57,628 bases of DNA from assembly GCA_022448315.1 (NCBI GenBank), contig JAKVCA010000035.1, forward strand, positions 1-57,628. The letters run 5' to 3'. This document shows, piece by piece, positions 1 through 57,628 of the stretch. The notes below the pieces were generated by a model, which had not been told where the DNA came from, did not search any database, and saw only the letters and a program-made list of their open reading frames with translations. Source of the stretch: Pirellulaceae bacterium (GTDB taxonomy: Bacteria; Planctomycetota; Planctomycetia; Pirellulales; Pirellulaceae). A program made the translations under genes and the position numbers. Within the stretch, counting starts at the first letter, position 1; each line of letters begins with the position of its first letter.

Positions 1-2
1 AC

Positions 3-509
3 AACGATCTTCTGGTCATCTCCGATAAGACGGACCTTGCGATTGGGACCGTGACTCATCTGACTGGGCGTATCTTGAGTTCATCGGGCGACCCCATTCG
101 AAACGCTCTCGTTGAAATCTGGCAGTGCGACAACAATGGTGCGTATTTGCATACGCGCTCGAGCAACGCTGAGAAGCGGGATACGAGCTTCCAGGGTTAC
201 GGTCGATTTCTCACGGACCAGAAGGGTCAGTATTACTTTCGAACCATCAAGCCCGTTGCCTACCCGGGCCGAACGCCTCACATTCATTACAAGGTTACCA
301 AGGGAAATCAACATTTGCTGACAACACAGATGTTGATCAAAGGCGATGCGCGAAATGAAAAAGACGGGATCTTTCGCGTCATTAAGGAAGCCAAGATTCG
401 CGGCAGTTTGATGGCAGAATTCAAGGCGGTTGAAAAATCAAAAATCGGCGAGTTAGCGGCAAATTGGGATGTCGTCCTCGGTGTCACTCCCGATGAACGA
501 CGTTCCTGA
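3..509 (+). CDS. Intradiol ring-cleavage dioxygenase, 3' part
   Basis: The reading frame is open from base 3, so the gene starts before the window. The visible part begins with NDLLVISDKTDLAIGTVTHL, which continues the family pattern before the first internal GTG at 51. The family uses Fe(III) held by two Tyr and two His to cleave catechol-type rings between the hydroxyls. All four ligands can be placed by pattern: Tyr in NNGAYLHT (codon at 144), Tyr in KPVAYPG, and the two His of PHIHYKV. FRTIKP before the second Tyr is a family signature. The substrate (protocatechuate, catechol or hydroxyquinol) cannot be decided from this fragment. A strong hairpin terminator follows about 70 bp downstream. 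Family assignment is firm; the substrate is open. Confidence 0.9.
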   Translation, partial: NDLLVISDKTDLAIGTVTHLTGRILSSSGDPIRNALVEIWQCDNNGAYLHTRSSNAEKRDTSFQGYGRFLTDQKGQYYFRTIKPVAYPGRTPHIHYKVTKGNQHLLTTQMLIKGDARNEKDGIFRVIKEAKIRGSLMAEFKAVEKSKIGELAANWDVVLGVTPDERRS

Positions 510-576
510 GTTCGAGAGGGAAACCAAATACACGGAGAGCATGAAAGAAGTCTAAACGAAGCAGGATTTGCAGTGC

Positions 577-614
577 AAAAAGGCCGCCTTGGGATGTCCC
601 GAGCGGCCTTTTTT
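577..614 (+). terminator. Rho-independent terminator, probably bidirectional
   Basis: The stem AAAAAGGCCGC (577-587) pairs with GCGGCCTTTTTT (603-614). An inner GGG/CCC extension sits around the loop. The T-run follows the plus-strand stem directly, and the A-run before the stem gives a T-run on the other strand. It lies between the end of the dioxygenase gene and the end of the minus-strand propeller gene, so it can stop both. Confidence 0.88.
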
Positions 615-906
615 ACAACGCGAATTTTATGCCGCGAATTTAATCACGCGAAACCTGTCTTCTGATGAATCGCCCGGTTCTGTATCGTACGAGTGACGGG
701 GAAAAACTACTTTTGTGGATGCAGTTGAAGCCTAATTGGCAAGCCTTGACGGATCACTTCAACCACCACCTCCTCTTCTGGTTTGGTATGACTCATTCCA
801 TATGCAATCAGATCGATTTCTCAGTCAAGTTGTTCTGACCATCATCGCTGAACGGGATGTCAATCCTCTGGAAGCCTGCGCGTCTGGGAATGGCATGTCC
901 CACCAA
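615..906. other. Convergent intergenic stretch without a recognised gene
   Basis: About 290 bp lie between the terminator and the 3' end of the minus-strand propeller gene. The one plus-strand frame here (736-984) runs into the propeller gene antisense and has no recognisable protein features. I see no RNA gene or repeat. Confidence 0.6.
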
Positions 907-2259
907 CTATTTTTCGAGACTCGCACAAACCATTTCTCGATCGTTTCGGGCGAAGACATGACGATTGGCGAAAGCCGGGTGTGACCAGCAGACGCCTTGT
1001 CGTTGCCGAAGTTGCGCGGTGGTCGGTTCAATGAGTTTCGCGCGATCGATTTCCTTAAAACCTTCAGGGGAAAGTCGACCAATGATTAGCTCGCCCCGCT
1101 CGTTCAGCATCCAGATGTCATCGCCATTTTTAACAAAATGGATGGTGCTCCACCTCGCCCGCGGCGTCGCGGTCTGATCTTCCCAAACCCTATCGCCGTT
1201 TGACGCTTTCAAGCACCGCAGTTCGCCATAGCTGTCGACTCCGTAGATGTAATCTCCCATAAATAATGGTGTACTGATGATCGACTGCAACGCGTCTGTG
1301 TTTCTCTCGTTCCTTCCTACCCGTAACCAGAGCGTTTTGGTGTTGGGTGGGTTTTCGGAAAGTTCGATCATGTGGGATCCGTCGTAGAATGAGCTCAGGA
1401 ATAGACGGTTCTTTTCAATGATGGGTGTTGCAATACCGATCGGCATGTTCCTTGGGGCCCAGGGAATGCGCCACAGGACCTTGCCAGTGCCGGGGGCGAT
1501 CCCGGCAACACCGTCACCTGTCCAGCAGATCGCGACCTCCGTTTCGCCCTGTCGGGTTAGAATCGGTGCTGAGTAGCCTGCTCGATCGTCCAAGGCCTTC
1601 CAAAGTTCTTCACCAGAGTCTTGACTCAAGCTGAGAACACAGGCTCCCTCCCCGCCGATCTGTAGAATCACCGATTCTTTCCAGAGCAGGGGGGAAGCCG
1701 AGATGCCCCAGATGGGCATCTTGATTTCATACTCCTGATTGAGGTCACGTTTCCAAATCACCTTGCCGTCTGCTGCATCCAGGCAGTGAATGTGTCCCAT
1801 CGCTCCCAGAGCGTAAATTTTGCCGTCTTCGACAGAGATCGAAGCACGTGGCCCTGCTTGGTAAGAAATTGTGTAGATGCAGTCGTATTCGTAACTCCAC
1901 AATATCTTGCCCGTTTTTTCGTCAACGCAGTGGATGCGTTCGAGTTGTTCGGGGTCGATCACACGGTCCATCACATAAACGCGACCTGCCGCAACTGTGG
2001 GTCCACTGTAGCCGGAGCCAATGGGGACCCGCCATTTGATCTCGAGTCCGTCCTTGGGGAACCGCTCAAGAACTCCCGATTCATTCCAGGTACCATCGCG
2101 ATGAACCCCTCGCCACTGCGGCCAGTCATCAGCCAACAGGGGGGAAACGAGGGATAGGTTGACAAGAAGGACGCTGAGCAATCTGCCAGCGGCCTTACCT
2201 TGGTCGATCACGATACCGCAGTGCAATCGTTTCCGAGAATGCTTGGATTCGATGGTCAT
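907..2259 (-). CDS. Secreted PQQ-binding-like beta-propeller protein
   Basis: This is a 450-residue protein. It has an N-terminal hydrophobic segment (about residues 25-43, RLLSVLLVNLSLVSPLLA) that ends just before DDWPQWRG, the usual start of the mature domain in planctomycete PQQ-like repeat proteins. Repeats of the form G-K-(I/V)-(L/I)-W (GKILWSY, GKVIWKR, GEELWKA, GKVLWRI, DRVWED) mark successive blades of an outer-membrane BamB-type or dehydrogenase-type propeller. No PQQ dehydrogenase catalytic domain or heme motif is visible, so it is more likely a binding or scaffold protein than an enzyme. AGGAAATCTTC before the ATG supports the start at 2259. It is paralogous in architecture to the gene at 3015. 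Its exact role is unknown. Confidence 0.85.
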   Translation of the reverse strand: MTIESKHSRKRLHCGIVIDQGKAAGRLLSVLLVNLSLVSPLLADDWPQWRGVHRDGTWNESGVLERFPKDGLEIKWRVPIGSGYSGPTVAAGRVYVMDRVIDPEQLERIHCVDEKTGKILWSYEYDCIYTISYQAGPRASISVEDGKIYALGAMGHIHCLDAADGKVIWKRDLNQEYEIKMPIWGISASPLLWKESVILQIGGEGACVLSLSQDSGEELWKALDDRAGYSAPILTRQGETEVAICWTGDGVAGIAPGTGKVLWRIPWAPRNMPIGIATPIIEKNRLFLSSFYDGSHMIELSENPPNTKTLWLRVGRNERNTDALQSIISTPLFMGDYIYGVDSYGELRCLKASNGDRVWEDQTATPRARWSTIHFVKNGDDIWMLNERGELIIGRLSPEGFKEIDRAKLIEPTTAQLRQRQGVCWSHPAFANRHVFARNDREMVCASLEK

Positions 2260-2368
2260 GAAGATTTCCTGGTAATCAAGATTCGTCAGTGAAGGTTCAT
2301 TTAAGTCGATACTTTGCGTCAGTGGTAGAAGATATCAGAAAAGGCATTTATTCGTCCGTCTCAGACTT

Positions 2369-2832
2369 TTAAGCCTTTAATTTTCGATAAAGCGTTTTGC
2401 GATCGAGACCCAGTAACCGAGCTGCTTGGGTTCGATTATTTCCCAACATCTGGAGGACCTGGGCGATGTAACGTTGTTCGAGCTCAGCGAGGGACACAAA
2501 GGTTTGACGGGTCTGCACTCCCAAAGACAAACTCGTTTCTAATGAATTGCTGGACCCTAGCGGGAAGGTCATCAACAATGACCCGGTCATGTTGAGTCAT
2601 AGAAACCGCTCGTTCGAGGACGTTGCGAAGTTCTCGTGCATTGCCTGGCCAGTCATCGTCAAGAAGTTTGGCGGCGGGTTCTGCAATGCCTACTACTGCC
2701 TTGCCCGATTTTTCGGCAAATTGCTGTAGGAGGGTATGGGTAACGAATGAGCATATCATTTACGCGAGCTCGAAGCGAAGGCACTTCGATTTCGATCACG
2801 TAAAGTCGATAGTAGAGATCTTGGCAAATTCC
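2369..2832 (-). pseudogene. Decayed NtrC-family sigma-54 activator, C-terminal remnant
   Basis: Three frames together spell the C-terminal part of an NtrC-type regulator. The first frame (2832 down to about 2760) gives DLYYRL.VIEIEVPSLRAR, the AAA+ region after GAFTGA. A second frame (about 2745-2560) gives LLQQFAEKSGKAVVG, then DDDWPGNARELRNVLERAV, the conserved WPGNxREL segment. A third frame (to 2369) gives LAELEQRYIAQVLQ and NNRTQAARLLGLDRKTLYRKL, a Fis-type helix-turn-helix. The receiver domain, Walker motifs and GAFTGA are missing upstream. With two frameshifts and no 5' part this is a broken gene. It sits between two propeller genes and may once have regulated one of them (inference). 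Confidence 0.82.
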
Positions 2833-3014
2833 TCTCGTTACACTTTGACTTCAAGGTCTTGATGCTTTGCTGACAGGATCCTGCTCACGTCTCATGGTGC
2901 CTTGGATTTTCTTCGGGAAAGCGTTTGCTCTTTGAAGCACCCTCAATCCAGATTCGGTATTATCGAGTGGCTTGATATTCCAGAAGAACGGACCTTTCAT
3001 CGAGGCAAATTGAA

Positions 3015-4370
3015 ATGTTAGCTGCTCTTCGTTTTGGTGGATTTCTGGGGCTCTGCCTGATCGGCTTGGTTCCTTTGAGTTCAGAGGTTTTAGCCCAAGA
3101 GAACTGGCCAAGGTTTCGGGGGGAGAATGGAACCGGCGTTGTTCCGGATGATCCTCGCCTGCCGGATACGTGGAGTTCGGTGGAAAATGTGAAATGGAAG
3201 ACGGAGATTCCGGGCCGAGGTTGGGGGAGTCCCATCGTTTGGGGTGATCGGGTTTTTGTGACTTCAGTCACTTCAGACGAGAGTTACGAATCGCCCAAGG
3301 CCGGTCTGTACTTGGGGCGAGGGCGTGAGACCCCCCCAGATTCAGTCCATCACTGGTGGGTTTACTGCCTGGACTTGGTGTCCGGGAAAATGATATGGAA
3401 GCACGAAGCGCATCAAGGAAAGCCGGAAGTTCCGCGACATCCCAAGAGTACTTACGCTGCGGAGACACCCGTGACCGACGGGCGGTACCTCTATGTGCTT
3501 TTTGGCGATGTAGGACTCTATTGCTATGACTTTGATGGCAATCAGGTTTGGTCACGTGAGATTGATCCGCAGCCGACCCTGTTTGGTTATGGTGCGGCTG
3601 CGTCTCCCGTCCTCGTCGATGGTCAGGTGGTGATGGTTTATGACAACGAAGCGGAGTCATATCTGGCGGCCTATGATGGCAAGACGGGGGACTTGAATTG
3701 GAAGGTGCCAAGGGACGAGCCAAGTACTTGGGCGACTCCCTATGTATGGAAGCATGGGAGTCGAACGGAAATTGTGGTGCCGGGGAAAAAGAGGATTCGC
3801 TCGTATACGACCAAGGGTGAATTGTTGTGGCACATGGATGGAAAGATGTCCTTCCTGACGATCCCCTCACCATTCGTGGTAAATGACCTTCTCTACGTCA
3901 CTTCAGGTTACTTTCAGGATCAGAATCGTCCGGTGTTCGCAATTCGACCTGATGCAACCGGAGATTTGACTCTGGACGAGGAGCAAAGTTCAAGCGAATT
4001 CATCGCGTGGTCGTTGGAAAAAATGGGGCCTTACAACACCTCACCCATTGTTTATGGGGGGTTGTATTACACCCTGTTGGATCGCGGCATGATGACATGC
4101 CACAACGCCGAAACCGGGGAGCTTGTTTACGATCGAACGCGGTTCCCGCAACGGGCCAGCTTCACGGCATCACCCTGGGCGTATAACGGAAAAGTTTTTT
4201 GCCTTGATGAGGACGGTAATACCTACGTCATTCCCAAAGGCTCGGAATTTGAAGTTGAAAAGGTCAATGCGCTGGATGAACTCTGCGTCGCGACACCTTC
4301 GATCGCGCGGGGGAATTTGCTGATACGCACTGCGACTTCCGTTTACTGCATCACACGTTTGGACCCTTGA
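3015..4370 (+). CDS. Secreted PQQ-binding-like beta-propeller protein
   Basis: This is a 451-residue protein with a clear signal peptide (about residues 1-27, ending VLAQ) followed by ENWPRFRGENGTG, the typical mature start of this planctomycete family. Blade-like repeats include ENVKWKTEIPG, GKMIWKHEAH, GNQVWSREI, GDLNWKVPR and GELLWHMDG. There is no c-type heme motif and no PQQ-dehydrogenase catalytic signature, so a periplasmic binding or assembly role is more likely than catalysis. GAGG nine bases before the ATG supports the start. It lies 147 bp before the paralogue pair at 4518, on the same strand, so co-transcription is possible. The specific function is unknown. Confidence 0.87.
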   Translation: MLAALRFGGFLGLCLIGLVPLSSEVLAQENWPRFRGENGTGVVPDDPRLPDTWSSVENVKWKTEIPGRGWGSPIVWGDRVFVTSVTSDESYESPKAGLYLGRGRETPPDSVHHWWVYCLDLVSGKMIWKHEAHQGKPEVPRHPKSTYAAETPVTDGRYLYVLFGDVGLYCYDFDGNQVWSREIDPQPTLFGYGAAASPVLVDGQVVMVYDNEAESYLAAYDGKTGDLNWKVPRDEPSTWATPYVWKHGSRTEIVVPGKKRIRSYTTKGELLWHMDGKMSFLTIPSPFVVNDLLYVTSGYFQDQNRPVFAIRPDATGDLTLDEEQSSSEFIAWSLEKMGPYNTSPIVYGGLYYTLLDRGMMTCHNAETGELVYDRTRFPQRASFTASPWAYNGKVFCLDEDGNTYVIPKGSEFEVEKVNALDELCVATPSIARGNLLIRTATSVYCITRLDP

Positions 4371-4517
4371 GGGTTTGACGGTCGATGGAGGTCGCATCGT
4401 CTCCTTGCGGTGGCCTTCCGGGCTTCCAGCATGGACGACCGGTGAATGACTCGACGCAGATCGAAGTTCGATGATCGGGAATGGTGAAGCTCTGTTCTTT
4501 ATTGAAAGGATGGATTA

Positions 4518-5711
4518 ATGGCGCGACTCAAAATCGCCGCGGTCGTGACGGAGTACCGTAAATACTCTCATGCACAACATATTGTGGATCGCTACCTTTA
4601 TGGTTACGGATGGAATGGCAAGCACCATCGACCTGAGATGGATGTGGTGTCGCTCTATACGGATCAGGTCCCGGATCACGATGTCAGTCGCCAGAGGGTG
4701 GAAGAGATTGATCATCTGAAGCTCTATCCGACAGTCGCCGAGGCACTGACTCTGGGAGGTGAAGATCTGGCGGTGGATGGGGTGTTGTTGATCGGGGAGC
4801 ACGGTGACTATCCAACAAACGAAAAAGGACAACGACTTTATCCCCGTTACGAGTTGTTTCAGCAGGTTGTCGAGGTGTTCCGTCGTAGCGGACGGAGCGT
4901 GCCTGTGTTCAACGATAAGCACCTGTCTTGGAACTGGAACTGGGCGGTTGAAATGGTTCAAGCGAGTGAGGAGCTGGGTTTTGGTTTGATGGCCGGTTCG
5001 AGCTTGCCATGTGCCCGAAGAATTCCAGATGTTGAAATGCCTCTCGGAAGCGAAATCGATGAAGCCTTCAGCCTCGCGTTGGGAGGCGTGGATTCATACG
5101 ATCTGCACGCGCTCGAGGTCCTTCAATGCATGGTGGAACGCCGCAAGGGTGGGGAGACCGGTGTCGCGGCGATTCAGGCGATCCGGGGTGAAGAAGTCTG
5201 GAAGGCCCTCAAGAATCCCGACTGGAACGATGGGGGGTGGGCCCCGGAATTGCTGGAAGCTTGTTTATGTCGAAGTCATCAGTTGCAGTCGGGTCGCGCT
5301 GGGTACAGCCATGTTTACCCGGACGACCGGGAAATGAGGCAGTTGAGAGGCCAGCCCGTCATCTACCGGATCGAATACGTTGACGGTCTTAAGGCAACGA
5401 TGATGATCGGTGGCGGTTTGGTGGGCGATTTTTCATTTGCAGCCAACGTCAAAAATCGCCCCCAACCGTTGTCGACTTTGATGTTTCTTCCCTACTACGA
5501 TCTGCAGAACTTTTTTAGCCCACAGGTCCGCCACACTGAAACACTGTTCAAAACCGGGAAGTCTCCTTATCCCATTGAGCGAACGCTGCTCACGACTGGG
5601 ATGGTGGCAGCAGGCGCAGAGTCGCTTTTTCAGGGTCAGAAACGACTTGAAACACCGCATCTGAACTTGACCTACCAACCCAATCCTGAATCCACGTATT
5701 GGAGAAGCTAG
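4518..5711 (+). CDS. Conserved protein of unknown function, cytoplasmic member of a paralogue pair
   Basis: This 397-residue protein has no signal peptide or membrane segment. It starts with a beta-strand-like KIAAVVTEY and SHAQHIVDRYL. It shares a series of blocks with the next gene: LYPTVAEAL, DGVLLIGEHGDYP, LYPRY.LF..VVEVF, VPVFNDKHLSW, MAGSSLP, DLHALEVLQ, RRKGGETGV, and a C-terminal RTLLTTG. The repeated His, Asp and Glu (GEHGDYP, NDKHLS) could bind a metal or substrate, but that is inference. I do not recognise a named family. AAGGA upstream of ATG 4518 supports the start. The stop codon directly abuts the ATG of the next gene, so the two are probably translated together. Confidence 0.85.
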   Translation: MARLKIAAVVTEYRKYSHAQHIVDRYLYGYGWNGKHHRPEMDVVSLYTDQVPDHDVSRQRVEEIDHLKLYPTVAEALTLGGEDLAVDGVLLIGEHGDYPTNEKGQRLYPRYELFQQVVEVFRRSGRSVPVFNDKHLSWNWNWAVEMVQASEELGFGLMAGSSLPCARRIPDVEMPLGSEIDEAFSLALGGVDSYDLHALEVLQCMVERRKGGETGVAAIQAIRGEEVWKALKNPDWNDGGWAPELLEACLCRSHQLQSGRAGYSHVYPDDREMRQLRGQPVIYRIEYVDGLKATMMIGGGLVGDFSFAANVKNRPQPLSTLMFLPYYDLQNFFSPQVRHTETLFKTGKSPYPIERTLLTTGMVAAGAESLFQGQKRLETPHLNLTYQPNPESTYWRS

Positions 5712-6998
5712 ATGATTTCTCGAAGGAATTTTTTGGGGACGGCCGGGGCTGCGACTCTGGGAAGCAATCTCGTCTTGTCGAACCCTGCAGGTGGGCAGGA
5801 AAGACGCGGCGACCAAGAGCGACCCCTTCGGCTGGCGATCGTGACGACCGTTTGGAGATACCTCTCTCACGCTCAGCACATGGGCGATCGATTTCTGGTG
5901 GGGTACCCTCACGAAGGTCGATGGCATCGCCCCAACGTGGAGGTCGTCAGCCTCTTTGTCGACCAAAAAGGGGAAGGCGATCAGAGCAAAGAAAGAGCTG
6001 AGACGCATGGTTTTCAAATCTACCCGACGGTCGCGGAGGCATTGCGGCAGGGCGGTGATTCGTTGGCCGTCGATGCAGTCTTGCTTATCGGTGAGCACGG
6101 CGACTATCCAAGAAATGACAAGGGACAGATCCTGTATCCTCGGTACGCATTTTTCAAAGAGGTGGTCGAAGTCTTTAAAGAGGATGGACGAGCGGTTCCT
6201 GTCTTCAATGATAAGCATCTGTCATTTCGATTTGACCACGCGCAGGAAATGGTCAAACTTTCGGAACAGCTTGGTTTTCCATTCATGGCCGGATCATCTT
6301 TGCCCGTAACTTTCCGACTACCTTCGGTCGAATTGCCTTATGAACGGCCCATCCGTGATGCCCTGATGGTCGGTGTAGGTAGTTCAGATCCGATGGACTT
6401 TCATGCGCTTGAAGCGTTGCATTCCTTGATCGATCGAAGGCAAGGAGGTGAGACGGGTGTCGAAGCGGTTCAAATGATCGAGGGTGATGCGGTTTGGAGG
6501 GCAGGGGACAAAGGAGCCTGGTCCTGGGAGTTGCTTGAGGCTGCTTTGTCACGAAGTAATCAGCTGCAGGGGATCAGTCGTACTGAAGCGAAGCCTCAAG
6601 ATCTGATTCGGAATGGACAACTTCAAGCATTGGTCAAGAATCCTGCGGCCTATACCGTCTGGTTTCGGGACGGTCTCAAGACAACCATGTTGATGCTGAA
6701 TGGAGCGGTGGGTGACTTTACCTGTGCGGTTCGCTTGCGCGATCCTGATGAAATCCTATCGACATTGTTTTATTTGCCACCCACGCCGAATGTGACCTAC
6801 TCGGCAGAATTGATGAATCGGGTCGAGATAATGTTCCGGACCGGAGCGGCGGTCACTCCGGTGAAACGGACGCTCCTGGTGAGTGGCGTTCTCGAAAGCT
6901 GTCTTGAGTCACGCATGGGGGGCCAACGCAAGCTTGCGACACCCCATCTTGGCGTCAAATATCGTGTCCCCGAGGAATCCCAGTTCGCAACGACTTGA
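5712..6998 (+). CDS. Tat-exported paralogue of the preceding unknown protein
   Basis: This is a 428-residue protein. The N-terminus MISRRNFLGTAGAATLG has the twin-arginine S-R-R-N-F-L motif and a short hydrophobic stretch, so it is probably exported folded. The mature part from about residue 38 repeats the blocks of the upstream gene: SHAQHMGDRFL, IYPTVAEAL, VLLIGEHGDYP, VPVFNDKHLSF, MAGSSLP, DFHALEALH, RRQGGETGV and a C-terminal RTLLVSG. Tat export usually implies a cofactor or metal, which fits the conserved His/Asp/Glu, but no known cofactor motif is visible. The ATG follows the upstream stop with no gap. The function is unknown; a paired cytoplasmic and exported copy is unusual. Confidence 0.86.
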   Translation: MISRRNFLGTAGAATLGSNLVLSNPAGGQERRGDQERPLRLAIVTTVWRYLSHAQHMGDRFLVGYPHEGRWHRPNVEVVSLFVDQKGEGDQSKERAETHGFQIYPTVAEALRQGGDSLAVDAVLLIGEHGDYPRNDKGQILYPRYAFFKEVVEVFKEDGRAVPVFNDKHLSFRFDHAQEMVKLSEQLGFPFMAGSSLPVTFRLPSVELPYERPIRDALMVGVGSSDPMDFHALEALHSLIDRRQGGETGVEAVQMIEGDAVWRAGDKGAWSWELLEAALSRSNQLQGISRTEAKPQDLIRNGQLQALVKNPAAYTVWFRDGLKTTMLMLNGAVGDFTCAVRLRDPDEILSTLFYLPPTPNVTYSAELMNRVEIMFRTGAAVTPVKRTLLVSGVLESCLESRMGGQRKLATPHLGVKYRVPEESQFATT

Positions 6999-7026
6999 TA
7001 GGGGTGGCATCCTTTGTGGCTCAGGC

Positions 7027-7055
7027 TTGAGTGACTTTTTGTACACTGGTATACT
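7027..7055 (+). promoter_or_regulatory. Candidate lexA promoter with overlapping operator-like palindrome
   Basis: TTGAGT (7027-7032) and TATACT (7050-7055) are separated by 17 bp, close to the sigma-70 consensus. An imperfect palindrome GTACACTGGTATAC (7041-7054) overlaps the -10 element, where an autorepressing LexA would be expected to bind. It does not match the E. coli or Bacillus SOS box, and a planctomycete LexA site is not something I can confirm by eye. Confidence 0.5.
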
Positions 7056-7122
7056 TAAGAACAGATGTGCGTCGTCGTGTCGTGCGTTCTTATTCCAGCA
7101 AAAACGAGCAGGGCCCGGACGG

Positions 7123-7725
7123 ATGTTAGAACAACTGACGGAGCGACAACGGAAAGTCTATCTATTTATTCGCGACTTGATTCACAATCGCGGTTACGGC
7201 CCGACGGTTAGGGAGATCGGCGAAGAGTTTGAGATCGCCTCTCCCAATGGTGTGATGTGCCACCTCAGGGCTCTTGAACGGAAAGGCCTCATTCGACGCA
7301 GCAAGCGTGAAGCCAGAGCCATCGAATTGCTTGGGGACACGGGGCCAGAGAGCTTGGAGGGATTGCCTCTCGCCGGACGTGTGGCCGCTGGCGTGATGCA
7401 CGAGGCGATTGAACAGGACAAACGAATTGACTTCACCTCCTTGTTTCAGAGGCCGGGTTGTTTTGTCCTCGAAATTAGTGGTGACTCGATGATTGAGGCA
7501 CAAATCGCGGACGGAGATTTTGCCGTCGTCGACCCCAACCGAAAAGCAGTCTCTGGCGACATTGTCGTGGCTCAGACGGACGAGGGAAACGCGACGATGA
7601 AGTACTGGTTTCCGGAGAAAGATCACGTCCGTCTCCAACCGGCGAATTCGACCATGGAGCCCATGTATGTCCGGGATGTTCAGGCATTAGGGGTTGTGGT
7701 TGGCGTCGTAAGACGGATGTCCTGA
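7123..7725 (+). CDS. lexA: LexA repressor, SOS regulator
   Basis: The 200-residue length is normal for LexA. The N-terminal winged helix (about 1-65) includes GYGPTVREIGE and the recognition-helix region SPNGVMCHLRALERKGLI. The self-cleavage site is the Ala89-Gly90 bond in LAGRVAAG. The Ser/Lys dyad is Ser122 in SGDSM and Lys160 in ATMKYW. When RecA filaments form, LexA cleaves itself and releases SOS genes. The same frame stays open upstream to 6883, but the ATG at 7123 gives the standard family start MLEQLTERQRKVYLFI. A promoter with an overlapping palindrome lies about 70-95 bp upstream, consistent with autoregulation. Confidence 0.96.
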   Translation: MLEQLTERQRKVYLFIRDLIHNRGYGPTVREIGEEFEIASPNGVMCHLRALERKGLIRRSKREARAIELLGDTGPESLEGLPLAGRVAAGVMHEAIEQDKRIDFTSLFQRPGCFVLEISGDSMIEAQIADGDFAVVDPNRKAVSGDIVVAQTDEGNATMKYWFPEKDHVRLQPANSTMEPMYVRDVQALGVVVGVVRRMS

Positions 7726-7747
7726 TCGACTTCCAGTTTGGGCGGCG

Positions 7748-7837
7748 GCGCGGTGGCACAGTAGCGCGGTGGCACAGTAGCGCGGTGGCACAGTAGCGCG
7801 GTGGCACAGTAGCGCGGTGGCACAGTAGCGCGGTGGC
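7748..7837. repeat. 16-bp tandem repeat, five copies plus partial sixth
   Basis: The unit GCGCGGTGGCACAGTA occurs five times without mismatch (7748-7763, 7764-7779, 7780-7795, 7796-7811, 7812-7827), and a partial copy GCGCGGTGGC follows. There are no spacers, so it is not a CRISPR. It fills the gap between the convergent 3' ends of lexA and the sigma-54 response regulator. The unit is not a multiple of three and is not within a gene. Confidence 0.95.
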
Positions 7838-7860
7838 CACCAAAAAATCGTAGGTTCGCC

Positions 7861-9261
7861 TTACGCCGCTCGGTTCAACGCCTCGCTCTGATTGATTTTG
7901 TTGTAGAGTGTCTTGAGGCTGACGCCAAGCTCTTCGGCGGCGGCGGCTTTGTTACCGCCGTGTCTCTCGAGAGAGGCTGCAATGGCTTGAAACTCCAGTT
8001 CCTTGAGACTCATCGGTCCTGCGGCAAGACGATTGCGACTCGATGGTTTCTGACCGAATTGACGGGGAAGGTCGTCGGTCGTGATCGGTAGCTGCTCACT
8101 GAGGATCGTGGCATGTTCCACGACGTTGGCAAGCTCTCGGATATTTCCGGGCCATCGATGATTGCAAAGGGTGTCCAACGCCTCTTTGGAGAAGACGGTC
8201 TGACCTTGCGGGGTTGGGCCGCGAAAACGCTGGAACAGATGGTTGGACAGGTCCGGTATGTCGTCGATGCGTTCTCTCAGCGGAGGAAGATAGACTTCAA
8301 AAGTATTGATGCGATACATCAGGTCTTCACGGAAGTCACCTTCATCAACCATCTCCGCCAGGTTTCGATGGGTCGCGCAGACAATGCGAACATCGACCTT
8401 GAACGGTTCATTGTCACCGACACGGCGTATTTCGCCGCTCTCCAGCACGCGGAGCAGTTTGGCCTGCATGGTTTTGGGGAGTTCGCCGATTTCATCAAGA
8501 AATAAGGTGCCTCCATCTGCGACTTCAAAAAGTCCAATCCGGTTCTCATCGGCCCCGGTAAAAGCGCCTTTGCGATGACCAAAAAGTTCACTTTCGATCA
8601 GTGATTCAGGAAGGGCACCGCAATTGACTGCCACGAATGGCTGGTCGGCCCGAGACGAGAGTTCATGAACGGCTTGAGCTGCGAGCTCTTTTCCGGTGCC
8701 GGTCTCTCCGAGAATCAATACGGTAGAAGGGGTTGGGGCGACTTTTTCCAGCAAGCGACGGACTCGCGCCATCACATGGCTTTGGCCCACCATGGTTCGC
8801 TGTCCCTCCGCCCGATCCATGTTGTTTTTCAGAGCCAGATATTTTCTGGTCAGTTCTCGTTTCGTAGCGATTTTGGCCAGTAATGCTTGCAGCTCAGCAA
8901 GTTTGCATGGTTTGGTCAGGTAATCGAAGGCACCATGCCGAAGTGCGGAGACGGCGGTTTCCAACGACGATTTTCCAGTCAAAACGACCGTTTCCGTTTC
9001 CGGGCAAAGCGATTTCGCGCGTTCGAGAACTTCAATGCCGCTGAGACCGGGCATGTCCAGATCGACGATCATGCAGTCGTAGGTATTCCGCTCCAATGCC
9101 GCAACGGCCGTGAGTCCGTCTGGGCAGACCGTGACCTGGTGGCCCAATCGCGGCAGTTCTAAGCTCATGAGTTCTTGAAGTGGCTGCTCATCATCTGCAA
9201 ACAGAATTTTGAGTCTTTCAGGATGCCTGGCGTCGTTTGTCTTGGTCTTTGGCATGGTCAT
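7861..9261 (-). CDS. NtrC-family sigma-54-dependent response regulator
   Basis: This is a 466-residue protein with three domains. The receiver (about 16-130) has Asp23/Asp24, phosphoacceptor Asp67 (IVDLDMPG) and Lys in LTKPC. The AAA+ sigma-54 interaction domain has Walker A GETGTGKE (185-192), the GAFTGA loop (232-237) and Walker B TLFLDEIGE (about 252-260). The C-terminal Fis-type helix-turn-helix (about 436-456) has NKAAAAEELGVSLKTLYNKI. The frame is open further upstream, but ATG 9261 (or 9255) gives a normal receiver start. The gene begins inside the 3' end of the kinase gene (44-nt overlap), so the two are a translationally coupled pair. It should activate sigma-54 promoters; its targets are unknown. 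Confidence 0.94.
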   Translation of the reverse strand: MTMPKTKTNDARHPERLKILFADDEQPLQELMSLELPRLGHQVTVCPDGLTAVAALERNTYDCMIVDLDMPGLSGIEVLERAKSLCPETETVVLTGKSSLETAVSALRHGAFDYLTKPCKLAELQALLAKIATKRELTRKYLALKNNMDRAEGQRTMVGQSHVMARVRRLLEKVAPTPSTVLILGETGTGKELAAQAVHELSSRADQPFVAVNCGALPESLIESELFGHRKGAFTGADENRIGLFEVADGGTLFLDEIGELPKTMQAKLLRVLESGEIRRVGDNEPFKVDVRIVCATHRNLAEMVDEGDFREDLMYRINTFEVYLPPLRERIDDIPDLSNHLFQRFRGPTPQGQTVFSKEALDTLCNHRWPGNIRELANVVEHATILSEQLPITTDDLPRQFGQKPSSRNRLAAGPMSLKELEFQAIAASLERHGGNKAAAAEELGVSLKTLYNKINQSEALNRAA

Positions 9262-10831
9262 ATCTTGGTAGGGTGACACAGAATTCCGCTCCCAAGTCTT
9301 GTCCGTGACTACGAGCAAGCAGGGTTCCGGAGTGATCAGCAACAATTCGATGCGCGATGGCGAGGCCAAGTCCCGTGCCCTGGCCGTCGCGTTTCTGGGT
9401 GAAAAAAGGTTCGAAGATGTGATGCAGCACTTCGGGGCTCATGCCGCATCCATTATCTACAACTTTGAGCATGACCTCTTTGTCGTTTGAGTCCAGAAAG
9501 ACATCCACCTGTCCTCCTTCATCAACACTGTCCAACGCATTGGTAATCAGGTTCAGGGCGACCTGCTTGATGGACTGGGTGCAGACCGACGCTTGCAGGG
9601 TGCTGGGGCCATGGACGGTCAGTTTTCTGGCCCGATATTTTCCCAGATGTTTGACCATGTCGATGATTCCGTCGACAAGTTCGCGCAGGTCAGTATCGAC
9701 CCGGGTGGAGGTGCCCAGCCGAGAAAAATCAAGGAGACCATCCGTGATCCCTTTTACACGAAATGCTTCGTCCTGGATTCGTCTCATATATTTGAGGATG
9801 ACGTCGGCCTCTTCGAGTTTCGGGTCGCCCTCTTGAAAATCTTGCTCACGGACCCAGTCAATCAGTCGACTTTCCAGAGATTCTGCGCTCCAGGCGATGG
9901 TGGCCATGGGGTTATTGATTTCGTGGGCAACGCCTGCGGCAAGGAAACCGACGCTGGCGAGTTGCTCATTGCGTACCACTTCGTTCGTGCGTTCTCGGAC
10001 CTTACGATCGAGCGTGTCACGTATCTCGCAGAAGTGCGTGGTCATGTCATTCATCGCAGCCGCAAGCTCGGCCAGTTCGTCCTGCGTGTTCAAGACGATG
10101 CGATGGGTAAAGTCACCCGAGGCGACCTTTCGCGATCCTTCCACGAGTGTTGAGACGGGTCGTAAAAACCACGAGTTGAACTTCCATAACAGGACCGTGA
10201 TCAATGCAAAACCGAAGGCCGCAAAGATGCTGTTCAAGAAGATCCATGTGTGGTAATCCGTTCTCGCCGCCTCTGCAAAGTTATTCATGCGTTCACTCAT
10301 CATCGACGGAAGCCTGTCGAGTTGGCCTTGTAGCTTCTCCAACGATTGGTCGATGTTTTGGACGCTTGCTTCGGCATCAAATAAGTTTTGAACATTTCGA
10401 TATTGAGAAATGGTCATGATGGTGGCGCGAATCTGTTTGATGAATTCGACTTCTTTATCGTTTTCACCAATGCGCGGGTCGTTGACCGATGAATTCTGAA
10501 TTTCGTTGTCGTATTTATCGACCGCCATTTCCAACTCGTGAAGGCGATCGTTGAAGGTGCGTTCATCCACGTAGGAATTTGAGTTCGCGGTGTGTTCGTG
10601 GAATGTACCCACCCCGTAATCTGATGGATGGAGGGTATTGCGGAGCTTGGAAATCGATCGCTCAACTTTGAGCATCTCAGGGAATTCGCCCGCGCGGGCT
10701 CGAATATTTTTTGTGAGTCGCCGGTACTTGAAGACGCCTTGGAGCCCGCTGACAGACAACAGCACGACAATCACCAGCATCAGTGTGATGCAAATGTACT
10801 GTCGAGAACGAAGTGTCCATCGTGTCAACAT
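9218..10831 (-). CDS. Membrane sensor histidine kinase, partner of the NtrC-type regulator
   Basis: This is a 537-residue protein. A first membrane segment (about 13-32) is followed by a helical periplasmic sensor region (about 33-194), a second membrane segment (about 196-217), and a HAMP domain (about 220-275). The HisKA dimerisation helix carries phospho-His303 in GVAHEINNPMATI, and the ATPase domain has NLITNALDSV (N box), DNGCGMS and GTGLGLAI (G boxes). The cytoplasmic part resembles NtrB/ZraS-type kinases that partner sigma-54 regulators, in line with the overlapping gene. AAGGAGG five bases before the ATG is the best ribosome site in the window. The sensed signal is not deducible; the periplasmic region is coiled-coil-like and contains no known ligand domain I can name. 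Confidence 0.93.
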   Translation of the reverse strand: MLTRWTLRSRQYICITLMLVIVVLLSVSGLQGVFKYRRLTKNIRARAGEFPEMLKVERSISKLRNTLHPSDYGVGTFHEHTANSNSYVDERTFNDRLHELEMAVDKYDNEIQNSSVNDPRIGENDKEVEFIKQIRATIMTISQYRNVQNLFDAEASVQNIDQSLEKLQGQLDRLPSMMSERMNNFAEAARTDYHTWIFLNSIFAAFGFALITVLLWKFNSWFLRPVSTLVEGSRKVASGDFTHRIVLNTQDELAELAAAMNDMTTHFCEIRDTLDRKVRERTNEVVRNEQLASVGFLAAGVAHEINNPMATIAWSAESLESRLIDWVREQDFQEGDPKLEEADVILKYMRRIQDEAFRVKGITDGLLDFSRLGTSTRVDTDLRELVDGIIDMVKHLGKYRARKLTVHGPSTLQASVCTQSIKQVALNLITNALDSVDEGGQVDVFLDSNDKEVMLKVVDNGCGMSPEVLHHIFEPFFTQKRDGQGTGLGLAIAHRIVADHSGTLLARSHGQDLGAEFCVTLPRYDHAKDQDKRRQAS

Positions 10832-11081
10832 CGCGACCTCCTTGTCGCAATACGCGTTCGCCGGCCGAGCAGAGTTTGTGGCGATGAAGTCGTGTTCATT
10901 CCAAACGCAGGGAATCCCGCAGGATACGAGGCCCGCCTATTCGCCGACGCAGTGTATCAGCCAGCCTCGATTTGTCACAAGAGAAGTCTGGCTGCACCGC
11001 GGAGATGATGTCATTGGAGACGCTTTGATGAATGGCGTTTCGCCCCTGTCGTCTTGAGTATTAAGACGATTGATCGTCGCG

Positions 11082-12266
11082 CTAGTAGCGAAGGACTTTG
11101 CGATAGAGCAAGACCCCAACGCAACCCAAAACTAGATTTCCCCCCCAGACGATATACGGCGGAAGTTCGCCGGATTTTGCTCGATCCAATCCAAATGCTA
11201 GCAGTGGATAGTAGACGATCAGGATGGGGAAGAAACAGAGCGCAAAGCTGTTCCAGACATCGGCAGTTTTCAGTCGGATCGCGAGAGGAGCTCCCACAAC
11301 GACAAAAAAAAGACAGCTGAATCCGCTTGCGAATCGCCGCCAAGTCTCGGTGTTGAAACGATGCAGGCGGGCGTAGTGTTGTTCCAAGTCTTTCGTCCGA
11401 TGGTGCCATGGGGTGGATCGCAACGATGCTGCGTCACCGGAGGCCAATTGAAATGCGGCTTGAAAAGCCATTTCTCGTTTCAATTCAGCAAGTTCACCGA
11501 GAAGTAGTTCGATCTGCTTCGGGATGTCGCGAATCGCAAACTCAGAGGGTCGGCGTTCACTCAGGTCTTTTTTCGTGACATCGCTTAGCGGAAACTCGAT
11601 GATCTCCGCATCTTCGAAGCGGAAGGAAATCTGATTGTCCTTGAACTCGCCGTGTTCTGCCGTGACGATTAGGACTCCTTTGATTGGATCAGATTTCAAT
11701 TTGGCTCGAGCAGCCGTCACGGTTTTGACGTTGTTGCTTTCCTTGTCGCGGATTTCAAGAACCGGTCGGATCAAATAGTCGCCCTGAACGTCGAGAACAT
11801 TGATCGAGAACCGACCGTTGTCGAACCTCCGACTGGTGGCCAATTTTCCGTAAATCGTCTGTTCAACGTGGTTAAGCACTACCTGATAGGCTTTCTCGCG
11901 ACCCCACGAAAACGCCACATCGTTGAGCCAAACTGTCACGAGACTCAAGGTAAAACTCAAGGTGAAAACGGGAAAGATGATGGCTTGTGGAGAAATCCCC
12001 AGACTCTTGATGGCCACAACCTCGTTCGCAGAAGCCATACGTCCAAAGACGCTGCAGACGGAAAACAAGATCGTGCCTGGAATGGCGAAACAGAGGGCGT
12101 GAGGCATCATATAGGGGATGAGCTGGATTGCTGCTGAGGCGGTTAAACCCTGGCGTATCGCCTCGTAGATCAAGAAGACCAGCAACATCAGCGTCGACAT
12201 TCCCGTTAAAGCAACGAGAAATACCTTGAGCAATTCGATGATGATGTACCGCGTCAATAAGCCCAT
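11082..12266 (-). CDS. LptF/LptG-family permease (YjgP/YjgQ)
   Basis: This is a 394-residue protein with the family layout. Three N-terminal membrane helices (about 12-35, 50-72, 95-118) are followed by a large periplasmic beta-jellyroll region (about 130-260). Three C-terminal helices (about 308-330, 338-356, 366-388) complete the fold. The start MGLLTRYIIIELLKVFL matches the conserved L-x-R-Y-I opening helix, and AIKSLGISP is the family coupling-helix region. The family extracts LPS from the inner membrane with LptB and bridges it to the outer membrane. Only one such gene is present here; the second permease and LptB must lie elsewhere. An insertion with many Lys/Glu (about 235-300) precedes the last helices. 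Confidence 0.85.
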   Translation of the reverse strand: MGLLTRYIIIELLKVFLVALTGMSTLMLLVFLIYEAIRQGLTASAAIQLIPYMMPHALCFAIPGTILFSVCSVFGRMASANEVVAIKSLGISPQAIIFPVFTLSFTLSLVTVWLNDVAFSWGREKAYQVVLNHVEQTIYGKLATSRRFDNGRFSINVLDVQGDYLIRPVLEIRDKESNNVKTVTAARAKLKSDPIKGVLIVTAEHGEFKDNQISFRFEDAEIIEFPLSDVTKKDLSERRPSEFAIRDIPKQIELLLGELAELKREMAFQAAFQLASGDAASLRSTPWHHRTKDLEQHYARLHRFNTETWRRFASGFSCLFFVVVGAPLAIRLKTADVWNSFALCFFPILIVYYPLLAFGLDRAKSGELPPYIVWGGNLVLGCVGVLLYRKVLRY

Positions 12267-12381
12267 TCCACGCGTCCCTGCATTGAGATGGGGCGAAGCA
12301 AAGATGAGAACCGATGCTCCAATTTACCAGCAGGTCAGGATTTTCGCCTAGATCGATTTGGTTCGACTTGCCGCCCAGGCC

Positions 12382-13650
12382 TTACTTTTTCGAATCTCGA
12401 AGCTTTTGGACGAGTCCCGTAAGCACGCGGACGTAGGAGCGAACAGCCATTTTCAATTTTCCATCGGTCTTGGCCCGATTCGCTTCAGCTAGCACTTGCT
12501 CATCAACGGCTCCACTCAATCCAAGTGTAGCGTCGGTGCGAAGTTCGTTGATCATTTCGAGCAGGCTGTCGAGAAAGCTCAAGTCAGTGATGGGAGTCGT
12601 TTTAGTGTAAGGGGCTCGCCCAAATCTGCGGCCACCGGAAATGATGGTGCCTCCGATATCCGCTCCATAAGTCTTAATGAGTATCATGAGCAAGGAAAGC
12701 AGAGAGATCACACCAAGGCCAACCACCACGTACCACGAACCCACCCACGCCATGAGGCCCGCAGACAGTAAACATGCAATGAAAAGGGCCCAGAAAAAGG
12801 GGAGCGATTTTCGTGATGCAGGGCGAGACCCCACCGTGATTGGAGCAATTCCCGTTTTGCTTGTTGCGAGTTGAGAGCCGGTGATCTCACAGGCGATAAT
12901 CGTGATATTGTCCGGCCCACCCCTCAAGTTTGCAAGATCGACTAACGCCTGAACTGACTCCTCGACAGGTAAACTCGCCAGAACGGTCGCGATTTCTGCG
13001 TCCGAAACTTCGCCAACCAAGCCATCGCTGCAGAGCAAGAAGATGTCTCCTGCTTCGACGGGGAAGGGTCCTTCAAGATCAACATTCACGTCGGCGTACG
13101 GTCCCAGTGACCGAGTGATGACGTTACGAGGGATCATACTTTCGAGGTCAGAATCTCCCCCGCTCTGACCTGAGGCACGCATTTCCCAGACGAGGCTGTG
13201 GTCAAAAGTGAGTTGTTCGAGCACCCCCCCTCGAAGCCGATAAACGCGACTGTCACCCACATGAGCAATGACGGCTCCCTGGGGCAGCAAAGTCAGAACG
13301 CTGCAGGTCGTCCCCATGTTGTGAAAGTCTTGGTTGGCCTGCCCTTTGCGGTTGATTTCAGAGTTGGAATCCTCTACGGCCTGCTTCAGAGAGTCAGGCG
13401 CTGAGAGCTCAAGTTGCTTGAAATAGAGATGAGGGATCGAATCGGCAGCAAGCTGACTTGCGAGTTCCCCAGCCGCATGCGCACCCATGCCATCAGCGAC
13501 CAGAAACAAATGACCGCGGCGACTCCAACTCTCCACATCGGATGCCAATTCAACCGAGTGTGAATCCTGGTTCGAGTCCCTCCGCATGCCAATGTCACTG
13601 ACAGCTACGTAGCGCAGGTGATTTTTCCACAGCTGAGGATCTTGGGTCAT
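12382..13650 (-). CDS. PP2C-family Ser/Thr phosphatase with C-terminal membrane segments
   Basis: This is a 422-residue protein. The PP2C catalytic domain (about 10-250) has the ordered metal-binding motifs: SDIGMRRDSNQDS, LFLVADGMGAHAAGE, MGTTCSVL, HVGDSRVYRLR, LLCSDGLVGEVSD and GGPDNITI. Metal Asp residues are in place, so it should be active as a Mn/Mg-dependent protein phosphatase. Two hydrophobic helices (about 285-303 and 307-328) anchor it. A C-terminal soluble region of about 85 residues (from TDLSFLDSLLEMINEL) is not recognised. ATG 13650 has AGGA six bases upstream; a TTG two codons earlier is less likely. No Ser/Thr kinase gene is adjacent. Confidence 0.92.
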   Translation of the reverse strand: MTQDPQLWKNHLRYVAVSDIGMRRDSNQDSHSVELASDVESWSRRGHLFLVADGMGAHAAGELASQLAADSIPHLYFKQLELSAPDSLKQAVEDSNSEINRKGQANQDFHNMGTTCSVLTLLPQGAVIAHVGDSRVYRLRGGVLEQLTFDHSLVWEMRASGQSGGDSDLESMIPRNVITRSLGPYADVNVDLEGPFPVEAGDIFLLCSDGLVGEVSDAEIATVLASLPVEESVQALVDLANLRGGPDNITIIACEITGSQLATSKTGIAPITVGSRPASRKSLPFFWALFIACLLSAGLMAWVGSWYVVVGLGVISLLSLLMILIKTYGADIGGTIISGGRRFGRAPYTKTTPITDLSFLDSLLEMINELRTDATLGLSGAVDEQVLAEANRAKTDGKLKMAVRSYVRVLTGLVQKLRDSKK

Positions 13651-14003
13651 TCCCAATCCTGCAAATCAATGATCAAAGGAGAGAAGCTGACGGGGGTGCG
13701 TTGCAACACCGCCCCATTCTAGTCACCCGGGAGTGGGATGCTATGGCCCGTCCGACTGAGTTGTCAAACAAAACCGCCCTGGTCTTTATAAACTGGGGAG
13801 GTGAAATCGATTGAGACTAGTGCTTTCCGGGGGTGGGAGTCTCGGGCAGCCATTTGGCTCTATCCTCGAGTCGTCAGCCATGCCCGGTGGGCTCGCAGGG
13901 CCCGGGTGTTTTCAGAGCGGCTCGAACCGATCTTGCAGGGGACTGGCGATCGTCGTATTCTCCGCCCAATCAAGTTTCCGATTCATAAATAACGAGGCAT
14001 TTT
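13651..14003. other. Divergent intergenic region
   Basis: About 350 bp lie between the divergent starts of the PP2C gene (minus) and the PEGA lipoprotein gene (plus), so it should hold both promoters. Short frames here (13801-13992, 13811-14128) have no protein features and the second overlaps the lipoprotein gene. No repeat or RNA gene was seen. Confidence 0.6.
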
Positions 14004-14465
14004 ATGGGCTCCCATCGCGGGATTCTGCTTTTGACCTTGGGGGTCATGCTGCTGACCAGCGTGGGCTGCGTCCAAAGGCGACTGACTCTTCGCAGCTTTC
14101 CCGAGGGGGCGATGGCTTATGTCGATGATCAGGAAATCGGTCAAACACCGGTTTCGACATCATTTACCCACTACGGCGTTCGGTCGATTCGCCTTGAAAA
14201 GGATGGCTATGAAACGGTGCAGGTTCAGGAGCGGCTGGATGCTCCGTGGTACCTGACTCCACCCCTCGATTTTTTCGTGGAAAACTTCTGGCCAGCCGAA
14301 ATCAGAGATGAGCGCGAAGTCGACTTCGAGTTGCAACCCGCCAAGATCGTACCGCAATCGGAATTGTTGCCACGTGCCGAGGAACAGCGTCGCCAAGTGC
14401 AGCAGAACCTTGTGGTTCCACTCGCAGATGAAGACGGTCGAACCGGTTTGTTTCGCAGAAGGTAA
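14004..14465 (+). CDS. PEGA-domain lipoprotein
   Basis: This is a 153-residue protein. The signal peptide ends in the lipobox LTSVGC, so Cys22 should be lipid-modified. The next stretch, LTLRSFPEGAMAYVDDQEIGQTPVS, fits a PEGA domain (about 28-75), a small beta-sandwich common on surface proteins; the family name comes from a P-E-G-A tetrad, here PEGA at residues 34-37. The C-terminal part is charged and Gln-rich (LPRAEEQRRQVQQNL). GAGG six bases before the ATG supports the start. It converges with the mlaD-like gene, with a 50-bp gap. A role in envelope structure next to lipid transport genes is inference. Confidence 0.86.
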   Translation: MGSHRGILLLTLGVMLLTSVGCVQRRLTLRSFPEGAMAYVDDQEIGQTPVSTSFTHYGVRSIRLEKDGYETVQVQERLDAPWYLTPPLDFFVENFWPAEIRDEREVDFELQPAKIVPQSELLPRAEEQRRQVQQNLVVPLADEDGRTGLFRRR

Positions 14466-14515
14466 TCGGTCGGTTCGAGTCTAACTTGTCAAGAATTACC
14501 GCCGACAATCGCAAG

Positions 14516-15682
14516 TCAATCGACGTAAGCGGGATTGCCAGGGAAGACGCCTCGGACTCCTGCTCCATTGGGGCGGCGATCCAGTGCGCCGCGAACGATC
14601 ACGCCGGGGTCACGATTTATTTTATCAGCGAAGCCTCTCAGGTCGTTCATCATCGGCTCCAACCTCAGCGTGATCTCTTCCACGTTTTCTGCAGCGCCCA
14701 CAAAACGATAGTAGAGTTCCGGGTCGTTGATCAGCAAGCCGATCGTTCCTTGGCTGTCATTGAGCGACTGGGTGAACTGTTCGAGTTCACCAGACAGTTG
14801 ATTCACTTTTGTCAGTGTTTGCCTGATCTCCTTTGCAAAGTCATCCCCGTTTTCACCGAGTGCCTTGGTGAAGGATTCGAGGTTCGCAAGGTTGCGGTCC
14901 GCCCTTTCGCCCACGGATGAGAATCGCTGCAGGGTCTCCTGGGTCTGTGTCAGTGTGGATTGAGCATTGTCTACCAGATCCGGGAAAGCCTGGACGGTCA
15001 TCTTGATTTTGGCCTGCGTCTCCTCATCGCCAACCAGATTGTTGACATTTGACATCACGCTATTGAAGTTGGACAAAGCAGACTCAGCCTGCCCCGCGAC
15101 CGACCTCAAGTCGGAAAAGAATTTCCGAAACTCACTCTCGTCATCTCCGAGGGCTGCGTTGAGTTTCCGGGAAATGGCTCCGATATCTTCGCTTGTTCTG
15201 GCTATTTGCTCTCCTGCATCACCAATCTGCGTGAAGGCTTGTTCAATACTCCCGCGAAGATCCACAAACATTTCCATGAGGTCTTGCGGGCGAGTACCCG
15301 GTTTCACTCGCATAACCGTTCCTCCATCGCTCAGCGGTTCACCCAATTCTTCACCCCGAACAAAACCAAGCGTGGTGTCGCCGACTAGAGGGGAGGATTG
15401 GAATTCGCAGATGTCACCGGAGTAGATCTGCTCGCCTACGTCAATTTTCAGCGTCAGAAGGACGCCGTTTTCTTCGGTCTCCACGTTCCAAACACGACCG
15501 ATCAGAATGCCATTCTTTTTGACCGGGGTATTCTTTGAAACGCCAGGAGCCATTCCCGTTTTCAGGTAGAGCGTGTATTTGGGTTTCCAGCCTTCTCCAA
15601 AATAGAGGACCAAAATGATCCCAATACAGACGGAGGCCACGACCACAACACCGACTCGAAATTGAATGATTCGTTCTTCCAT
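14516..15682 (-). CDS. mlaD: MlaD-type MCE-domain lipid-binding protein
   Basis: This is a 388-residue protein. A single N-terminal membrane helix (about 9-29) is followed by an MCE domain (about 34-110) with KTGMAPGVSKNTPVKKNGILIG, the pattern of phospholipid-carrying MlaD proteins. The remaining 270 residues form a long, Gln/Asn/Ser-rich, coiled-coil-like tail with repeated hydrophobic spacing. E. coli MlaD is about 180 residues, so this is the long form seen in many non-enteric bacteria, where the tail can form a tube across the periplasm (family knowledge). The gene order on this strand is mlaE, mlaF, mlaD. Confidence 0.9.
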   Translation of the reverse strand: MEERIIQFRVGVVVVASVCIGIILVLYFGEGWKPKYTLYLKTGMAPGVSKNTPVKKNGILIGRVWNVETEENGVLLTLKIDVGEQIYSGDICEFQSSPLVGDTTLGFVRGEELGEPLSDGGTVMRVKPGTRPQDLMEMFVDLRGSIEQAFTQIGDAGEQIARTSEDIGAISRKLNAALGDDESEFRKFFSDLRSVAGQAESALSNFNSVMSNVNNLVGDEETQAKIKMTVQAFPDLVDNAQSTLTQTQETLQRFSSVGERADRNLANLESFTKALGENGDDFAKEIRQTLTKVNQLSGELEQFTQSLNDSQGTIGLLINDPELYYRFVGAAENVEEITLRLEPMMNDLRGFADKINRDPGVIVRGALDRRPNGAGVRGVFPGNPAYVD

Positions 15683-15779
15683 GACACAGCCTGCTAATCG
15701 GGTCGCGAAACGACGGTTTCTGAAACTTTGAATCCAATGAAAGTGAATACAGCTTGACCTTGCTGTTGCAAGGCGGTTT

Positions 15780-16652
15780 CTAAACGGCGCTCTCTTCGTA
15801 CTCCTGACGCATTTCCATCAGTCTTTGACCGGCTTCCCCATTAACGAACTGCCTGACTCGCCGATCTCGAACTTCGTCGAGCTGATCGGGGCGTCCGTCA
15901 AAGATGATCTGGGGTTCATCTGGATCAAGTCGGGCTGCGGGATAAAGCATGATGACGCGGTCCGGGACTTTTCGAGTCGTCATCATGTCATGCGTAACAA
16001 TGATGCTCGTAACGGTGTAGTGATGCCGCGTACGCAGGATGAGTTCGTTGATGACATCACTCATGATCGGATCAAGGCCAGTGGTGGGTTCGTCGTAAAG
16101 AATGACTTCGGGGTTGAGAACCAGGGCCCGAGCCAGACCAACCCGCTTTCTCATACCGCCCGAGAGTTCGGCCGGTTTCTTTCGGATCACGGATTTGGGC
16201 AGGCCGACCTCAAAAAGCCTTGCCGTGATGATTTCGTCAATCTGAGCTGAGGTCAGTGCCGCATGCTGTCTGAGGGGAAATGCGACGTTTTGCCCGATGG
16301 TCATGCTGTCAAATAGTGCCGCGTTTTGAAACACGTAGCCGAACCGGATGTGTTGTCTTGCCAGTTCCTGTTCGTCCAATTGTCGCAGATGCTGTCCATC
16401 AAATCGAACGTGTCCTTTCGAAGGGTTGACGAGTCCAATGATCGTTTTCATCAGGACGGTCTTTCCACATCCGCTTTCGCCGATGATCGCCACGGTCTGT
16501 CCGGCGGGGATCGAGAGGGAAAGAGAACGGAGGACCGTCTGGCGACCAAACTGAACCGAAACGTCATTCAATTCAATCAAATGTTCCTCGGTGGTCTGCG
16601 ACATCGAGGGAGTTGCATCTTGGGTCGGAGGCATGCGAACCGTTCCAGTCAT
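15780..16652 (-). CDS. mlaF: MlaF-type ABC transporter ATPase
   Basis: This is a 290-residue protein. Walker A is GESGCGKT (58-65). The Q-loop region is FGYVFQNAALFDSMTIGQNV, the ABC signature LSGGMRKR with RVGLARAL, Walker B VILYDEPTTGLDP, and the switch His in IIVTHDM. The SGGMRKR form of the signature is typical of MlaF/Ttg2A ATPases that power lipid movement with MlaE and MlaD. The N-terminus could instead start at the internal Met17. It lies about 60 bp from mlaE and about 100 bp from mlaD on the same strand, so the three are one operon. Confidence 0.94.
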   Translation of the reverse strand: MTGTVRMPPTQDATPSMSQTTEEHLIELNDVSVQFGRQTVLRSLSLSIPAGQTVAIIGESGCGKTVLMKTIIGLVNPSKGHVRFDGQHLRQLDEQELARQHIRFGYVFQNAALFDSMTIGQNVAFPLRQHAALTSAQIDEIITARLFEVGLPKSVIRKKPAELSGGMRKRVGLARALVLNPEVILYDEPTTGLDPIMSDVINELILRTRHHYTVTSIIVTHDMMTTRKVPDRVIMLYPAARLDPDEPQIIFDGRPDQLDEVRDRRVRQFVNGEAGQRLMEMRQEYEESAV

Positions 16653-16715
16653 GACAGGATTGAATGGATGCCGAAGGCCTGTGTATCGATGGGATGACGT
16701 AACTTTAAAAGGGCG

Positions 16716-17588
16716 TTAGAGTAGCCGGGCCTGATCTGGCCAAAGTGTCCGGTACAACGCCTCAAGTTGAAGGTTCAATACCAGATCAAGAATAAGGATG
16801 ATCACAAAAGAGTATACAAAGGAGGCCGTGGCAGCTCTTCCCACTCCTTCGGCTCCTGCACCGCAGTAGAAACCTTGATAGCAGGCGACCAGTGCGATCG
16901 TGGCACCAAAGAAAAGACTTTTCGCCAGACCGGAGAAGATATCGAAGTTCATGACATACTCGGCCGAATTCGACCAGTAATGATGCATGTCGATATTGAA
17001 TACATAGACGCTGAACGAGTGGCCGCCGAAAACGCCCATGAAGTCGGCCATGATCGTAAGGACCGGGATCAGCAACAGGCAAGCCAACAGTCTTGGGACC
17101 ACCAGATAGTAAATGGGGTTGGCACCCATACTTGTTAGCGCGTCGATTTGTTCTGTCACCCGCATGGTGCCGAGCTCTGCGGCCATCGCGCTTCCCACTC
17201 GCCCCGCAAGCATCGTTGCGGCGAGGACGGGGCCCAACTCGCTGACCAGAGACTTATTGATGACAGCCCCCAGTCGGGTTTCGAGATTCATGGCTTCAAA
17301 CTGCCCGTAGCTGTGTACAGCTAGCACCATGCCAATAAAGGTTCCTGTCAAGGCGACGACAGGGAGACTCAAGACACCGACCTGATAAAAAGCCGGCCAG
17401 AGCGTTTCGGGTTTGGGAACTCGGAAAAGCATCCAGCGTAGGGTTTCCAGAACGAACATCGTAAAACGTCCGAGATCGGCAATAGAATCGATGGTGACGC
17501 GGCCCCAATCTGCAATCCAATCCGTGAGCGCAACAATGAACCCGGGTGAGAGATCCCGCGTCGTGTCAGAGGAGGGGAGAGTTGCCAT
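16716..17588 (-). CDS. mlaE: MlaE-type lipid ABC transporter permease
   Basis: The protein is about 290 residues and belongs to the MlaE/YrbE family. It has an N-terminal amphipathic segment, then about five membrane helices. The conserved family blocks are QFEAMNLETRLGAVI, SLVSELGPVLAATMLAGRVGSAMAAELGTM, EQIDAL..MGANPI and LACLLLIPVLTI. It forms the inner-membrane dimer through which phospholipids pass between the membrane and the MCE protein. The frame is open to a Met eight codons upstream (17612); Met at 17588 (MATLPSS) is taken here as the start. It is the first gene of the mlaEFD set. The PhoR-like kinase gene precedes it on the same strand. Confidence 0.92.
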   Translation of the reverse strand: MATLPSSDTTRDLSPGFIVALTDWIADWGRVTIDSIADLGRFTMFVLETLRWMLFRVPKPETLWPAFYQVGVLSLPVVALTGTFIGMVLAVHSYGQFEAMNLETRLGAVINKSLVSELGPVLAATMLAGRVGSAMAAELGTMRVTEQIDALTSMGANPIYYLVVPRLLACLLLIPVLTIMADFMGVFGGHSFSVYVFNIDMHHYWSNSAEYVMNFDIFSGLAKSLFFGATIALVACYQGFYCGAGAEGVGRAATASFVYSFVIILILDLVLNLQLEALYRTLWPDQARLL

Positions 17589-17725
17589 GGATTCCGTTCC
17601 GCGCATGCGCATGCCGAGTTTTTGACTTCATAAAGTATCGGCTGGCAAGATGGGCAGCTTGAAGCAAAGATGCGGATCACGTCGAGATTACTTGCTAGCG
17701 AATCTATTCTAGCTGTTCACTGAGG

Positions 17726-19615
17726 TCAGGCGTAAAAGTTGGGGACATCATTTTCCGGGGAAGGGGGGATGTCCACTTCTGCCTGTGTTTCAATTTTGAG
17801 GGGCAAGGTGACTCTGAAACAGGAGCCTCTTCCAATCTCGCTTTCGACCTCGATGGTACCATTCAGTGCTTGAGCGAGATGCTTGACGATCGATAGTCCT
17901 AGGCCTGTGCCTCCCAAGTCCCTGCTCCTCGCTTTATCAATTCGATAGAACCTCTCAAAAATGCGCGCCCGATGCTCCTTCGCGATGCCAATTCCCGTGT
18001 CTCGGATTTCGAGTTGGACGACCGCGTCCGTCGCCATGCATTTGACGTTCACGGTACCCCCGTCAGGCGTATATCGAATGGCATTGCTGATCAGATTATC
18101 CAAGATGGTACGAATCCCTTCTGCATCTCCTCGCATGGAGAGTGTCTTAGGGGCCTCCAGTTGAAGGTCGAGGGACTTCGATTCGGCAACGGGGGCAAAG
18201 GACTCGATGGAGTCGAGCAGGATGTTTCCTAACTCAAGAGCTTCGGCTTCAAATATTTCTTGCCTGGATTCAATCCTTGCAAGTTGGATCAAGTCGATAA
18301 TCAGCAGGTAGAGACGTTCGGCTTGCTCTTCAATTTCTCCAATAAAACGCCCTCGATGGTCGAGGTCGTCCATGGCTCCCAAACGCAGCGTCTCGGCGTA
18401 GGCTTTGATGGACGAAAGTGGGGTTTTAAGTTCATGTGAGACGTTGGCGACAAAGTCACTCCGCATCGTCTCCAATTGACGTAACTCAGTGACGTCGCGA
18501 GCCACGATCACCGTGCCGGCGGACGGGGTCTCTTTGAGGCTTGTGATGCGAATTGACAGGGATCGGCGAATTTCGCCACGCGTTTCAAACTCGGTTTTGA
18601 TCGTCTCTTGGGTGTTGAGTGCCACATCGAAACTGTTGAGGAGTTCCGGGAGGCGGATCGCTTCGTGAAGAAGGCGTCCAGCAATGCTTGATTTTTGAAG
18701 TGACAGCATGTCGCAGGCGGCAAAATTGGCAAATAGAATTTCGCCGTCGCCGTTAACGGCTATCACCCCTTCGACCATGCTGCCGAGAATGGCCTCGAGT
18801 CGACGGCTGTATTCTCTTAAGACGTTTTCCCTGTAACTGATCTCGGTTTGCATATGCAGAAAGGCGGACCGAAGAGCCGCCCATTCGGGTTGGCTTGAAT
18901 CGAGTTTCAGCGTGGCGTTCATCTTCCCGGCCGCGACTTGTTGGACAAAACTCATCAAAGGTTGGAGTGGTTTGATCAACCAGTTGGCAAGAAAATAGGT
19001 GGCAGCGCATCCCGCAATGCCCACCGCCAAGGTGAAGAAGAAAACATACCGCTGCACACCGCTGACGACTTGTTGAATGGTGGAATCGTCCACGCTTGTG
19101 CGAATGAGGTAGGAAGTGGCTTGTAAAGGTTCGACAAGGCTCTCAATCTCTGGTGAGCTGAGTCGGGAATTTTCGAGCTGCTTCAGGTTCTTGGGTCCGA
19201 CGCAAAAGTAAAGCTTATCGCACCTTTCGGTCGTACTGTAACGATAGCTCGAGCCACTTCCCTCCTTTTTCGCAACGCGTACTTCCTCCCGGTTGCCGTG
19301 ATTATTCATTGCGGAAAGGTCAGACGTCCAGCTATCCGCAATCACTGTGCCCTGAGGGGAGATGACCGTGATGCGAGTTTCATTCAGGCGACCTACACGC
19401 GCGGCCAGCTCACGAATCTGTCGCTCCTGCAAATCGGGATGACTCGACAGGTGGAGCTGAAGATCTTCGGCGATGCTCTCAAGTCGACTCTCAACTTGCT
19501 CCACCATCTGTTGGCGTTGGGTTCTACCCACAAGCCAAAGAAGTCCGATCACGAGGATCGAATGCACGATGAGGTAGCCCAGAAAGAATCTCCAAGCCAG
19601 GGGTAAGGAGTTCAA
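17726..19615 (-). CDS. PhoR-like sensor histidine kinase
   Basis: This is a 629-residue protein. Membrane helices at about 9-30 and 190-212 bracket a periplasmic sensor domain. A HAMP region (about 212-262) and a PAS domain (about 270-380, EAILGSMVEGVIAVNGDGEI) follow. The HisKA has phospho-His394 in NVSHELKTPLSSIKAYAETL, and the HATPase has NLISNAIRYTPDGG, DTGIGI and GTGLGLSIVKHL. This is the PhoR/VicK arrangement. It starts with TTG (MNSLPLAW). No response regulator gene adjoins it, so it is an orphan here; a PhoB-like partner would be elsewhere. The mla genes follow on the same strand after about 115 bp, and co-regulation is possible. Confidence 0.92.
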   Translation of the reverse strand: MNSLPLAWRFFLGYLIVHSILVIGLLWLVGRTQRQQMVEQVESRLESIAEDLQLHLSSHPDLQERQIRELAARVGRLNETRITVISPQGTVIADSWTSDLSAMNNHGNREEVRVAKKEGSGSSYRYSTTERCDKLYFCVGPKNLKQLENSRLSSPEIESLVEPLQATSYLIRTSVDDSTIQQVVSGVQRYVFFFTLAVGIAGCAATYFLANWLIKPLQPLMSFVQQVAAGKMNATLKLDSSQPEWAALRSAFLHMQTEISYRENVLREYSRRLEAILGSMVEGVIAVNGDGEILFANFAACDMLSLQKSSIAGRLLHEAIRLPELLNSFDVALNTQETIKTEFETRGEIRRSLSIRITSLKETPSAGTVIVARDVTELRQLETMRSDFVANVSHELKTPLSSIKAYAETLRLGAMDDLDHRGRFIGEIEEQAERLYLLIIDLIQLARIESRQEIFEAEALELGNILLDSIESFAPVAESKSLDLQLEAPKTLSMRGDAEGIRTILDNLISNAIRYTPDGGTVNVKCMATDAVVQLEIRDTGIGIAKEHRARIFERFYRIDKARSRDLGGTGLGLSIVKHLAQALNGTIEVESEIGRGSCFRVTLPLKIETQAEVDIPPSPENDVPNFYA

Positions 19616-20094
19616 GTGTGTTCTCCCAGTCGCTCGGTATCTCTAGGTCTTGATGGAGGACATCTTAATCGGGGACGTTTTGGTCTGCGTCTGACCGCTC
19701 TGATGTGGCAAGTTGAGTTGGGCATCGCAATTTTTCGGTCGTTGTGGTGTAATCAGGCGGGCGACTGACACCCTCTCAGCTCACCCTTATGCTAACTAAT
19801 CACCCGTTTGAATCGAGAGTGGGCAAGGACCAGATTTGGAAAAATGGAGGCCCTCAATCGTGCCCCGGTGGCGTCCGCCGCGGGACGAGGAGAGTGGCGG
19901 GGTGCTGGGGGTGATGAAGCGTCTGGCGAACCGCACTTTGCTACAAAGCTTTCTTTTCGACTCGAGCATGACTCGTAACTCGGGATTGTACGAGGCCGAA
20001 AGGCCCATTGTGGGGACTTTCCGGACCTGATGGAGTGACGGACGTCATCGAAGACGCAAATGAAACCGCGTAGGAAGACGCGAAGGAAAATAAA
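19616..20094. other. Divergent intergenic region
   Basis: About 480 bp lie between the divergent starts of the PhoR-like kinase gene and the MoxR-type ATPase gene; both promoters should lie here. Frames inside it (for example 19836-20030, plus) are Arg/Pro-rich and show no domain. AAGGA seven bases before GTG 20095 is a good ribosome site. I see no RNA gene or repeat. Confidence 0.6.
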
Positions 20095-21075
20095 GTGAAT
20101 CACGCATCGAATTCGCAAGTTGAAATCAATGGAGTGACCCTGACGCTAAGTCGGGACCATGAGTTTGATCACCGTTGGATCGGCCAAGAGGACGTGTTGA
20201 GGCAGTTGCTTGCTTGCTGGCTTGTGGTGGGTGAGGAGGATTTGCCTTTGACGCCCCGATTGATTGGCCCCCCGGGCATCGGGAAAACAGCGTTAGGGAT
20301 GGCGGCGACAAAGATCAGGAAACAACCGCTCTACATTTATCAATGTACCTCCGATACGCGGCCAGAAGATTTACTCGTCACACCGGTGCTTTCGGAAGAG
20401 GGGAAAATCGCCTACCACGCGTCGCCACTCGTTTCGGCCATGCTTACAGGGGGCGTTTGCATTCTCGACGAAGGGAACCGAATGAACGAGAAGTCTTGGG
20501 CCAGTCTGGCTCCACTACTCGACCATCGTCGTTACGTCGAGTCGATTGTGGCGGGGGTCACCATTAGGGCAGATCGTGAGTTTCGTTGTGCGGTCACAAT
20601 GAATCAGGACGAATCCACGTTTGAGATCCCAGACTACATTTTGAGTCGCCTGCAGCCTTCTCTGCACCTCAGCTTTCCAAACCGGGAAGATGAGTTGTCC
20701 ATCCTGAAATATCATTTGCCTTTTGCGGAAGCGGATGTGCTCGGAATGACGGTCGATTTTCTGCAGCGCGCGCACGAATTGAATCTTGATTTTTCTCCCC
20801 GTGATGGAATCAGCCTTTTACGTTATGCCATGAAACGCATGGCACAGGACTCAACCCACCCATTGAGTAAGGATGCGGCATGGCGGGAATCTGTGAAGGC
20901 GTGCTTGGGGGTGGAGGCGCTTGATCTGGAAGCTCTTGGTGAAAAACGTCGGCGTACGTTGGGCGGCAACGTAATGCCAACGGGGTTGGGAGACTTCTTC
21001 TTTCATGTCGAGGATCCACTCAGGCCAGAAGATGGTCTCGAGGACGAAGAATTCGACGTGGATGATCTCGATTAA
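20095..21075 (+). CDS. MoxR-type AAA+ ATPase
   Basis: This is a 326-residue protein starting with GTG. Walker A is GPPGIGKT (58-65), Walker [11 protein letters not shown] (121-130), and a sensor-1 Asn lies in AVTMNQDES. The [11 protein letters not shown] start and the DEGNRM Walker B (DE-x-N-R) are typical of MoxR/dynein-type AAA_5 ATPases, which act as chaperones, often with a VWA protein. The C-terminus is strongly acidic ([15 protein letters not shown]). No VWA gene is adjacent. Instead the next plus-strand gene, 38 bp downstream, encodes a large TraB/DUF5682-like protein, which suggests a dedicated client or partner (inference). Confidence 0.88.
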
Positions 21076-21113
21076 GGCGACGTTTCTCAAACCACGGCCG
21101 AAGTGGAGGCGAT

Positions 21114-22997
21114 ATGGACTCGGTGTTTCAATTGGGCCCCCGGATCACGATCTTGCCCGTGATTCACGGTTCGGGTGATTTTTCGTTTGAGGTTCGCCGG
21201 CGAATGCTTGCGGGTAAGTACGACGCTCTTGCTGTGCCCCTTCCAGAATCATTCCAGCAAGGAGTCGAAGCCGGCATTTTGGATTTGCCGAACGTTTCGG
21301 TCGTCGTGCAGGAACAACTTGAACCCTCTCAGAATTCGTGGCTTAAATCCGAGGCGGAAGAGGATGAAGGCGAGGAATTACGAGCCTTCAGTTATGTTCC
21401 CGTTGATCCTTGCCAACCGGTGATTGCCGCAATCCGTTCTGGGATGGAGGAACGTTGTCCGATTCATTTTGTCGACTTGGAGACCACCCATTTTGTGCCC
21501 TATGGCCAGGTCTTGCCCGACCCTTTCGCGCTTAAAAAAGTTTCGCTCGAACAGTTCTGCGCCAGTCTGTTGCCAGCGTTGGATCGTCCGGAACAGGAGC
21601 AACGCAAGCAGCGTATCCGCTATATGGCCCACCGTCTTCGGGAATTGGCGATCGATTACGAAAGAATCCTGTTTGTGTGCTCCGCAATGGATTGGCCCTG
21701 GATTCGAGAAGCCTACTTTGAGGCCCGTCCCCCCTGGCCTGAACCCGAGGACGCGTCCCCGCCTCAGGTTTACTCGGTCGATGAGCAATCGCTTTATTTC
21801 TTCTTGGGAGAGTTGCCTTTCATTTCTTCGCTGTACGAAACGGCGCGAGCGGAGTTGGAAAACGACGAAAATCTTGCGATTGACGGAGTCAAGGAATTGC
21901 TGATCTCGTCAAGGGACGCATACCGGCGAGAATTTCAGAGTGCCGCACGGAAAATTACACCGCAGAGTCTTCGACTTTGTTTGCAGTATGTGCGCAACTT
22001 GACCCTCATGCAAAGAAGGTTCTCTCCTGAGCTTGTGACGATACTGACGGCATGCAAGCAGACGATTGGTGACGCATTTGCATTGTCCGTGCTGGAACAG
22101 GCGAAAAAGTACTGTGTGGCAACCCCTCGCGACGCTTCTGCCGTACGTTTCGGCATCGGACAGGCCGTGCTGCCCGATCGACCTGATGAAGCGGCGTTCA
22201 TGATTTCGAGATTGCCGGGGCCACCGCTGGAGTGGCGGAATCTCGATCTGCAGCCCAAACCCACGGAGGAAGAAAAAAAGGAGTGGCAATACAACTGGGA
22301 TCCGAACCAGCAGTGCAGTTGGCCTCCTGAAGACACGAGAGTTGAAAACTTTCGTGCAACCATCTTCGATCGTGCGCGGCAGGCGATGGGCGCTGAACTG
22401 GCCAAGACAGAGAAATTCACCACAAGTCTCAAAGATGGAATTGATATCCGGGATACGCTGCGTCACTGGTACGAGGGCGATTTATACGTCAAAGAAGTGC
22501 CTCCAATTCGCGGCAACCTTCATGCGGCAGTGGTTCTGTTTGACAGCCCCTCCGACCCCCGCGAGTACCCGTGGCGAACGACGTGGTATGCCGAGCATGA
22601 GGAAGAGTCGACGCTCGCGTTTTACGCGACGAATTATCGAGAAAACATGGTCGGGCCAGGGATCTGTGCGGCTCAGTACGGTGGAGCCATGTTCCTTTTT
22701 CCCCCCGTTGCGATTCCCGATATCTGGCATGATCCACGTTTCGATTTCGCAGCAACTCTCGAAGAGCGATTGCTCGCGGCGACGTGTCGATACAGTCAGA
22801 GTCGGCATGTTGCGATCGTCAGCCCTCTTCCGCCTGGCCCCGCCTGGCGTCAGATCGCCAGGGAATACGGTAAACAGTGGGTCCATGTTCCTCTAAGCCA
22901 GTTCAATGAAGTGACGCTTGAGCAGATGCGATTGGTTCATGTTCTGAATGGTCATGAGGTTCGAAGCTACGCGGATCAGTTCATCCGACGTCACTGA
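21114..22997 (+). CDS. Large TraB/DUF5682-like protein, MoxR partner candidate
   Basis: This is a 627-residue soluble protein with no signal peptide or membrane helix. The N-terminal third looks like a ChaN/TraB/DUF5682-type fold: ITILPVIHGSGDFSFEV with a His early in the first strand (His18), then ALAVPLP, a VPVDPCQPVIAAIRSG segment and PIHFVDLE. A helix IRYMAHRLRELA is followed by ERILFVCSAMDWPWI, the R-x-x-x-M and VLVV-like pattern of that fold. An acidic stretch (EEDEGEE) lies near 80-90. The middle is helical, and the C-terminal 170 residues (from DTLRHWYEGDLYV) are not recognised. It is 38 bp downstream of the MoxR gene. Fold assignment is by motif only; the function is unknown. Confidence 0.7.
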   Translation: MDSVFQLGPRITILPVIHGSGDFSFEVRRRMLAGKYDALAVPLPESFQQGVEAGILDLPNVSVVVQEQLEPSQNSWLKSEAEEDEGEELRAFSYVPVDPCQPVIAAIRSGMEERCPIHFVDLETTHFVPYGQVLPDPFALKKVSLEQFCASLLPALDRPEQEQRKQRIRYMAHRLRELAIDYERILFVCSAMDWPWIREAYFEARPPWPEPEDASPPQVYSVDEQSLYFFLGELPFISSLYETARAELENDENLAIDGVKELLISSRDAYRREFQSAARKITPQSLRLCLQYVRNLTLMQRRFSPELVTILTACKQTIGDAFALSVLEQAKKYCVATPRDASAVRFGIGQAVLPDRPDEAAFMISRLPGPPLEWRNLDLQPKPTEEEKKEWQYNWDPNQQCSWPPEDTRVENFRATIFDRARQAMGAELAKTEKFTTSLKDGIDIRDTLRHWYEGDLYVKEVPPIRGNLHAAVVLFDSPSDPREYPWRTTWYAEHEEESTLAFYATNYRENMVGPGICAAQYGGAMFLFPPVAIPDIWHDPRFDFAATLEERLLAATCRYSQSRHVAIVSPLPPGPAWRQIAREYGKQWVHVPLSQFNEVTLEQMRLVHVLNGHEVRSYADQFIRRH

Positions 22998-23202
22998 TGC
23001 GGGCGGCGGCGGGAGTTAAATTTCTGAACAAATCACTCGACCTGACGTGTACAAATGGGCTCAAATATGCACGCTAAGCAAAGATGGATTTGTCATGCGA
23101 GTCACCAACTCTGAACTGCCCGCATTGGTAGACAGCAGATGTGCCTGACATGGGATAAGCGTCCATGGGTTTTAAAAGTCAATGGTTGTTCAGGAGTGCG
23201 TC

Positions 23203-23547
23203 ATGGATCGCATCGAGTTGTTCTCAAATCTAGTTGCCCTTGCCGCATCGGACGGCAAGTTCACCCCACAAGAAATTGAGTATCTAGCCATCAAGGCAGA
23301 GACTTGGGGAATTGAATCAGATGATGTGGACTCCGTTTTGATAGGCATGCAGGAGTCGACGTTGGAGGTGACGGTCCCACCGACTCGTCGCGAACGTGTG
23401 GAGTTGCTGACAGAAATGATACGAATGATGGCGATCGATGGTGACTTGGCCGAAAGTGAGAAAAATATCTGTGCCACAGTTTCCGCAACCATGGAATTCA
23501 CTTCGCAGGAATTCAATGAAATTCTCGATCAGCTCTTGAATCGCTAA
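23203..23547 (+). CDS. TerB-like small protein
   Basis: This is a 114-residue all-helical protein. Two similar segments (ALAASDGKFTPQEIEYL and MMAIDGDLAESEKNI) give the A-x-D-G-x-(x)-x-x-x-E pattern of TerB-like (tellurite resistance B / DjlA N-terminal type) domains, in which acidic residues bind metal. AGGAG six bases before ATG 23203 fixes the start; the frame is open a few codons further up. It follows the TraB-like gene by about 205 bp on the same strand and may belong to the same unit. Its stop TAA overlaps the stop TAG of the convergent dehydrogenase gene. Confidence 0.75.
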   Translation: MDRIELFSNLVALAASDGKFTPQEIEYLAIKAETWGIESDDVDSVLIGMQESTLEVTVPPTRRERVELLTEMIRMMAIDGDLAESEKNICATVSATMEFTSQEFNEILDQLLNR

Positions 23548-25157
23548 TGAGGCAGCTTGTCTTGGGTCAGTCGACCATCCACTTGCCTCCAGATGTGCCG
23601 CGGATTATCCGACTGCAATTCGGGTGGAAGCAGAGTTTCCGGGAAGTTTTGATAACAGGTGGGACGTGCGAATCGCTCGATCGCACGGGTGCCAATCGAG
23701 GTTCCCTGGCCATCGAAGGACGCTGGGTAAGGTCCTCCGTGTTGGGTCGCGTTGCCAATCGGGACACCTGTTGGAAAGTCGTTCCAGACAATACGTCCGA
23801 ACTTTGCCGTCCAATCTGATAGCCACTGGGCTGCCAGCGTTTGCTCGGCAGGATCGGCGTGAAGGCTCAACGTCAGGCCTCCCGGGAGTGTATTTGTGAT
23901 GGCCTTCATCTCCTCGAGGTCTTTGCAGCCGACCAGAATACAAACCGGGCCAAAGGCCTCGGTCCATTTCGCACCGCACCTTAGGACCTCGGCCGCGGTC
24001 ACTTGGTAAAGGTGGAGACTGGGGGGAGACGCATCGAATTCCGACTTGGGTTCGTCCTTCGTTTGCAATGGGAAAATCTGTCTTGCATCGAGTTGAACCC
24101 GATACTGTTCCGTTGCCTCAGCGAACTGAGAGGCGACGCTCGTATTAAGTAGAGGCTGTTGAGGAGCAAGGGAGGCGGCAGTTAACAGTTCTTGGGTCCA
24201 CTGTTCCGTCTCTCGACATTTGACATAAAAGACGAAACCCGGGCGCGTGCACATTTGCCCGTTTCCGATGGTCAGGCTTGCCAGCAGGTTTTTCGTAAAG
24301 TCGGACGTGTTTCTCCGAAAGATGGCCGGGAAGGCGAGGGTGGGATTAAGACTGCCGAGCTCGGCGAAGAATGGAATGGGTTCGGTTCTTTTTTGCGTCA
24401 AAGCCCAAAGAGATTTGCCGCCGCGTAGCGAGCCCGTGAAGCCAATGGCACGAATCGACGGGTGCTGGACCAATGCCTCACCCACCCGGTTTTGTGTTCC
24501 TTGAACAAGGGAAAAAATTCCCTCCGGTAAGTTCTTGCTGCGAATCACGTCTTGGACACAGCGTCCCAGAAGTTCGCAGGTCCCCGGATGGCCCGGATGT
24601 CCTTTGACCACAACGGGGCAACCCGCAGCCCATGCGGAGACGACATCATTGCCGATCACGGAAATGGCGAACGGAAAATTACTTGCTCCGAAGACGCCAA
24701 CGGGGCCCACGGGCCGAAGCATCCGTCTCAGGTCGGGTTGGGGAGGACCTGCTTGGTTAGCCTTCCTCTGATCGATAATCGCATCCACCCAACTGCCTTC
24801 TTCCACCAAATTGGCGAAGACTCCCAGTTGAAACAGGCTTCGGTCCAACTCCATTGTGAGCCTTGGTTCTGGGTAGCCGGTTTCCAGACTTGCACGGTTA
24901 AGTAACGTTTCGCGAGATGCGTTTACTCGTTGAGCAAGTTCTCGGAGAAACTTGGACTTGACATCCGGGGAGGCAGTGGCCCAAAAACCGGACGCGTCGC
25001 GTGCAAGGCAGACCGCCCGATCCACTTCGCCTTCGCTCGCATTGCGAAAAAAAGGCGCCATGGGCTCGCCCGAAAACGCCGAGGTTGCTCGATATTTCTC
25101 ATCGCCATGATCGGAGAGTTGTTGTCCGATGATCTGAGAACCCGTCAGACTATCCAT
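23544..25157 (-). CDS. Aldehyde dehydrogenase, alpha-ketoglutarate semialdehyde type
   Basis: This is a 537-residue protein of the ALDH superfamily. The catalytic Glu266 is in FFAELGSLNP and the nucleophile Cys303 in GQMCTRPG. The cofactor-site segment PVGVFGASNFPFAISV and the S-N-x-P-x-(A/S) region fit the NADP-preferring 2,5-dioxovalerate (alpha-ketoglutarate semialdehyde) dehydrogenase group, which ends the oxidative pathways for pentoses, uronates and hydroxyproline. Length is normal for that group. No sugar-acid pathway genes adjoin it, so the physiological substrate is uncertain. It is transcribed alone and converges with the TerB-like gene with overlapping stop codons. Confidence 0.88.
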   Translation of the reverse strand: MDSLTGSQIIGQQLSDHGDEKYRATSAFSGEPMAPFFRNASEGEVDRAVCLARDASGFWATASPDVKSKFLRELAQRVNASRETLLNRASLETGYPEPRLTMELDRSLFQLGVFANLVEEGSWVDAIIDQRKANQAGPPQPDLRRMLRPVGPVGVFGASNFPFAISVIGNDVVSAWAAGCPVVVKGHPGHPGTCELLGRCVQDVIRSKNLPEGIFSLVQGTQNRVGEALVQHPSIRAIGFTGSLRGGKSLWALTQKRTEPIPFFAELGSLNPTLAFPAIFRRNTSDFTKNLLASLTIGNGQMCTRPGFVFYVKCRETEQWTQELLTAASLAPQQPLLNTSVASQFAEATEQYRVQLDARQIFPLQTKDEPKSEFDASPPSLHLYQVTAAEVLRCGAKWTEAFGPVCILVGCKDLEEMKAITNTLPGGLTLSLHADPAEQTLAAQWLSDWTAKFGRIVWNDFPTGVPIGNATQHGGPYPASFDGQGTSIGTRAIERFARPTCYQNFPETLLPPELQSDNPRHIWRQVDGRLTQDKLPH

Positions 25158-25820
25158 TGCAGATTGCTTGCCAAAAGTTCGAAAGTAAATCAGTTTGTCG
25201 TCGGGCAGATCGCGTCCGCCCTGATGGTGGACACGATCGTATCAAGGTGGTCGCTGAACCGCATCTCGGGTCGTCAGAAATTTCGTGTCTGTTATTTTTC
25301 CGGCTGGATAGAGTAGTTGCTTAACGCATTCAGTGAGGGTGCGATCATTCGCGAGGGATGTTTGGCGGAAATGCTGAGGTCCGCAACCTCGGCAGGTGCT
25401 CATGCACGATGGGAAGGGGCGATTTAGGCGATGCGGGGAGGATTGTCGGGTGGGGGCGATCTTATCGATTGCTTGGAAGGAGCAATCGCTGAAGTCACGA
25501 TCCCGCAACAAAATTGGGAGATCATTGGTTCCGGATACACGACTCATGTTGGATCGGTTAAGATACTCAGCTTGAACGACAGTTCAAAAATATGGGCTTT
25601 CGGGAACGTCGGCGGCTTCTTTTTTCGAACCGTTCCTGGTGACAGGGTTTGTCCGAAACAGTGATTGGTCACGTTGTGGGCAGACGATCACGGGGGGCGA
25701 TGAGTTTTGAGTTCGATTGAAAATCTTAGCCGTGATGACCGAGGTGATCTGCCATTTCAGCGTTTTAAAAACTTGACGTTGGAAAGGCTTGAAACTCATC
25801 GATATGCGTAAGGATAATGG
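25158..25820. other. Divergent intergenic region, 663 bp
   Basis: This lies between the divergent starts of the aldehyde dehydrogenase gene (minus) and the large TPR protein gene (plus), so both promoters should be here. The plus-strand frame 25431-25664 (77 codons) and minus-strand frames 25242-25547 and 25584-25799 have no recognisable domain, signal peptide or good ribosome site, and I do not call them genes. An imperfect inverted repeat around GATTGCTTGGAAGGAGCAATC (two short parts, about 25468-25488) could form a hairpin. No RNA gene is recognised. Confidence 0.55.
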
Positions 25821-28800
25821 ATGTTTCCCAATCGAAAGATCTTTTTTCGTGGGCTATGCCTCTTACTCACTCTGGGGTTTGTCGGTCTGGGGTTCACACC
25901 CTCGGTCTCCAAGGCAGAGGAACCAGTCCAGCAATTTTTAAATGAATTGCGTAACCAGGGCTACTATGACGAGGCTCTGGTTTATCTCAAGGACATGGAG
26001 ACGAGCCCCATCGCGCCGGTGACTTTCAAGGACATCGTCACCTATGAGAGGGCCAAGACTTTACTGGCAAGTCTTGCCGTGGTTCGCGAGCGGGTGAAAC
26101 TCGAGTCAATTCTTGATTCGGCTGAGCAAAGTCTCGATCTGTTCATCACTGAACATCGAACGCACCCACTCATGGGTGAGGCGACCGAGTTGTTTGCGAA
26201 TCTCCTGATCAAGCGCGCCGAACTCAATCAGGAACAGGTTGATGATGAGGGCGTAGCCGAGGGGATCAAGCAGTCCTTGCTTGCGGATTCACGGAAACAA
26301 TTGAAGAAAGCGAATGAGATTTTTGGCAACGTTCGCGAGGACATCAAACAAAAGATTCTTCGTATCGATTCAAAGACGACGGATCCTCAGTTGAAAACCA
26401 TGCTCGGCGAATATCGCGTTCGTTACATGCAGGTCCGATTGAATCTTCCACAAACGACCTTGCTGCTCGCGGGGACTTATCCTGAGGGCGCACCCGAAAG
26501 AGAGAAGCTACTCACGGAGGCGGTCGACGAATTTACAGGTGTGCGGAAAGCCTATCAGGCTTTTCAGGGTACGTTTTTCCTGGCAACCCTTGGTCTGGCC
26601 GAGGGGTATGCAAAAAAGGGCAATATCGATGATGCCTTGCTTTACCTCGAAGATATTTTTGAATTGCCACAGGCGGCCGAACTGCGCGACCTCAAGCGAC
26701 GGGCCGTGGTCATCGCGCTTCCATGCTGGCGTGCTCAGGATTCTTTGAACTACAAAGAAATCCTCCCCAAATTTGAAGCCACTGTGGGGACATTATTGCC
26801 CTCGGAAATGCGTGACATTGCTTGGCTTGAGTTGCAACTCGAACTGGCGGGAATGTATCGCGAGGCATTTGAAGAACTTGATGCAAAGGCGACAAAGAGT
26901 CCTGAAGAAACGCAACAAGCATCACTTTATGAGAGACGGGCGGAAGAACTCGTTCGCGAACTGACCAAGAACAACAGCCCGTTGAAGATCGATGCTCAGA
27001 AATTATTGGCGAGCTGGGGACTTGCTAAACCGCCGGTAGAAACGGGCGGCGAGGCTCCCACCAATTTTCTGCAGGCTCGTGATAAAGGCGTGGCGGTCCT
27101 GACGGATTATGATACCGCTCGAGTGGCGGCTGAAACTCTTCGAGTCGAACTTCAGACCACCAACGATCCAGACCGCAGGGCCGAATTAGAAACTCAGTTG
27201 AGGTCAACCGAGCAGGTATTGCGGACCGCTCCAATCCAGGCCATGAGTTACTTCGAAATGGCTTTGGGAATGACCGATGGGGACACGCCACAAGATGATC
27301 TCGCGGTCATTCGACGTTACATGGCTTACCTGTACTACGTCCAGCAACGTTATTACAGCGCTGGGGTTTTGGGAGCGTTTCAGCTGAGGACCAACCCTAA
27401 CGCGTCCGGGGCTCAGTCGAGTGCATCGATCGCCCTGAACGCTTACTGGTCCCTGTATCAAGCTGCGGACGCCGAGAATCGAGACTTTGAGTTGGCCCAA
27501 TTGCAGAACGTTGCCGACTTGACCTTGAAGTACTTTCCCGAGACTGCAGAGGCGATCAAGGCCGCCAACGTCATGTCGTTTTTAAGTTTGTCGAAGAAAG
27601 ATCTTGAGGGGGCACGCGGTTATCTGGAGCAGATTCCGAATAGCGCTCCTGAGCGACGTCGGGCAGAATTGAGCATCGGTACTCAATTGTGGTCCGATTA
27701 TCTCGCTAGAAAGTTCGAGTTGGAGAAGTCGAGGCGAGCGGGCGCGCTGCAGGATGCTGCTTATCAGAATGAGTTGGCCATGTTGCAGCCTGTGATCGAC
27801 GAAGCCCGCCAGTACCTTGAGAAAGGTGTTGGGGAATTGACGTCGGGTGAAATGGATAGTTCGACGGTCAACGCGGTTCTCGCCATGTGTCAGTTGTACC
27901 TGACGGTTCAGAATGCTCCAGCCGCGGTGGCATTGCTGGAGCGGCCGGAAGCGGGCTTGCTTGCATTGGTTGATGCGAAGCATGCATCGGTACAGAGTGT
28001 CGACCTGACAAGTAATGTCTACAGGACCGCCCTCCGGGCCTACATTGCGGGCTTGGCCGGTACCGCCAACAAGGCCGATCAGGTCGCAAAAGCGCGGCAG
28101 ATCATGCGGGTGCTTAATCAATCTCTGGGGGCTGATGCATCAGGCCAGAAGCGTTTGATTGCCCTGTATGTCGACCTGGTTTCTGATCTGAAGGACCAAA
28201 TGGAATCGCTGGGGCAACCTGCTCAGCGTCTAGCGTTTGGTGAGGGCGTCGCGTCGTTTCTGGAAGAGGTTCAATCGACCACCAAGGATCCCAACCTTTT
28301 GATTTGGTCGGCAGAGACAATGATCAGCGTGGCAGAGACCTTTAAGCAGGACAAAATGAACACGCAGGCGAAGGCCTTGTTCACCAAAGCGGATAAGGTT
28401 TTAACGGCGGTGTCTCAGGGGAATTCTGAATCGAGTCTCGCGCGGCGAGCGAAAGTTCAGCAGGCACGGGTCAAAAAGAACCTGGGACTTTATCCCGATG
28501 CAATCCGGATGTTTGCTGAAATACTTTCGGCGAATCCGAATTTCGTAACGGTTCAGGTGGATGCAGCAGACACCTATCACCAGTGGGGACGAGCTGAGCG
28601 GTCGACAAGTAAAATTGCGTCCGCGCTCGCGGGTGGCGAACCTTTTGATAACCCAAAGACCAAACGTCAGGAAAACGCCATTTGGGGATGGGGCAAGTTG
28701 GCACAGGTCACGGCTCGGGACAGTAAGTTTCGAGACACATTTCTTCAGGCCAGATTCAACTTGGCGTACGGTCGAATGGAATACGCGTTGTTGGAAAAAT

Positions 28801-28958
28801 CTGATAACCAATTGGCCCGCGCGAAGCGCGACATCTTGGCGACGGCGCAGATTGTCCCGGATTACGGGTCGAAATCATGGAAAGCAAAATACGACGCGCT
28901 GATGAAAGCGCTTCAGAAGGAACTGGGCGAACCTCAAACGGGTTTGCCGAAATCCTAG
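25821..28958 (+). CDS. Large secreted tetratricopeptide-repeat protein
   Basis: This is a 1045-residue protein. A signal peptide (about residues 1-32: charged start, GLCLLLTLGFVGLGF, then SVSKA) is followed by an all-helical protein. TPR-like helix pairs are recognisable in several places, for example YYDEALVYLKDM, GNIDDALLYLEDIFELP, MYREAFEELDAKA and LYPDAIRMFAEILSANPNF. The protein is periplasmic by prediction. It is the first gene of a plus-strand set with a second TPR protein, ExbB and two ExbD proteins, so it probably assists or uses the ExbBD energy-coupling machine across the envelope (inference). AAGGA six bases before the ATG supports the start. No enzyme motif was seen. Confidence 0.82.
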   Translation: MFPNRKIFFRGLCLLLTLGFVGLGFTPSVSKAEEPVQQFLNELRNQGYYDEALVYLKDMETSPIAPVTFKDIVTYERAKTLLASLAVVRERVKLESILDSAEQSLDLFITEHRTHPLMGEATELFANLLIKRAELNQEQVDDEGVAEGIKQSLLADSRKQLKKANEIFGNVREDIKQKILRIDSKTTDPQLKTMLGEYRVRYMQVRLNLPQTTLLLAGTYPEGAPEREKLLTEAVDEFTGVRKAYQAFQGTFFLATLGLAEGYAKKGNIDDALLYLEDIFELPQAAELRDLKRRAVVIALPCWRAQDSLNYKEILPKFEATVGTLLPSEMRDIAWLELQLELAGMYREAFEELDAKATKSPEETQQASLYERRAEELVRELTKNNSPLKIDAQKLLASWGLAKPPVETGGEAPTNFLQARDKGVAVLTDYDTARVAAETLRVELQTTNDPDRRAELETQLRSTEQVLRTAPIQAMSYFEMALGMTDGDTPQDDLAVIRRYMAYLYYVQQRYYSAGVLGAFQLRTNPNASGAQSSASIALNAYWSLYQAADAENRDFELAQLQNVADLTLKYFPETAEAIKAANVMSFLSLSKKDLEGARGYLEQIPNSAPERRRAELSIGTQLWSDYLARKFELEKSRRAGALQDAAYQNELAMLQPVIDEARQYLEKGVGELTSGEMDSSTVNAVLAMCQLYLTVQNAPAAVALLERPEAGLLALVDAKHASVQSVDLTSNVYRTALRAYIAGLAGTANKADQVAKARQIMRVLNQSLGADASGQKRLIALYVDLVSDLKDQMESLGQPAQRLAFGEGVASFLEEVQSTTKDPNLLIWSAETMISVAETFKQDKMNTQAKALFTKADKVLTAVSQGNSESSLARRAKVQQARVKKNLGLYPDAIRMFAEILSANPNFVTVQVDAADTYHQWGRAERSTSKIASALAGGEPFDNPKTKRQENAIWGWGKLAQVTARDSKFRDTFLQARFNLAYGRMEYALLEKSDNQLARAKRDILATAQIVPDYGSKSWKAKYDALMKALQKELGEPQTGLPKS

Positions 28959-29038
28959 ACAGCTCTGTCGAGTGTCTGTGGGTCGTTTTGGCAAATGCAC
29001 TTACATGAGTATTACGCGTGCATATTGAGAGGAATTTT

Positions 29039-30088
29039 ATGACAGGTTTTCACTGGCAGATGAACAGAGCCGGACTGGCTTTGCTAGTGCTCGTGTTGGG
29101 TGGGGCGATTGCGGACGCACAGTCCGACCGGGTTTTTCCCAAAGAGGGTCGGACGCTGACAGGTGCGATCAGTAAAGTTTCTGCAAAGGGAATCACGATT
29201 GAGACCGGGGGCCGGGAAGTTGAGGTTCCTGCCACCGAAATCAAAATGGTTAATTTCGGGACTGAGTCCCGTGAAATTACGACGGCCCGACGTGCCATTT
29301 CCGAGGAACGATTAAACAACGCGTTGCAAATTCTGGAGTCGATTGATAGTGGTCAACTGGATCCTCCCGCACTCGCTCTGGACGTGGATTACCTGACTGC
29401 GTATTGCATGGTCAAAATGGCATTATCTGGGGAGCGTGGAACACTGGGCCAGGCAACCGGTGTGCTGACCGACTTTTTGGAAAAGGGTGGTGAAAGCTAT
29501 CATTACACCAACGCCGTTGAACTCCTCGGGGACCTGTTGCTGGCACGCGGGGTCTATGATCAGGCCGAAGCTCAGTACCAACGGCTTGTCTCGACACCTT
29601 GGCCGGACGTTCAGCAGATCGGTCGATTGAAGGTGGGACGCATGCAGGAGTTGCAAGGGAAGTACAGTGAGGCCTTGAAAAATTACCAAGCGGTGCAGCA
29701 AGTCGAATCCACTACGGCCGAAAGCCGTCAGTCAAAACTCGAGGCGCAGGTTGGGCAGGCACGCTGCCAAGCCTTCGGGGGTGATTTCGAATCTGGGATT
29801 GCGACGCTTAATCAGATGATTGTGGAAGAAAGCAGCACCAACGGCCGGCTGTTTGGTCAAATTTACAACGCCCTCGGAAATTGCTACGTTGCCGCCAAGC
29901 AACCCAAGCAGGCGATCAACGCCTTTCTTCATACCGACCTTTTGTTTTACCAGGACCCTGAGCAACACGCAGAGGCCCTGTATCGACTTGGTGAGTTGTT
30001 CAATTCTATGAGCAAGTTTGAGGAGTCAGCTGAGGCTCGCGAAAAACTCAAGAGTCGGTATGGAACCAGTCCGTGGGCAAAAAAATAA
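29039..30088 (+). CDS. Secreted TPR protein, second of the ExbBD-linked set
   Basis: This is a 349-residue protein. ATG 29039 is preceded by AGAGG at a good distance; a GTG seven codons upstream is less likely. A signal peptide (about 1-27, ending IADAQ) leads into a small beta-rich N-terminal part (about 30-70, GRTLTGAISKVSAKGITI), then TPR helices: LLARGVYDQAEAQYQRLV, LQGKYSEALKNYQAVQ, ALGNCYVAAKQPKQAINAF and EALYRLGELFNSMSKFEES. It is 80 bp downstream of the large TPR gene and about 290 bp before exbB. A periplasmic scaffold role is likely but not shown. Confidence 0.83.
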   Translation: MTGFHWQMNRAGLALLVLVLGGAIADAQSDRVFPKEGRTLTGAISKVSAKGITIETGGREVEVPATEIKMVNFGTESREITTARRAISEERLNNALQILESIDSGQLDPPALALDVDYLTAYCMVKMALSGERGTLGQATGVLTDFLEKGGESYHYTNAVELLGDLLLARGVYDQAEAQYQRLVSTPWPDVQQIGRLKVGRMQELQGKYSEALKNYQAVQQVESTTAESRQSKLEAQVGQARCQAFGGDFESGIATLNQMIVEESSTNGRLFGQIYNALGNCYVAAKQPKQAINAFLHTDLLFYQDPEQHAEALYRLGELFNSMSKFEESAEAREKLKSRYGTSPWAKK

Positions 30089-30180
30089 TGATGCGATGTC
30101 TGAGTGAGGGTGACCATTGAACACAAGGTGGTGTGGTGTCGATCATTCCGATAGAATGTCCGCGGTCGTCGAATTAGCCC

Positions 30181-30208
30181 CCTCATCTCGCTTGGCGCGA
30201 GGGTGAGG
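30181..30208 (+). other. Hairpin between TPR and exbB genes
   Basis: CCTCATCTCGC pairs imperfectly with GCGAGGGTGAGG (one mismatch and one bulge) around a short loop. Only a weak TTTT follows, so it is a poor terminator. It may attenuate read-through or protect the mRNA 3' end within the operon. Confidence 0.35.
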
Positions 30209-30374
30209 CGTGGTTTTGTCGGGTAAGCTCTGTTGTTCGATGGAGCGAAGTGTTGAATGCCCAGCAAGCAGCCAAGTTTCAAGAATTTTCGAAATCAAAC
30301 GTGCCAACAGGCACAGGCCTTAGAAGCCAACCAACCTCTTCTACTGAGATACAGATCATCTGGAGTTAAACGGC

Positions 30375-31229
30375 ATGGAACGACTCATGGGAAAACAATC
30401 CCGTACCCGCCTGTTTTGGGTATTGGTCATGATGTTTTTGGCAATCGGTGCTGTCGCAACACTTTCGAATCCAATCACCCTGTCGGCACAGGAAGGTGGC
30501 GATGCGGCTGCTGCAGCGGATGGGGGAGCTGATGCTGGCGCTGCAGCCGAAGAAGGCGAGAATGAAGGCGGCTCCAGCGCGTCCCAACCGCCGTCGAATG
30601 CCTTGTATTGGTTGCTGGACTCACTTGGACCTCTTTACATCATTGTGTTCTTGCTGTTGTCGTTCATCTTTGTCGCTTTGTGTGTGATGAACTTGTTGAC
30701 TGCTCGACGAGATGGCATGTGCCCCATGCACTTGATTGAAGGTTTCGAAACCTGCCTGAATGAGCAGCAGTATCAAGAGGCTTACGAGATGGCCAAGAGT
30801 GATGAGTCGATTCTTGGCAACGTTTTGTCAGCCGGGTTGGCCAAGCTTTCCACGGGTTACGATGAGGCCATTGAAGCCATGCAGGAAGTTGGCGAAGAGG
30901 AAGACATGAAGTTGGAGCATCGGCTCAGCTACATCAATCTTATCGCACAGATTAGTCCGATGGTCGGTCTATTTGGGACGGTTCACGGTATGATCGCCGC
31001 ATTTTATGAAATCGCGGTCGGTGGCGCTACTCCCGATCCGAACAAGCTTGCCGATGGTATCTCGAAGGCCTTATTGACTACGCTGATAGGACTCTTCGTT
31101 GCAATACCGGCATTGGCCGTATTTCGAATTTTGCGGAATCGTGTGCAGCGAATGATGCTTGAGATTGGCATTACGAGTGAAGGTCTGATGAGCCGTTTTC
31201 AGTCCGCTTCGCCCAAAAAGGCTCCGTAA
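30375..31229 (+). CDS. exbB: ExbB/TolQ/MotA-family proton channel protein
   Basis: This is a 284-residue protein. An N-terminal signal-like helix (about 13-38) is followed by a low-complexity Ala/Gly/Glu-rich region (about 39-72, outside). The channel part has helices at about 78-105, 180-205 and 218-248, with PMVGLFGTVHGMIAAF as the conserved third-helix signature. The extra N-terminal secreted-type domain is found in longer ExbB homologues. With ExbD it converts proton flow into force on a periplasmic partner. GGAG nine bases before ATG 30375 supports the start; an ATG at 30390 is also possible. Two exbD genes follow at 66 and 79 bp spacing. Confidence 0.93.
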   Translation: MERLMGKQSRTRLFWVLVMMFLAIGAVATLSNPITLSAQEGGDAAAAADGGADAGAAAEEGENEGGSSASQPPSNALYWLLDSLGPLYIIVFLLLSFIFVALCVMNLLTARRDGMCPMHLIEGFETCLNEQQYQEAYEMAKSDESILGNVLSAGLAKLSTGYDEAIEAMQEVGEEEDMKLEHRLSYINLIAQISPMVGLFGTVHGMIAAFYEIAVGGATPDPNKLADGISKALLTTLIGLFVAIPALAVFRILRNRVQRMMLEIGITSEGLMSRFQSASPKKAP

Positions 31230-31295
31230 GCGGTTGGTCGATTCGACGACTGACGATCGCATTTTGGAAACCGTCCAAACAGCTGAGAATCGCGA

Positions 31296-31763
31296 ATGAA
31301 GTTTAAGCAGGTTGCCGATACCGGAGATGATTCAGCCGATCTGACCCCGATGATCGACATGACGTTTCAGTTGATCGCGTTTTTCATGGTGCTGATCAAC
31401 TTCACCAATGCTGAAGCGAGCGATGAAATTAAATTGCCGGACAGTGATTTGGCTCGCCCGCCCGAAACCATTCCCGACTTCCGCTTGCTGCTGGGGGTTG
31501 AGAGCAACGGTAAAATTATTGCGGGCGGACGGATTATCGATAAAGCATCCCTACTCAAACCTACCCTTGATCGTGAAATCGACAATGCCAGGGGCATGCG
31601 GGTGGAGCGGACTAAGATCAAGGTGATCATTCGGGCCCACCGAGATGCGAAAATGGGTCAGGTTCAGGAAGTGATGCAAGCTTGCCGAGATGTGGGACTC
31701 GAAGACTTTACTTTTAGAGTCAAGGAACGCCCCCGTCGATCGTCTGGGGGTCGCTTCGGATAG
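31296..31763 (+). CDS. exbD: ExbD/TolR-family protein, first copy
   Basis: This is a 155-residue protein. A short cytoplasmic start leads to a single membrane helix (about 17-38, LTPMIDMTFQLIAFFMVL). The conserved proton-pathway Asp is Asp21. The periplasmic domain (about 45-140) ends in the ExbD-like IRAHRDAKMGQVQEVMQACRDVG. It pairs with ExbB to form the proton-driven motor. The next gene encodes a second, divergent ExbD. Two ExbD proteins next to one ExbB suggest a heteromeric ring or alternative partners (inference). Confidence 0.92.
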   Translation: MKFKQVADTGDDSADLTPMIDMTFQLIAFFMVLINFTNAEASDEIKLPDSDLARPPETIPDFRLLLGVESNGKIIAGGRIIDKASLLKPTLDREIDNARGMRVERTKIKVIIRAHRDAKMGQVQEVMQACRDVGLEDFTFRVKERPRRSSGGRFG

Positions 31764-31842
31764 GAACCCAGGACCCGAGATCGCGTTGCCATTCGGATGC
31801 ACAAGCACCGAAGTTTCACCTTCAAGTTAAACTGTATCTGCC

Positions 31843-32349
31843 ATGAAGATTCGAAAAATCGGGACGGCCGAAGAGAAAATTGAGCTGCAAATGACACCGA
31901 TGATCGACATCGTGTTTCAGCTACTGGTATTCTTCGTGATGACATTCAAAGTCGTGGTTCGTGAGGGTGATTTCAACATTCGAATGCCGGCCGCGTCAGC
32001 GGCTTCGAGTGCGGTGGAGGACTTCAATGTTCCCATCAAGGTTCAGCTCAAGGCCGGGCTCGGCGGGACGATTTCGGACATCATCATTGATGATCAGGAA
32101 AGTCTTCGTGAGGCAGCGGCGAACAAGAATCAGATGTACGAACTGCTTAGCCTCCGTGTTGCCGAATACAAGGAGGAGACGAGCGTGGGAGATTTTGCTT
32201 CGGAATTGGAAGTGGAGTTCGACACCGATTACGATCTGCGATACGAGGAGCAGATTCGCGCGATTACGGCCGTTTCGGGTCGCTATGACGCCGAAGACAA
32301 CCTGATCAAGTTGGCTGATAAGATCAAATTTAAAGACACCACGAACTAG
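31843..32349 (+). CDS. exbD: ExbD/TolR-family protein, second copy
   Basis: This is a 168-residue protein. The membrane helix (about 18-38, MTPMIDIVFQLLVFFVMTF) carries the proton-pathway Asp22. The periplasmic part is longer than in the first copy and acidic (DFASELEVEFDTDYDLRYEEQ), and its C-terminal helix is less like classical ExbD. It is 79 bp downstream of the first exbD, same strand, and is the last gene of the TPR-ExbBD set. Sequence differences from copy one argue against simple recent duplication. Confidence 0.9.
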   Translation: MKIRKIGTAEEKIELQMTPMIDIVFQLLVFFVMTFKVVVREGDFNIRMPAASAASSAVEDFNVPIKVQLKAGLGGTISDIIIDDQESLREAAANKNQMYELLSLRVAEYKEETSVGDFASELEVEFDTDYDLRYEEQIRAITAVSGRYDAEDNLIKLADKIKFKDTTN

Positions 32350-32938
32350 GCATTGGCGATTTGCCGACTTCGATTTGCCCGAAGGGTACTCTTAGGGGCT
32401 TCCCGCACGTCGGTGTTTCACGAATAAAATCCGCGAGAATTTCGTTGCGGAGATCGTCCTCATTTTTCTTCCGATTCTAGATTGCTTGGCACCGCGGTCT
32501 CCAAATTAGATTTTCGTTGTCTGGTTTTGCGTGCATTTCTGCCCCCTTAAATGCATGTCAGTGGAGTGCTTTGTTTTCCTGAACGCTTGCTCCATTGTGC
32601 CGCGGTTGTTTTTTGGATCGCTTCTTCTCTCAAATCGGCAATGCGTATAACGTGTGCGAGCCGGTTGGATCCGCGAACGGAGTTGGGCCGGTCGTCTGGA
32701 CAATCCTGTTTTCGTCTGGACACTAAGAGAATGGCAAGCGGAATCGATTTGACTCCCTCGACCACGCGTCTGAGGTCGACACGGGTTCATGGATCGACCG
32801 TATTCGCGCTGTTCCGCGGAATCGCGAGCAGGATAAGACCTGATCGAACTCAGGGAATTTTTCGCATGGCCGCGGATCGTGGTACCGCCTTGGAGTATGG
32901 TACAGCCTTGGAGTAGTAGAGCAGGGAGCGAGACGACC
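32350..32938. other. Intergenic region with short tandem duplication
   Basis: About 590 bp lie between exbD and the glucosylglycerate phosphatase gene. The plus-strand frame 32551-32916 (121 codons) is Arg/Ser-rich with no domain, and I do not call it a gene. Near the end is an 18-bp direct repeat (see 32881-32916). A promoter for the downstream pair should be here, but no clear -35/-10 pair stood out. Confidence 0.5.
32881..32916. repeat. 18-bp direct repeat, two copies
   Basis: GGTACCGCCTTGGAGTAT (32881-32898) and GGTACAGCCTTGGAGTAG (32899-32916) are adjacent with two differences. They lie 23 bp before the phosphatase start, so they overlap its leader and might bind a regulator. Confidence 0.85.
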
Positions 32939-33739
32939 ATGACCTCATGGGTGGTATTCAGTGATCTTGATGGGTGTTTTCTTAACGAAGACTATACCTA
33001 CCAAGAGAGCTTGCCGGCCCTTGAGTCCCTTCGGAAGCACAAGATTCCTTTGGTGCTCGTGTCGAGTAAGACGGAAGCCGAGATCGGCTGGTTGGTTCTC
33101 GAACTAGGATTGAAATCGCCATTCGTCTGTGAAAACGGTGGAGTGATCTGCTGGAATCGAGGTTCGGATTCAATCCATGAGCGCCGGACCATTCTTGGGC
33201 GATCTCGTGTCCAGATTCTCGAATTTTTGTCGACATTGAAGCCCGAGTTTTCGTTTCGGTCGTTTGCCGATTTAGGTGTGGATGGCATCTCTGAGTTGAC
33301 GGGGCTGGATGCTGTCCAGGCAGGTCGTGCCGCAGAACGCCAGACGAATGAGCCTTTGGTCTGGGATGACGACCCTGTTCGTCTCGAAGCGTTCCAACAA
33401 CGCATTGATCAGGAAGGATTGACGCTGACTCGCGGTGGACGTTTCTGGCACATCGCTGGAAAAGTCAATAAAGGGACAGGCCTTCGTCATGTGGTCGACC
33501 ACTGGGAAGCCATTCCCAAGGTGGCTCGAACCATGGGCATTGGCGATAGTCCGATCGATCAACCGCTATTGGAAAACGCAGATGTTGCGGTCGTAATTCC
33601 ACGCCCCTCCGGAGAAATCCTTATTCAAATCCAACACTCGCAGCTCGTCGTCGCTTCGGTTCCCGGTGCCCGGGGGTGGGCAGAAGCAATTTTCCAAGTT
33701 CTCGACGGATCCACACGGGACGAGGTAAACCATGGCTGA
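32939..33739 (+). CDS. Glucosyl/mannosyl-3-phosphoglycerate phosphatase, HAD family
   Basis: This is a 266-residue protein. The HAD nucleophile motif is FSDLDG near residues 7-12. Motif II is VLVSSKT, and the late MGIGDSPIDQPLLENA supplies the acidic magnesium residues. This matches the MpgP/GpgP branch of HAD phosphatases, which remove phosphate from glucosyl- or mannosyl-3-phosphoglycerate in compatible-solute synthesis. ATG 32939 has GGGAG upstream; the frame is open further up but without features. It overlaps the synthase gene by 8 bp, so the two are coupled. Glucosyl rather than mannosyl substrate is inferred from the neighbour. Confidence 0.85.
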   Translation: MTSWVVFSDLDGCFLNEDYTYQESLPALESLRKHKIPLVLVSSKTEAEIGWLVLELGLKSPFVCENGGVICWNRGSDSIHERRTILGRSRVQILEFLSTLKPEFSFRSFADLGVDGISELTGLDAVQAGRAAERQTNEPLVWDDDPVRLEAFQQRIDQEGLTLTRGGRFWHIAGKVNKGTGLRHVVDHWEAIPKVARTMGIGDSPIDQPLLENADVAVVIPRPSGEILIQIQHSQLVVASVPGARGWAEAIFQVLDGSTRDEVNHG

Positions 33740-34946
33740 TTTCGCGCAACACGGTGTCATAGGAACGCTTCATAATCTCCGGCATCGGAGTACCGAGGAA
33801 TTGGAAGCGGAGTTGCTCAGGCATGCCCCCGAAACACCGATGAGCCTTGTTTTGCCCTGTCTGTACTCAGAACTTGAGGGGGATGCCCTGACGGGGATTG
33901 TCGATAAGCTCGCCAAGGTACCCTATCTCGAGGAAATCATCATTGGCCTTGATGCCGCGGATCGCGAGCAATTTGAGCGGGCGAGGGATTTCTTTTCAAA
34001 ACTCCCCCAACGGCACTCCATTCTTTGGAATGATGGGCCACGCCTACTGGAGATTGACCGTCGTTTGACGACCGAAAATCTGTCGCCATTGGAACGTGGA
34101 AAGGGCCGTAATGTCTGGTACTGCCTCGGCTACTTTTTGGCCTCTGCCCGTTCCAAGGTGGTGGCATTACACGACTGCGATATCTTGACCTATGAGCGTG
34201 ATATGCCAGCGCGTCTGTTTTACCCGCTTGTGCACCCGGACATGGACTACGTGTTCTGCAAAGGGTATTACTACCGGGCCGCACAGGGGAGATTGAATGG
34301 TCGCGTTTTTCGATTGCTCGTGACTCCCCTGATTCAGGCCCTGCAGAAGACGACCGGAAACAACGAATACCTTGCTTACATGGGGAGCTTTCGTTACGCG
34401 TTGTCCGGTGAGTTTTCGATGCGATCTGAAGTGGTGACCAGCTTGAGGATTCCAAGTGATTGGGGCCTTGAGATCGGAACGCTTTCCGAAGTCTATCGAA
34501 ACTATTCCCCTCATCGGATCTGCCAGGTCGACATCGCGGATGTCTATGATCACAAGCATCAGGATCTATCTCCTGAAGATTCAAAGCGCGGACTCAATCG
34601 AATGAGCATTGACATCTGTAAAGCATTGATTCGTAAACTCGCCGTTTCGGGAGTCGTTTTCAGTCAGGAAACCTTCCGAACTCTGAAGGCCTGTTATTAT
34701 CGGACCGCCTTGGATCTTGTTGATCACTACTACAGCGACGCCGTTTTGTCGGGGCTTACGTTGGATCGCCATCAGGAAGAAAAGACGGTGGAACTGTTTG
34801 CCCAGAACCTCATTTCGGCGGGCGAAGATTTCATGGCCAACCCCCAGCAAACTCCCTTCATGCCAAGTTGGTCCCGTGTGGTCTCTGCCGTTCCGGATAT
34901 CTACTCGCAGTTGCGTGACGCGGTCGAGTTGGACCGCGAGGAATAA
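33732..34946 (+). CDS. gpgS: Glucosyl-3-phosphoglycerate synthase
   Basis: This is a 404-residue GT-A-fold glycosyltransferase. After MSLVLPCLYSELEG, the nucleotide-sugar site is ALHDCDILTYERDM, which supplies the D-x-D-like metal motif; GKGRNVWYCLGYFLAS and LRIPSDWGLEIGTLSEV match the GpgS/MpgS-type GT81 family. It transfers glucose from an NDP-sugar to 3-phosphoglycerate, and the overlapping upstream phosphatase then makes glucosylglycerate. Length matches the longer bacterial GpgS (about 400). Mannosyl transfer (MpgS) is an alternative. It converges with the GH13 phosphorylase gene, 84 bp away. Confidence 0.87.
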   Translation: MADFAQHGVIGTLHNLRHRSTEELEAELLRHAPETPMSLVLPCLYSELEGDALTGIVDKLAKVPYLEEIIIGLDAADREQFERARDFFSKLPQRHSILWNDGPRLLEIDRRLTTENLSPLERGKGRNVWYCLGYFLASARSKVVALHDCDILTYERDMPARLFYPLVHPDMDYVFCKGYYYRAAQGRLNGRVFRLLVTPLIQALQKTTGNNEYLAYMGSFRYALSGEFSMRSEVVTSLRIPSDWGLEIGTLSEVYRNYSPHRICQVDIADVYDHKHQDLSPEDSKRGLNRMSIDICKALIRKLAVSGVVFSQETFRTLKACYYRTALDLVDHYYSDAVLSGLTLDRHQEEKTVELFAQNLISAGEDFMANPQQTPFMPSWSRVVSAVPDIYSQLRDAVELDREE

Positions 34947-35030
34947 GGTGGTGCGGACCTTCTTGTTGACGAAGGCTTCACCTTTGACATGACGCCGGAT
35001 AGGACTCTTGATCTTACGACCGATTTTAAA

Positions 35031-36773
35031 TCAGACAGGTTTGGCTGAGTTTGTAATCCACAGGGTGCGGTAGGGTTTGACCGCCCACGCTCTCTGATAA
35101 CTTTCAACAACCGACTCTCGGAGCAGGTCCCTCCAGACCTGATTCTTGATGAGGTTGAGTTCGGTCACTTCAAGAATCTGCTCTTCATTGGTGAGATTGC
35201 TGACGCAGAAAATGCTCTGCTGTCGATCCCGGCTTTGGCGCCAGAAGCCGAAGAAACACTCCCTGAGTTGAAGCGTGAACTGGGTGGCGTGTGGGTGAAA
35301 GGCCGGCTGCGCGGAGCGGATCTGGATTCGGCGAATCAACTCTCGGTAGATCTTTCCTTGGGGTGATGTTGCGTCCTTGAGGTGCTCTTCAAGTTCCGCC
35401 AGGTCCCATGACTTGCGGTTGATGGATCGGTATCGTTTCGTGTCCTGCAATCCTTCGTAATCATTGGGAGTTGCCAACAGGCTGTGGATGTAAAATGCCG
35501 GAATTCCTTCGAGGCTCATCATGATGGTTTGTGAGCAAATGAAGCGTTCCGCTTGATATTCGTCTGGTCCCGCCGAAGTACCCTGCATCGCATCGAAGAG
35601 CGAAATGTTCAATTCGTACGCTTTTTCCTCGCCTCCTGGCAAACTGCGTCGTGAGATCTTGCCGCCGAAACTCTCGATGGTCGTCACCAGTTCGTGTTGT
35701 TCCTCATCAGATAACAGTCCCTCGGCAGGACGCATTCCGATGCCGTCATGCGAAGCGGTGAAATTCAGGTAGGTGCATGACGGTGGGGCAGGGGGCATGC
35801 TCATCATCCAGGTCTTCAGGTGGCACGAGGTGCCGGTCAACAAAGCGTGGGCGAGCAGTGGTGCAAGGCTGAAGTTGTAAACCACGTGAGCTTCATTGCA
35901 GTTCCCAAAGTAGGAGAGGTTCTCTTGATTTGGGACATTGGTTTCAGTGATGAGTAGGGTGCCCGGAGCGAATTGATCGAGGAGCAGGCGTATCAATCGA
36001 ACAACCGCATGCGTCTCTTCCGCGTGAATGCACGAATGGTCAGGCTTTTTCCAGAGATAGGCAACGGCATCCAGTCGCAGTATCGAAATGCCGGCGTCAA
36101 GGTAATGCCTTATGACTTTCAGGATTTCAATCAGGACCCTTGGATCGGCAAAATTCAAATCCACCTGATCATGGCTGAAAGTGCACCAGACATGACTCAG
36201 GCCACGTTGCGTTTCGACCTCTGCGAGTAAAGGCGACGTCCGAGGCCTTACCACTTGGGAGTAATCATTGGAGGGGTCGGCTTCGATGAAAAAACCTTCC
36301 CCTGGGGATTTTCCGTCGAGGAAGTTTTTAAACCAGTTACTTTCGGAAGAAATGTGATTGAGGACGAGATCTGCCATCAAGCGATATCGTTTCGAGATTT
36401 CGGCAATGTTTTGCCAGTCCCCAAGCTCTGGATTGACTTCCAGATAATCGATGATCGAAAAACCATCATCAGAACTGTACGGAAAGAAAGGGAGGACGTG
36501 AACGCCGTTGATCGCCTTGCCAATATCACGATCCAGAAAGGACTTGAGGGTTTTGAGCGGAGCCTCATTGGGTTCCGTGATGCTATTGCCGTAAGTGATC
36601 AGGACGCTATCTTTTTCCGACCAGTACTCCACTTCAGACTCGGTCGGGCTCAAGCCGTCAAAGACCGCTTTAACGTCCGAGATTAGCGAGTCGACGTCAA
36701 ACTGCGGATAGAGCAGGCGAAGGAATTCGGTCAGGCCACAATCAAATTCATTTTGATCAGGTTTGCCTTTCAT
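35031..36773 (-). CDS. GH13_18 sucrose-phosphorylase-like enzyme, likely glucosylglycerate phosphorylase
   Basis: The protein is about 580 residues from Met at 36773; the frame is open 19 codons further. It has a GH13 (beta/alpha)8 barrel. The nucleophile Asp is in SILRLDAVAYLWKK (about residue 235), the acid/base Glu in LLITETNVPN (about 277), and the stabilising Asp in TASHDGIGMRP (about 343). DLVLNHIS is conserved region I. The family includes sucrose and glucosylglycerate phosphorylases. Because the converging genes make glucosylglycerate, this copy probably splits glucosylglycerate with phosphate to glucose-1-phosphate and glycerate, or runs the reverse. Specificity is inference from context. 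Confidence 0.83.
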   Translation of the reverse strand: MKGKPDQNEFDCGLTEFLRLLYPQFDVDSLISDVKAVFDGLSPTESEVEYWSEKDSVLITYGNSITEPNEAPLKTLKSFLDRDIGKAINGVHVLPFFPYSSDDGFSIIDYLEVNPELGDWQNIAEISKRYRLMADLVLNHISSESNWFKNFLDGKSPGEGFFIEADPSNDYSQVVRPRTSPLLAEVETQRGLSHVWCTFSHDQVDLNFADPRVLIEILKVIRHYLDAGISILRLDAVAYLWKKPDHSCIHAEETHAVVRLIRLLLDQFAPGTLLITETNVPNQENLSYFGNCNEAHVVYNFSLAPLLAHALLTGTSCHLKTWMMSMPPAPPSCTYLNFTASHDGIGMRPAEGLLSDEEQHELVTTIESFGGKISRRSLPGGEEKAYELNISLFDAMQGTSAGPDEYQAERFICSQTIMMSLEGIPAFYIHSLLATPNDYEGLQDTKRYRSINRKSWDLAELEEHLKDATSPQGKIYRELIRRIQIRSAQPAFHPHATQFTLQLRECFFGFWRQSRDRQQSIFCVSNLTNEEQILEVTELNLIKNQVWRDLLRESVVESYQRAWAVKPYRTLWITNSAKPV

Positions 36774-36878
36774 CTGGGAATATCCGAGTCGCAGGGGAGT
36801 CGATTGAATCAGTGCGGGCTTGAAAAACAAGTTGGAATTGCGTGTTGGTTTTTAGTTTACCTTGATCATTCGCCGCAC

Positions 36879-37820
36879 CTAGGCCCTCGGGTGAAAACGG
36901 TGGTGGACCCTCTTCAGGCGGGTTTGATCAACATGCGTGTAGATTTGGGTGGTCGCAATACTTGCATGGCCCAGCATCTCCTGAACTTGCCTGAGGTCGG
37001 CTCCACCGGCAAGCAGATGTGTGGCAAAACTGTGCCTCATGGTGTGGGGGCTGATACTGGCAGGTGCACCGCAGATCAGTGCGTACTTCTTTACGAGTTC
37101 CCAGATGGCCTCGCGGCGTAAGCGACGCCCCGAGCGACTCAGGAATACCCAAGGGGGCTCGTCCTGACGTTGAGCCAGCAATTTGGGGCGTTGTTCAGAC
37201 ATGTATTCCTGAATCGCCGTGATTGCTTCTCGGTTTATCGGAACGAGCCGCTGTTTGCTCCCTTTGCCATGACAGAGCAGGTAACGTTCGTCGAGATGAA
37301 GATCCTCGACACGCAGGCCTGATATCTCCGAAGCTCGGCAACCGGTTGCATACATCGTTTCCAGCAGTGCTTTGTCTCTCGCGTAGAAAGTATGCCGCGG
37401 GCGTGGCGCCTTTAGAAAACGATCGACCATGTCCGGTGAAAGGACTGAGGGGATGCGTTCCCAGAGTTTCTGGCTCCCCAGCAGCTCTGCAAGGTTGTCT
37501 TTCAACAGGCCTTCCAGCTGGAGGTATCTGAAGAACATTCGGAGGGAAACGATGTGACGCGCGAGGCTAGAAGGAGCGAGCTTGAAACCATTGAGCCAGG
37601 CCACATAGTCGCTCAGGTCGCGAATGGTCAGCTGGGAGATACTCCTTGCATCGAGCCATTCGGAGAATCTGCGCAGATCACGGGAATAGGCTTCAACCGT
37701 GTGTGCGGACAGGTGACATTCGGTTCGCAAGTAATGATCGAACGATTCGAAGAGGCGCTCGGTGGTTCGATTCTGCGCTTGACCACGCAGCGAAAGCAGT
37801 TTGTCCCGTAAATTGACCAT
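36879..37820 (-). CDS. XerC/XerD-type tyrosine recombinase
   Basis: This is a 313-residue protein from Met at 37820 (MVNLRDKLLS); the frame continues 53 codons upstream with low-complexity sequence, but 313 matches the usual Xer length of about 300. The N-terminal SAM-like core-binding domain (about 22-105) is followed by the catalytic domain. The catalytic set is complete: Arg162 (GCRASEISGL), Lys186 (HGKGSKQR), His259 and Arg262 (PHTMRHSFATHL), His285 (GHASIATTQ) and Tyr294. It resolves chromosome dimers at dif with its partner. No integrase-type mobile element or att site was seen, so this looks like the housekeeping protein. Confidence 0.92.
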   Translation of the reverse strand: MVNLRDKLLSLRGQAQNRTTERLFESFDHYLRTECHLSAHTVEAYSRDLRRFSEWLDARSISQLTIRDLSDYVAWLNGFKLAPSSLARHIVSLRMFFRYLQLEGLLKDNLAELLGSQKLWERIPSVLSPDMVDRFLKAPRPRHTFYARDKALLETMYATGCRASEISGLRVEDLHLDERYLLCHGKGSKQRLVPINREAITAIQEYMSEQRPKLLAQRQDEPPWVFLSRSGRRLRREAIWELVKKYALICGAPASISPHTMRHSFATHLLAGGADLRQVQEMLGHASIATTQIYTHVDQTRLKRVHHRFHPRA

Positions 37821-38091
37821 GGGCGAAAAGCTTGTAGAGTCTCTGACTTTTAGGGAACACCTCGGTGTGACCGGAGTAAGGACAGGCCCGCGCGAAGGGC
37901 CCCTTTCAGGGGACACGCTTCCATTCTCAACCTGACCTTCAAGCGTCTTTCCTGCTGACGCCCTGTTTGGATTCGGCACGACTTTCCGCCTGTGGCCAAT
38001 GGAACCGCAGGGTGAGGGTTGTAACGGTCAGAGAATCCAGTGAGTCTTGGGTGCGAGCGTTGATGGGGCGTTTCTCGACACACTGCCGCGG

Positions 38092-38616
38092 CTAAGGGGG
38101 AAGTTTTTTTAATTTTCGTTGCAGGGTTCGGCGAGGGATGTCCAGATGCCTTGCCGCTTCCGAGATATTGCCACCGCAGTCGGAGAGAACTCTCTGGATG
38201 TGTTCCCACTCCGCCCCCGCCAGCGACTGCGGCGCGTAATCGGGTTGTTTTTGACGATTGGGTTCTTCGTAAGGTCGAAACGCCGCCAGGATCTCATCGG
38301 CGTCAGCCGGTTTCGTAACGTAGTTGGTCGCTCCCAATTTCAAGGCTTCGACAGCATTGGCGATACTCCCGTAACCGGTGAGCAAGACAATGTCGGTTTC
38401 AGGACTGATCTGCTTGACCACCTGGAGCAATTCCAATCCGTTCTGACCGGGCATTTTCAGATCAATGATGGCGCGGCCGGGTGGGCTCTGCTCGACGGCG
38501 GTCACCGCTTCTTCGAACCCTGACGCAACTTGGACCGAGTAGCCTCGATCCTGTAATGCTCGCGACATACGGTTTCGGAGGATTTCGTCGTCATCAACAA
38601 TCAGGATTGATTTCAT
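38092..38616 (-). CDS. RegA/ActR-type redox response regulator
   Basis: This is a 174-residue two-domain protein. The receiver has acidic DDD (8-10), phosphoacceptor Asp52 (IIDLKMPGQNG), Thr in LLTGYG and Lys in YVTKPA. There is no AAA+ domain, only a short linker and a C-terminal Fis-type helix-turn-helix (GGNISEAARHLDIPRRTLQRKL). This is the RegA/PrrA/ActR layout, which lets the protein act as a global redox regulator. Met at 38616 is chosen; MNSPNMKSI five codons earlier is possible. It lies 178 bp from the RegB-like kinase gene on the same strand. Confidence 0.9.
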   Translation of the reverse strand: MKSILIVDDDEILRNRMSRALQDRGYSVQVASGFEEAVTAVEQSPPGRAIIDLKMPGQNGLELLQVVKQISPETDIVLLTGYGSIANAVEALKLGATNYVTKPADADEILAAFRPYEEPNRQKQPDYAPQSLAGAEWEHIQRVLSDCGGNISEAARHLDIPRRTLQRKLKKLPP

Positions 38617-38736
38617 GTTCGGAGAATTCATTGAGTTAGGTGACTTTCCGCATGAGCGGAACATTCAGTTGGCAACATCGATCAGACGTGTGGAGGCAAA
38701 TGTTGAGGGGCAGACGGTGTTGAATGATGAGCCATA

Positions 38737-38770
38737 TTGGAGGGTGCTTGGTGTTGGAGGGTGCTTGGTG
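38737..38770. repeat. 17-bp tandem duplication
   Basis: TTGGAGGGTGCTTGGTG occurs twice without mismatch (38737-38753 and 38754-38770). It lies in the gap between the RegA-like and RegB-like genes, 24 bp after the end of the kinase gene in its transcription direction. Confidence 0.92.
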
Positions 38771-38794
38771 TGACAGAGGAGATCTGATGTTGCA

Positions 38795-40264
38795 TTACAC
38801 GTCAGGATTGTCATTGTGGGTCCGCGAAGTTTCAGGAATTCCGACCTTCGCTTTGCTGCTGTTTGCATCGAACGGAAGGTGAACATTGACTTGAGTGCCC
38901 TGCTGGACGGCGGACTCAACCTCAAGTCGTCCCCCGAGGCGTTCGATTGTATTTCGGGCGAGAAAGACGCCAAGGCCCATCCCTTCGCCCGGTTCCTTCG
39001 TGGTGAAAAATGGTTCGCTTAGCCGTCGGAGGACTTCTTCGGACATCCCCTGTCCGCGATCTCGAATGGAAAGAATCAGTTCGCCCGCATGAACTCGGCC
39101 CTCAAAGAGCACACTGACTCCTTGAGGCGAAGCATCGAGGGCATTTTTGACCAGGCCCCGAATGGCTTGCGCCAAACCTCTCACCGGGATCGTCAGCATG
39201 ATATTTTGAAGTTCCAATGGGATTTGCGACCTGACGCGGGTTGCATCCGAAAGGCCTGCAATCACTTCCTGCATTAGTTCTTGACCGTTGGCACCCTGGA
39301 TCGCTTCACCAACAGAAAGCCCGGCGTCGCTTGACATTTGATCCAAGATGCTGCGGCAACGATCCAGCTCACCACGAATCAGGGAAACATCCTCAAGCCA
39401 GCCCTTCGGGACCTCTGCCGAACTCAGTTGTTTTTCAAATTCTCTGGCGACAACCGCGATGGTCGACAGCGGGGTGGCAAGCTCGTGTGCTGCACCCGCT
39501 GCCAAGGTTCCAAGTGCCTCCAACTTATCGCTTCGCGCTCTCTGGCTTTCTGCTTGTCGAACCCGGGATTCCTGTCTGCGGACTTCGTCTTGAAGCCGGG
39601 AAGTGAAGTGAACGATGACTGAACCGCATGCGACGAAAGCGAGGAACAGGCCCCATTGAGGAAGCGAAATTGAGTTCGATTCTGAAACCGGCGCAAGTGC
39701 GGAGCTGGTTTCCAGAATCGGAAGAGGTTGGTGGGCCCAAATCAGGAGGACGAAGCAGAGAATCGCCAACAGTTTCAGGCCCCATGCGGCTGCGCGATGC
39801 AACACAAAGGCACACAGGCTCAAATTGACGAAAAAGAAAACAGCAAAGGGGTTGGTTGGCCCGCCGGTGAAGTACAGCAGAGCGGTCAGCAGGATGAGGT
39901 CCAACGCCATGACCGCAGTCAGGATGGTCGATTCTTGAAACTCCGAGTCATGCTGCGGATTCATCCGTCCTCGAGCAACGAACCAGCCTCCAAAGGCCAG
40001 ATTGGAAATCGATGTGAGTGTCAGTACAGAGAATAATGAAAGGAGGGGAAGCTCGATGTCCAAGATCATCCAGACGGATCCGATCGTGATGAGTTGGCCA
40101 ATCACGGCAACCCAGCGAAGGCGAATCAACCAAGGGGTATTAACGACAAAACGTTGCTGCCAGGGAAGACCTGGGATGGCAACGGGAACAGGCCCAAAGT
40201 TGAAGCTTCGACGCCCAATTTTTTCTCGGGGAGTTCTCAACATGCAAGGGTGACCAATTGGCAA
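38795..40264 (-). CDS. RegB-like redox-sensing histidine kinase
   Basis: This is a 489-residue protein. About six membrane helices lie between residues 45 and 225. The loop GGPTNPF (134-140) matches the GGxxNPF ubiquinone-sensing signature of RegB/PrrB kinases. The HisKA has phospho-His260 in LGTLAAGAAHELATPLSTI, the RegB-like H box. Cys303 (DRCRSIL), 43 residues downstream, falls near the position of the redox-active Cys of RegB (from memory). The ATPase domain has NALDAS, DRGQGMS and GMGLGVFLA. With the RegA-like gene it forms a redox two-component pair. Respiratory target genes, such as the ACIII operon 8 kb away, are plausible but unproven. Confidence 0.91.
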   Translation of the reverse strand: MPIGHPCMLRTPREKIGRRSFNFGPVPVAIPGLPWQQRFVVNTPWLIRLRWVAVIGQLITIGSVWMILDIELPLLSLFSVLTLTSISNLAFGGWFVARGRMNPQHDSEFQESTILTAVMALDLILLTALLYFTGGPTNPFAVFFFVNLSLCAFVLHRAAAWGLKLLAILCFVLLIWAHQPLPILETSSALAPVSESNSISLPQWGLFLAFVACGSVIVHFTSRLQDEVRRQESRVRQAESQRARSDKLEALGTLAAGAAHELATPLSTIAVVAREFEKQLSSAEVPKGWLEDVSLIRGELDRCRSILDQMSSDAGLSVGEAIQGANGQELMQEVIAGLSDATRVRSQIPLELQNIMLTIPVRGLAQAIRGLVKNALDASPQGVSVLFEGRVHAGELILSIRDRGQGMSEEVLRRLSEPFFTTKEPGEGMGLGVFLARNTIERLGGRLEVESAVQQGTQVNVHLPFDANSSKAKVGIPETSRTHNDNPDV

Positions 40265-40411
40265 ACAGGAGACTACAATTCTGTGGAGCGCGTTAACTTT
40301 GTTGTGGTCATGAAACCGCGACGAACTCGCTAGACTTGACTGAGGTCTGAAAATCGGGTGAAGCTTTCGGGCTCACACAAGAGAAATTGGCGATCGGCGT
40401 ACAGGTTAATT

Positions 40412-41065
40412 ATGCAATCTAAGCCCACAGACGGTTCTGGTTTTACCAAAGAAACCTCGGATTCGGAGGTGATTTCATCTGCGAAAAAAGTGTTCCCGCA
40501 GCCATCACCGCCACTTTACCTCAGTTCTAAAGGGCTTTCGATTGCGTTGGTGTTCATGATTTTGACACCCGTCTGTCTGGTTGCGGCCGCCGTCACAATG
40601 TTTCCAACTCTCGATCAACGTGAACTCCCTGTCTCCATTTTATTGGATGGCTACCACTACCCCGAAGAAGTTCAGGCCTCGGTCGATGCGTTCAACGCGA
40701 AAAAAGGCGAAGTCCTTGAGCCATTTTTAACGGTTCGTAATGATGGCGACGAACCGTTGAGCAGCCTGTTCGTGACGGTCAACAAACGTTTCGTTTTTCA
40801 CGCGTCTGAGCCTCTTGCTCCGGGGGACACTCGAGATTTTTACTTGAGCCGGCTACAGGAACCCGATGGTTCGATGTTTTGGCCTAATCTTTACGATGTT
40901 CGAAGGGTGATTGTTAAGGCCCGTCTACCCTCGAAAAAACAAGCGATCTTTCAGGCCGATTGGGCGTCCTTGGTCACGAAGGCTGCGGCGAACCCCGACA
41001 CCGGGGAGCCGGTCGATGAATCGGTGGAGCCAACACTGGGTTCCGATTCCGACACAGTTCTTTGA
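40412..41065 (+). CDS. Single-pass membrane protein of unknown function
   Basis: This is a 217-residue protein from ATG 40412 (MQSKPTDGSG); the frame is open 18 codons further upstream. One hydrophobic helix (about 42-68, SIALVFMILTPVCLVAAAVTM) leaves a mostly extracytoplasmic C-terminal domain with a beta-rich part. That part has EPFLTVRNDGDEPLSSLFVTV, which resembles immunoglobulin-like or CARDB-type adhesion folds, but no family can be named. It is divergent from the RegB gene and could share its promoter region. Confidence 0.6.
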   Translation: MQSKPTDGSGFTKETSDSEVISSAKKVFPQPSPPLYLSSKGLSIALVFMILTPVCLVAAAVTMFPTLDQRELPVSILLDGYHYPEEVQASVDAFNAKKGEVLEPFLTVRNDGDEPLSSLFVTVNKRFVFHASEPLAPGDTRDFYLSRLQEPDGSMFWPNLYDVRRVIVKARLPSKKQAIFQADWASLVTKAAANPDTGEPVDESVEPTLGSDSDTVL

Positions 41066-41384
41066 GCCATTTCTTTAGTCAATGAGCAGGCTTCAAGCCT
41101 CCCTGCGAAAACCCGCGACCGAAGATGTGAAAGGTCGCGCTGCACAAAACCATGGATTGGTCTGCTGCTGGTTCTCTTCAAACGCCGATGAACCGCGAAC
41201 CGGACCCAATTTTCTGCACCAAAACTGGGTTCTTTCGGCCTTTGGAACTCCTAGACGCTCGACAACCCGGCTTCCAACGGCGATGATTCAGGGGTTCGTT
41301 TTGACACGATGCGAGCCCACCACGGGGAGTAACGCGTTCTTGACGACACATTTTGACGTCGAGGAAGTGGTTGAGGAGTTGTAG
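41066..41384. other. Intergenic region with inverted repeat
   Basis: About 320 bp lie between the membrane protein and the receiver/ATPase gene. CGCGACC (41114-41120) and GGTCGCG (41133-41139) form a perfect 7-bp inverted repeat, a likely hairpin after the upstream gene without a T-run. The frame 41082-41384 has no domain. GAGGAG six bases before ATG 41385 is the ribosome site of the next gene. Confidence 0.6.
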
Positions 41385-42275
41385 ATGACTCGTATTTTGG
41401 TTGTAGACGATTCAGCGGTAGACCGACGATTGGTTGGTGCTGTCTTGGAACAAAATGACGAGTGGACGATTGACTTCGCAAAAACCGGTCGCGAGGCCCT
41501 CGAGAAAATCGAAGAGAATTATCCAGATGCGATCGTCGCTGATCTTCAAATGCCGGAGATGAATGGTCTGGAATTGGTCAAGGTGATCACCCGACGCGTT
41601 CCCGTCATTCCAGTGATCCTGATCACGAGCTGTGGAAGCGAGGAAGTTGCGATCGCTGCGCTTAAAGCGGGCGCATCGAGCTACAGTCCTAAGACCGCAA
41701 TTCAAAAAGATCTTATGCCCAATCTGACGACGATCCTCAGTGTTGCGACTGAGCAGCGAAAACAGGAACGTGTTCTGATGCGTCGGACACAACATTCGAT
41801 GTCTTTTGTATTGGAGAATGACAACTCGCTGATCGGTCCCCTCGTTGAGATGCTACAGTCGCAACTCAAAGACTGGGACGAAGCAGACCGTCTGCGCATC
41901 GGCATCGCATTGGACGAGTCTTTCGTCAATGCCATGTACCATGGAAACCTTGAGGTGGGCTCGGATCTGCGGCAAGAAGATGAGCGACAATATTACGAAC
42001 TGATCGAAAAACGATGTAAAGAACCTCCCTACTGCGATCGACGAATCAAAGTTGAAGCCTCCTTCGGAACGGATTGGATGCGAGTCAGTGTTCATGATGA
42101 AGGCCCTGGCTTCGATCCCACCTCACTGCCCGATCCCACGGATCCTGCGAATCTTGAACGCGTCAGTGGCAGAGGCTTGCTTTTGATTCAGACCTTCATG
42201 GATAAAGTTGAATTCAATGAGCAGGGGAATCGCATTACGCTCTTCAAAAAGTTTGGTACGCCCGAAGCAAGCTGA
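41385..42275 (+). CDS. Receiver domain fused to serine-kinase-type ATPase
   Basis: This is a 296-residue protein. The receiver (1-120) has Asp pair (VDDS), phosphoacceptor Asp near residue 54 (IVADLQMPEMNG), and the usual switch region, though the Lys lies in SYSPKTA. It is followed by an HATPase_c domain of the RsbW/SpoIIAB type: ALDESFVNAMYHGN (N box), DEGPGF and GRGLLLIQTFMDKVEF (G2-like). Such proteins phosphorylate an anti-anti-sigma factor, or act as an RsbW-like partner-switching kinase under receiver control. There is no HisKA helix and no phospho-His, so it is not an ordinary sensor kinase. No STAS or sigma factor gene is adjacent. Confidence 0.88.
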   Translation: MTRILVVDDSAVDRRLVGAVLEQNDEWTIDFAKTGREALEKIEENYPDAIVADLQMPEMNGLELVKVITRRVPVIPVILITSCGSEEVAIAALKAGASSYSPKTAIQKDLMPNLTTILSVATEQRKQERVLMRRTQHSMSFVLENDNSLIGPLVEMLQSQLKDWDEADRLRIGIALDESFVNAMYHGNLEVGSDLRQEDERQYYELIEKRCKEPPYCDRRIKVEASFGTDWMRVSVHDEGPGFDPTSLPDPTDPANLERVSGRGLLLIQTFMDKVEFNEQGNRITLFKKFGTPEAS

Positions 42276-42391
42276 ACGGAGTAAGGCTTCAGTTAGATCG
42301 GTTTGTCCAAACTCCCCCCCGACCCATGGCTGCGTTCGCCTGAAGGCTCTGCCGGGGTCGGCAGCAAGGTGTCGGGTTGGTTCCTCTTGGC

Positions 42392-43036
42392 TCAGAGTGA
42401 AAGGCCCTCGGCATCCAGCTTGAGGTCCAATGAACGCCAGCAATACCAACTCGCGACGGAGGCGTAAGGTTTCCAAGGCTCCGCGATCTCTGTAAAGGTT
42501 GTTTTATTCGGCAGCGACTCCAGATGATAAAGATTCATCAGGGCCGTTTTCAGACCGTGGTCCTCGGTCGCCAATACGTCCAATCTTCCCAAGGAAAAAA
42601 TGAGGAACATCTGAGCCGTCCAGCGACCTATCCCTTTAACGCGTGTCATTGTTTCAATGACCGATTCATCATCCATGCGATGAAGTCGGCTCAGATCCAG
42701 TTCGCCCGTTTCGACCTGAGCGCAAAGGTCCAGAAGGTAGCGACATTTCTGTCTGGAAATCCCCAATGCTCTCAGTGAGTCTTCGTCGTGAGCCAGAATG
42801 GCGGTGGTCCGAAAACTGTTCCCACCAGTCGCATCGAGGAGCCGTTCGAGGATCGTGTTGGCTGCTGCGGTTGAAATTTGCTGCGAGATGATTGCCCGAA
42901 TCAAGGCGTGGAGGCGATTTCTGTGCAGCTTCAACGTAAACGGCCCAACCTTCTTGATCACCGCTTTCATGACGGGGTCTTCAGTCCTCAGGTGTCGGTG
43001 CGCTGCTCGAATATCTTGGGCAGAAAATGACACCAT
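42392..43036 (-). CDS. DNA-3-methyladenine glycosylase II, AlkA-like
   Basis: This is a 214-residue protein from Met at 43036, which has AGGA five to six bases upstream. It is an HhH-GPD glycosylase: helix-hairpin-helix MTRVKGIGRWTAQMFLIF, then the catalytic Asp in LDVLATEDHGLKTAL. It removes alkylated bases to begin base-excision repair. It lacks the N-terminal domain of E. coli AlkA, like many bacterial short forms. No 4Fe-4S Cys cluster was seen, so it is not MutY/EndoIII. Confidence 0.88.
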   Translation of the reverse strand: MVSFSAQDIRAAHRHLRTEDPVMKAVIKKVGPFTLKLHRNRLHALIRAIISQQISTAAANTILERLLDATGGNSFRTTAILAHDEDSLRALGISRQKCRYLLDLCAQVETGELDLSRLHRMDDESVIETMTRVKGIGRWTAQMFLIFSLGRLDVLATEDHGLKTALMNLYHLESLPNKTTFTEIAEPWKPYASVASWYCWRSLDLKLDAEGLSL

Positions 43037-43104
43037 TTGGTTCCTGTGCATCAATGAGTCACTCGGACAAGTGAATCAACAAGAGGCTGTTTGCTCGAAA
43101 TCGA

Positions 43105-44403
43105 CTACTCGGCTTCAGCATCTTCGTTGAAGTCACTGCCGGATCTGACGGCGAGCATGACGAGTGCGGCGCCGAGTCCCATTAGAGCCGCAGCGACCCA
43201 GTACGGGATTGTCAGGCTTGCCTTAAGCATCGGTATGCCTAATCCTGATCCCAGGATCCGTGCAAAAGCGTTGACACTTTGTCCCACTCCCAGCACCACC
43301 CCTTGCTTTGACGGATCGGCCCGTCGCGAAAGGAGTGAATTCAATGAAGGTTGCATGGCGGAAAAGCCTGAGACGATGACGATTAACGCCACGAAAAGGA
43401 GCGTGACGCTTTGATACTGGATTGCAAACACGACGCAGCCAAAGCCGATGATTTCAACTGCAGCTCCTCCGGTGGCCAGATAAACCTCCGGAACATGTTT
43501 AGACAATGGACGGACGATGCCTCCCTGCACGAGGGCAAGGGTGAATCCAATAAAGGCATAAGTCAAAAAGACCATCTGGAAGCTGAACTGGAACGGAACT
43601 TCGCCGATGTCTTCGGTCCCTTTGATGAGTAGCGAAAGGGTGGTTTCGAAGTTCGCGAATGAGAAAACGCACACGAAAATCGCGATCAGCAGTAACGGAA
43701 TGGACCAGCCTTGCGATGCATTTCGTACGCCTTGCCAGTCAAAAATCTTTCGCGCAGCGGTTTTGCTTTGTGAGTGAAGGGACTCTGGAAGTTGGAAAAA
43801 GGCCAGAATAAGTGCGGCTAACGAAAGGGCGGCCGCCGTGAAGCCCGGCCAAGGCCCCGGCTCTTCATTGCCGAACAGAAAAGCGACAAGCCCAAGGAGC
43901 GGACCAAAGGTGAAGCCCATGCCGAAGGCGAGTCCGATGAGCGCCATTCCCCGGGCCCGGTTTTGGGGGGTGGTGGTATCTGCGATGTAGGCTTGAGCCG
44001 TCGGGATGGTCGCCCCAGCAATCCCTGCTCCAATCCGGGTGATGAATAGGAGCGGGAGGCTCTTGAAGATCGTCGCCACGCCGAACAACGCATAAAACAG
44101 GGCCGAGCTGGCGAGGCCAATCATCAGGACAGGTCGACGACCGATGCGGTCTGAAAGCGAACCCCAAAAGGGTGCAAAAATCATTTGCATGACGGAGAAG
44201 CTGGCCATTAACAAGCCAAGCTGCAATCCGCTGGGATCCAACGTGAATTGATCTGCGTAGATCGGCAGAAGGGGGAGAACGAGCCCGAAGCCGAGCAGGT
44301 CAATGAAGACCGTCAGGAAAATGACGGCCAGAGAGCCCTTGGATGCCGTCTTTTCGGTGGATGTATTGTCGGGTTGAGGCGATTCGGTCGAGGAATCTGT
44401 CAT
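43105..44403 (-). CDS. MFS transporter, TetA-like drug-efflux family
   Basis: The protein has about 432 residues and twelve membrane helices from the likely start Met at 44403 (MTDSSTESPQ). The frame is open to 44670, but the extra N-terminus is low-complexity. FGLVLPLLPIYA opens helix 1, and the helix 2-3 motif GSLSDRIGRRPVLM is the classical MFS motif A. The late SLLSRRADPSKQGVVLGVGQSVNAFARILGS resembles TetA/multidrug exporters. No regulator gene is adjacent. The substrate cannot be predicted. Confidence 0.89.
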   Translation of the reverse strand: MTDSSTESPQPDNTSTEKTASKGSLAVIFLTVFIDLLGFGLVLPLLPIYADQFTLDPSGLQLGLLMASFSVMQMIFAPFWGSLSDRIGRRPVLMIGLASSALFYALFGVATIFKSLPLLFITRIGAGIAGATIPTAQAYIADTTTPQNRARGMALIGLAFGMGFTFGPLLGLVAFLFGNEEPGPWPGFTAAALSLAALILAFFQLPESLHSQSKTAARKIFDWQGVRNASQGWSIPLLLIAIFVCVFSFANFETTLSLLIKGTEDIGEVPFQFSFQMVFLTYAFIGFTLALVQGGIVRPLSKHVPEVYLATGGAAVEIIGFGCVVFAIQYQSVTLLFVALIVIVSGFSAMQPSLNSLLSRRADPSKQGVVLGVGQSVNAFARILGSGLGIPMLKASLTIPYWVAAALMGLGAALVMLAVRSGSDFNEDAEAE

Positions 44404-44724
44404 CGAGTTGGTCACGAATGAAAGGGCTGAATGAAAAGACGATGCGATGGTCATTGTAGTCGCGAACTCAGGGTTCGTCATCGAGTGAAGGTAATCTTGA
44501 GGTGCGCCTTTTCCTTGAGTTTTGCCGCTGGCGGCTGGTGGCAACGTTCGAGGGGAGACAGTATGGGGGAGTGTTGGGCTCTGCGGGCTGAGCCAAGAGA
44601 AAGAGGGTCGCGTATTTTCACTGTGCCGATTGAATCCCTTTGGCGATCGGGAATAGAATTGAGAGCACACAACCGTCGTTCGTTCCGTTTGTAGCTGATC
44701 CGTGCTTTTTGGGGTCTTTGTAAA

Positions 44725-45216
44725 ATGCAGGCCTTTTTTTTAGCGCCGGCGATGCTGGCGCAAATGCGCGACGCGGAGGCGGCGGGAATACTCACGGCGG
44801 TTTGTTGTTGCTATGGAACTCCCATTCTGCTCAGCCTTGTTCTGAATATCTTGATGATCGCCGGACAGTGGGCCGCATTTGACAAGGCCGGGCAACCTGG
44901 TTGGGCCGCGATCATTCCGATCTACAACCTGATCGTTTGGGCAGAGATCGCCAAGAAGGAGGCATGGTGGGGCCTGCTACTGATGGTTCCCATCGCAAAC
45001 CTTGTCTTCATGTTCATGCTGAACATTGAAGTTGCCAAACAGTTTGGTAAGGACGTCGGCTACGGGGTCGGACTCACCTTGTTACCATTTGTCTTCTGGC
45101 CCATGCTTGGCTTTGGAAAGTCTCGCTACGGGGGAAACGCTTATGTCCCGGTACGACAGCCTCCGAGTGGCGGTGGGGGTGGCCCTTGGGGACAGCCGCC
45201 GAAGCAAGGGTGGTAA
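44725..45216 (+). CDS. DUF5684-type membrane protein
   Basis: This is a 163-residue protein with about four hydrophobic segments. It shows the family signature: DKAGQPGWAAIIPIYNLIVWAEIAKKEAWWGLLLMVPIANLVF, given in parts here as DKAGQPGWAAIIPIYN and AWWGLLLMVPIANL, then LPFVFWPMLGFGKSRY. This fits the small DUF5684 membrane proteins sometimes linked to signal peptidases. The C-terminus is a Gly/Pro-rich tail (PPSGGGGGPWGQPP). Function unknown. The next gene starts 30 bp downstream. Confidence 0.8.
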   Translation: MQAFFLAPAMLAQMRDAEAAGILTAVCCCYGTPILLSLVLNILMIAGQWAAFDKAGQPGWAAIIPIYNLIVWAEIAKKEAWWGLLLMVPIANLVFMFMLNIEVAKQFGKDVGYGVGLTLLPFVFWPMLGFGKSRYGGNAYVPVRQPPSGGGGGPWGQPPKQGW

Positions 45217-45246
45217 CCTGTTCTGGTAGAGGGCTGGGAGTTGACA

Positions 45247-46521
45247 GTGGAACCACGATCTTTGCGAAGAGATTCGATTCGACGGCTTGTCAGAACGGAC
45301 CTCGAGCGACTGCAGTTGGAAAAAATCAATTCGCAGTTCGAAGCGATCTTGCCCGAAAACCGATTTTACGCGGATAAGCTGGCTGAGGTGGAAGTTCCAC
45401 TTGGGGCCATTTCGGATCTTTCTGGCTTGCCGTTCACCTTCAAGGATGAGTTGCTGGGTGGAACGCCCGAAGGCGACTACGCCCGGAATCTGACCTATCC
45501 ACTCCAAGACTACGTTCGATTTCATCGCACCTCTGGGACGCAGGGGCGACCTCTTGTGGTGTTGGATACCCATGCGGATTGGCAGTGGTGGATTGATGCG
45601 TGGCAGTACGTCCTTGATGTGGCTGAGCTGGCTCCTCAAGATCGCGCAATCATGCCGTTTTCTTTTGGGCCATTCATCGGATTCTGGTCGGCATTCGACG
45701 CCGCCGCCGACCGTGGAGTGCTTGTTGCGCCGACCGGTGGGATGAGTACCGTCGCCAGATTGGACTTGATTCGCAGCCAGAAAGCGACGGTCTTGTTTTG
45801 CACCCCCAGTTACGCATTGCATCTGGCTGAAAAAGCGGCCGAGAATCAAATTGAAACTCGGCATCTCGATGTGAGGTGCGTCATTGTTGCTGGAGAACCG
45901 GGGGGCTCGATTCCTTCGATCCGGCAGCGAATTGAGCAGGCTTGGGGGGCATCCGTCGTCGATCATAGCGGTGCAAGCGAAGTCGGGCCTTGGGGTTTTG
46001 GGGATTCAGAAGGTCAGGGGCTGTTCATCAATGAACGTGATTTTGTGGCCGAGTTCATCTCCGTCGAAACGGGAAAGCCGGCGTCTGAGGGGGAGTTGTC
46101 CGAGTTGGTGTTGACGTCGCTGGGAAGGCTGGGGTCGCCCGTCATTCGTTATCGTACGGGTGATCTTGTCCGGCCAAGTTGGAATCACGATCGGGATTGC
46201 CGCTTTGTTTTCCTCGAAGGCGGCGTCCTGTCCCGTGCCGATGACATGATGATTATTCGGGGCGTCAACATTTTCCCAAGTTCCATCGAACAGATTCTGC
46301 GGTCCTTTCCGGAGGTGGTCGAGTATCGCCTGACGGCGATCAAGTCAGGGGCCATGGACAGCATCGTTGTTGAAATTGAGGATCGTCTTGATCGTCCAGA
46401 GCGAGTCGCGACGGAGTTGCAGTTGCGGTTAGGTCTGAAGATTCGGGTCGATGGCGTTCCTCTGGGGAGCTTGCCGAGATTTGAGGCGAAGGGCAAACGC
46501 TTCATCGATCAGCGAAAGTGA
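45247..46521 (+). CDS. PaaK-like adenylate-forming CoA ligase
   Basis: This is a 424-residue protein of the phenylacetate-CoA ligase type. The P-loop-like motif is HRTSGTQGRPLVV, with later APTGGMST, DHSGASEVG, RYRTGDLV and the C-terminal GVNIFPSSIEQIL. The enzyme should adenylate a carboxylate and load it on CoA. GTG at 45247 is six bases after GGGAG; TTG at 45241 is also possible. There is no paa degradation cluster, so the real substrate is open. The SufS-like PLP gene follows after about 55 bp on the same strand. Confidence 0.87.
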   Translation: MEPRSLRRDSIRRLVRTDLERLQLEKINSQFEAILPENRFYADKLAEVEVPLGAISDLSGLPFTFKDELLGGTPEGDYARNLTYPLQDYVRFHRTSGTQGRPLVVLDTHADWQWWIDAWQYVLDVAELAPQDRAIMPFSFGPFIGFWSAFDAAADRGVLVAPTGGMSTVARLDLIRSQKATVLFCTPSYALHLAEKAAENQIETRHLDVRCVIVAGEPGGSIPSIRQRIEQAWGASVVDHSGASEVGPWGFGDSEGQGLFINERDFVAEFISVETGKPASEGELSELVLTSLGRLGSPVIRYRTGDLVRPSWNHDRDCRFVFLEGGVLSRADDMMIIRGVNIFPSSIEQILRSFPEVVEYRLTAIKSGAMDSIVVEIEDRLDRPERVATELQLRLGLKIRVDGVPLGSLPRFEAKGKRFIDQRK

Positions 46522-46577
46522 TGACCGTGCCTTAATAGTTCATTTCCCTGGGCCGCCGTTATGGAGAGCATTAGAAG

Positions 46578-47834
46578 ATGAAGCCACTGTCTGAAGGTCG
46601 AGTCATCGAGTTGCGCGGTCAGTTTCCCGCGTTAGCACGTGAGCATCAGGGCCTGCCACTCGTCTATTTGGATGGCCCAGCGGGCACTCAGGTGCCACGG
46701 CGAGTCATTGAAGCCATGTCGGAGTATTTTTCTCGCTGTAATGCCAATCATGGGGGGCAGTTTCCGACAAGTCAGGACAGTGACGCCTGGGTGGACCGAG
46801 CGCATGATGCCTTTGCTGATTTCGTCGGGGCGAAAGACGGCCGCGAAATGGTCTTTGGTCAGAACATGACCTCGCTGACCTTCGCTTTGGCGAGAGCTTT
46901 GGCGAAGACCTGGGAGCCTGGGGATGAGATTATCGTGACCCGGTTGGATCACGACGCCAACGTTACGCCTTGGGTACTGGCCGCGCAGGATGCGGGCGTC
47001 ACAGTGCAATACGTTCGAACCAGACTCGAAGACTGCACTCTGGATATGGAGGATTTTCGACAGAAACTGACGGAAAAAACCAGGCTGGTAGCGGTGGGAG
47101 CGGCATCGAATTCGGTGGGTACAATCAATCCGATCTCGGAGATGGTGTCAGCAGCCCACCATTTCGGAGCCAAGGTTTTTGTGGATGCCGTCCACTACGC
47201 GCCGCACCAGAGGATGGACGTCAAGGCTTGGAACTGTGACTTTCTGGCCTGCTCCGCTTACAAGTATTTCGGCCCCCACCTCGGAATCCTGTGGGGACGC
47301 CGAGAACTCTTGGAATCGCTCGAGGCCTATAAGGTTCGCCCGGCCCCCCACGAGCTTCCTGGCAAATGGATGACGGGAACACAAAGTTTCGAGTCGATTG
47401 TTGGAGGGCTTGCAGCCTTGGATTACATCGCCGAGATCGGCAAAAGCTCGGCAGAAGATGGTGAATTATCCCAATCGCAGGCCTACGACTCGGCGTTTAG
47501 GGCCATTCGAGAATATGAGATGCGGTTGGCATCGCAATTTATCGGAGGTATTTCGGCTTTATCAAGATTCAAACTATGGGGTATCCAGTCAAAGGACCGA
47601 TTGGCAGAACGTATGCCGACCTTTGCTGTCACACACGAGTCCATGCCTTCGATCGAAGTCGCGCGATACTTGGGAGAGAAAGGCATTTGTGTTTGGCATG
47701 GTCACTATTACGCACTCAACCTTTCCACTGATTTGGGGCGGGAGCCTGCGGGAATGGTGAGGCTTGGGCTGACGCACTATAACTTGGCCGCGGAAGTTGA
47801 GCGGACTCTCGGTGCGTTGGCTGAGTTGGGTTAA
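46578..47834 (+). CDS. SufS-like class V aminotransferase, catalytic Cys apparently absent
   Basis: This is a 418-residue PLP-dependent protein. The PLP Lys is Lys229 in SAYKYFGPHLG, and ASNSVGTINPI and VDAVHYAPHQRMDV are the usual class V cofactor contacts. It resembles the cysteine desulfurase-like branch (TIGR01976 type). In SufS the nucleophile Cys sits in an R-x-G-x-x-C-A-like loop near the C-terminus. Here that region reads CVWHGHYYALNL, with His/Tyr at the expected Cys position. The Cys in GICVW is earlier and may not substitute. A cyclase, lyase or transaminase role is therefore possible. It follows the PaaK-like gene closely, so they may act on the same substrate. Confidence 0.84.
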   Translation: MKPLSEGRVIELRGQFPALAREHQGLPLVYLDGPAGTQVPRRVIEAMSEYFSRCNANHGGQFPTSQDSDAWVDRAHDAFADFVGAKDGREMVFGQNMTSLTFALARALAKTWEPGDEIIVTRLDHDANVTPWVLAAQDAGVTVQYVRTRLEDCTLDMEDFRQKLTEKTRLVAVGAASNSVGTINPISEMVSAAHHFGAKVFVDAVHYAPHQRMDVKAWNCDFLACSAYKYFGPHLGILWGRRELLESLEAYKVRPAPHELPGKWMTGTQSFESIVGGLAALDYIAEIGKSSAEDGELSQSQAYDSAFRAIREYEMRLASQFIGGISALSRFKLWGIQSKDRLAERMPTFAVTHESMPSIEVARYLGEKGICVWHGHYYALNLSTDLGREPAGMVRLGLTHYNLAAEVERTLGALAELG

Positions 47835-48168
47835 GGGACGATTTGGACATCTCCGAACCGAATTTATGGCCGAATTGTGACGCATTGAAGGACGTCTGAT
47901 CGGAAGGTCGCTGATGCCATCTTGAGGCACCCCCCATAGGAGTGTGACGTTTTTGCGCCATCGACGATTTTGGGGGGAGTTATTACTATTAATAAGCGAC
48001 GGGTCTTGAGATTCGACCGTCCGACGGCTCCAGGCCGATGGTACTGAAGTAGTAATTGGTCCATTTTGATGACGTCGCTACAGTGTTGAGGTCGGATACG
48101 ACCTCGCTTCGCGAAGAGATTGTTTCGCGAAGAGATTTTGAACTCAAAAAGATCTGAGTCTTTGCATT
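47835..48168. promoter_or_regulatory. Leader region of the ACIII operon with inverted and direct repeats
   Basis: About 330 bp precede actA. GAGGTCG-GATA-CGACCTC (48088-48105) is a perfect 7-bp inverted repeat. Next to it TTCGCGAAGAGATT occurs twice (48108-48121 and 48124-48137), each containing the palindrome TTCGCGAA; the copies are 16 bp apart. ATG 48169 follows 31 bp later. The clustered repeats suggest an operator or a leader hairpin. No clear -35/-10 pair or RegA consensus was identified. Confidence 0.6.
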
Positions 48169-48858
48169 ATGCAGGTGTTTCATTTCCCTACGTGGGTAAA
48201 TAAGTTCACCCTAATGGTCATGGGAGGGCTTCTTGCAGGCGGCGGTTATGTCGGGGCTTGCCTTTTTGTCGCCGTCCATCCAACAACGGTGAATGTTGGG
48301 CATCGGCCCATACAGCCCGTCCCGTTCAGCCATAAGATCCATGCGGGCCAATTGAAGCTGGATTGTCGTTACTGCCATAACACGGTCGATAGAGCCGCTC
48401 ATGCTGCGATTCCTCCGACAGCGACATGCGGAAATTGCCACGGCGGTAACTTGGTCACCGAAGACAAGCGGGCATTGTCCAACATTCACATCGCGAGCAA
48501 AAAGCTGGAACCCGTACGGTCAAGCCTTGAAACCGACGAGTCCATTGATTGGATCCGCGTCCATGATCTTCCTGACTTTGTTTACTTCAACCACAGTGCT
48601 CACGTGACTCGCGGTGTGAGTTGCGTTCATTGCCACGGTCGTGTTGATCAAATGGAAGTGGTCAGCCAAGTCCACACGCTGTCGATGAAGTTCTGCCTAG
48701 ATTGCCATCGCAATCCTGATGCGAGATTGCGTCCCGTGGAGGAAGTGACCAACTTGGCTTGGACTCCTCCAGGGGGAGACGCCGAAGCTGTTGGGGCGAA
48801 AATCCGCAAAGAGCTGAATATTAACCCCAAAGACAATTGCTCCACCTGTCACCGATAA
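48169..48858 (+). CDS. actA: ACIII subunit ActA, pentaheme cytochrome c
   Basis: This is a 229-residue protein. It has one N-terminal membrane helix (about 14-38), then five CxxCH heme sites: CRYCH, CGNCH, CVHCH, CLDCH and CSTCH. Five hemes plus a helix match the ActA subunit of alternative complex III. His residues such as PFSHKIH and YFNHSAHV provide distal ligands. It passes electrons from the ActB side to the outside acceptor. It is the first gene of the operon and ends 14 bp before actB. Confidence 0.95.
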   Translation: MQVFHFPTWVNKFTLMVMGGLLAGGGYVGACLFVAVHPTTVNVGHRPIQPVPFSHKIHAGQLKLDCRYCHNTVDRAAHAAIPPTATCGNCHGGNLVTEDKRALSNIHIASKKLEPVRSSLETDESIDWIRVHDLPDFVYFNHSAHVTRGVSCVHCHGRVDQMEVVSQVHTLSMKFCLDCHRNPDARLRPVEEVTNLAWTPPGGDAEAVGAKIRKELNINPKDNCSTCHR

Positions 48859-48872
48859 GCGATTTTTCACTG

Positions 48873-51800
48873 ATGAGCGAAGTTGTTAACAAGCCGAAGT
48901 ATTGGCGTAGCTTGAACGAAGTTGAGAACACACCTGAGTTCGAGCAGTTTCTGCATCGGGAATTCCCGCAAGCTGCTTCCGAGTTCCCCAAGGGCGTCAG
49001 TCGACGTCGTTGGCTCCAGTTGATGGGGGCTTCGGTGGCTCTTGGGGCTGCGGGCTGTCGGTACGAGGAAGAAGAGATCGCGGCATTCGCGCACCGTCCC
49101 GTTAATCGCGTTCCAGGTGAGACACGTAAGTTCGCTACCGTGCTGGAGTTGGGTGGTATTGGTTACCCAGCAATGGCAACAAGTTATGATGGACGGCCGA
49201 TTCGAGTTGATGGGAATCCGATCCATCCGGACTCCAACGGAGCTTCAACTCTGTTTATGCAGGCGTCAGTGCTTGGACTTTATGATCCTGATCGAAGCCG
49301 GGGTGTCAAAAGGGCAGGCTCGGATGGAATGCTGGAGAGCGATTGGCAGGCGTTTGGGGAGGAAGTTCAGCAATGGCTAGCCGACCCGGAAAATTCTGAT
49401 GGTGCTGGTATTGCCGTGCTGGCTCAGGCCAGCACCTCTCCAACAAGGGTTGCCCAGCAAGCGGCTATGCTGGCCAAGTATCCTGAGCTGAAATGGTTTG
49501 AGTACGAGCCTCTGGGTTCTAAGGTGGTGACCGGTGGAACGAATTTGGCTTTTGGCAAGCCACTTCGTCAAAAACTTGACCTGTCAAAAGCTGCAGTCAT
49601 TGTCTCCCTCGATGCAGATCCGCTGGGTGAAGAAGGTTCCGCCCTCAAAAACGCCCGTGGTTGGGCTGCTGGCCGGGATGTCGACACGGGCAAAGTGAAT
49701 CGGCTTTACGCGGTTGAAAGTCAATATACATCCACGGGATTGGCCGCCGATAACCGTTTGCCCTTGAAAAGCGGTCAGATCGGCGGATTCGTTGCCGCTT
49801 TGGAGGAAGAGGTCAATTCACGGTTGGAGCTGTCCGGTGGTGGGGAGGTTGACGATTCCCTCTCAAAACCCGAGAAGTTTCTGATGGCGATGGCACAGGA
49901 TCTCGTGGCCAATCGAGGCAAGTCGGTGGTCCTCGCGGGCTCGCGACAACCGGATGCTGTTCAAGCGATTGTCCATCGGCTAAATGTCACGCTTGGCAAT
50001 GTTTCCGCCGAGGGCCCTGTGTCCTACATCAGCGTCGAGAGTACCGCTTCGGCAGCGTCAGGGACTCTTGCCGATCTAACGCGTTTAATGAACGACGGTG
50101 GTTTGCGGGCCGTCTTTGTTCTTGAGGGGAATCCGATTTACGATGCACCCTCGGATCTGGACTTCGCCGACGCCTACGCGAAGGTCAAAAACCGTGTGCA
50201 TTTGTCGCTTTACGAGGACGAAACCTCGCTCGCGAGTACGTGGCATTTGAATCTGGCGCACGGTCTGGAAACATGGGGTGATGCACGATCCTTTGATGGT
50301 TCGTGGTGCGTTGCTCAGCCTCTGATCGATCCGATCTGGTCGGGCAAGAGCACGGTTGAGTTGTGTGGTTGGTTAGCGAGTGGTAGTGAGGTCGCAGGCG
50401 ACGGCCTTGTCCGTCAAACGGCGATTGCCGCATCTGGGGCTTTAAAAGACGAGACTGCTTGGAAAAAAGTGGTTCACGATGGTTTTTTGGCGAATTCTGC
50501 AGCGACCGCCGTTGAGGTGGAGTTGAGTGAGATTGCCCTTGATGAGCCGGGAGATGCCTGGAAGACCGCAACCAAGGAATCCGACATTAAGGATCTGGAG
50601 TTGGTGCTGACGTCGAGCGATACGGTTTACGATGGACGTTTTGCGAACAGCGGATGGCTGCAGGAGTGTCCTAATCGGATCACCAAGGTCACGTGGGATA
50701 ACGTTGCCCTTTTTGCACCATCGACCGCAAAGGCACTTGCGGTGAAACAGGACACCTTGGTCACACTTAGCATTGACGGCCAAGAGGTCGATTTGCCCGC
50801 ATACATTCAGCCCGGCCAGGCACAAGGCTGCGTGGGTGTCGCTCTAGGCTATGGTCGGACTGAGGCGGGTGTGGTCGGCGGTAGTGTCTCTCGCGACGTT
50901 GAAACCGTTGGTCACGACACCTACAGCTTTCTGAAAAGCGATCAGGGTATGGTCCGCTCCGGATTGTCGGTAAAGCCGACGGATGTCGCTTACCCGTTGG
51001 CGGTCACTCAAGATCACCATGCGATCGATACGGCGGGCTTGGAAGCTATTCAAAATCGGCTAGGCGAACTGGTGCGCGAGGGTGACTGGTCCGATTATGA
51101 GTTGATGATGAAAGACGAATCGGCTTGGCTCGATAAGCACGAGGCTGGGCATGGGGCAAGCAATTACGGCGAGAAACACGCTGAGCATGCAGACGCTGAG
51201 CATGCAGACGCTGGGCACGCAGACGCTGGGCACGCAGACGCTGGGCACGCAGACGCTGGGCATAGTGAGGACGGTCACGCTCATGAACACAAAGATGGTC
51301 ACGATCATGACCCGGGGCACTCACAGCCGCACTGGCCTCACCACCATGCCCACTTTGAGAACATCAATCTCAATGATGGGCCGGGCTATGAGGGTGCTCG
51401 GTGGGGCATGTCCATCGACTTGAACAAGTGCGTTGGCTGTAGCGTTTGCGTCGTCGCCTGTCAGGCGGAGAACAACATTCCGGTGGTGGGCAAGGATCAA
51501 GTCTCCCGTGGTCGAGAAATGCATTGGTTGCGAGTAGACCGCTACTTCAAAGGCGATTACGACGATCCCGAAGCGGTGACTCAGCCAGTCTCTTGCCATC
51601 ACTGCGAAAATGCCCCCTGTGAGAAGGTTTGTCCGGTGGCAGCGACCGTTCATAGTGATGAAGGGTTGAATGACATGGTCTACAACCGTTGTATTGGAAC
51701 TCGATATTGCGGAAACAACTGCCCCTACAAGGTTCGTCGTTTTAACTATCTGAATTACTCTGAGGCGGTCACGTTCCTGAAATATCCCTGGGCTGACAAG

Positions 51801-52166
51801 ATGACTCAGGCCAATCGTGCCCTGCAAAATCTGGTGAAGAACCCCGAGGTGACGATTCGAAGTCGGGGTGTCATGGAGAAATGCACCTACTGCGTACAGC
51901 GGATCCAAAACACGAAAATTAAGGCCAAGCGAGAAAACCGTGAAATCGGGCCTAACGAGATTACGACGGCGTGTCAGGATGCGTGCGCGACCGGGGCAAT
52001 TGTTTTCGGTGATTTGGAGAATCCGCAGAGTCGCGTAGCAAAAGAGCAGGGGAGTGTCCGCGCCTACTCGATGCTTGGTGAGCTGAATGTTCGACCCAGA
52101 ACAAAGTATTTGGCCCGGGTTCGTAATCCTCACCCGGCATTGGTGTCGGCTGAAGCCTCACATTAA
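48873..52166 (+). CDS. actB: ACIII subunit ActB, molybdopterin-like plus iron-sulfur protein with His-rich insertion
   Basis: This is a 1097-residue protein from ATG 48873. The Tat signal [15 protein letters not shown] is near residue 50. The N-terminal two-thirds resembles a molybdopterin oxidoreductase; ActB of other ACIII lacks the cofactor. The C-terminal quarter has ferredoxin-like Cys clusters: [35 protein letters not shown], and CTYC with CQDAC. Between the two lies an unusual insertion (about residues 760-835): repeats of [10 protein letters not shown], then [16 protein letters not shown] and HWPHHHAHF, very rich in His and Asp. The DNA there has five 15-bp repeats (51181-51255). Quinol oxidation is expected at the membrane side. 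Confidence 0.92.
51181..51255 (+). repeat. 15-bp in-frame tandem repeat inside actB
   Basis: Five consecutive 15-bp units: CTGAGCATGCAGACG twice, then CTGGGCACGCAGACG three times, followed by a degenerate sixth beginning CTGGGCATAG. Each encodes (E/G)HADA. The unit keeps the frame, so copy number can vary without breaking actB, lengthening a His/Asp-rich linker. Confidence 0.95.
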
Positions 52167-52219
52167 TACAACTGAAATCACAGACTGCTGGGCAAGATTG
52201 CTCACCACGGAAAAGAATT

Positions 52220-53629
52220 ATGGCTACAACTGTCGATCAACTTGTGGATAACACGGTCGAGGATCCGTCCAAGCGAGCTCCACTCGTGATGGGTGGTTTG
52301 GACAATACTGGCATCACGGATGTTGTTGCCGGTGTTGCTGAAAGGGAGAAGCCTCCTCGAGCTTGGTACATTGCGTTTGGTATCGCCAACCTGCTGTTGG
52401 TCATGCTTGGTGCAAACATCCTTCACTTGATTTTTACTGGTGTAGGCGTTTGGGGTAACAAGGCCCCTCAATTCTGGGGCTGGCCTATCGTTAACTTCGT
52501 TTTTTGGGTGGGAATTGGTCACGCAGGAACGTTGATTTCCGCCATTTTGTTCCTGTTCCGGCAAAACTGGCGGACCAGTATCAATCGGACGGCGGAGGCG
52601 ATGACCATTTTTGCCGTCGTCTGTGCGGGGCTATTTCCAGGAATTCACATCGGTCGAGTTTGGGTGTTCTACTGGCTTTTTCCCATTCCTACAGAGCATT
52701 TGGCCATGTGGCCTAACTTTCGAAGTCCGTTGCTTTGGGACGTTTTTGCCGTATCAACCTATGCCACGGTTTCGCTCTTGTTTTGGTACATGGGCATGGT
52801 CCCGGATATCGCGACGTTTAGAGATCGTTCGACAAACAATATCAAGAGATTTATTTACGGGTTGCTCTCGCTCGGCTGGACGGGGTCGGCGAGGGCGTGG
52901 CATCGCTACGAAATGGCCTATGTGATTCTTGCCGCTTTGGCAACGCCGTTGGTTTTAAGCGTTCATACCATCGTTAGTTTCGACTTTGCGGTTTCCCAGT
53001 TACCGGGTTGGCATACGACGATTTTCCCGCCCTACTTCGTCGCCGGGGCGATTTTTAGCGGCTTTGCGATGGTGGTCACGCTGATGGTGCCAGCGCGGGA
53101 ATTGTTTGGATTGAAAGATCTGATCACCATTCGGCACCTCGAGAACATGAACAAAATCATTGTGGCGACGGGGACCATGGTTGGTTTTGCGTACGGGATA
53201 GAATTCTTCATCGCTTGGTATGGGGCAAACCCATACGAGCAATTTGCGTTCATCAACCGAGCATTCGGTCCATTTGCATGGGCCTACTGGACCATGGTTT
53301 CCTGTAATGTGATCGCGCCCCAGTTCTTTTGGTTCAAGAAGATTCGTACAAGCCCGTGGCTGATGGTCGTGGTTTGTATTTTCGTGAACATCGGAATGTG
53401 GTTTGAGCGTTTCGTTATCACGATCACCTCGCTGTCGCGTGACTTTTTGCCCTCAAGTTGGGACTATTTCGACCCGACTCCCGTCGACGTCATGATGTTG
53501 ATCGGAAGTTTTGGTCTGTTCTTTACGTTGTTCCTTCTGTTCTGTCGGTTTCTGCCCATGGTTGCCATGGCCGAGGTCAAGTCGGTCATGCCGCAAGATG
53601 AGGGCGACGCGGAACACGAAGCAAAGTGA
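52220..53629 (+). CDS. actC: ACIII subunit ActC, NrfD-like membrane protein
   Basis: This is a 469-residue protein with about ten membrane helices. The N-terminal cytoplasmic start has no signal. [19 protein letters not shown] is the conserved NrfD/PsrC-like region in which the quinol site lies. [10 protein letters not shown] and [10 protein letters not shown] follow later helices. With ActF it forms the membrane part of ACIII and binds quinol. It is 53 bp downstream of actB. Confidence 0.93.
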
Positions 53630-53682
53630 TTTGATTGGTTTTGGTTAGGTCGTTCCTCGATATTTCGATAGAAGACAAAGTT

Positions 53683-55080
53683 ATGGCCCATCGATCATCG
53701 GCTCCAGAATCAGAGCCAGAGATTCGATTTCTCGGTTACCTCGCTGAGTTTGATACGACGCGGAAATTGCTTGCGGCGTGTAATCAAATTCGGCAGGCGG
53801 GATACAAAAAGACGGACGCCTACACGCCGTTTCCGGTCCATGGAATCGACGGTGCTCTGGGAATCAAGCGGACGAAATTGCCGTTTTTGGTGCTGGGAGT
53901 CGGTTTGGTTGCCGTCGCTGTCGGGATTGGAATGCAGTGGTATGTCAATGGACCCACTGAGGATTTTTGGCCGTTCCCCGGTTACACCTTCCGCATCGGC
54001 GGAATGCCCGAATGGAGTTTGCCGGCAAACATCCCAGTGACCTTTGAAATCATTGTGCTTCTCAGTGCATTCGCGACTTTTTTCGGAATGTGGGCGTTCA
54101 ACCGGCTGCCCCAGTTGTCTAATCCGCTGTTCAGGCTTGATCGCTTCAAGAGGGTGACCTCCGATCGATTCTTCCTGATGATCGACTCAGACGACCCAAT
54201 CTTTGATGAAACTCAAACTCGGGAGCAACTTGAGCAAGCAGGGGCGATCATGGTCGAGAGGGTTGACCACGACATGTCCGACGCCAAATTGCCCGGCTTT
54301 CTCAAGCCTCTTACGGTGTGCATGTTGTGTCTTGCGTTGCTTCCTCCGGCTTTGATTTATCGGGCACGTGGGATGACGAACCCGGAACCGCGCCTCCATG
54401 CCGTCCCTGATATGGATTGGCAGGATAAGTCCAAGTCGCAGACCGTATCTCCCTTGCTTGAGGTCGCCGCGACCACTCCGACTTTTCTGTTCGGCGACGG
54501 TCGGGCCATGAGACCCGACGTGGCGGGGAGCGTCGCATGGGGAGAGCTGAGCACCGACGATCGGTTTTATCGCGGTTACGAGCCAGGGACTTTTCCTACA
54601 GCAGACGCTGGATCCGATGAAAATGACGTCAAGCCTGAACCTCAATGGCTGACGACCTTTCCAGATGAGGTTGAAATTGGCGACGATTTATTCAAACGAG
54701 GTCAAAATCGATACAACATTTACTGCGCTCTTTGCCACGGCTATGCCGGCTATGGTGATGGTCTAGTCACTCGACGGGCGATGAGTTTGAACATTCAAGG
54801 TAAAGGCGCTTGGACGCAGACCAAAAGTCTGCATGATCCCGCAGTGGTGGCGCAACCGGTGGGTCGCTTGTATGATACGATCAGCAACGGTCGCAATTCG
54901 ATGGGGCCATATCGTGCCCAAATTCCGGAAGCGGATCGTTGGGCCATCGTGTTCTATTTGAAAGCCTTGCAGGCGACCAATACGGCGAAAATCGGAGAGA
55001 CAACTGCTGCGGTCAACTCGGTTGATGCAGTGGTCGCCGGCTCAAAAAATACAGATAAAGACTTCGGTGAACGAGAATAA
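53683..55080 (+). CDS. actDE: ActD-ActE fusion: DUF3341 membrane domain joined to monoheme cytochrome c
   Basis: This is a 465-residue protein from ATG 53683; an upstream in-frame start at 53635 is less likely. Residues about 1-210 are the ActD (DUF3341) module with two membrane helices (about 68-90 and 120-142). A further hydrophobic stretch (about 227-246, PLTVCMLCLALLPPALIY) leads to a secreted part with GDGRAMRPDVAGSVA and a single heme site CALCH in YNIYCALCHGYAGYGDG. The probable axial Met is in NSMGPYRAQIP. In other ACIII operons ActD and ActE are usually separate, with ActE a lipoprotein; here the lipid anchor seems replaced by a third helix. ActF starts three bases after the stop. 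Confidence 0.9.
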   Translation: MAHRSSAPESEPEIRFLGYLAEFDTTRKLLAACNQIRQAGYKKTDAYTPFPVHGIDGALGIKRTKLPFLVLGVGLVAVAVGIGMQWYVNGPTEDFWPFPGYTFRIGGMPEWSLPANIPVTFEIIVLLSAFATFFGMWAFNRLPQLSNPLFRLDRFKRVTSDRFFLMIDSDDPIFDETQTREQLEQAGAIMVERVDHDMSDAKLPGFLKPLTVCMLCLALLPPALIYRARGMTNPEPRLHAVPDMDWQDKSKSQTVSPLLEVAATTPTFLFGDGRAMRPDVAGSVAWGELSTDDRFYRGYEPGTFPTADAGSDENDVKPEPQWLTTFPDEVEIGDDLFKRGQNRYNIYCALCHGYAGYGDGLVTRRAMSLNIQGKGAWTQTKSLHDPAVVAQPVGRLYDTISNGRNSMGPYRAQIPEADRWAIVFYLKALQATNTAKIGETTAAVNSVDAVVAGSKNTDKDFGERE

Positions 55081-55083
55081 AAC

Positions 55084-56316
55084 ATGGGAACCGAAACCAA
55101 GCGAGCAGTCACATCGACTCAAATCAATTTAGGTGCACTTCGCAACCCGTTGTTGATCGGGGGTGGAGCCGCCGGTGTGCTTGGGCTTTGTTGTGGTGCA
55201 CTTCTCTCCATGGGGCAGGGCGAGGACTGGTATCAGAAGTTTTCAGCTTCATATCTTGTCTCTTTCTGTTTTTTTATGAGCATTTCGTTGGGAGGGCTGT
55301 TTTGGGTGACGGCCATGCACCTGACGCGTGCAGGTTGGGGCATTTGCGTCCGTCGTTTGTGTGAAATTTTGGCCATGATGGCTCTGCCAATGTTGGTCCT
55401 GTTTTTGCCTATCTTGATTCCTGTGGTTTTAGGTTGGAATTCGTCGGTCTACAGCTGGGTCAACATTGAAAACATTACCCACGCACGGGATCTGGTTGAG
55501 CACAAAGCGGGCTATCTGAATAGTGGCTTTTTCACAGTGCGATCGATCCTTTACTTCGTGATCTGGGGGCTGTTGGCGCGGTTCTACCTCAAGAATTCCG
55601 TGAACCAAGATTCTTCCAGGGACCCCAACACAACCCTGAAATTGCAGTCGTTTAGCGCTCCCGGCATGTTGTTGTTCGCACTGACCGTTGTTTTCGCTTC
55701 TTTTGATTGGGAAATGTCGCTTGACCCGCTCTGGTTTAGCACGATGTTCCCCGTCTACTTTTTTGCGGGAGGCGTACTTGGGTCTTTGTGTGTTCTAACG
55801 ATCACTTCAGTGAGCCTTCAGAAATCGGGACGTCTTACGGAGGATATCACGACTGAACACTACCACGACCTAGGCAAGTTGACTTTCGGGTTTGTGTTCT
55901 TCTGGGCTTACATTGCGTTCAGTCAGTATCTGTTGATCTGGTATGCAAACATTCCCGAAGAGACGTCTTGGTTTCTTTATCGGCAGGAGGGAGACTGGCA
56001 GATGGCTTCCATTGTCCTGATCGCCGGCCATTTGATCGTGCCCTTTTTCGCAATTATGCCGAGAACATTGCGTCGAAATAAGACCTACATGGCGTTTGCT
56101 TCCATATTCATCTTGGTGATGTGCTGGTTTGATCACTTTTGGCTCGTGATGCCCCAGTTTCGGCAGGAATTCGGAGTCATACCGGCGGATGTTTTGTGTT
56201 TGGTTGGGTTAGGTGGGTTGTTCGTGGCCAGTTTTGCCTGGATTGCCGGCGACAAGTCGTTGATTCCCGAAGGCGACCCGCGGTTATACGAATCGTTGAG
56301 CTACCACAACGTCTGA
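55084..56316 (+). CDS. actF: ACIII subunit ActF, NrfD-like membrane protein
   Basis: This is a 410-residue protein with about ten membrane helices, homologous to ActC but shorter. SCFFMSISLGGLFWVTAMHLTRAGWG is the NrfD-like first helices region (given as FFMSISLGGLFWVTAMHL), and FVFFWAYIAFSQYLLIWYANIPEE marks the late helices (given as FWAYIAFSQYLLIWYANIPE). It completes the membrane core and its proton path. It starts three bases after the ActD-ActE stop, so the genes are coupled. A GTG-start small gene follows after 10 bp. Confidence 0.93.
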   Translation: MGTETKRAVTSTQINLGALRNPLLIGGGAAGVLGLCCGALLSMGQGEDWYQKFSASYLVSFCFFMSISLGGLFWVTAMHLTRAGWGICVRRLCEILAMMALPMLVLFLPILIPVVLGWNSSVYSWVNIENITHARDLVEHKAGYLNSGFFTVRSILYFVIWGLLARFYLKNSVNQDSSRDPNTTLKLQSFSAPGMLLFALTVVFASFDWEMSLDPLWFSTMFPVYFFAGGVLGSLCVLTITSVSLQKSGRLTEDITTEHYHDLGKLTFGFVFFWAYIAFSQYLLIWYANIPEETSWFLYRQEGDWQMASIVLIAGHLIVPFFAIMPRTLRRNKTYMAFASIFILVMCWFDHFWLVMPQFRQEFGVIPADVLCLVGLGGLFVASFAWIAGDKSLIPEGDPRLYESLSYHNV

Positions 56317-56326
56317 GGAGAGCTTC

Positions 56327-56728
56327 GTGTCCGAACATCAGGAAAGCGAGGCCGAAGAAGCCCGCAACACCTCGCCAGAGGCTTTGGAATCCGAGTCTGT
56401 CGCGTGGTATGACGATCTCGACATGACGACGGTCGCCGTCGCCGGTTTCGTTAGCACCGTGCTGACGGTTGTGATCATTGCCGTGGTGCAGGGACTCTAT
56501 TACCAGTGGCAATTTGATGCGATTCGTCGAGTGGGTAGTGAGACTTACATCTCGCCCGCAGAATCGATCGTTAATGCCCAGAAAGAGACGCTAACGGCAG
56601 GCGCGCTCCCCACGTCTCTGACGGAGAGAACGGATGGTGACATGTATTACCCCATGGCTGATCAGCGAGTGCTGATCAGCCTAGACGAGGCATACAAAAG
56701 GATGAGATCGGAAATGGCGGAAAAGTAG
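56327..56728 (+). CDS. Small single-pass membrane protein in the ACIII operon
   Basis: This is a 133-residue protein starting with GTG, with GGAG six bases before it. The first 32 residues are acidic (SEHQESEAEEAR). One hydrophobic helix (about 34-58, TTVAVAGFVSTVLTVVIIAVVQ) is followed by a charged C-terminal part (YYQWQFDAIRRV). I cannot name a family. By position it resembles the small extra subunits or assembly genes seen after actF in some ACIII operons. It is 10 bp after actF and about 80 bp before the SCO1 gene. Confidence 0.72.
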   Translation: MSEHQESEAEEARNTSPEALESESVAWYDDLDMTTVAVAGFVSTVLTVVIIAVVQGLYYQWQFDAIRRVGSETYISPAESIVNAQKETLTAGALPTSLTERTDGDMYYPMADQRVLISLDEAYKRMRSEMAEK

Positions 56729-56808
56729 TGCCTCGACGATAATGAGGTCTAAGTTTGGTAAAGGTTTGAAGGCGAAGAGCGGAAAATTGCTTGGATGGTT
56801 TTTTGAGT

Positions 56809-57628
56809 ATGTTTGAGCGACTGGGCATTGTGTTACTTGTGTGGCTATTGACGATTTCGTCGTCCACGCCGGCTGCTGCGCAGGTAAACAGCTGGACGTC
56901 GCCAGACGAGGTCTCGGATTACACCAAAATTGAAAAGAAATATGACGCGTTGCTGCCCTTGGACACCCCATTCACCGACGATCGTGGGTACCGAGTCGTG
57001 TTGGGTGATTTTTTCAAAGGTCGCCCGGTGGTGGTTTCGCTGAATTACTCAGATTGCCCGATGCTTTGCGACGTTCAGCTTCGTGAATTTGTCGTTTCCG
57101 CGTCGCAATTGGAGATGGTCCCGGGTGTGGATTACGAGGTGGTCTCGATCAGTCTGGACCCAAATGAAACAACACGGCGGGCTAAGGAAACAAAGGCCAA
57201 ATACGTCGCCTTGTCAGGGAAAACTCAGACGGCTGATGGTTGGCACGTGTTAACCGGCGAGAGATCGTCCATCGAGGCGGTGGCGAGAGCATTGGGGATT
57301 TCCTACCGGTTCATTAAAGATCGTAAGGAGTACGCACATCCCCTGGTGTTCACGATCTGCACCGGTGAAGGACGGATATCACAGTACCTTCAAGGTGTTG
57401 GGTTGCCGAAGGCGACGTTGCGACTTGCTTTGGTTGACGCCTCCGAGGGGAAACTCGGGTCGCCGACAGACTGGTTCGTACTCTCCTGCTTTGTGTATGA
57501 CCCCAACTCGAACAGTTATTCACCACTCGCTTCCAGAATAATGAAATGGGCGGGTGGCTTTACGGTTTTTATCCTTCTGGTCTGTCTTGTGCCGTTTTGG
57601 CTAAGACGCACACCTGCTGAGAACGCAG
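56809..57628 (+). CDS. SCO1/SenC copper-chaperone-like protein, open at the window edge
   Basis: The frame starts at ATG 56809 and stays open for 273 codons to the edge, so the stop is not seen. A signal peptide (MFERLGIVLLVWLLTISSS then AAA) is followed by a thioredoxin-like fold. The copper motif is C-P-M-L-C in SDCPMLCDVQ, and the partner His is in KEYAHPLVF. This is the SCO1/SenC pattern that delivers copper to the CuA centre of cytochrome c oxidase. A C-terminal hydrophobic helix (FTVFILLVCLVPFWL) is present, which suggests membrane anchoring. Oxidase genes probably follow. Confidence 0.9.
   Translation, partial: MFERLGIVLLVWLLTISSSTPAAAQVNSWTSPDEVSDYTKIEKKYDALLPLDTPFTDDRGYRVVLGDFFKGRPVVVSLNYSDCPMLCDVQLREFVVSASQLEMVPGVDYEVVSISLDPNETTRRAKETKAKYVALSGKTQTADGWHVLTGERSSIEAVARALGISYRFIKDRKEYAHPLVFTICTGEGRISQYLQGVGLPKATLRLALVDASEGKLGSPTDWFVLSCFVYDPNSNSYSPLASRIMKWAGGFTVFILLVCLVPFWLRRTPAENA

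Follow-up and report, generated by a model that had tools for sequence, protein, structure and literature searches.

A MoxR-class AAA+ ATPase and a large protein of a family without a name, which we label BIG, are kept or lost together, and this points to a two-protein machine. Our best reading is a MoxR machine whose partner belongs to a new family. Both genes, followed by a small TerB-family gene, were found in a Pirellulaceae bacterium on contig JAKVCA010000035.1, whose 57,628 nucleotides form the window analyzed here. The features are:

20095..21075, + strand: AAA_5 (MoxR-class) ATPase, 326 aa, with a C-terminal FFF motif and an acidic tail
21114..22997, + strand: BIG, 627 aa, family without a name, co-inherited with the ATPase
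21114..21731, + strand: BIG residues 1-206, predicted TraB/ChaN/TIKI-like domain, homologous to the DUF5682 N-domain
21876..22109, + strand: BIG residues 255-332, predicted helical bundle resembling AAA+ lid and histone-fold bundles (weak, Z up to 6.8)
22314..22994, + strand: BIG residues 401-627, most conserved region, with a weak RNase H-like topology
23182..23547, + strand: TerB-family protein, 121 aa, putative lineage-restricted accessory

Co-inheritance of the ATPase and BIG

The ORF list and Pfam confirmed what the first-pass annotation had read from the letters, namely a MoxR-type ATPase, a 627-residue protein starting 38 bp downstream and a TerB-like gene, all three on the + strand. 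The sequence motifs that it had quoted for the 627-residue protein are present in the translation, and its gap of 205 bp before the third gene is accounted for by an internal ATG at 23203 in the TerB ORF. To judge from sequence the window genes are real, with BIG relatives found in 26 other related genomes (47-59% identity) and at 26 loci of a genome collection (27-62% identity). The ATPase matched AAA_5 in Pfam (E 8.9e-19, 68.3 bits vs. a cut-off of 22) and contains GPPGIGKT and ILDEGNR, which we take to be the Walker A and Walker B motifs of an AAA_5 ATPase. Its closest solved structures are Midasin, CbbQ and NorQ. Depending on the lineage the C-terminal tail of the ATPase carries FFF or FFT, and the Neochlamydia ATPase has no such tail.

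BIG was present in 27 of 60 related genomes, its own included, and the ATPase orthologue occurred in exactly these 27 (E <= 5.3e-146 and 66-73% identity in the 26 others) and in none of the 33 relatives without BIG, where the best ATPase match had an E of 8.2e-13. The orthologue was also found in all 26 genomes behind the collection loci L029-L054 (E <= 7.5e-83; genome completeness is not on record). Among 246 genomes of the phylum both genes were present in 38, the ATPase only in two and BIG only in none (Fisher 1.2e-42 over the 246 genomes, uncorrected for kinship). The ATPase without detected BIG was seen in G236 (99% complete, single contig) and in G065 (66% complete), and a second BIG query was empty for both, in a search that held no positive genome; the first query had matched 38 other genomes.

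The ATPase gene lies directly upstream of BIG on the same strand at 21 of the 26 loci L029-L054 and in 13 of the 27 relatives, and directly upstream in 24 of the 38 phylum genomes (coordinates read by eye). In the other 14 relatives the two genes stand apart, and the co-occurrence still holds there. A Neochlamydia plasmid carries the pair, with 5 bp between the genes, amid unrelated genes. These results show that the two-gene arrangement is conserved and transferable, and the co-occurrence in relatives and phylum genomes bears out the earlier suggestion that ATPase and BIG form one unit.

BIG gave no Pfam match up to E 1 and had no match in the Pfam, NCBIfam, PHROG or PADLOC families, and we found no earlier description of the pair in the open-licence literature or the searched family libraries. 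According to record titles, its relatives span planctomycetes and eight other phyla. The gene is single copy in the related and phylum genomes, second rows being pieces of one gene. Our alignment holds 79 distinct sequences; identical copies were left out, as were L051 (broken frame) and pieces shorter than 580 aa (first set) or 480 aa (second set), and two pairs of loci, L047/L059 and L032/L079, each represent the same place.

Neighbours of the pair and the VWA question

The small downstream protein belongs to TerB (PF05099, E 2.2e-8, 34.8 bits vs. a cut-off of 24.4), which was the most frequent neighbour family. A unit of three genes had been proposed, together with a neighbourhood survey. 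In that survey the ATPase-BIG pair stood, being adjacent in 13 of 27 relatives, but TerB adjoined BIG in only 10 of 27, and its linkage was confined to planctomycete loci; none of the 20 loci without a planctomycete name had TerB next to BIG. TerB may have an accessory role within some of the Pirellulaceae-like group. No gene recurring across phyla was found beside the pairs, nor did the 14 unlinked ATPase genes have such a neighbour (the ATPase was placed in 10 of the 14). Since no third gene was seen to accompany the pair from phylum to phylum, the client of the proposed machine would be either BIG or something that cells generally contain. A defence or conflict system was considered and rejected: PADLOC matches were weak for the ATPase (E 0.0097) and TerB (E 1.9e-4) and lacking for BIG, the phage records held no BIG match, and a relative of the C-terminal domain was encoded in 0 of 44 pattern-bearing viral stretches.

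MoxR ATPases are commonly understood in terms of their VWA partners, and the first-pass annotation had seen no VWA gene beside this one. That observation held for the window and the neighbourhoods examined. The eight window proteins scanned gave no VWA match, the 25 listed of 173 neighbour families in relatives (108 proteins) included no VWA, and a narrow VWA_CoxE profile of four DUF5682-locus proteins matched 0 of 880 ORFs of the ATPase and BIG loci at E <= 1. Neither Pfam nor structure searches revealed a VWA domain inside the C-terminal part of BIG. Elsewhere in the same genome, VWA_CoxE matched on contig 42 (27.9 bits vs. a cut-off of 26.4) and, below that cut-off, on contig 61 (21.9 bits). 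Because of these matches the lack of a VWA partner applies to the neighbourhood only, and a VWA protein from another locus could be involved.

The two domains of BIG

A ChaN/TraB-like start had been proposed for the 627-residue protein, and the model of the N-domain and its homology to DUF5682 agree on this. The N-domain aligned with 11 DUF5682 proteins at 97.4% (hhalign, E 1.1e-11). Its predicted model resembled ChaN (Z 8.2, rmsd 4.5, 141 residues), followed by HopBA1 (Z 6.9), 3b55 (6.0) and PMT (5.9), in a second-look aligner where unrelated folds reach Z near 6; Foldseek alone gave no PDB match to the BIG model at E <= 0.001. A viral TraB-family model matched the N-domain model with E 1.4e-3 and prob 1.00. 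The N-domain is therefore predicted, from the models, to have a ChaN/TraB/TIKI-like fold, shared with the TIKI/TraB/ChaN/erythromycin-esterase superfamily. All four TIKI-type positions (H, E and GxxH) are present in 18 of the 79 BIG relatives and in 11 of 11 DUF5682 proteins. The window BIG, in contrast, lacks the His/Glu/His set of TIKI/TraB enzymes: it retains H18 but has P42 in place of the Glu, and D193 in place of the His, of relatives and DUF5682, together with S190, and it also differs from the superfamily in that the domain is fused to a large unrelated C-terminal part. The acidic residue disappeared on the branch that leads to the window's clade. Its loss covers 56 alignment rows on a 100* branch, and an N-domain tree with DUF5682 as root also unites these same 56 rows (99*).

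The shared N-domain brings up the earlier proposal that the locus is a reduced or variant DUF5682-MoxR-VWA system without its VWA protein and with TerB as metal sensor. As had been stated, AAA_5 and VWA genes do accompany DUF5682: two of the loci scanned had AAA_5 upstream and VWA_CoxE downstream and a third had VWA_CoxE, an arrangement of the E. coli yehLMP type. Both kinds of locus couple a TraB-fold protein with an upstream AAA_5 ATPase, and their N-domains are homologous. The kinship between the two ATPases, however, is remote (hhalign 89.5%, E 2e-6; lowest E among 226 blastp rows 2.9e-7), and by sequence the window ATPase appears to be of another subgroup than the DUF5682-associated AAA_5. 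At BIG loci neither that ATPase nor a VWA_CoxE neighbour was found. The profile search supported DUF5682 homology for the N-terminal third of BIG, but the rest matched nothing known: from residue 205 on, BIG reached at most 2.2% to DUF5682 (hhalign). At Pfam level DUF5682 (PF18934) did not match the window BIG, matched one of 26 relatives at E 0.31 and had no match in the own genome, and G083 holds a DUF5682 locus and a BIG-ATPase pair as separate loci. Because of the distant ATPase, the missing Pfam-level match and the C-terminal part without counterpart, this is not a reduced DUF5682 locus; with TerB also absent beside BIG outside named planctomycetes, we regard such a variant system as very unlikely.

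The C-terminal part, described earlier as unrecognized, is still without a known relative after sequence and structure searches. It is the more conserved of the two domains, with 44 of 227 columns at least 95% identical vs. 12 of 206 in the N-domain. Its motifs are CSxPPED, DGxxxR, WxAEHxxES, GPG, YGG, PP, HxL, R617 and A620, and D407, E411, D441, E494, E498, S499, H609 and R617 are near-invariant polar residues. The model had no significant match to solved folds, the best VIA Z of 4.3 and the best Foldseek E of 0.056 lying at the level that the tool calls a common arrangement. Weak matches were obtained with T. thermophilus Argonaute, HIV/SIV integrase, the C-half of UvrC, RuvC/RuvX, Prp8 and short-Argonaute systems, all of which we take to be RNase H-like folds. 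Together with the predicted order of three strands and then helix-strand-helix-strand-helix, the number of such matches would fit an RNase H-fold module (PIWI/integrase-like), in a machine that works on nucleic acid or had an enzyme of this sort as its ancestor. However, these scores are low, PLP enzymes (CysK) were also frequent among the matches, the acidic residue with which the first strand ends (position 477) was not conserved (by eye), and Piwi turned up in just 2 of 242 genomes, which left too few cases to compare profiles. We consider this reading of the domain unlikely.

A proposed two-protein machine

We think it fairly probable that the pair is a two-protein AAA+ machine with BIG as the dedicated partner in the VWA place. 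The MoxR-class ATPase would be the ring motor, and BIG would fill the position that NorD, CbbO or the VWA_CoxE protein of DUF5682 loci has in MoxR systems, engaging the ring and passing ATP-driven movement to a client. The near-invariant C-domain may carry the essential function. Some BIG relatives have complete hydrolase-type positions, and the degenerate N-domain of the window's clade probably acts in recognition or as scaffolding. The physical complex, the engagement of the ring by BIG and the remodelling function are what we infer from this pattern. A bolder version, which we hold only tentatively, is that BIG's C-terminal half represents a novel domain in the VWA role as ring-engaging partner, and that the machine began as an ATP-driven TIKI-type hydrolase whose site was lost on one branch, giving a pure remodelling/activase machine across many phyla.

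Among known systems, NorQ-NorD and CbbQ-CbbO resemble the BIG pair in joining a ring ATPase to a single dedicated partner, and NorQ and CbbQ are besides Midasin the closest solved ATPases; their partner has a VWA domain, whereas none was detected in the co-inherited BIG. Models place that VWA domain at the centre of the ring, and the VWA adaptor links the ring to its client (PMC9976466). Such an adaptor would be missing if BIG were instead the client, an enzyme with its active site in the C-domain and the ATPase as its activase or maturation factor. The near-invariant polar residues are as expected of an active site, and the pair looks self-contained, having no third gene across phyla and standing among unrelated genes on the Neochlamydia plasmid, but no enzyme family matches BIG and no solved fold significantly matches the C-domain. 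We find this role for BIG rather doubtful. MoxR-vWA ternary conflict systems such as VMAP share a MoxR-class ATPase and a large conserved protein with the BIG pair; compared with them (PMC7159879), the pair has no vWA beside it, one copy per genome and no variable effectors seen. From DUF5682 loci, which share the H, E and GxxH positions with the 18 complete BIG relatives, it differs in having no VWA gene found beside it, a C-terminal half without counterpart and a site lost in the window's clade.

Within the BIG family the same conserved C-domain is naturally combined with either a complete or a degenerate hydrolase-type site, which allows experiments to tell apart what each part does. A large family without a name (79 distinct sequences aligned, no Pfam or NCBIfam entry found) thereby gains a testable setting. 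If the reading as a two-protein machine is true, a widespread MoxR pair at loci without VWA would mean that an unrelated protein can fill the partner role.

Distribution and linkage of the ATPase and BIG genes

The window, contig 56 of the source genome (5.0 Mb, 126 contigs), carries the following genes:

20095-21075, + strand: MoxR-class (AAA_5) ATPase
21114-22997, + strand: BIG, a protein of 627 amino acids
23182-23547, + strand: TerB-family protein

An aldehyde dehydrogenase gene converges on the TerB-family gene, and the two overlap at their 3' ends. A divergent block on the - strand (15780-19615) encodes an ABC ATPase, an MlaE permease and a PAS/HisKA sensor kinase; among the compared loci, MlaE and the kinase were both near the ATPase-BIG pair only in L047/L059 and L051.

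Searches of Pfam, NCBIfam, PHROGs and PADLOC to E 1 gave nothing for BIG, nor did a sequence search of the PDB, and scanning 26 family members against family libraries gave only isolated weak hits, of which the best two (E 0.0047 and 0.009) each came from one member. Relatives of BIG were present in 27 of 60 related genomes (source genome counted), in 38 genomes of a phylum-wide sample of 246 and in 26 loci from a genome collection, all metagenome-assembled, hence possibly misbinned. As named in the record titles, these 26 loci come from planctomycetes and from Gemmatimonadetes, Omnitrophota, Nitrospirae, Nitrospinae, Latescibacterota, Tectomicrobia, Fibrobacteres/Chitinispirillia and one deltaproteobacterium. 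BIG was also found on a plasmid of Neochlamydia (Chlamydiota), where the ATPase and BIG genes are 5 bp apart and the proteins are 55% and 29% identical to those of the window. This pair, on pS13 of Neochlamydia sp. S13 (L162, 8093-10806), is annotated as 'AAA family ATPase' and 'hypothetical protein'. Some BIG relatives (L144-L147, L154) have matched spans of 656-884 amino acids, that is, insertions relative to the 627 of the window.

Presence of the two genes was closely coupled. An ATPase orthologue (E <= 5.3e-146) was found in exactly the 27 BIG-bearing relatives, as compared to a best match of only 8.2e-13 in the 33 without BIG, and in 26/26 genomes behind the collection loci, at least two of which recur among the relatives. 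In the phylum sample, which has a few genomes in common with the relatives, 38 genomes had both genes, 2 the ATPase only, none BIG only and 206 neither (Fisher 1.2e-42, kinship uncorrected). The two ATPase-only genomes are G065 (66% complete) and G236 (99% complete); the latter, a single contig with the ATPase at 7888-8904 (L140) and BIG undetected, is the one clean exception to co-occurrence.

BIG is directly preceded on its own strand by the ATPase gene in 21 of the 26 collection loci, in 13 of the 27 relatives and, with the coordinate lists read by eye, in 24 of the 38 phylum genomes, two of these having about 1.3 kb between the genes. In family f21 the genes are apart in all 11 BIG-bearing members. 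The neighbours of the pair differ between other phyla (DNA ligase, amidohydrolase, kinase and others), and the regions around 14 unlinked ATPase genes (ATPase placed in 10) had no common third gene; the ATPase-BIG pair is therefore a unit, for which adjacency is common and not required.

TerB was the most frequent neighbour family (5 of 108 neighbours, E 1e-3) among the 25 of 173 families listed. It lies just downstream of BIG in L051 and in 10 of 27 relatives (one weak, E 9e-6), four of which (G012, G008, G025, G023) have the ATPase elsewhere, and beside BIG in none of the 20 collection loci not named planctomycete (two named only 'bacterium'). A TerB relative (E <= 1e-6) was present anywhere in the genome in 23/27 genomes with BIG vs 4/33 without, and within the own family in 23/26 vs 4/11 (Fisher 0.0026, uncorrected). 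We take TerB as a lineage-specific accessory.

Domains of BIG

The predicted model of whole BIG (mean pLDDT 82.9, pTM 0.66) gave nothing at E <= 0.001 against the PDB by Foldseek. In a second-look alignment, residues 3-206 of the model matched a subunit of Tetrahymena complex IV with Z 10.4 and ChaN with Z 8.2 (rmsd 4.5, 141 residues). HopBA1 scored 6.9, 3b55, which is erythromycin-esterase-like, 6.0 and PMT 5.9, and folds of unrelated kinds reached about 6 too. A viral TraB-family model matches the N-domain as well (E 1.4e-3, probability 1.00). In PMC6254334, ChaN, HopBA1, 3b55 and PMT belong to the TIKI superfamily with its 2His/2Glu site, PMT being a member without the site. Profile comparison matched the N-domain to DUF5682 (97.4%, E 1.1e-11) vs at most 2.2% from residue 205 on.

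In the alignment of 79 BIG proteins, 77 have a residue at position 18, which is His in 72 of them, and position 42 is Glu/Asp in 22 and Pro, Ala or Ile in 57. H193 is present in 19/22 proteins with the acidic residue and in 6/57 without, and H18, E42, G190 and H193 occur all together in 18/79, while His, Glu and GxxH are kept by 11/11 DUF5682 proteins examined. By eye, Neochlamydia BIG keeps His, Glu and GxxH. On the BIG tree two changes account for the 57 rows lacking the acidic residue: 56, the window included, form one group (branch support 100, SH-aLRT, quick method), and the remaining row, L052 (Fibrobacterota), stands apart. The same 56 also grouped together (support 99) in a tree of the N-domain, built from 197 columns of low identity and rooted on DUF5682. 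These sequences are most simply explained by loss of the acidic residue on the branch leading to the window's clade. Other Fibrobacterota keep Asp and lack a complete GxxH; loss of parts of the site would then have happened more than once.

Residues 255-332 resemble the bundles of AAA+ lids or histone folds, with Z up to 6.8, a likeness that is common among small helical bundles. Residues 336-627, folded alone, were predicted with pLDDT 83.0, and none of their structural matches was significant (E 0.056 and Z 4.3 at best); many weak rows were RNase H-like, which is a lead and no more. Columns at least 95% identical number 44/227 in residues 401-627 vs 12/206 in the N-domain, and include CSxPPED, DGxxxR, WxAE(H)xxES, GPG, YGG, PP, HxL, R617 and A620. 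Since these motifs are kept whether or not a sequence has the N-domain site (Neochlamydia retains most), the C-domain is, judged by sequence conservation, the part of BIG under strongest constraint.

Relation to DUF5682 loci and a possible mechanism

The first-pass annotation held that DUF5682 loci pair with AAA_5 and VWA proteins, and this was borne out: same-phylum DUF5682 loci carry AAA_5, DUF5682 and VWA_CoxE (both partners in the two loci searched for both, VWA in a third). Some planctomycete DUF5682 open frames (L097, L100, L103, L105) reach 1137-1296 amino acids, and may be fusions with further domains. The suggestion that the window holds a reduced or variant DUF5682 locus was not supported, as the DUF5682-locus ATPase is only distantly related to that of the window (hhalign 89.5%, E 2e-6; best blastp E 2.9e-7) and the two systems occupy separate loci in G083.

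No VWA gene was found beside the pair among eight window proteins scanned, no VWA family was among the 25 of 173 families listed for the 108 neighbour proteins, and the narrow VWA_CoxE profile matched 0/880 ORFs. Elsewhere in the source genome, contigs 42 and 61 each have a VWA_CoxE match, one barely above cut-off (27.9 vs 26.4 bits), and thus a VWA partner may be encoded far from the pair. A distant paralogue of the ATPase lies about 9 kb from the match on contig 61.

The nearest solved relatives of the ATPase are Midasin, CbbQ and NorQ. Orthologues of the ATPase end in an acidic stretch: over the last 25 residues the net charge is -3 to -15 in 32 rows, of which L047 and L059 are the same gene. 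In PMC9976466, the VWA domain of NorQ-NorD is modelled in the middle of the ring and proposed to hold the client via its MIDAS. By analogy, BIG would be the partner of the ATPase ring, with the C-domain as its conserved working part and the N-domain possibly for recognition. Only two genes are seen travelling together, and the client would therefore be either BIG itself, as an enzyme with the ATPase as its dedicated activase or maturation factor, or something common in cells; we cannot choose firmly between these.

Taken together, the two-gene ATPase-BIG system, of which we found no description, is real and coherent, and the pair is best read as a new form of the MoxR-plus-partner kind, not as a reduced DUF5682 locus.
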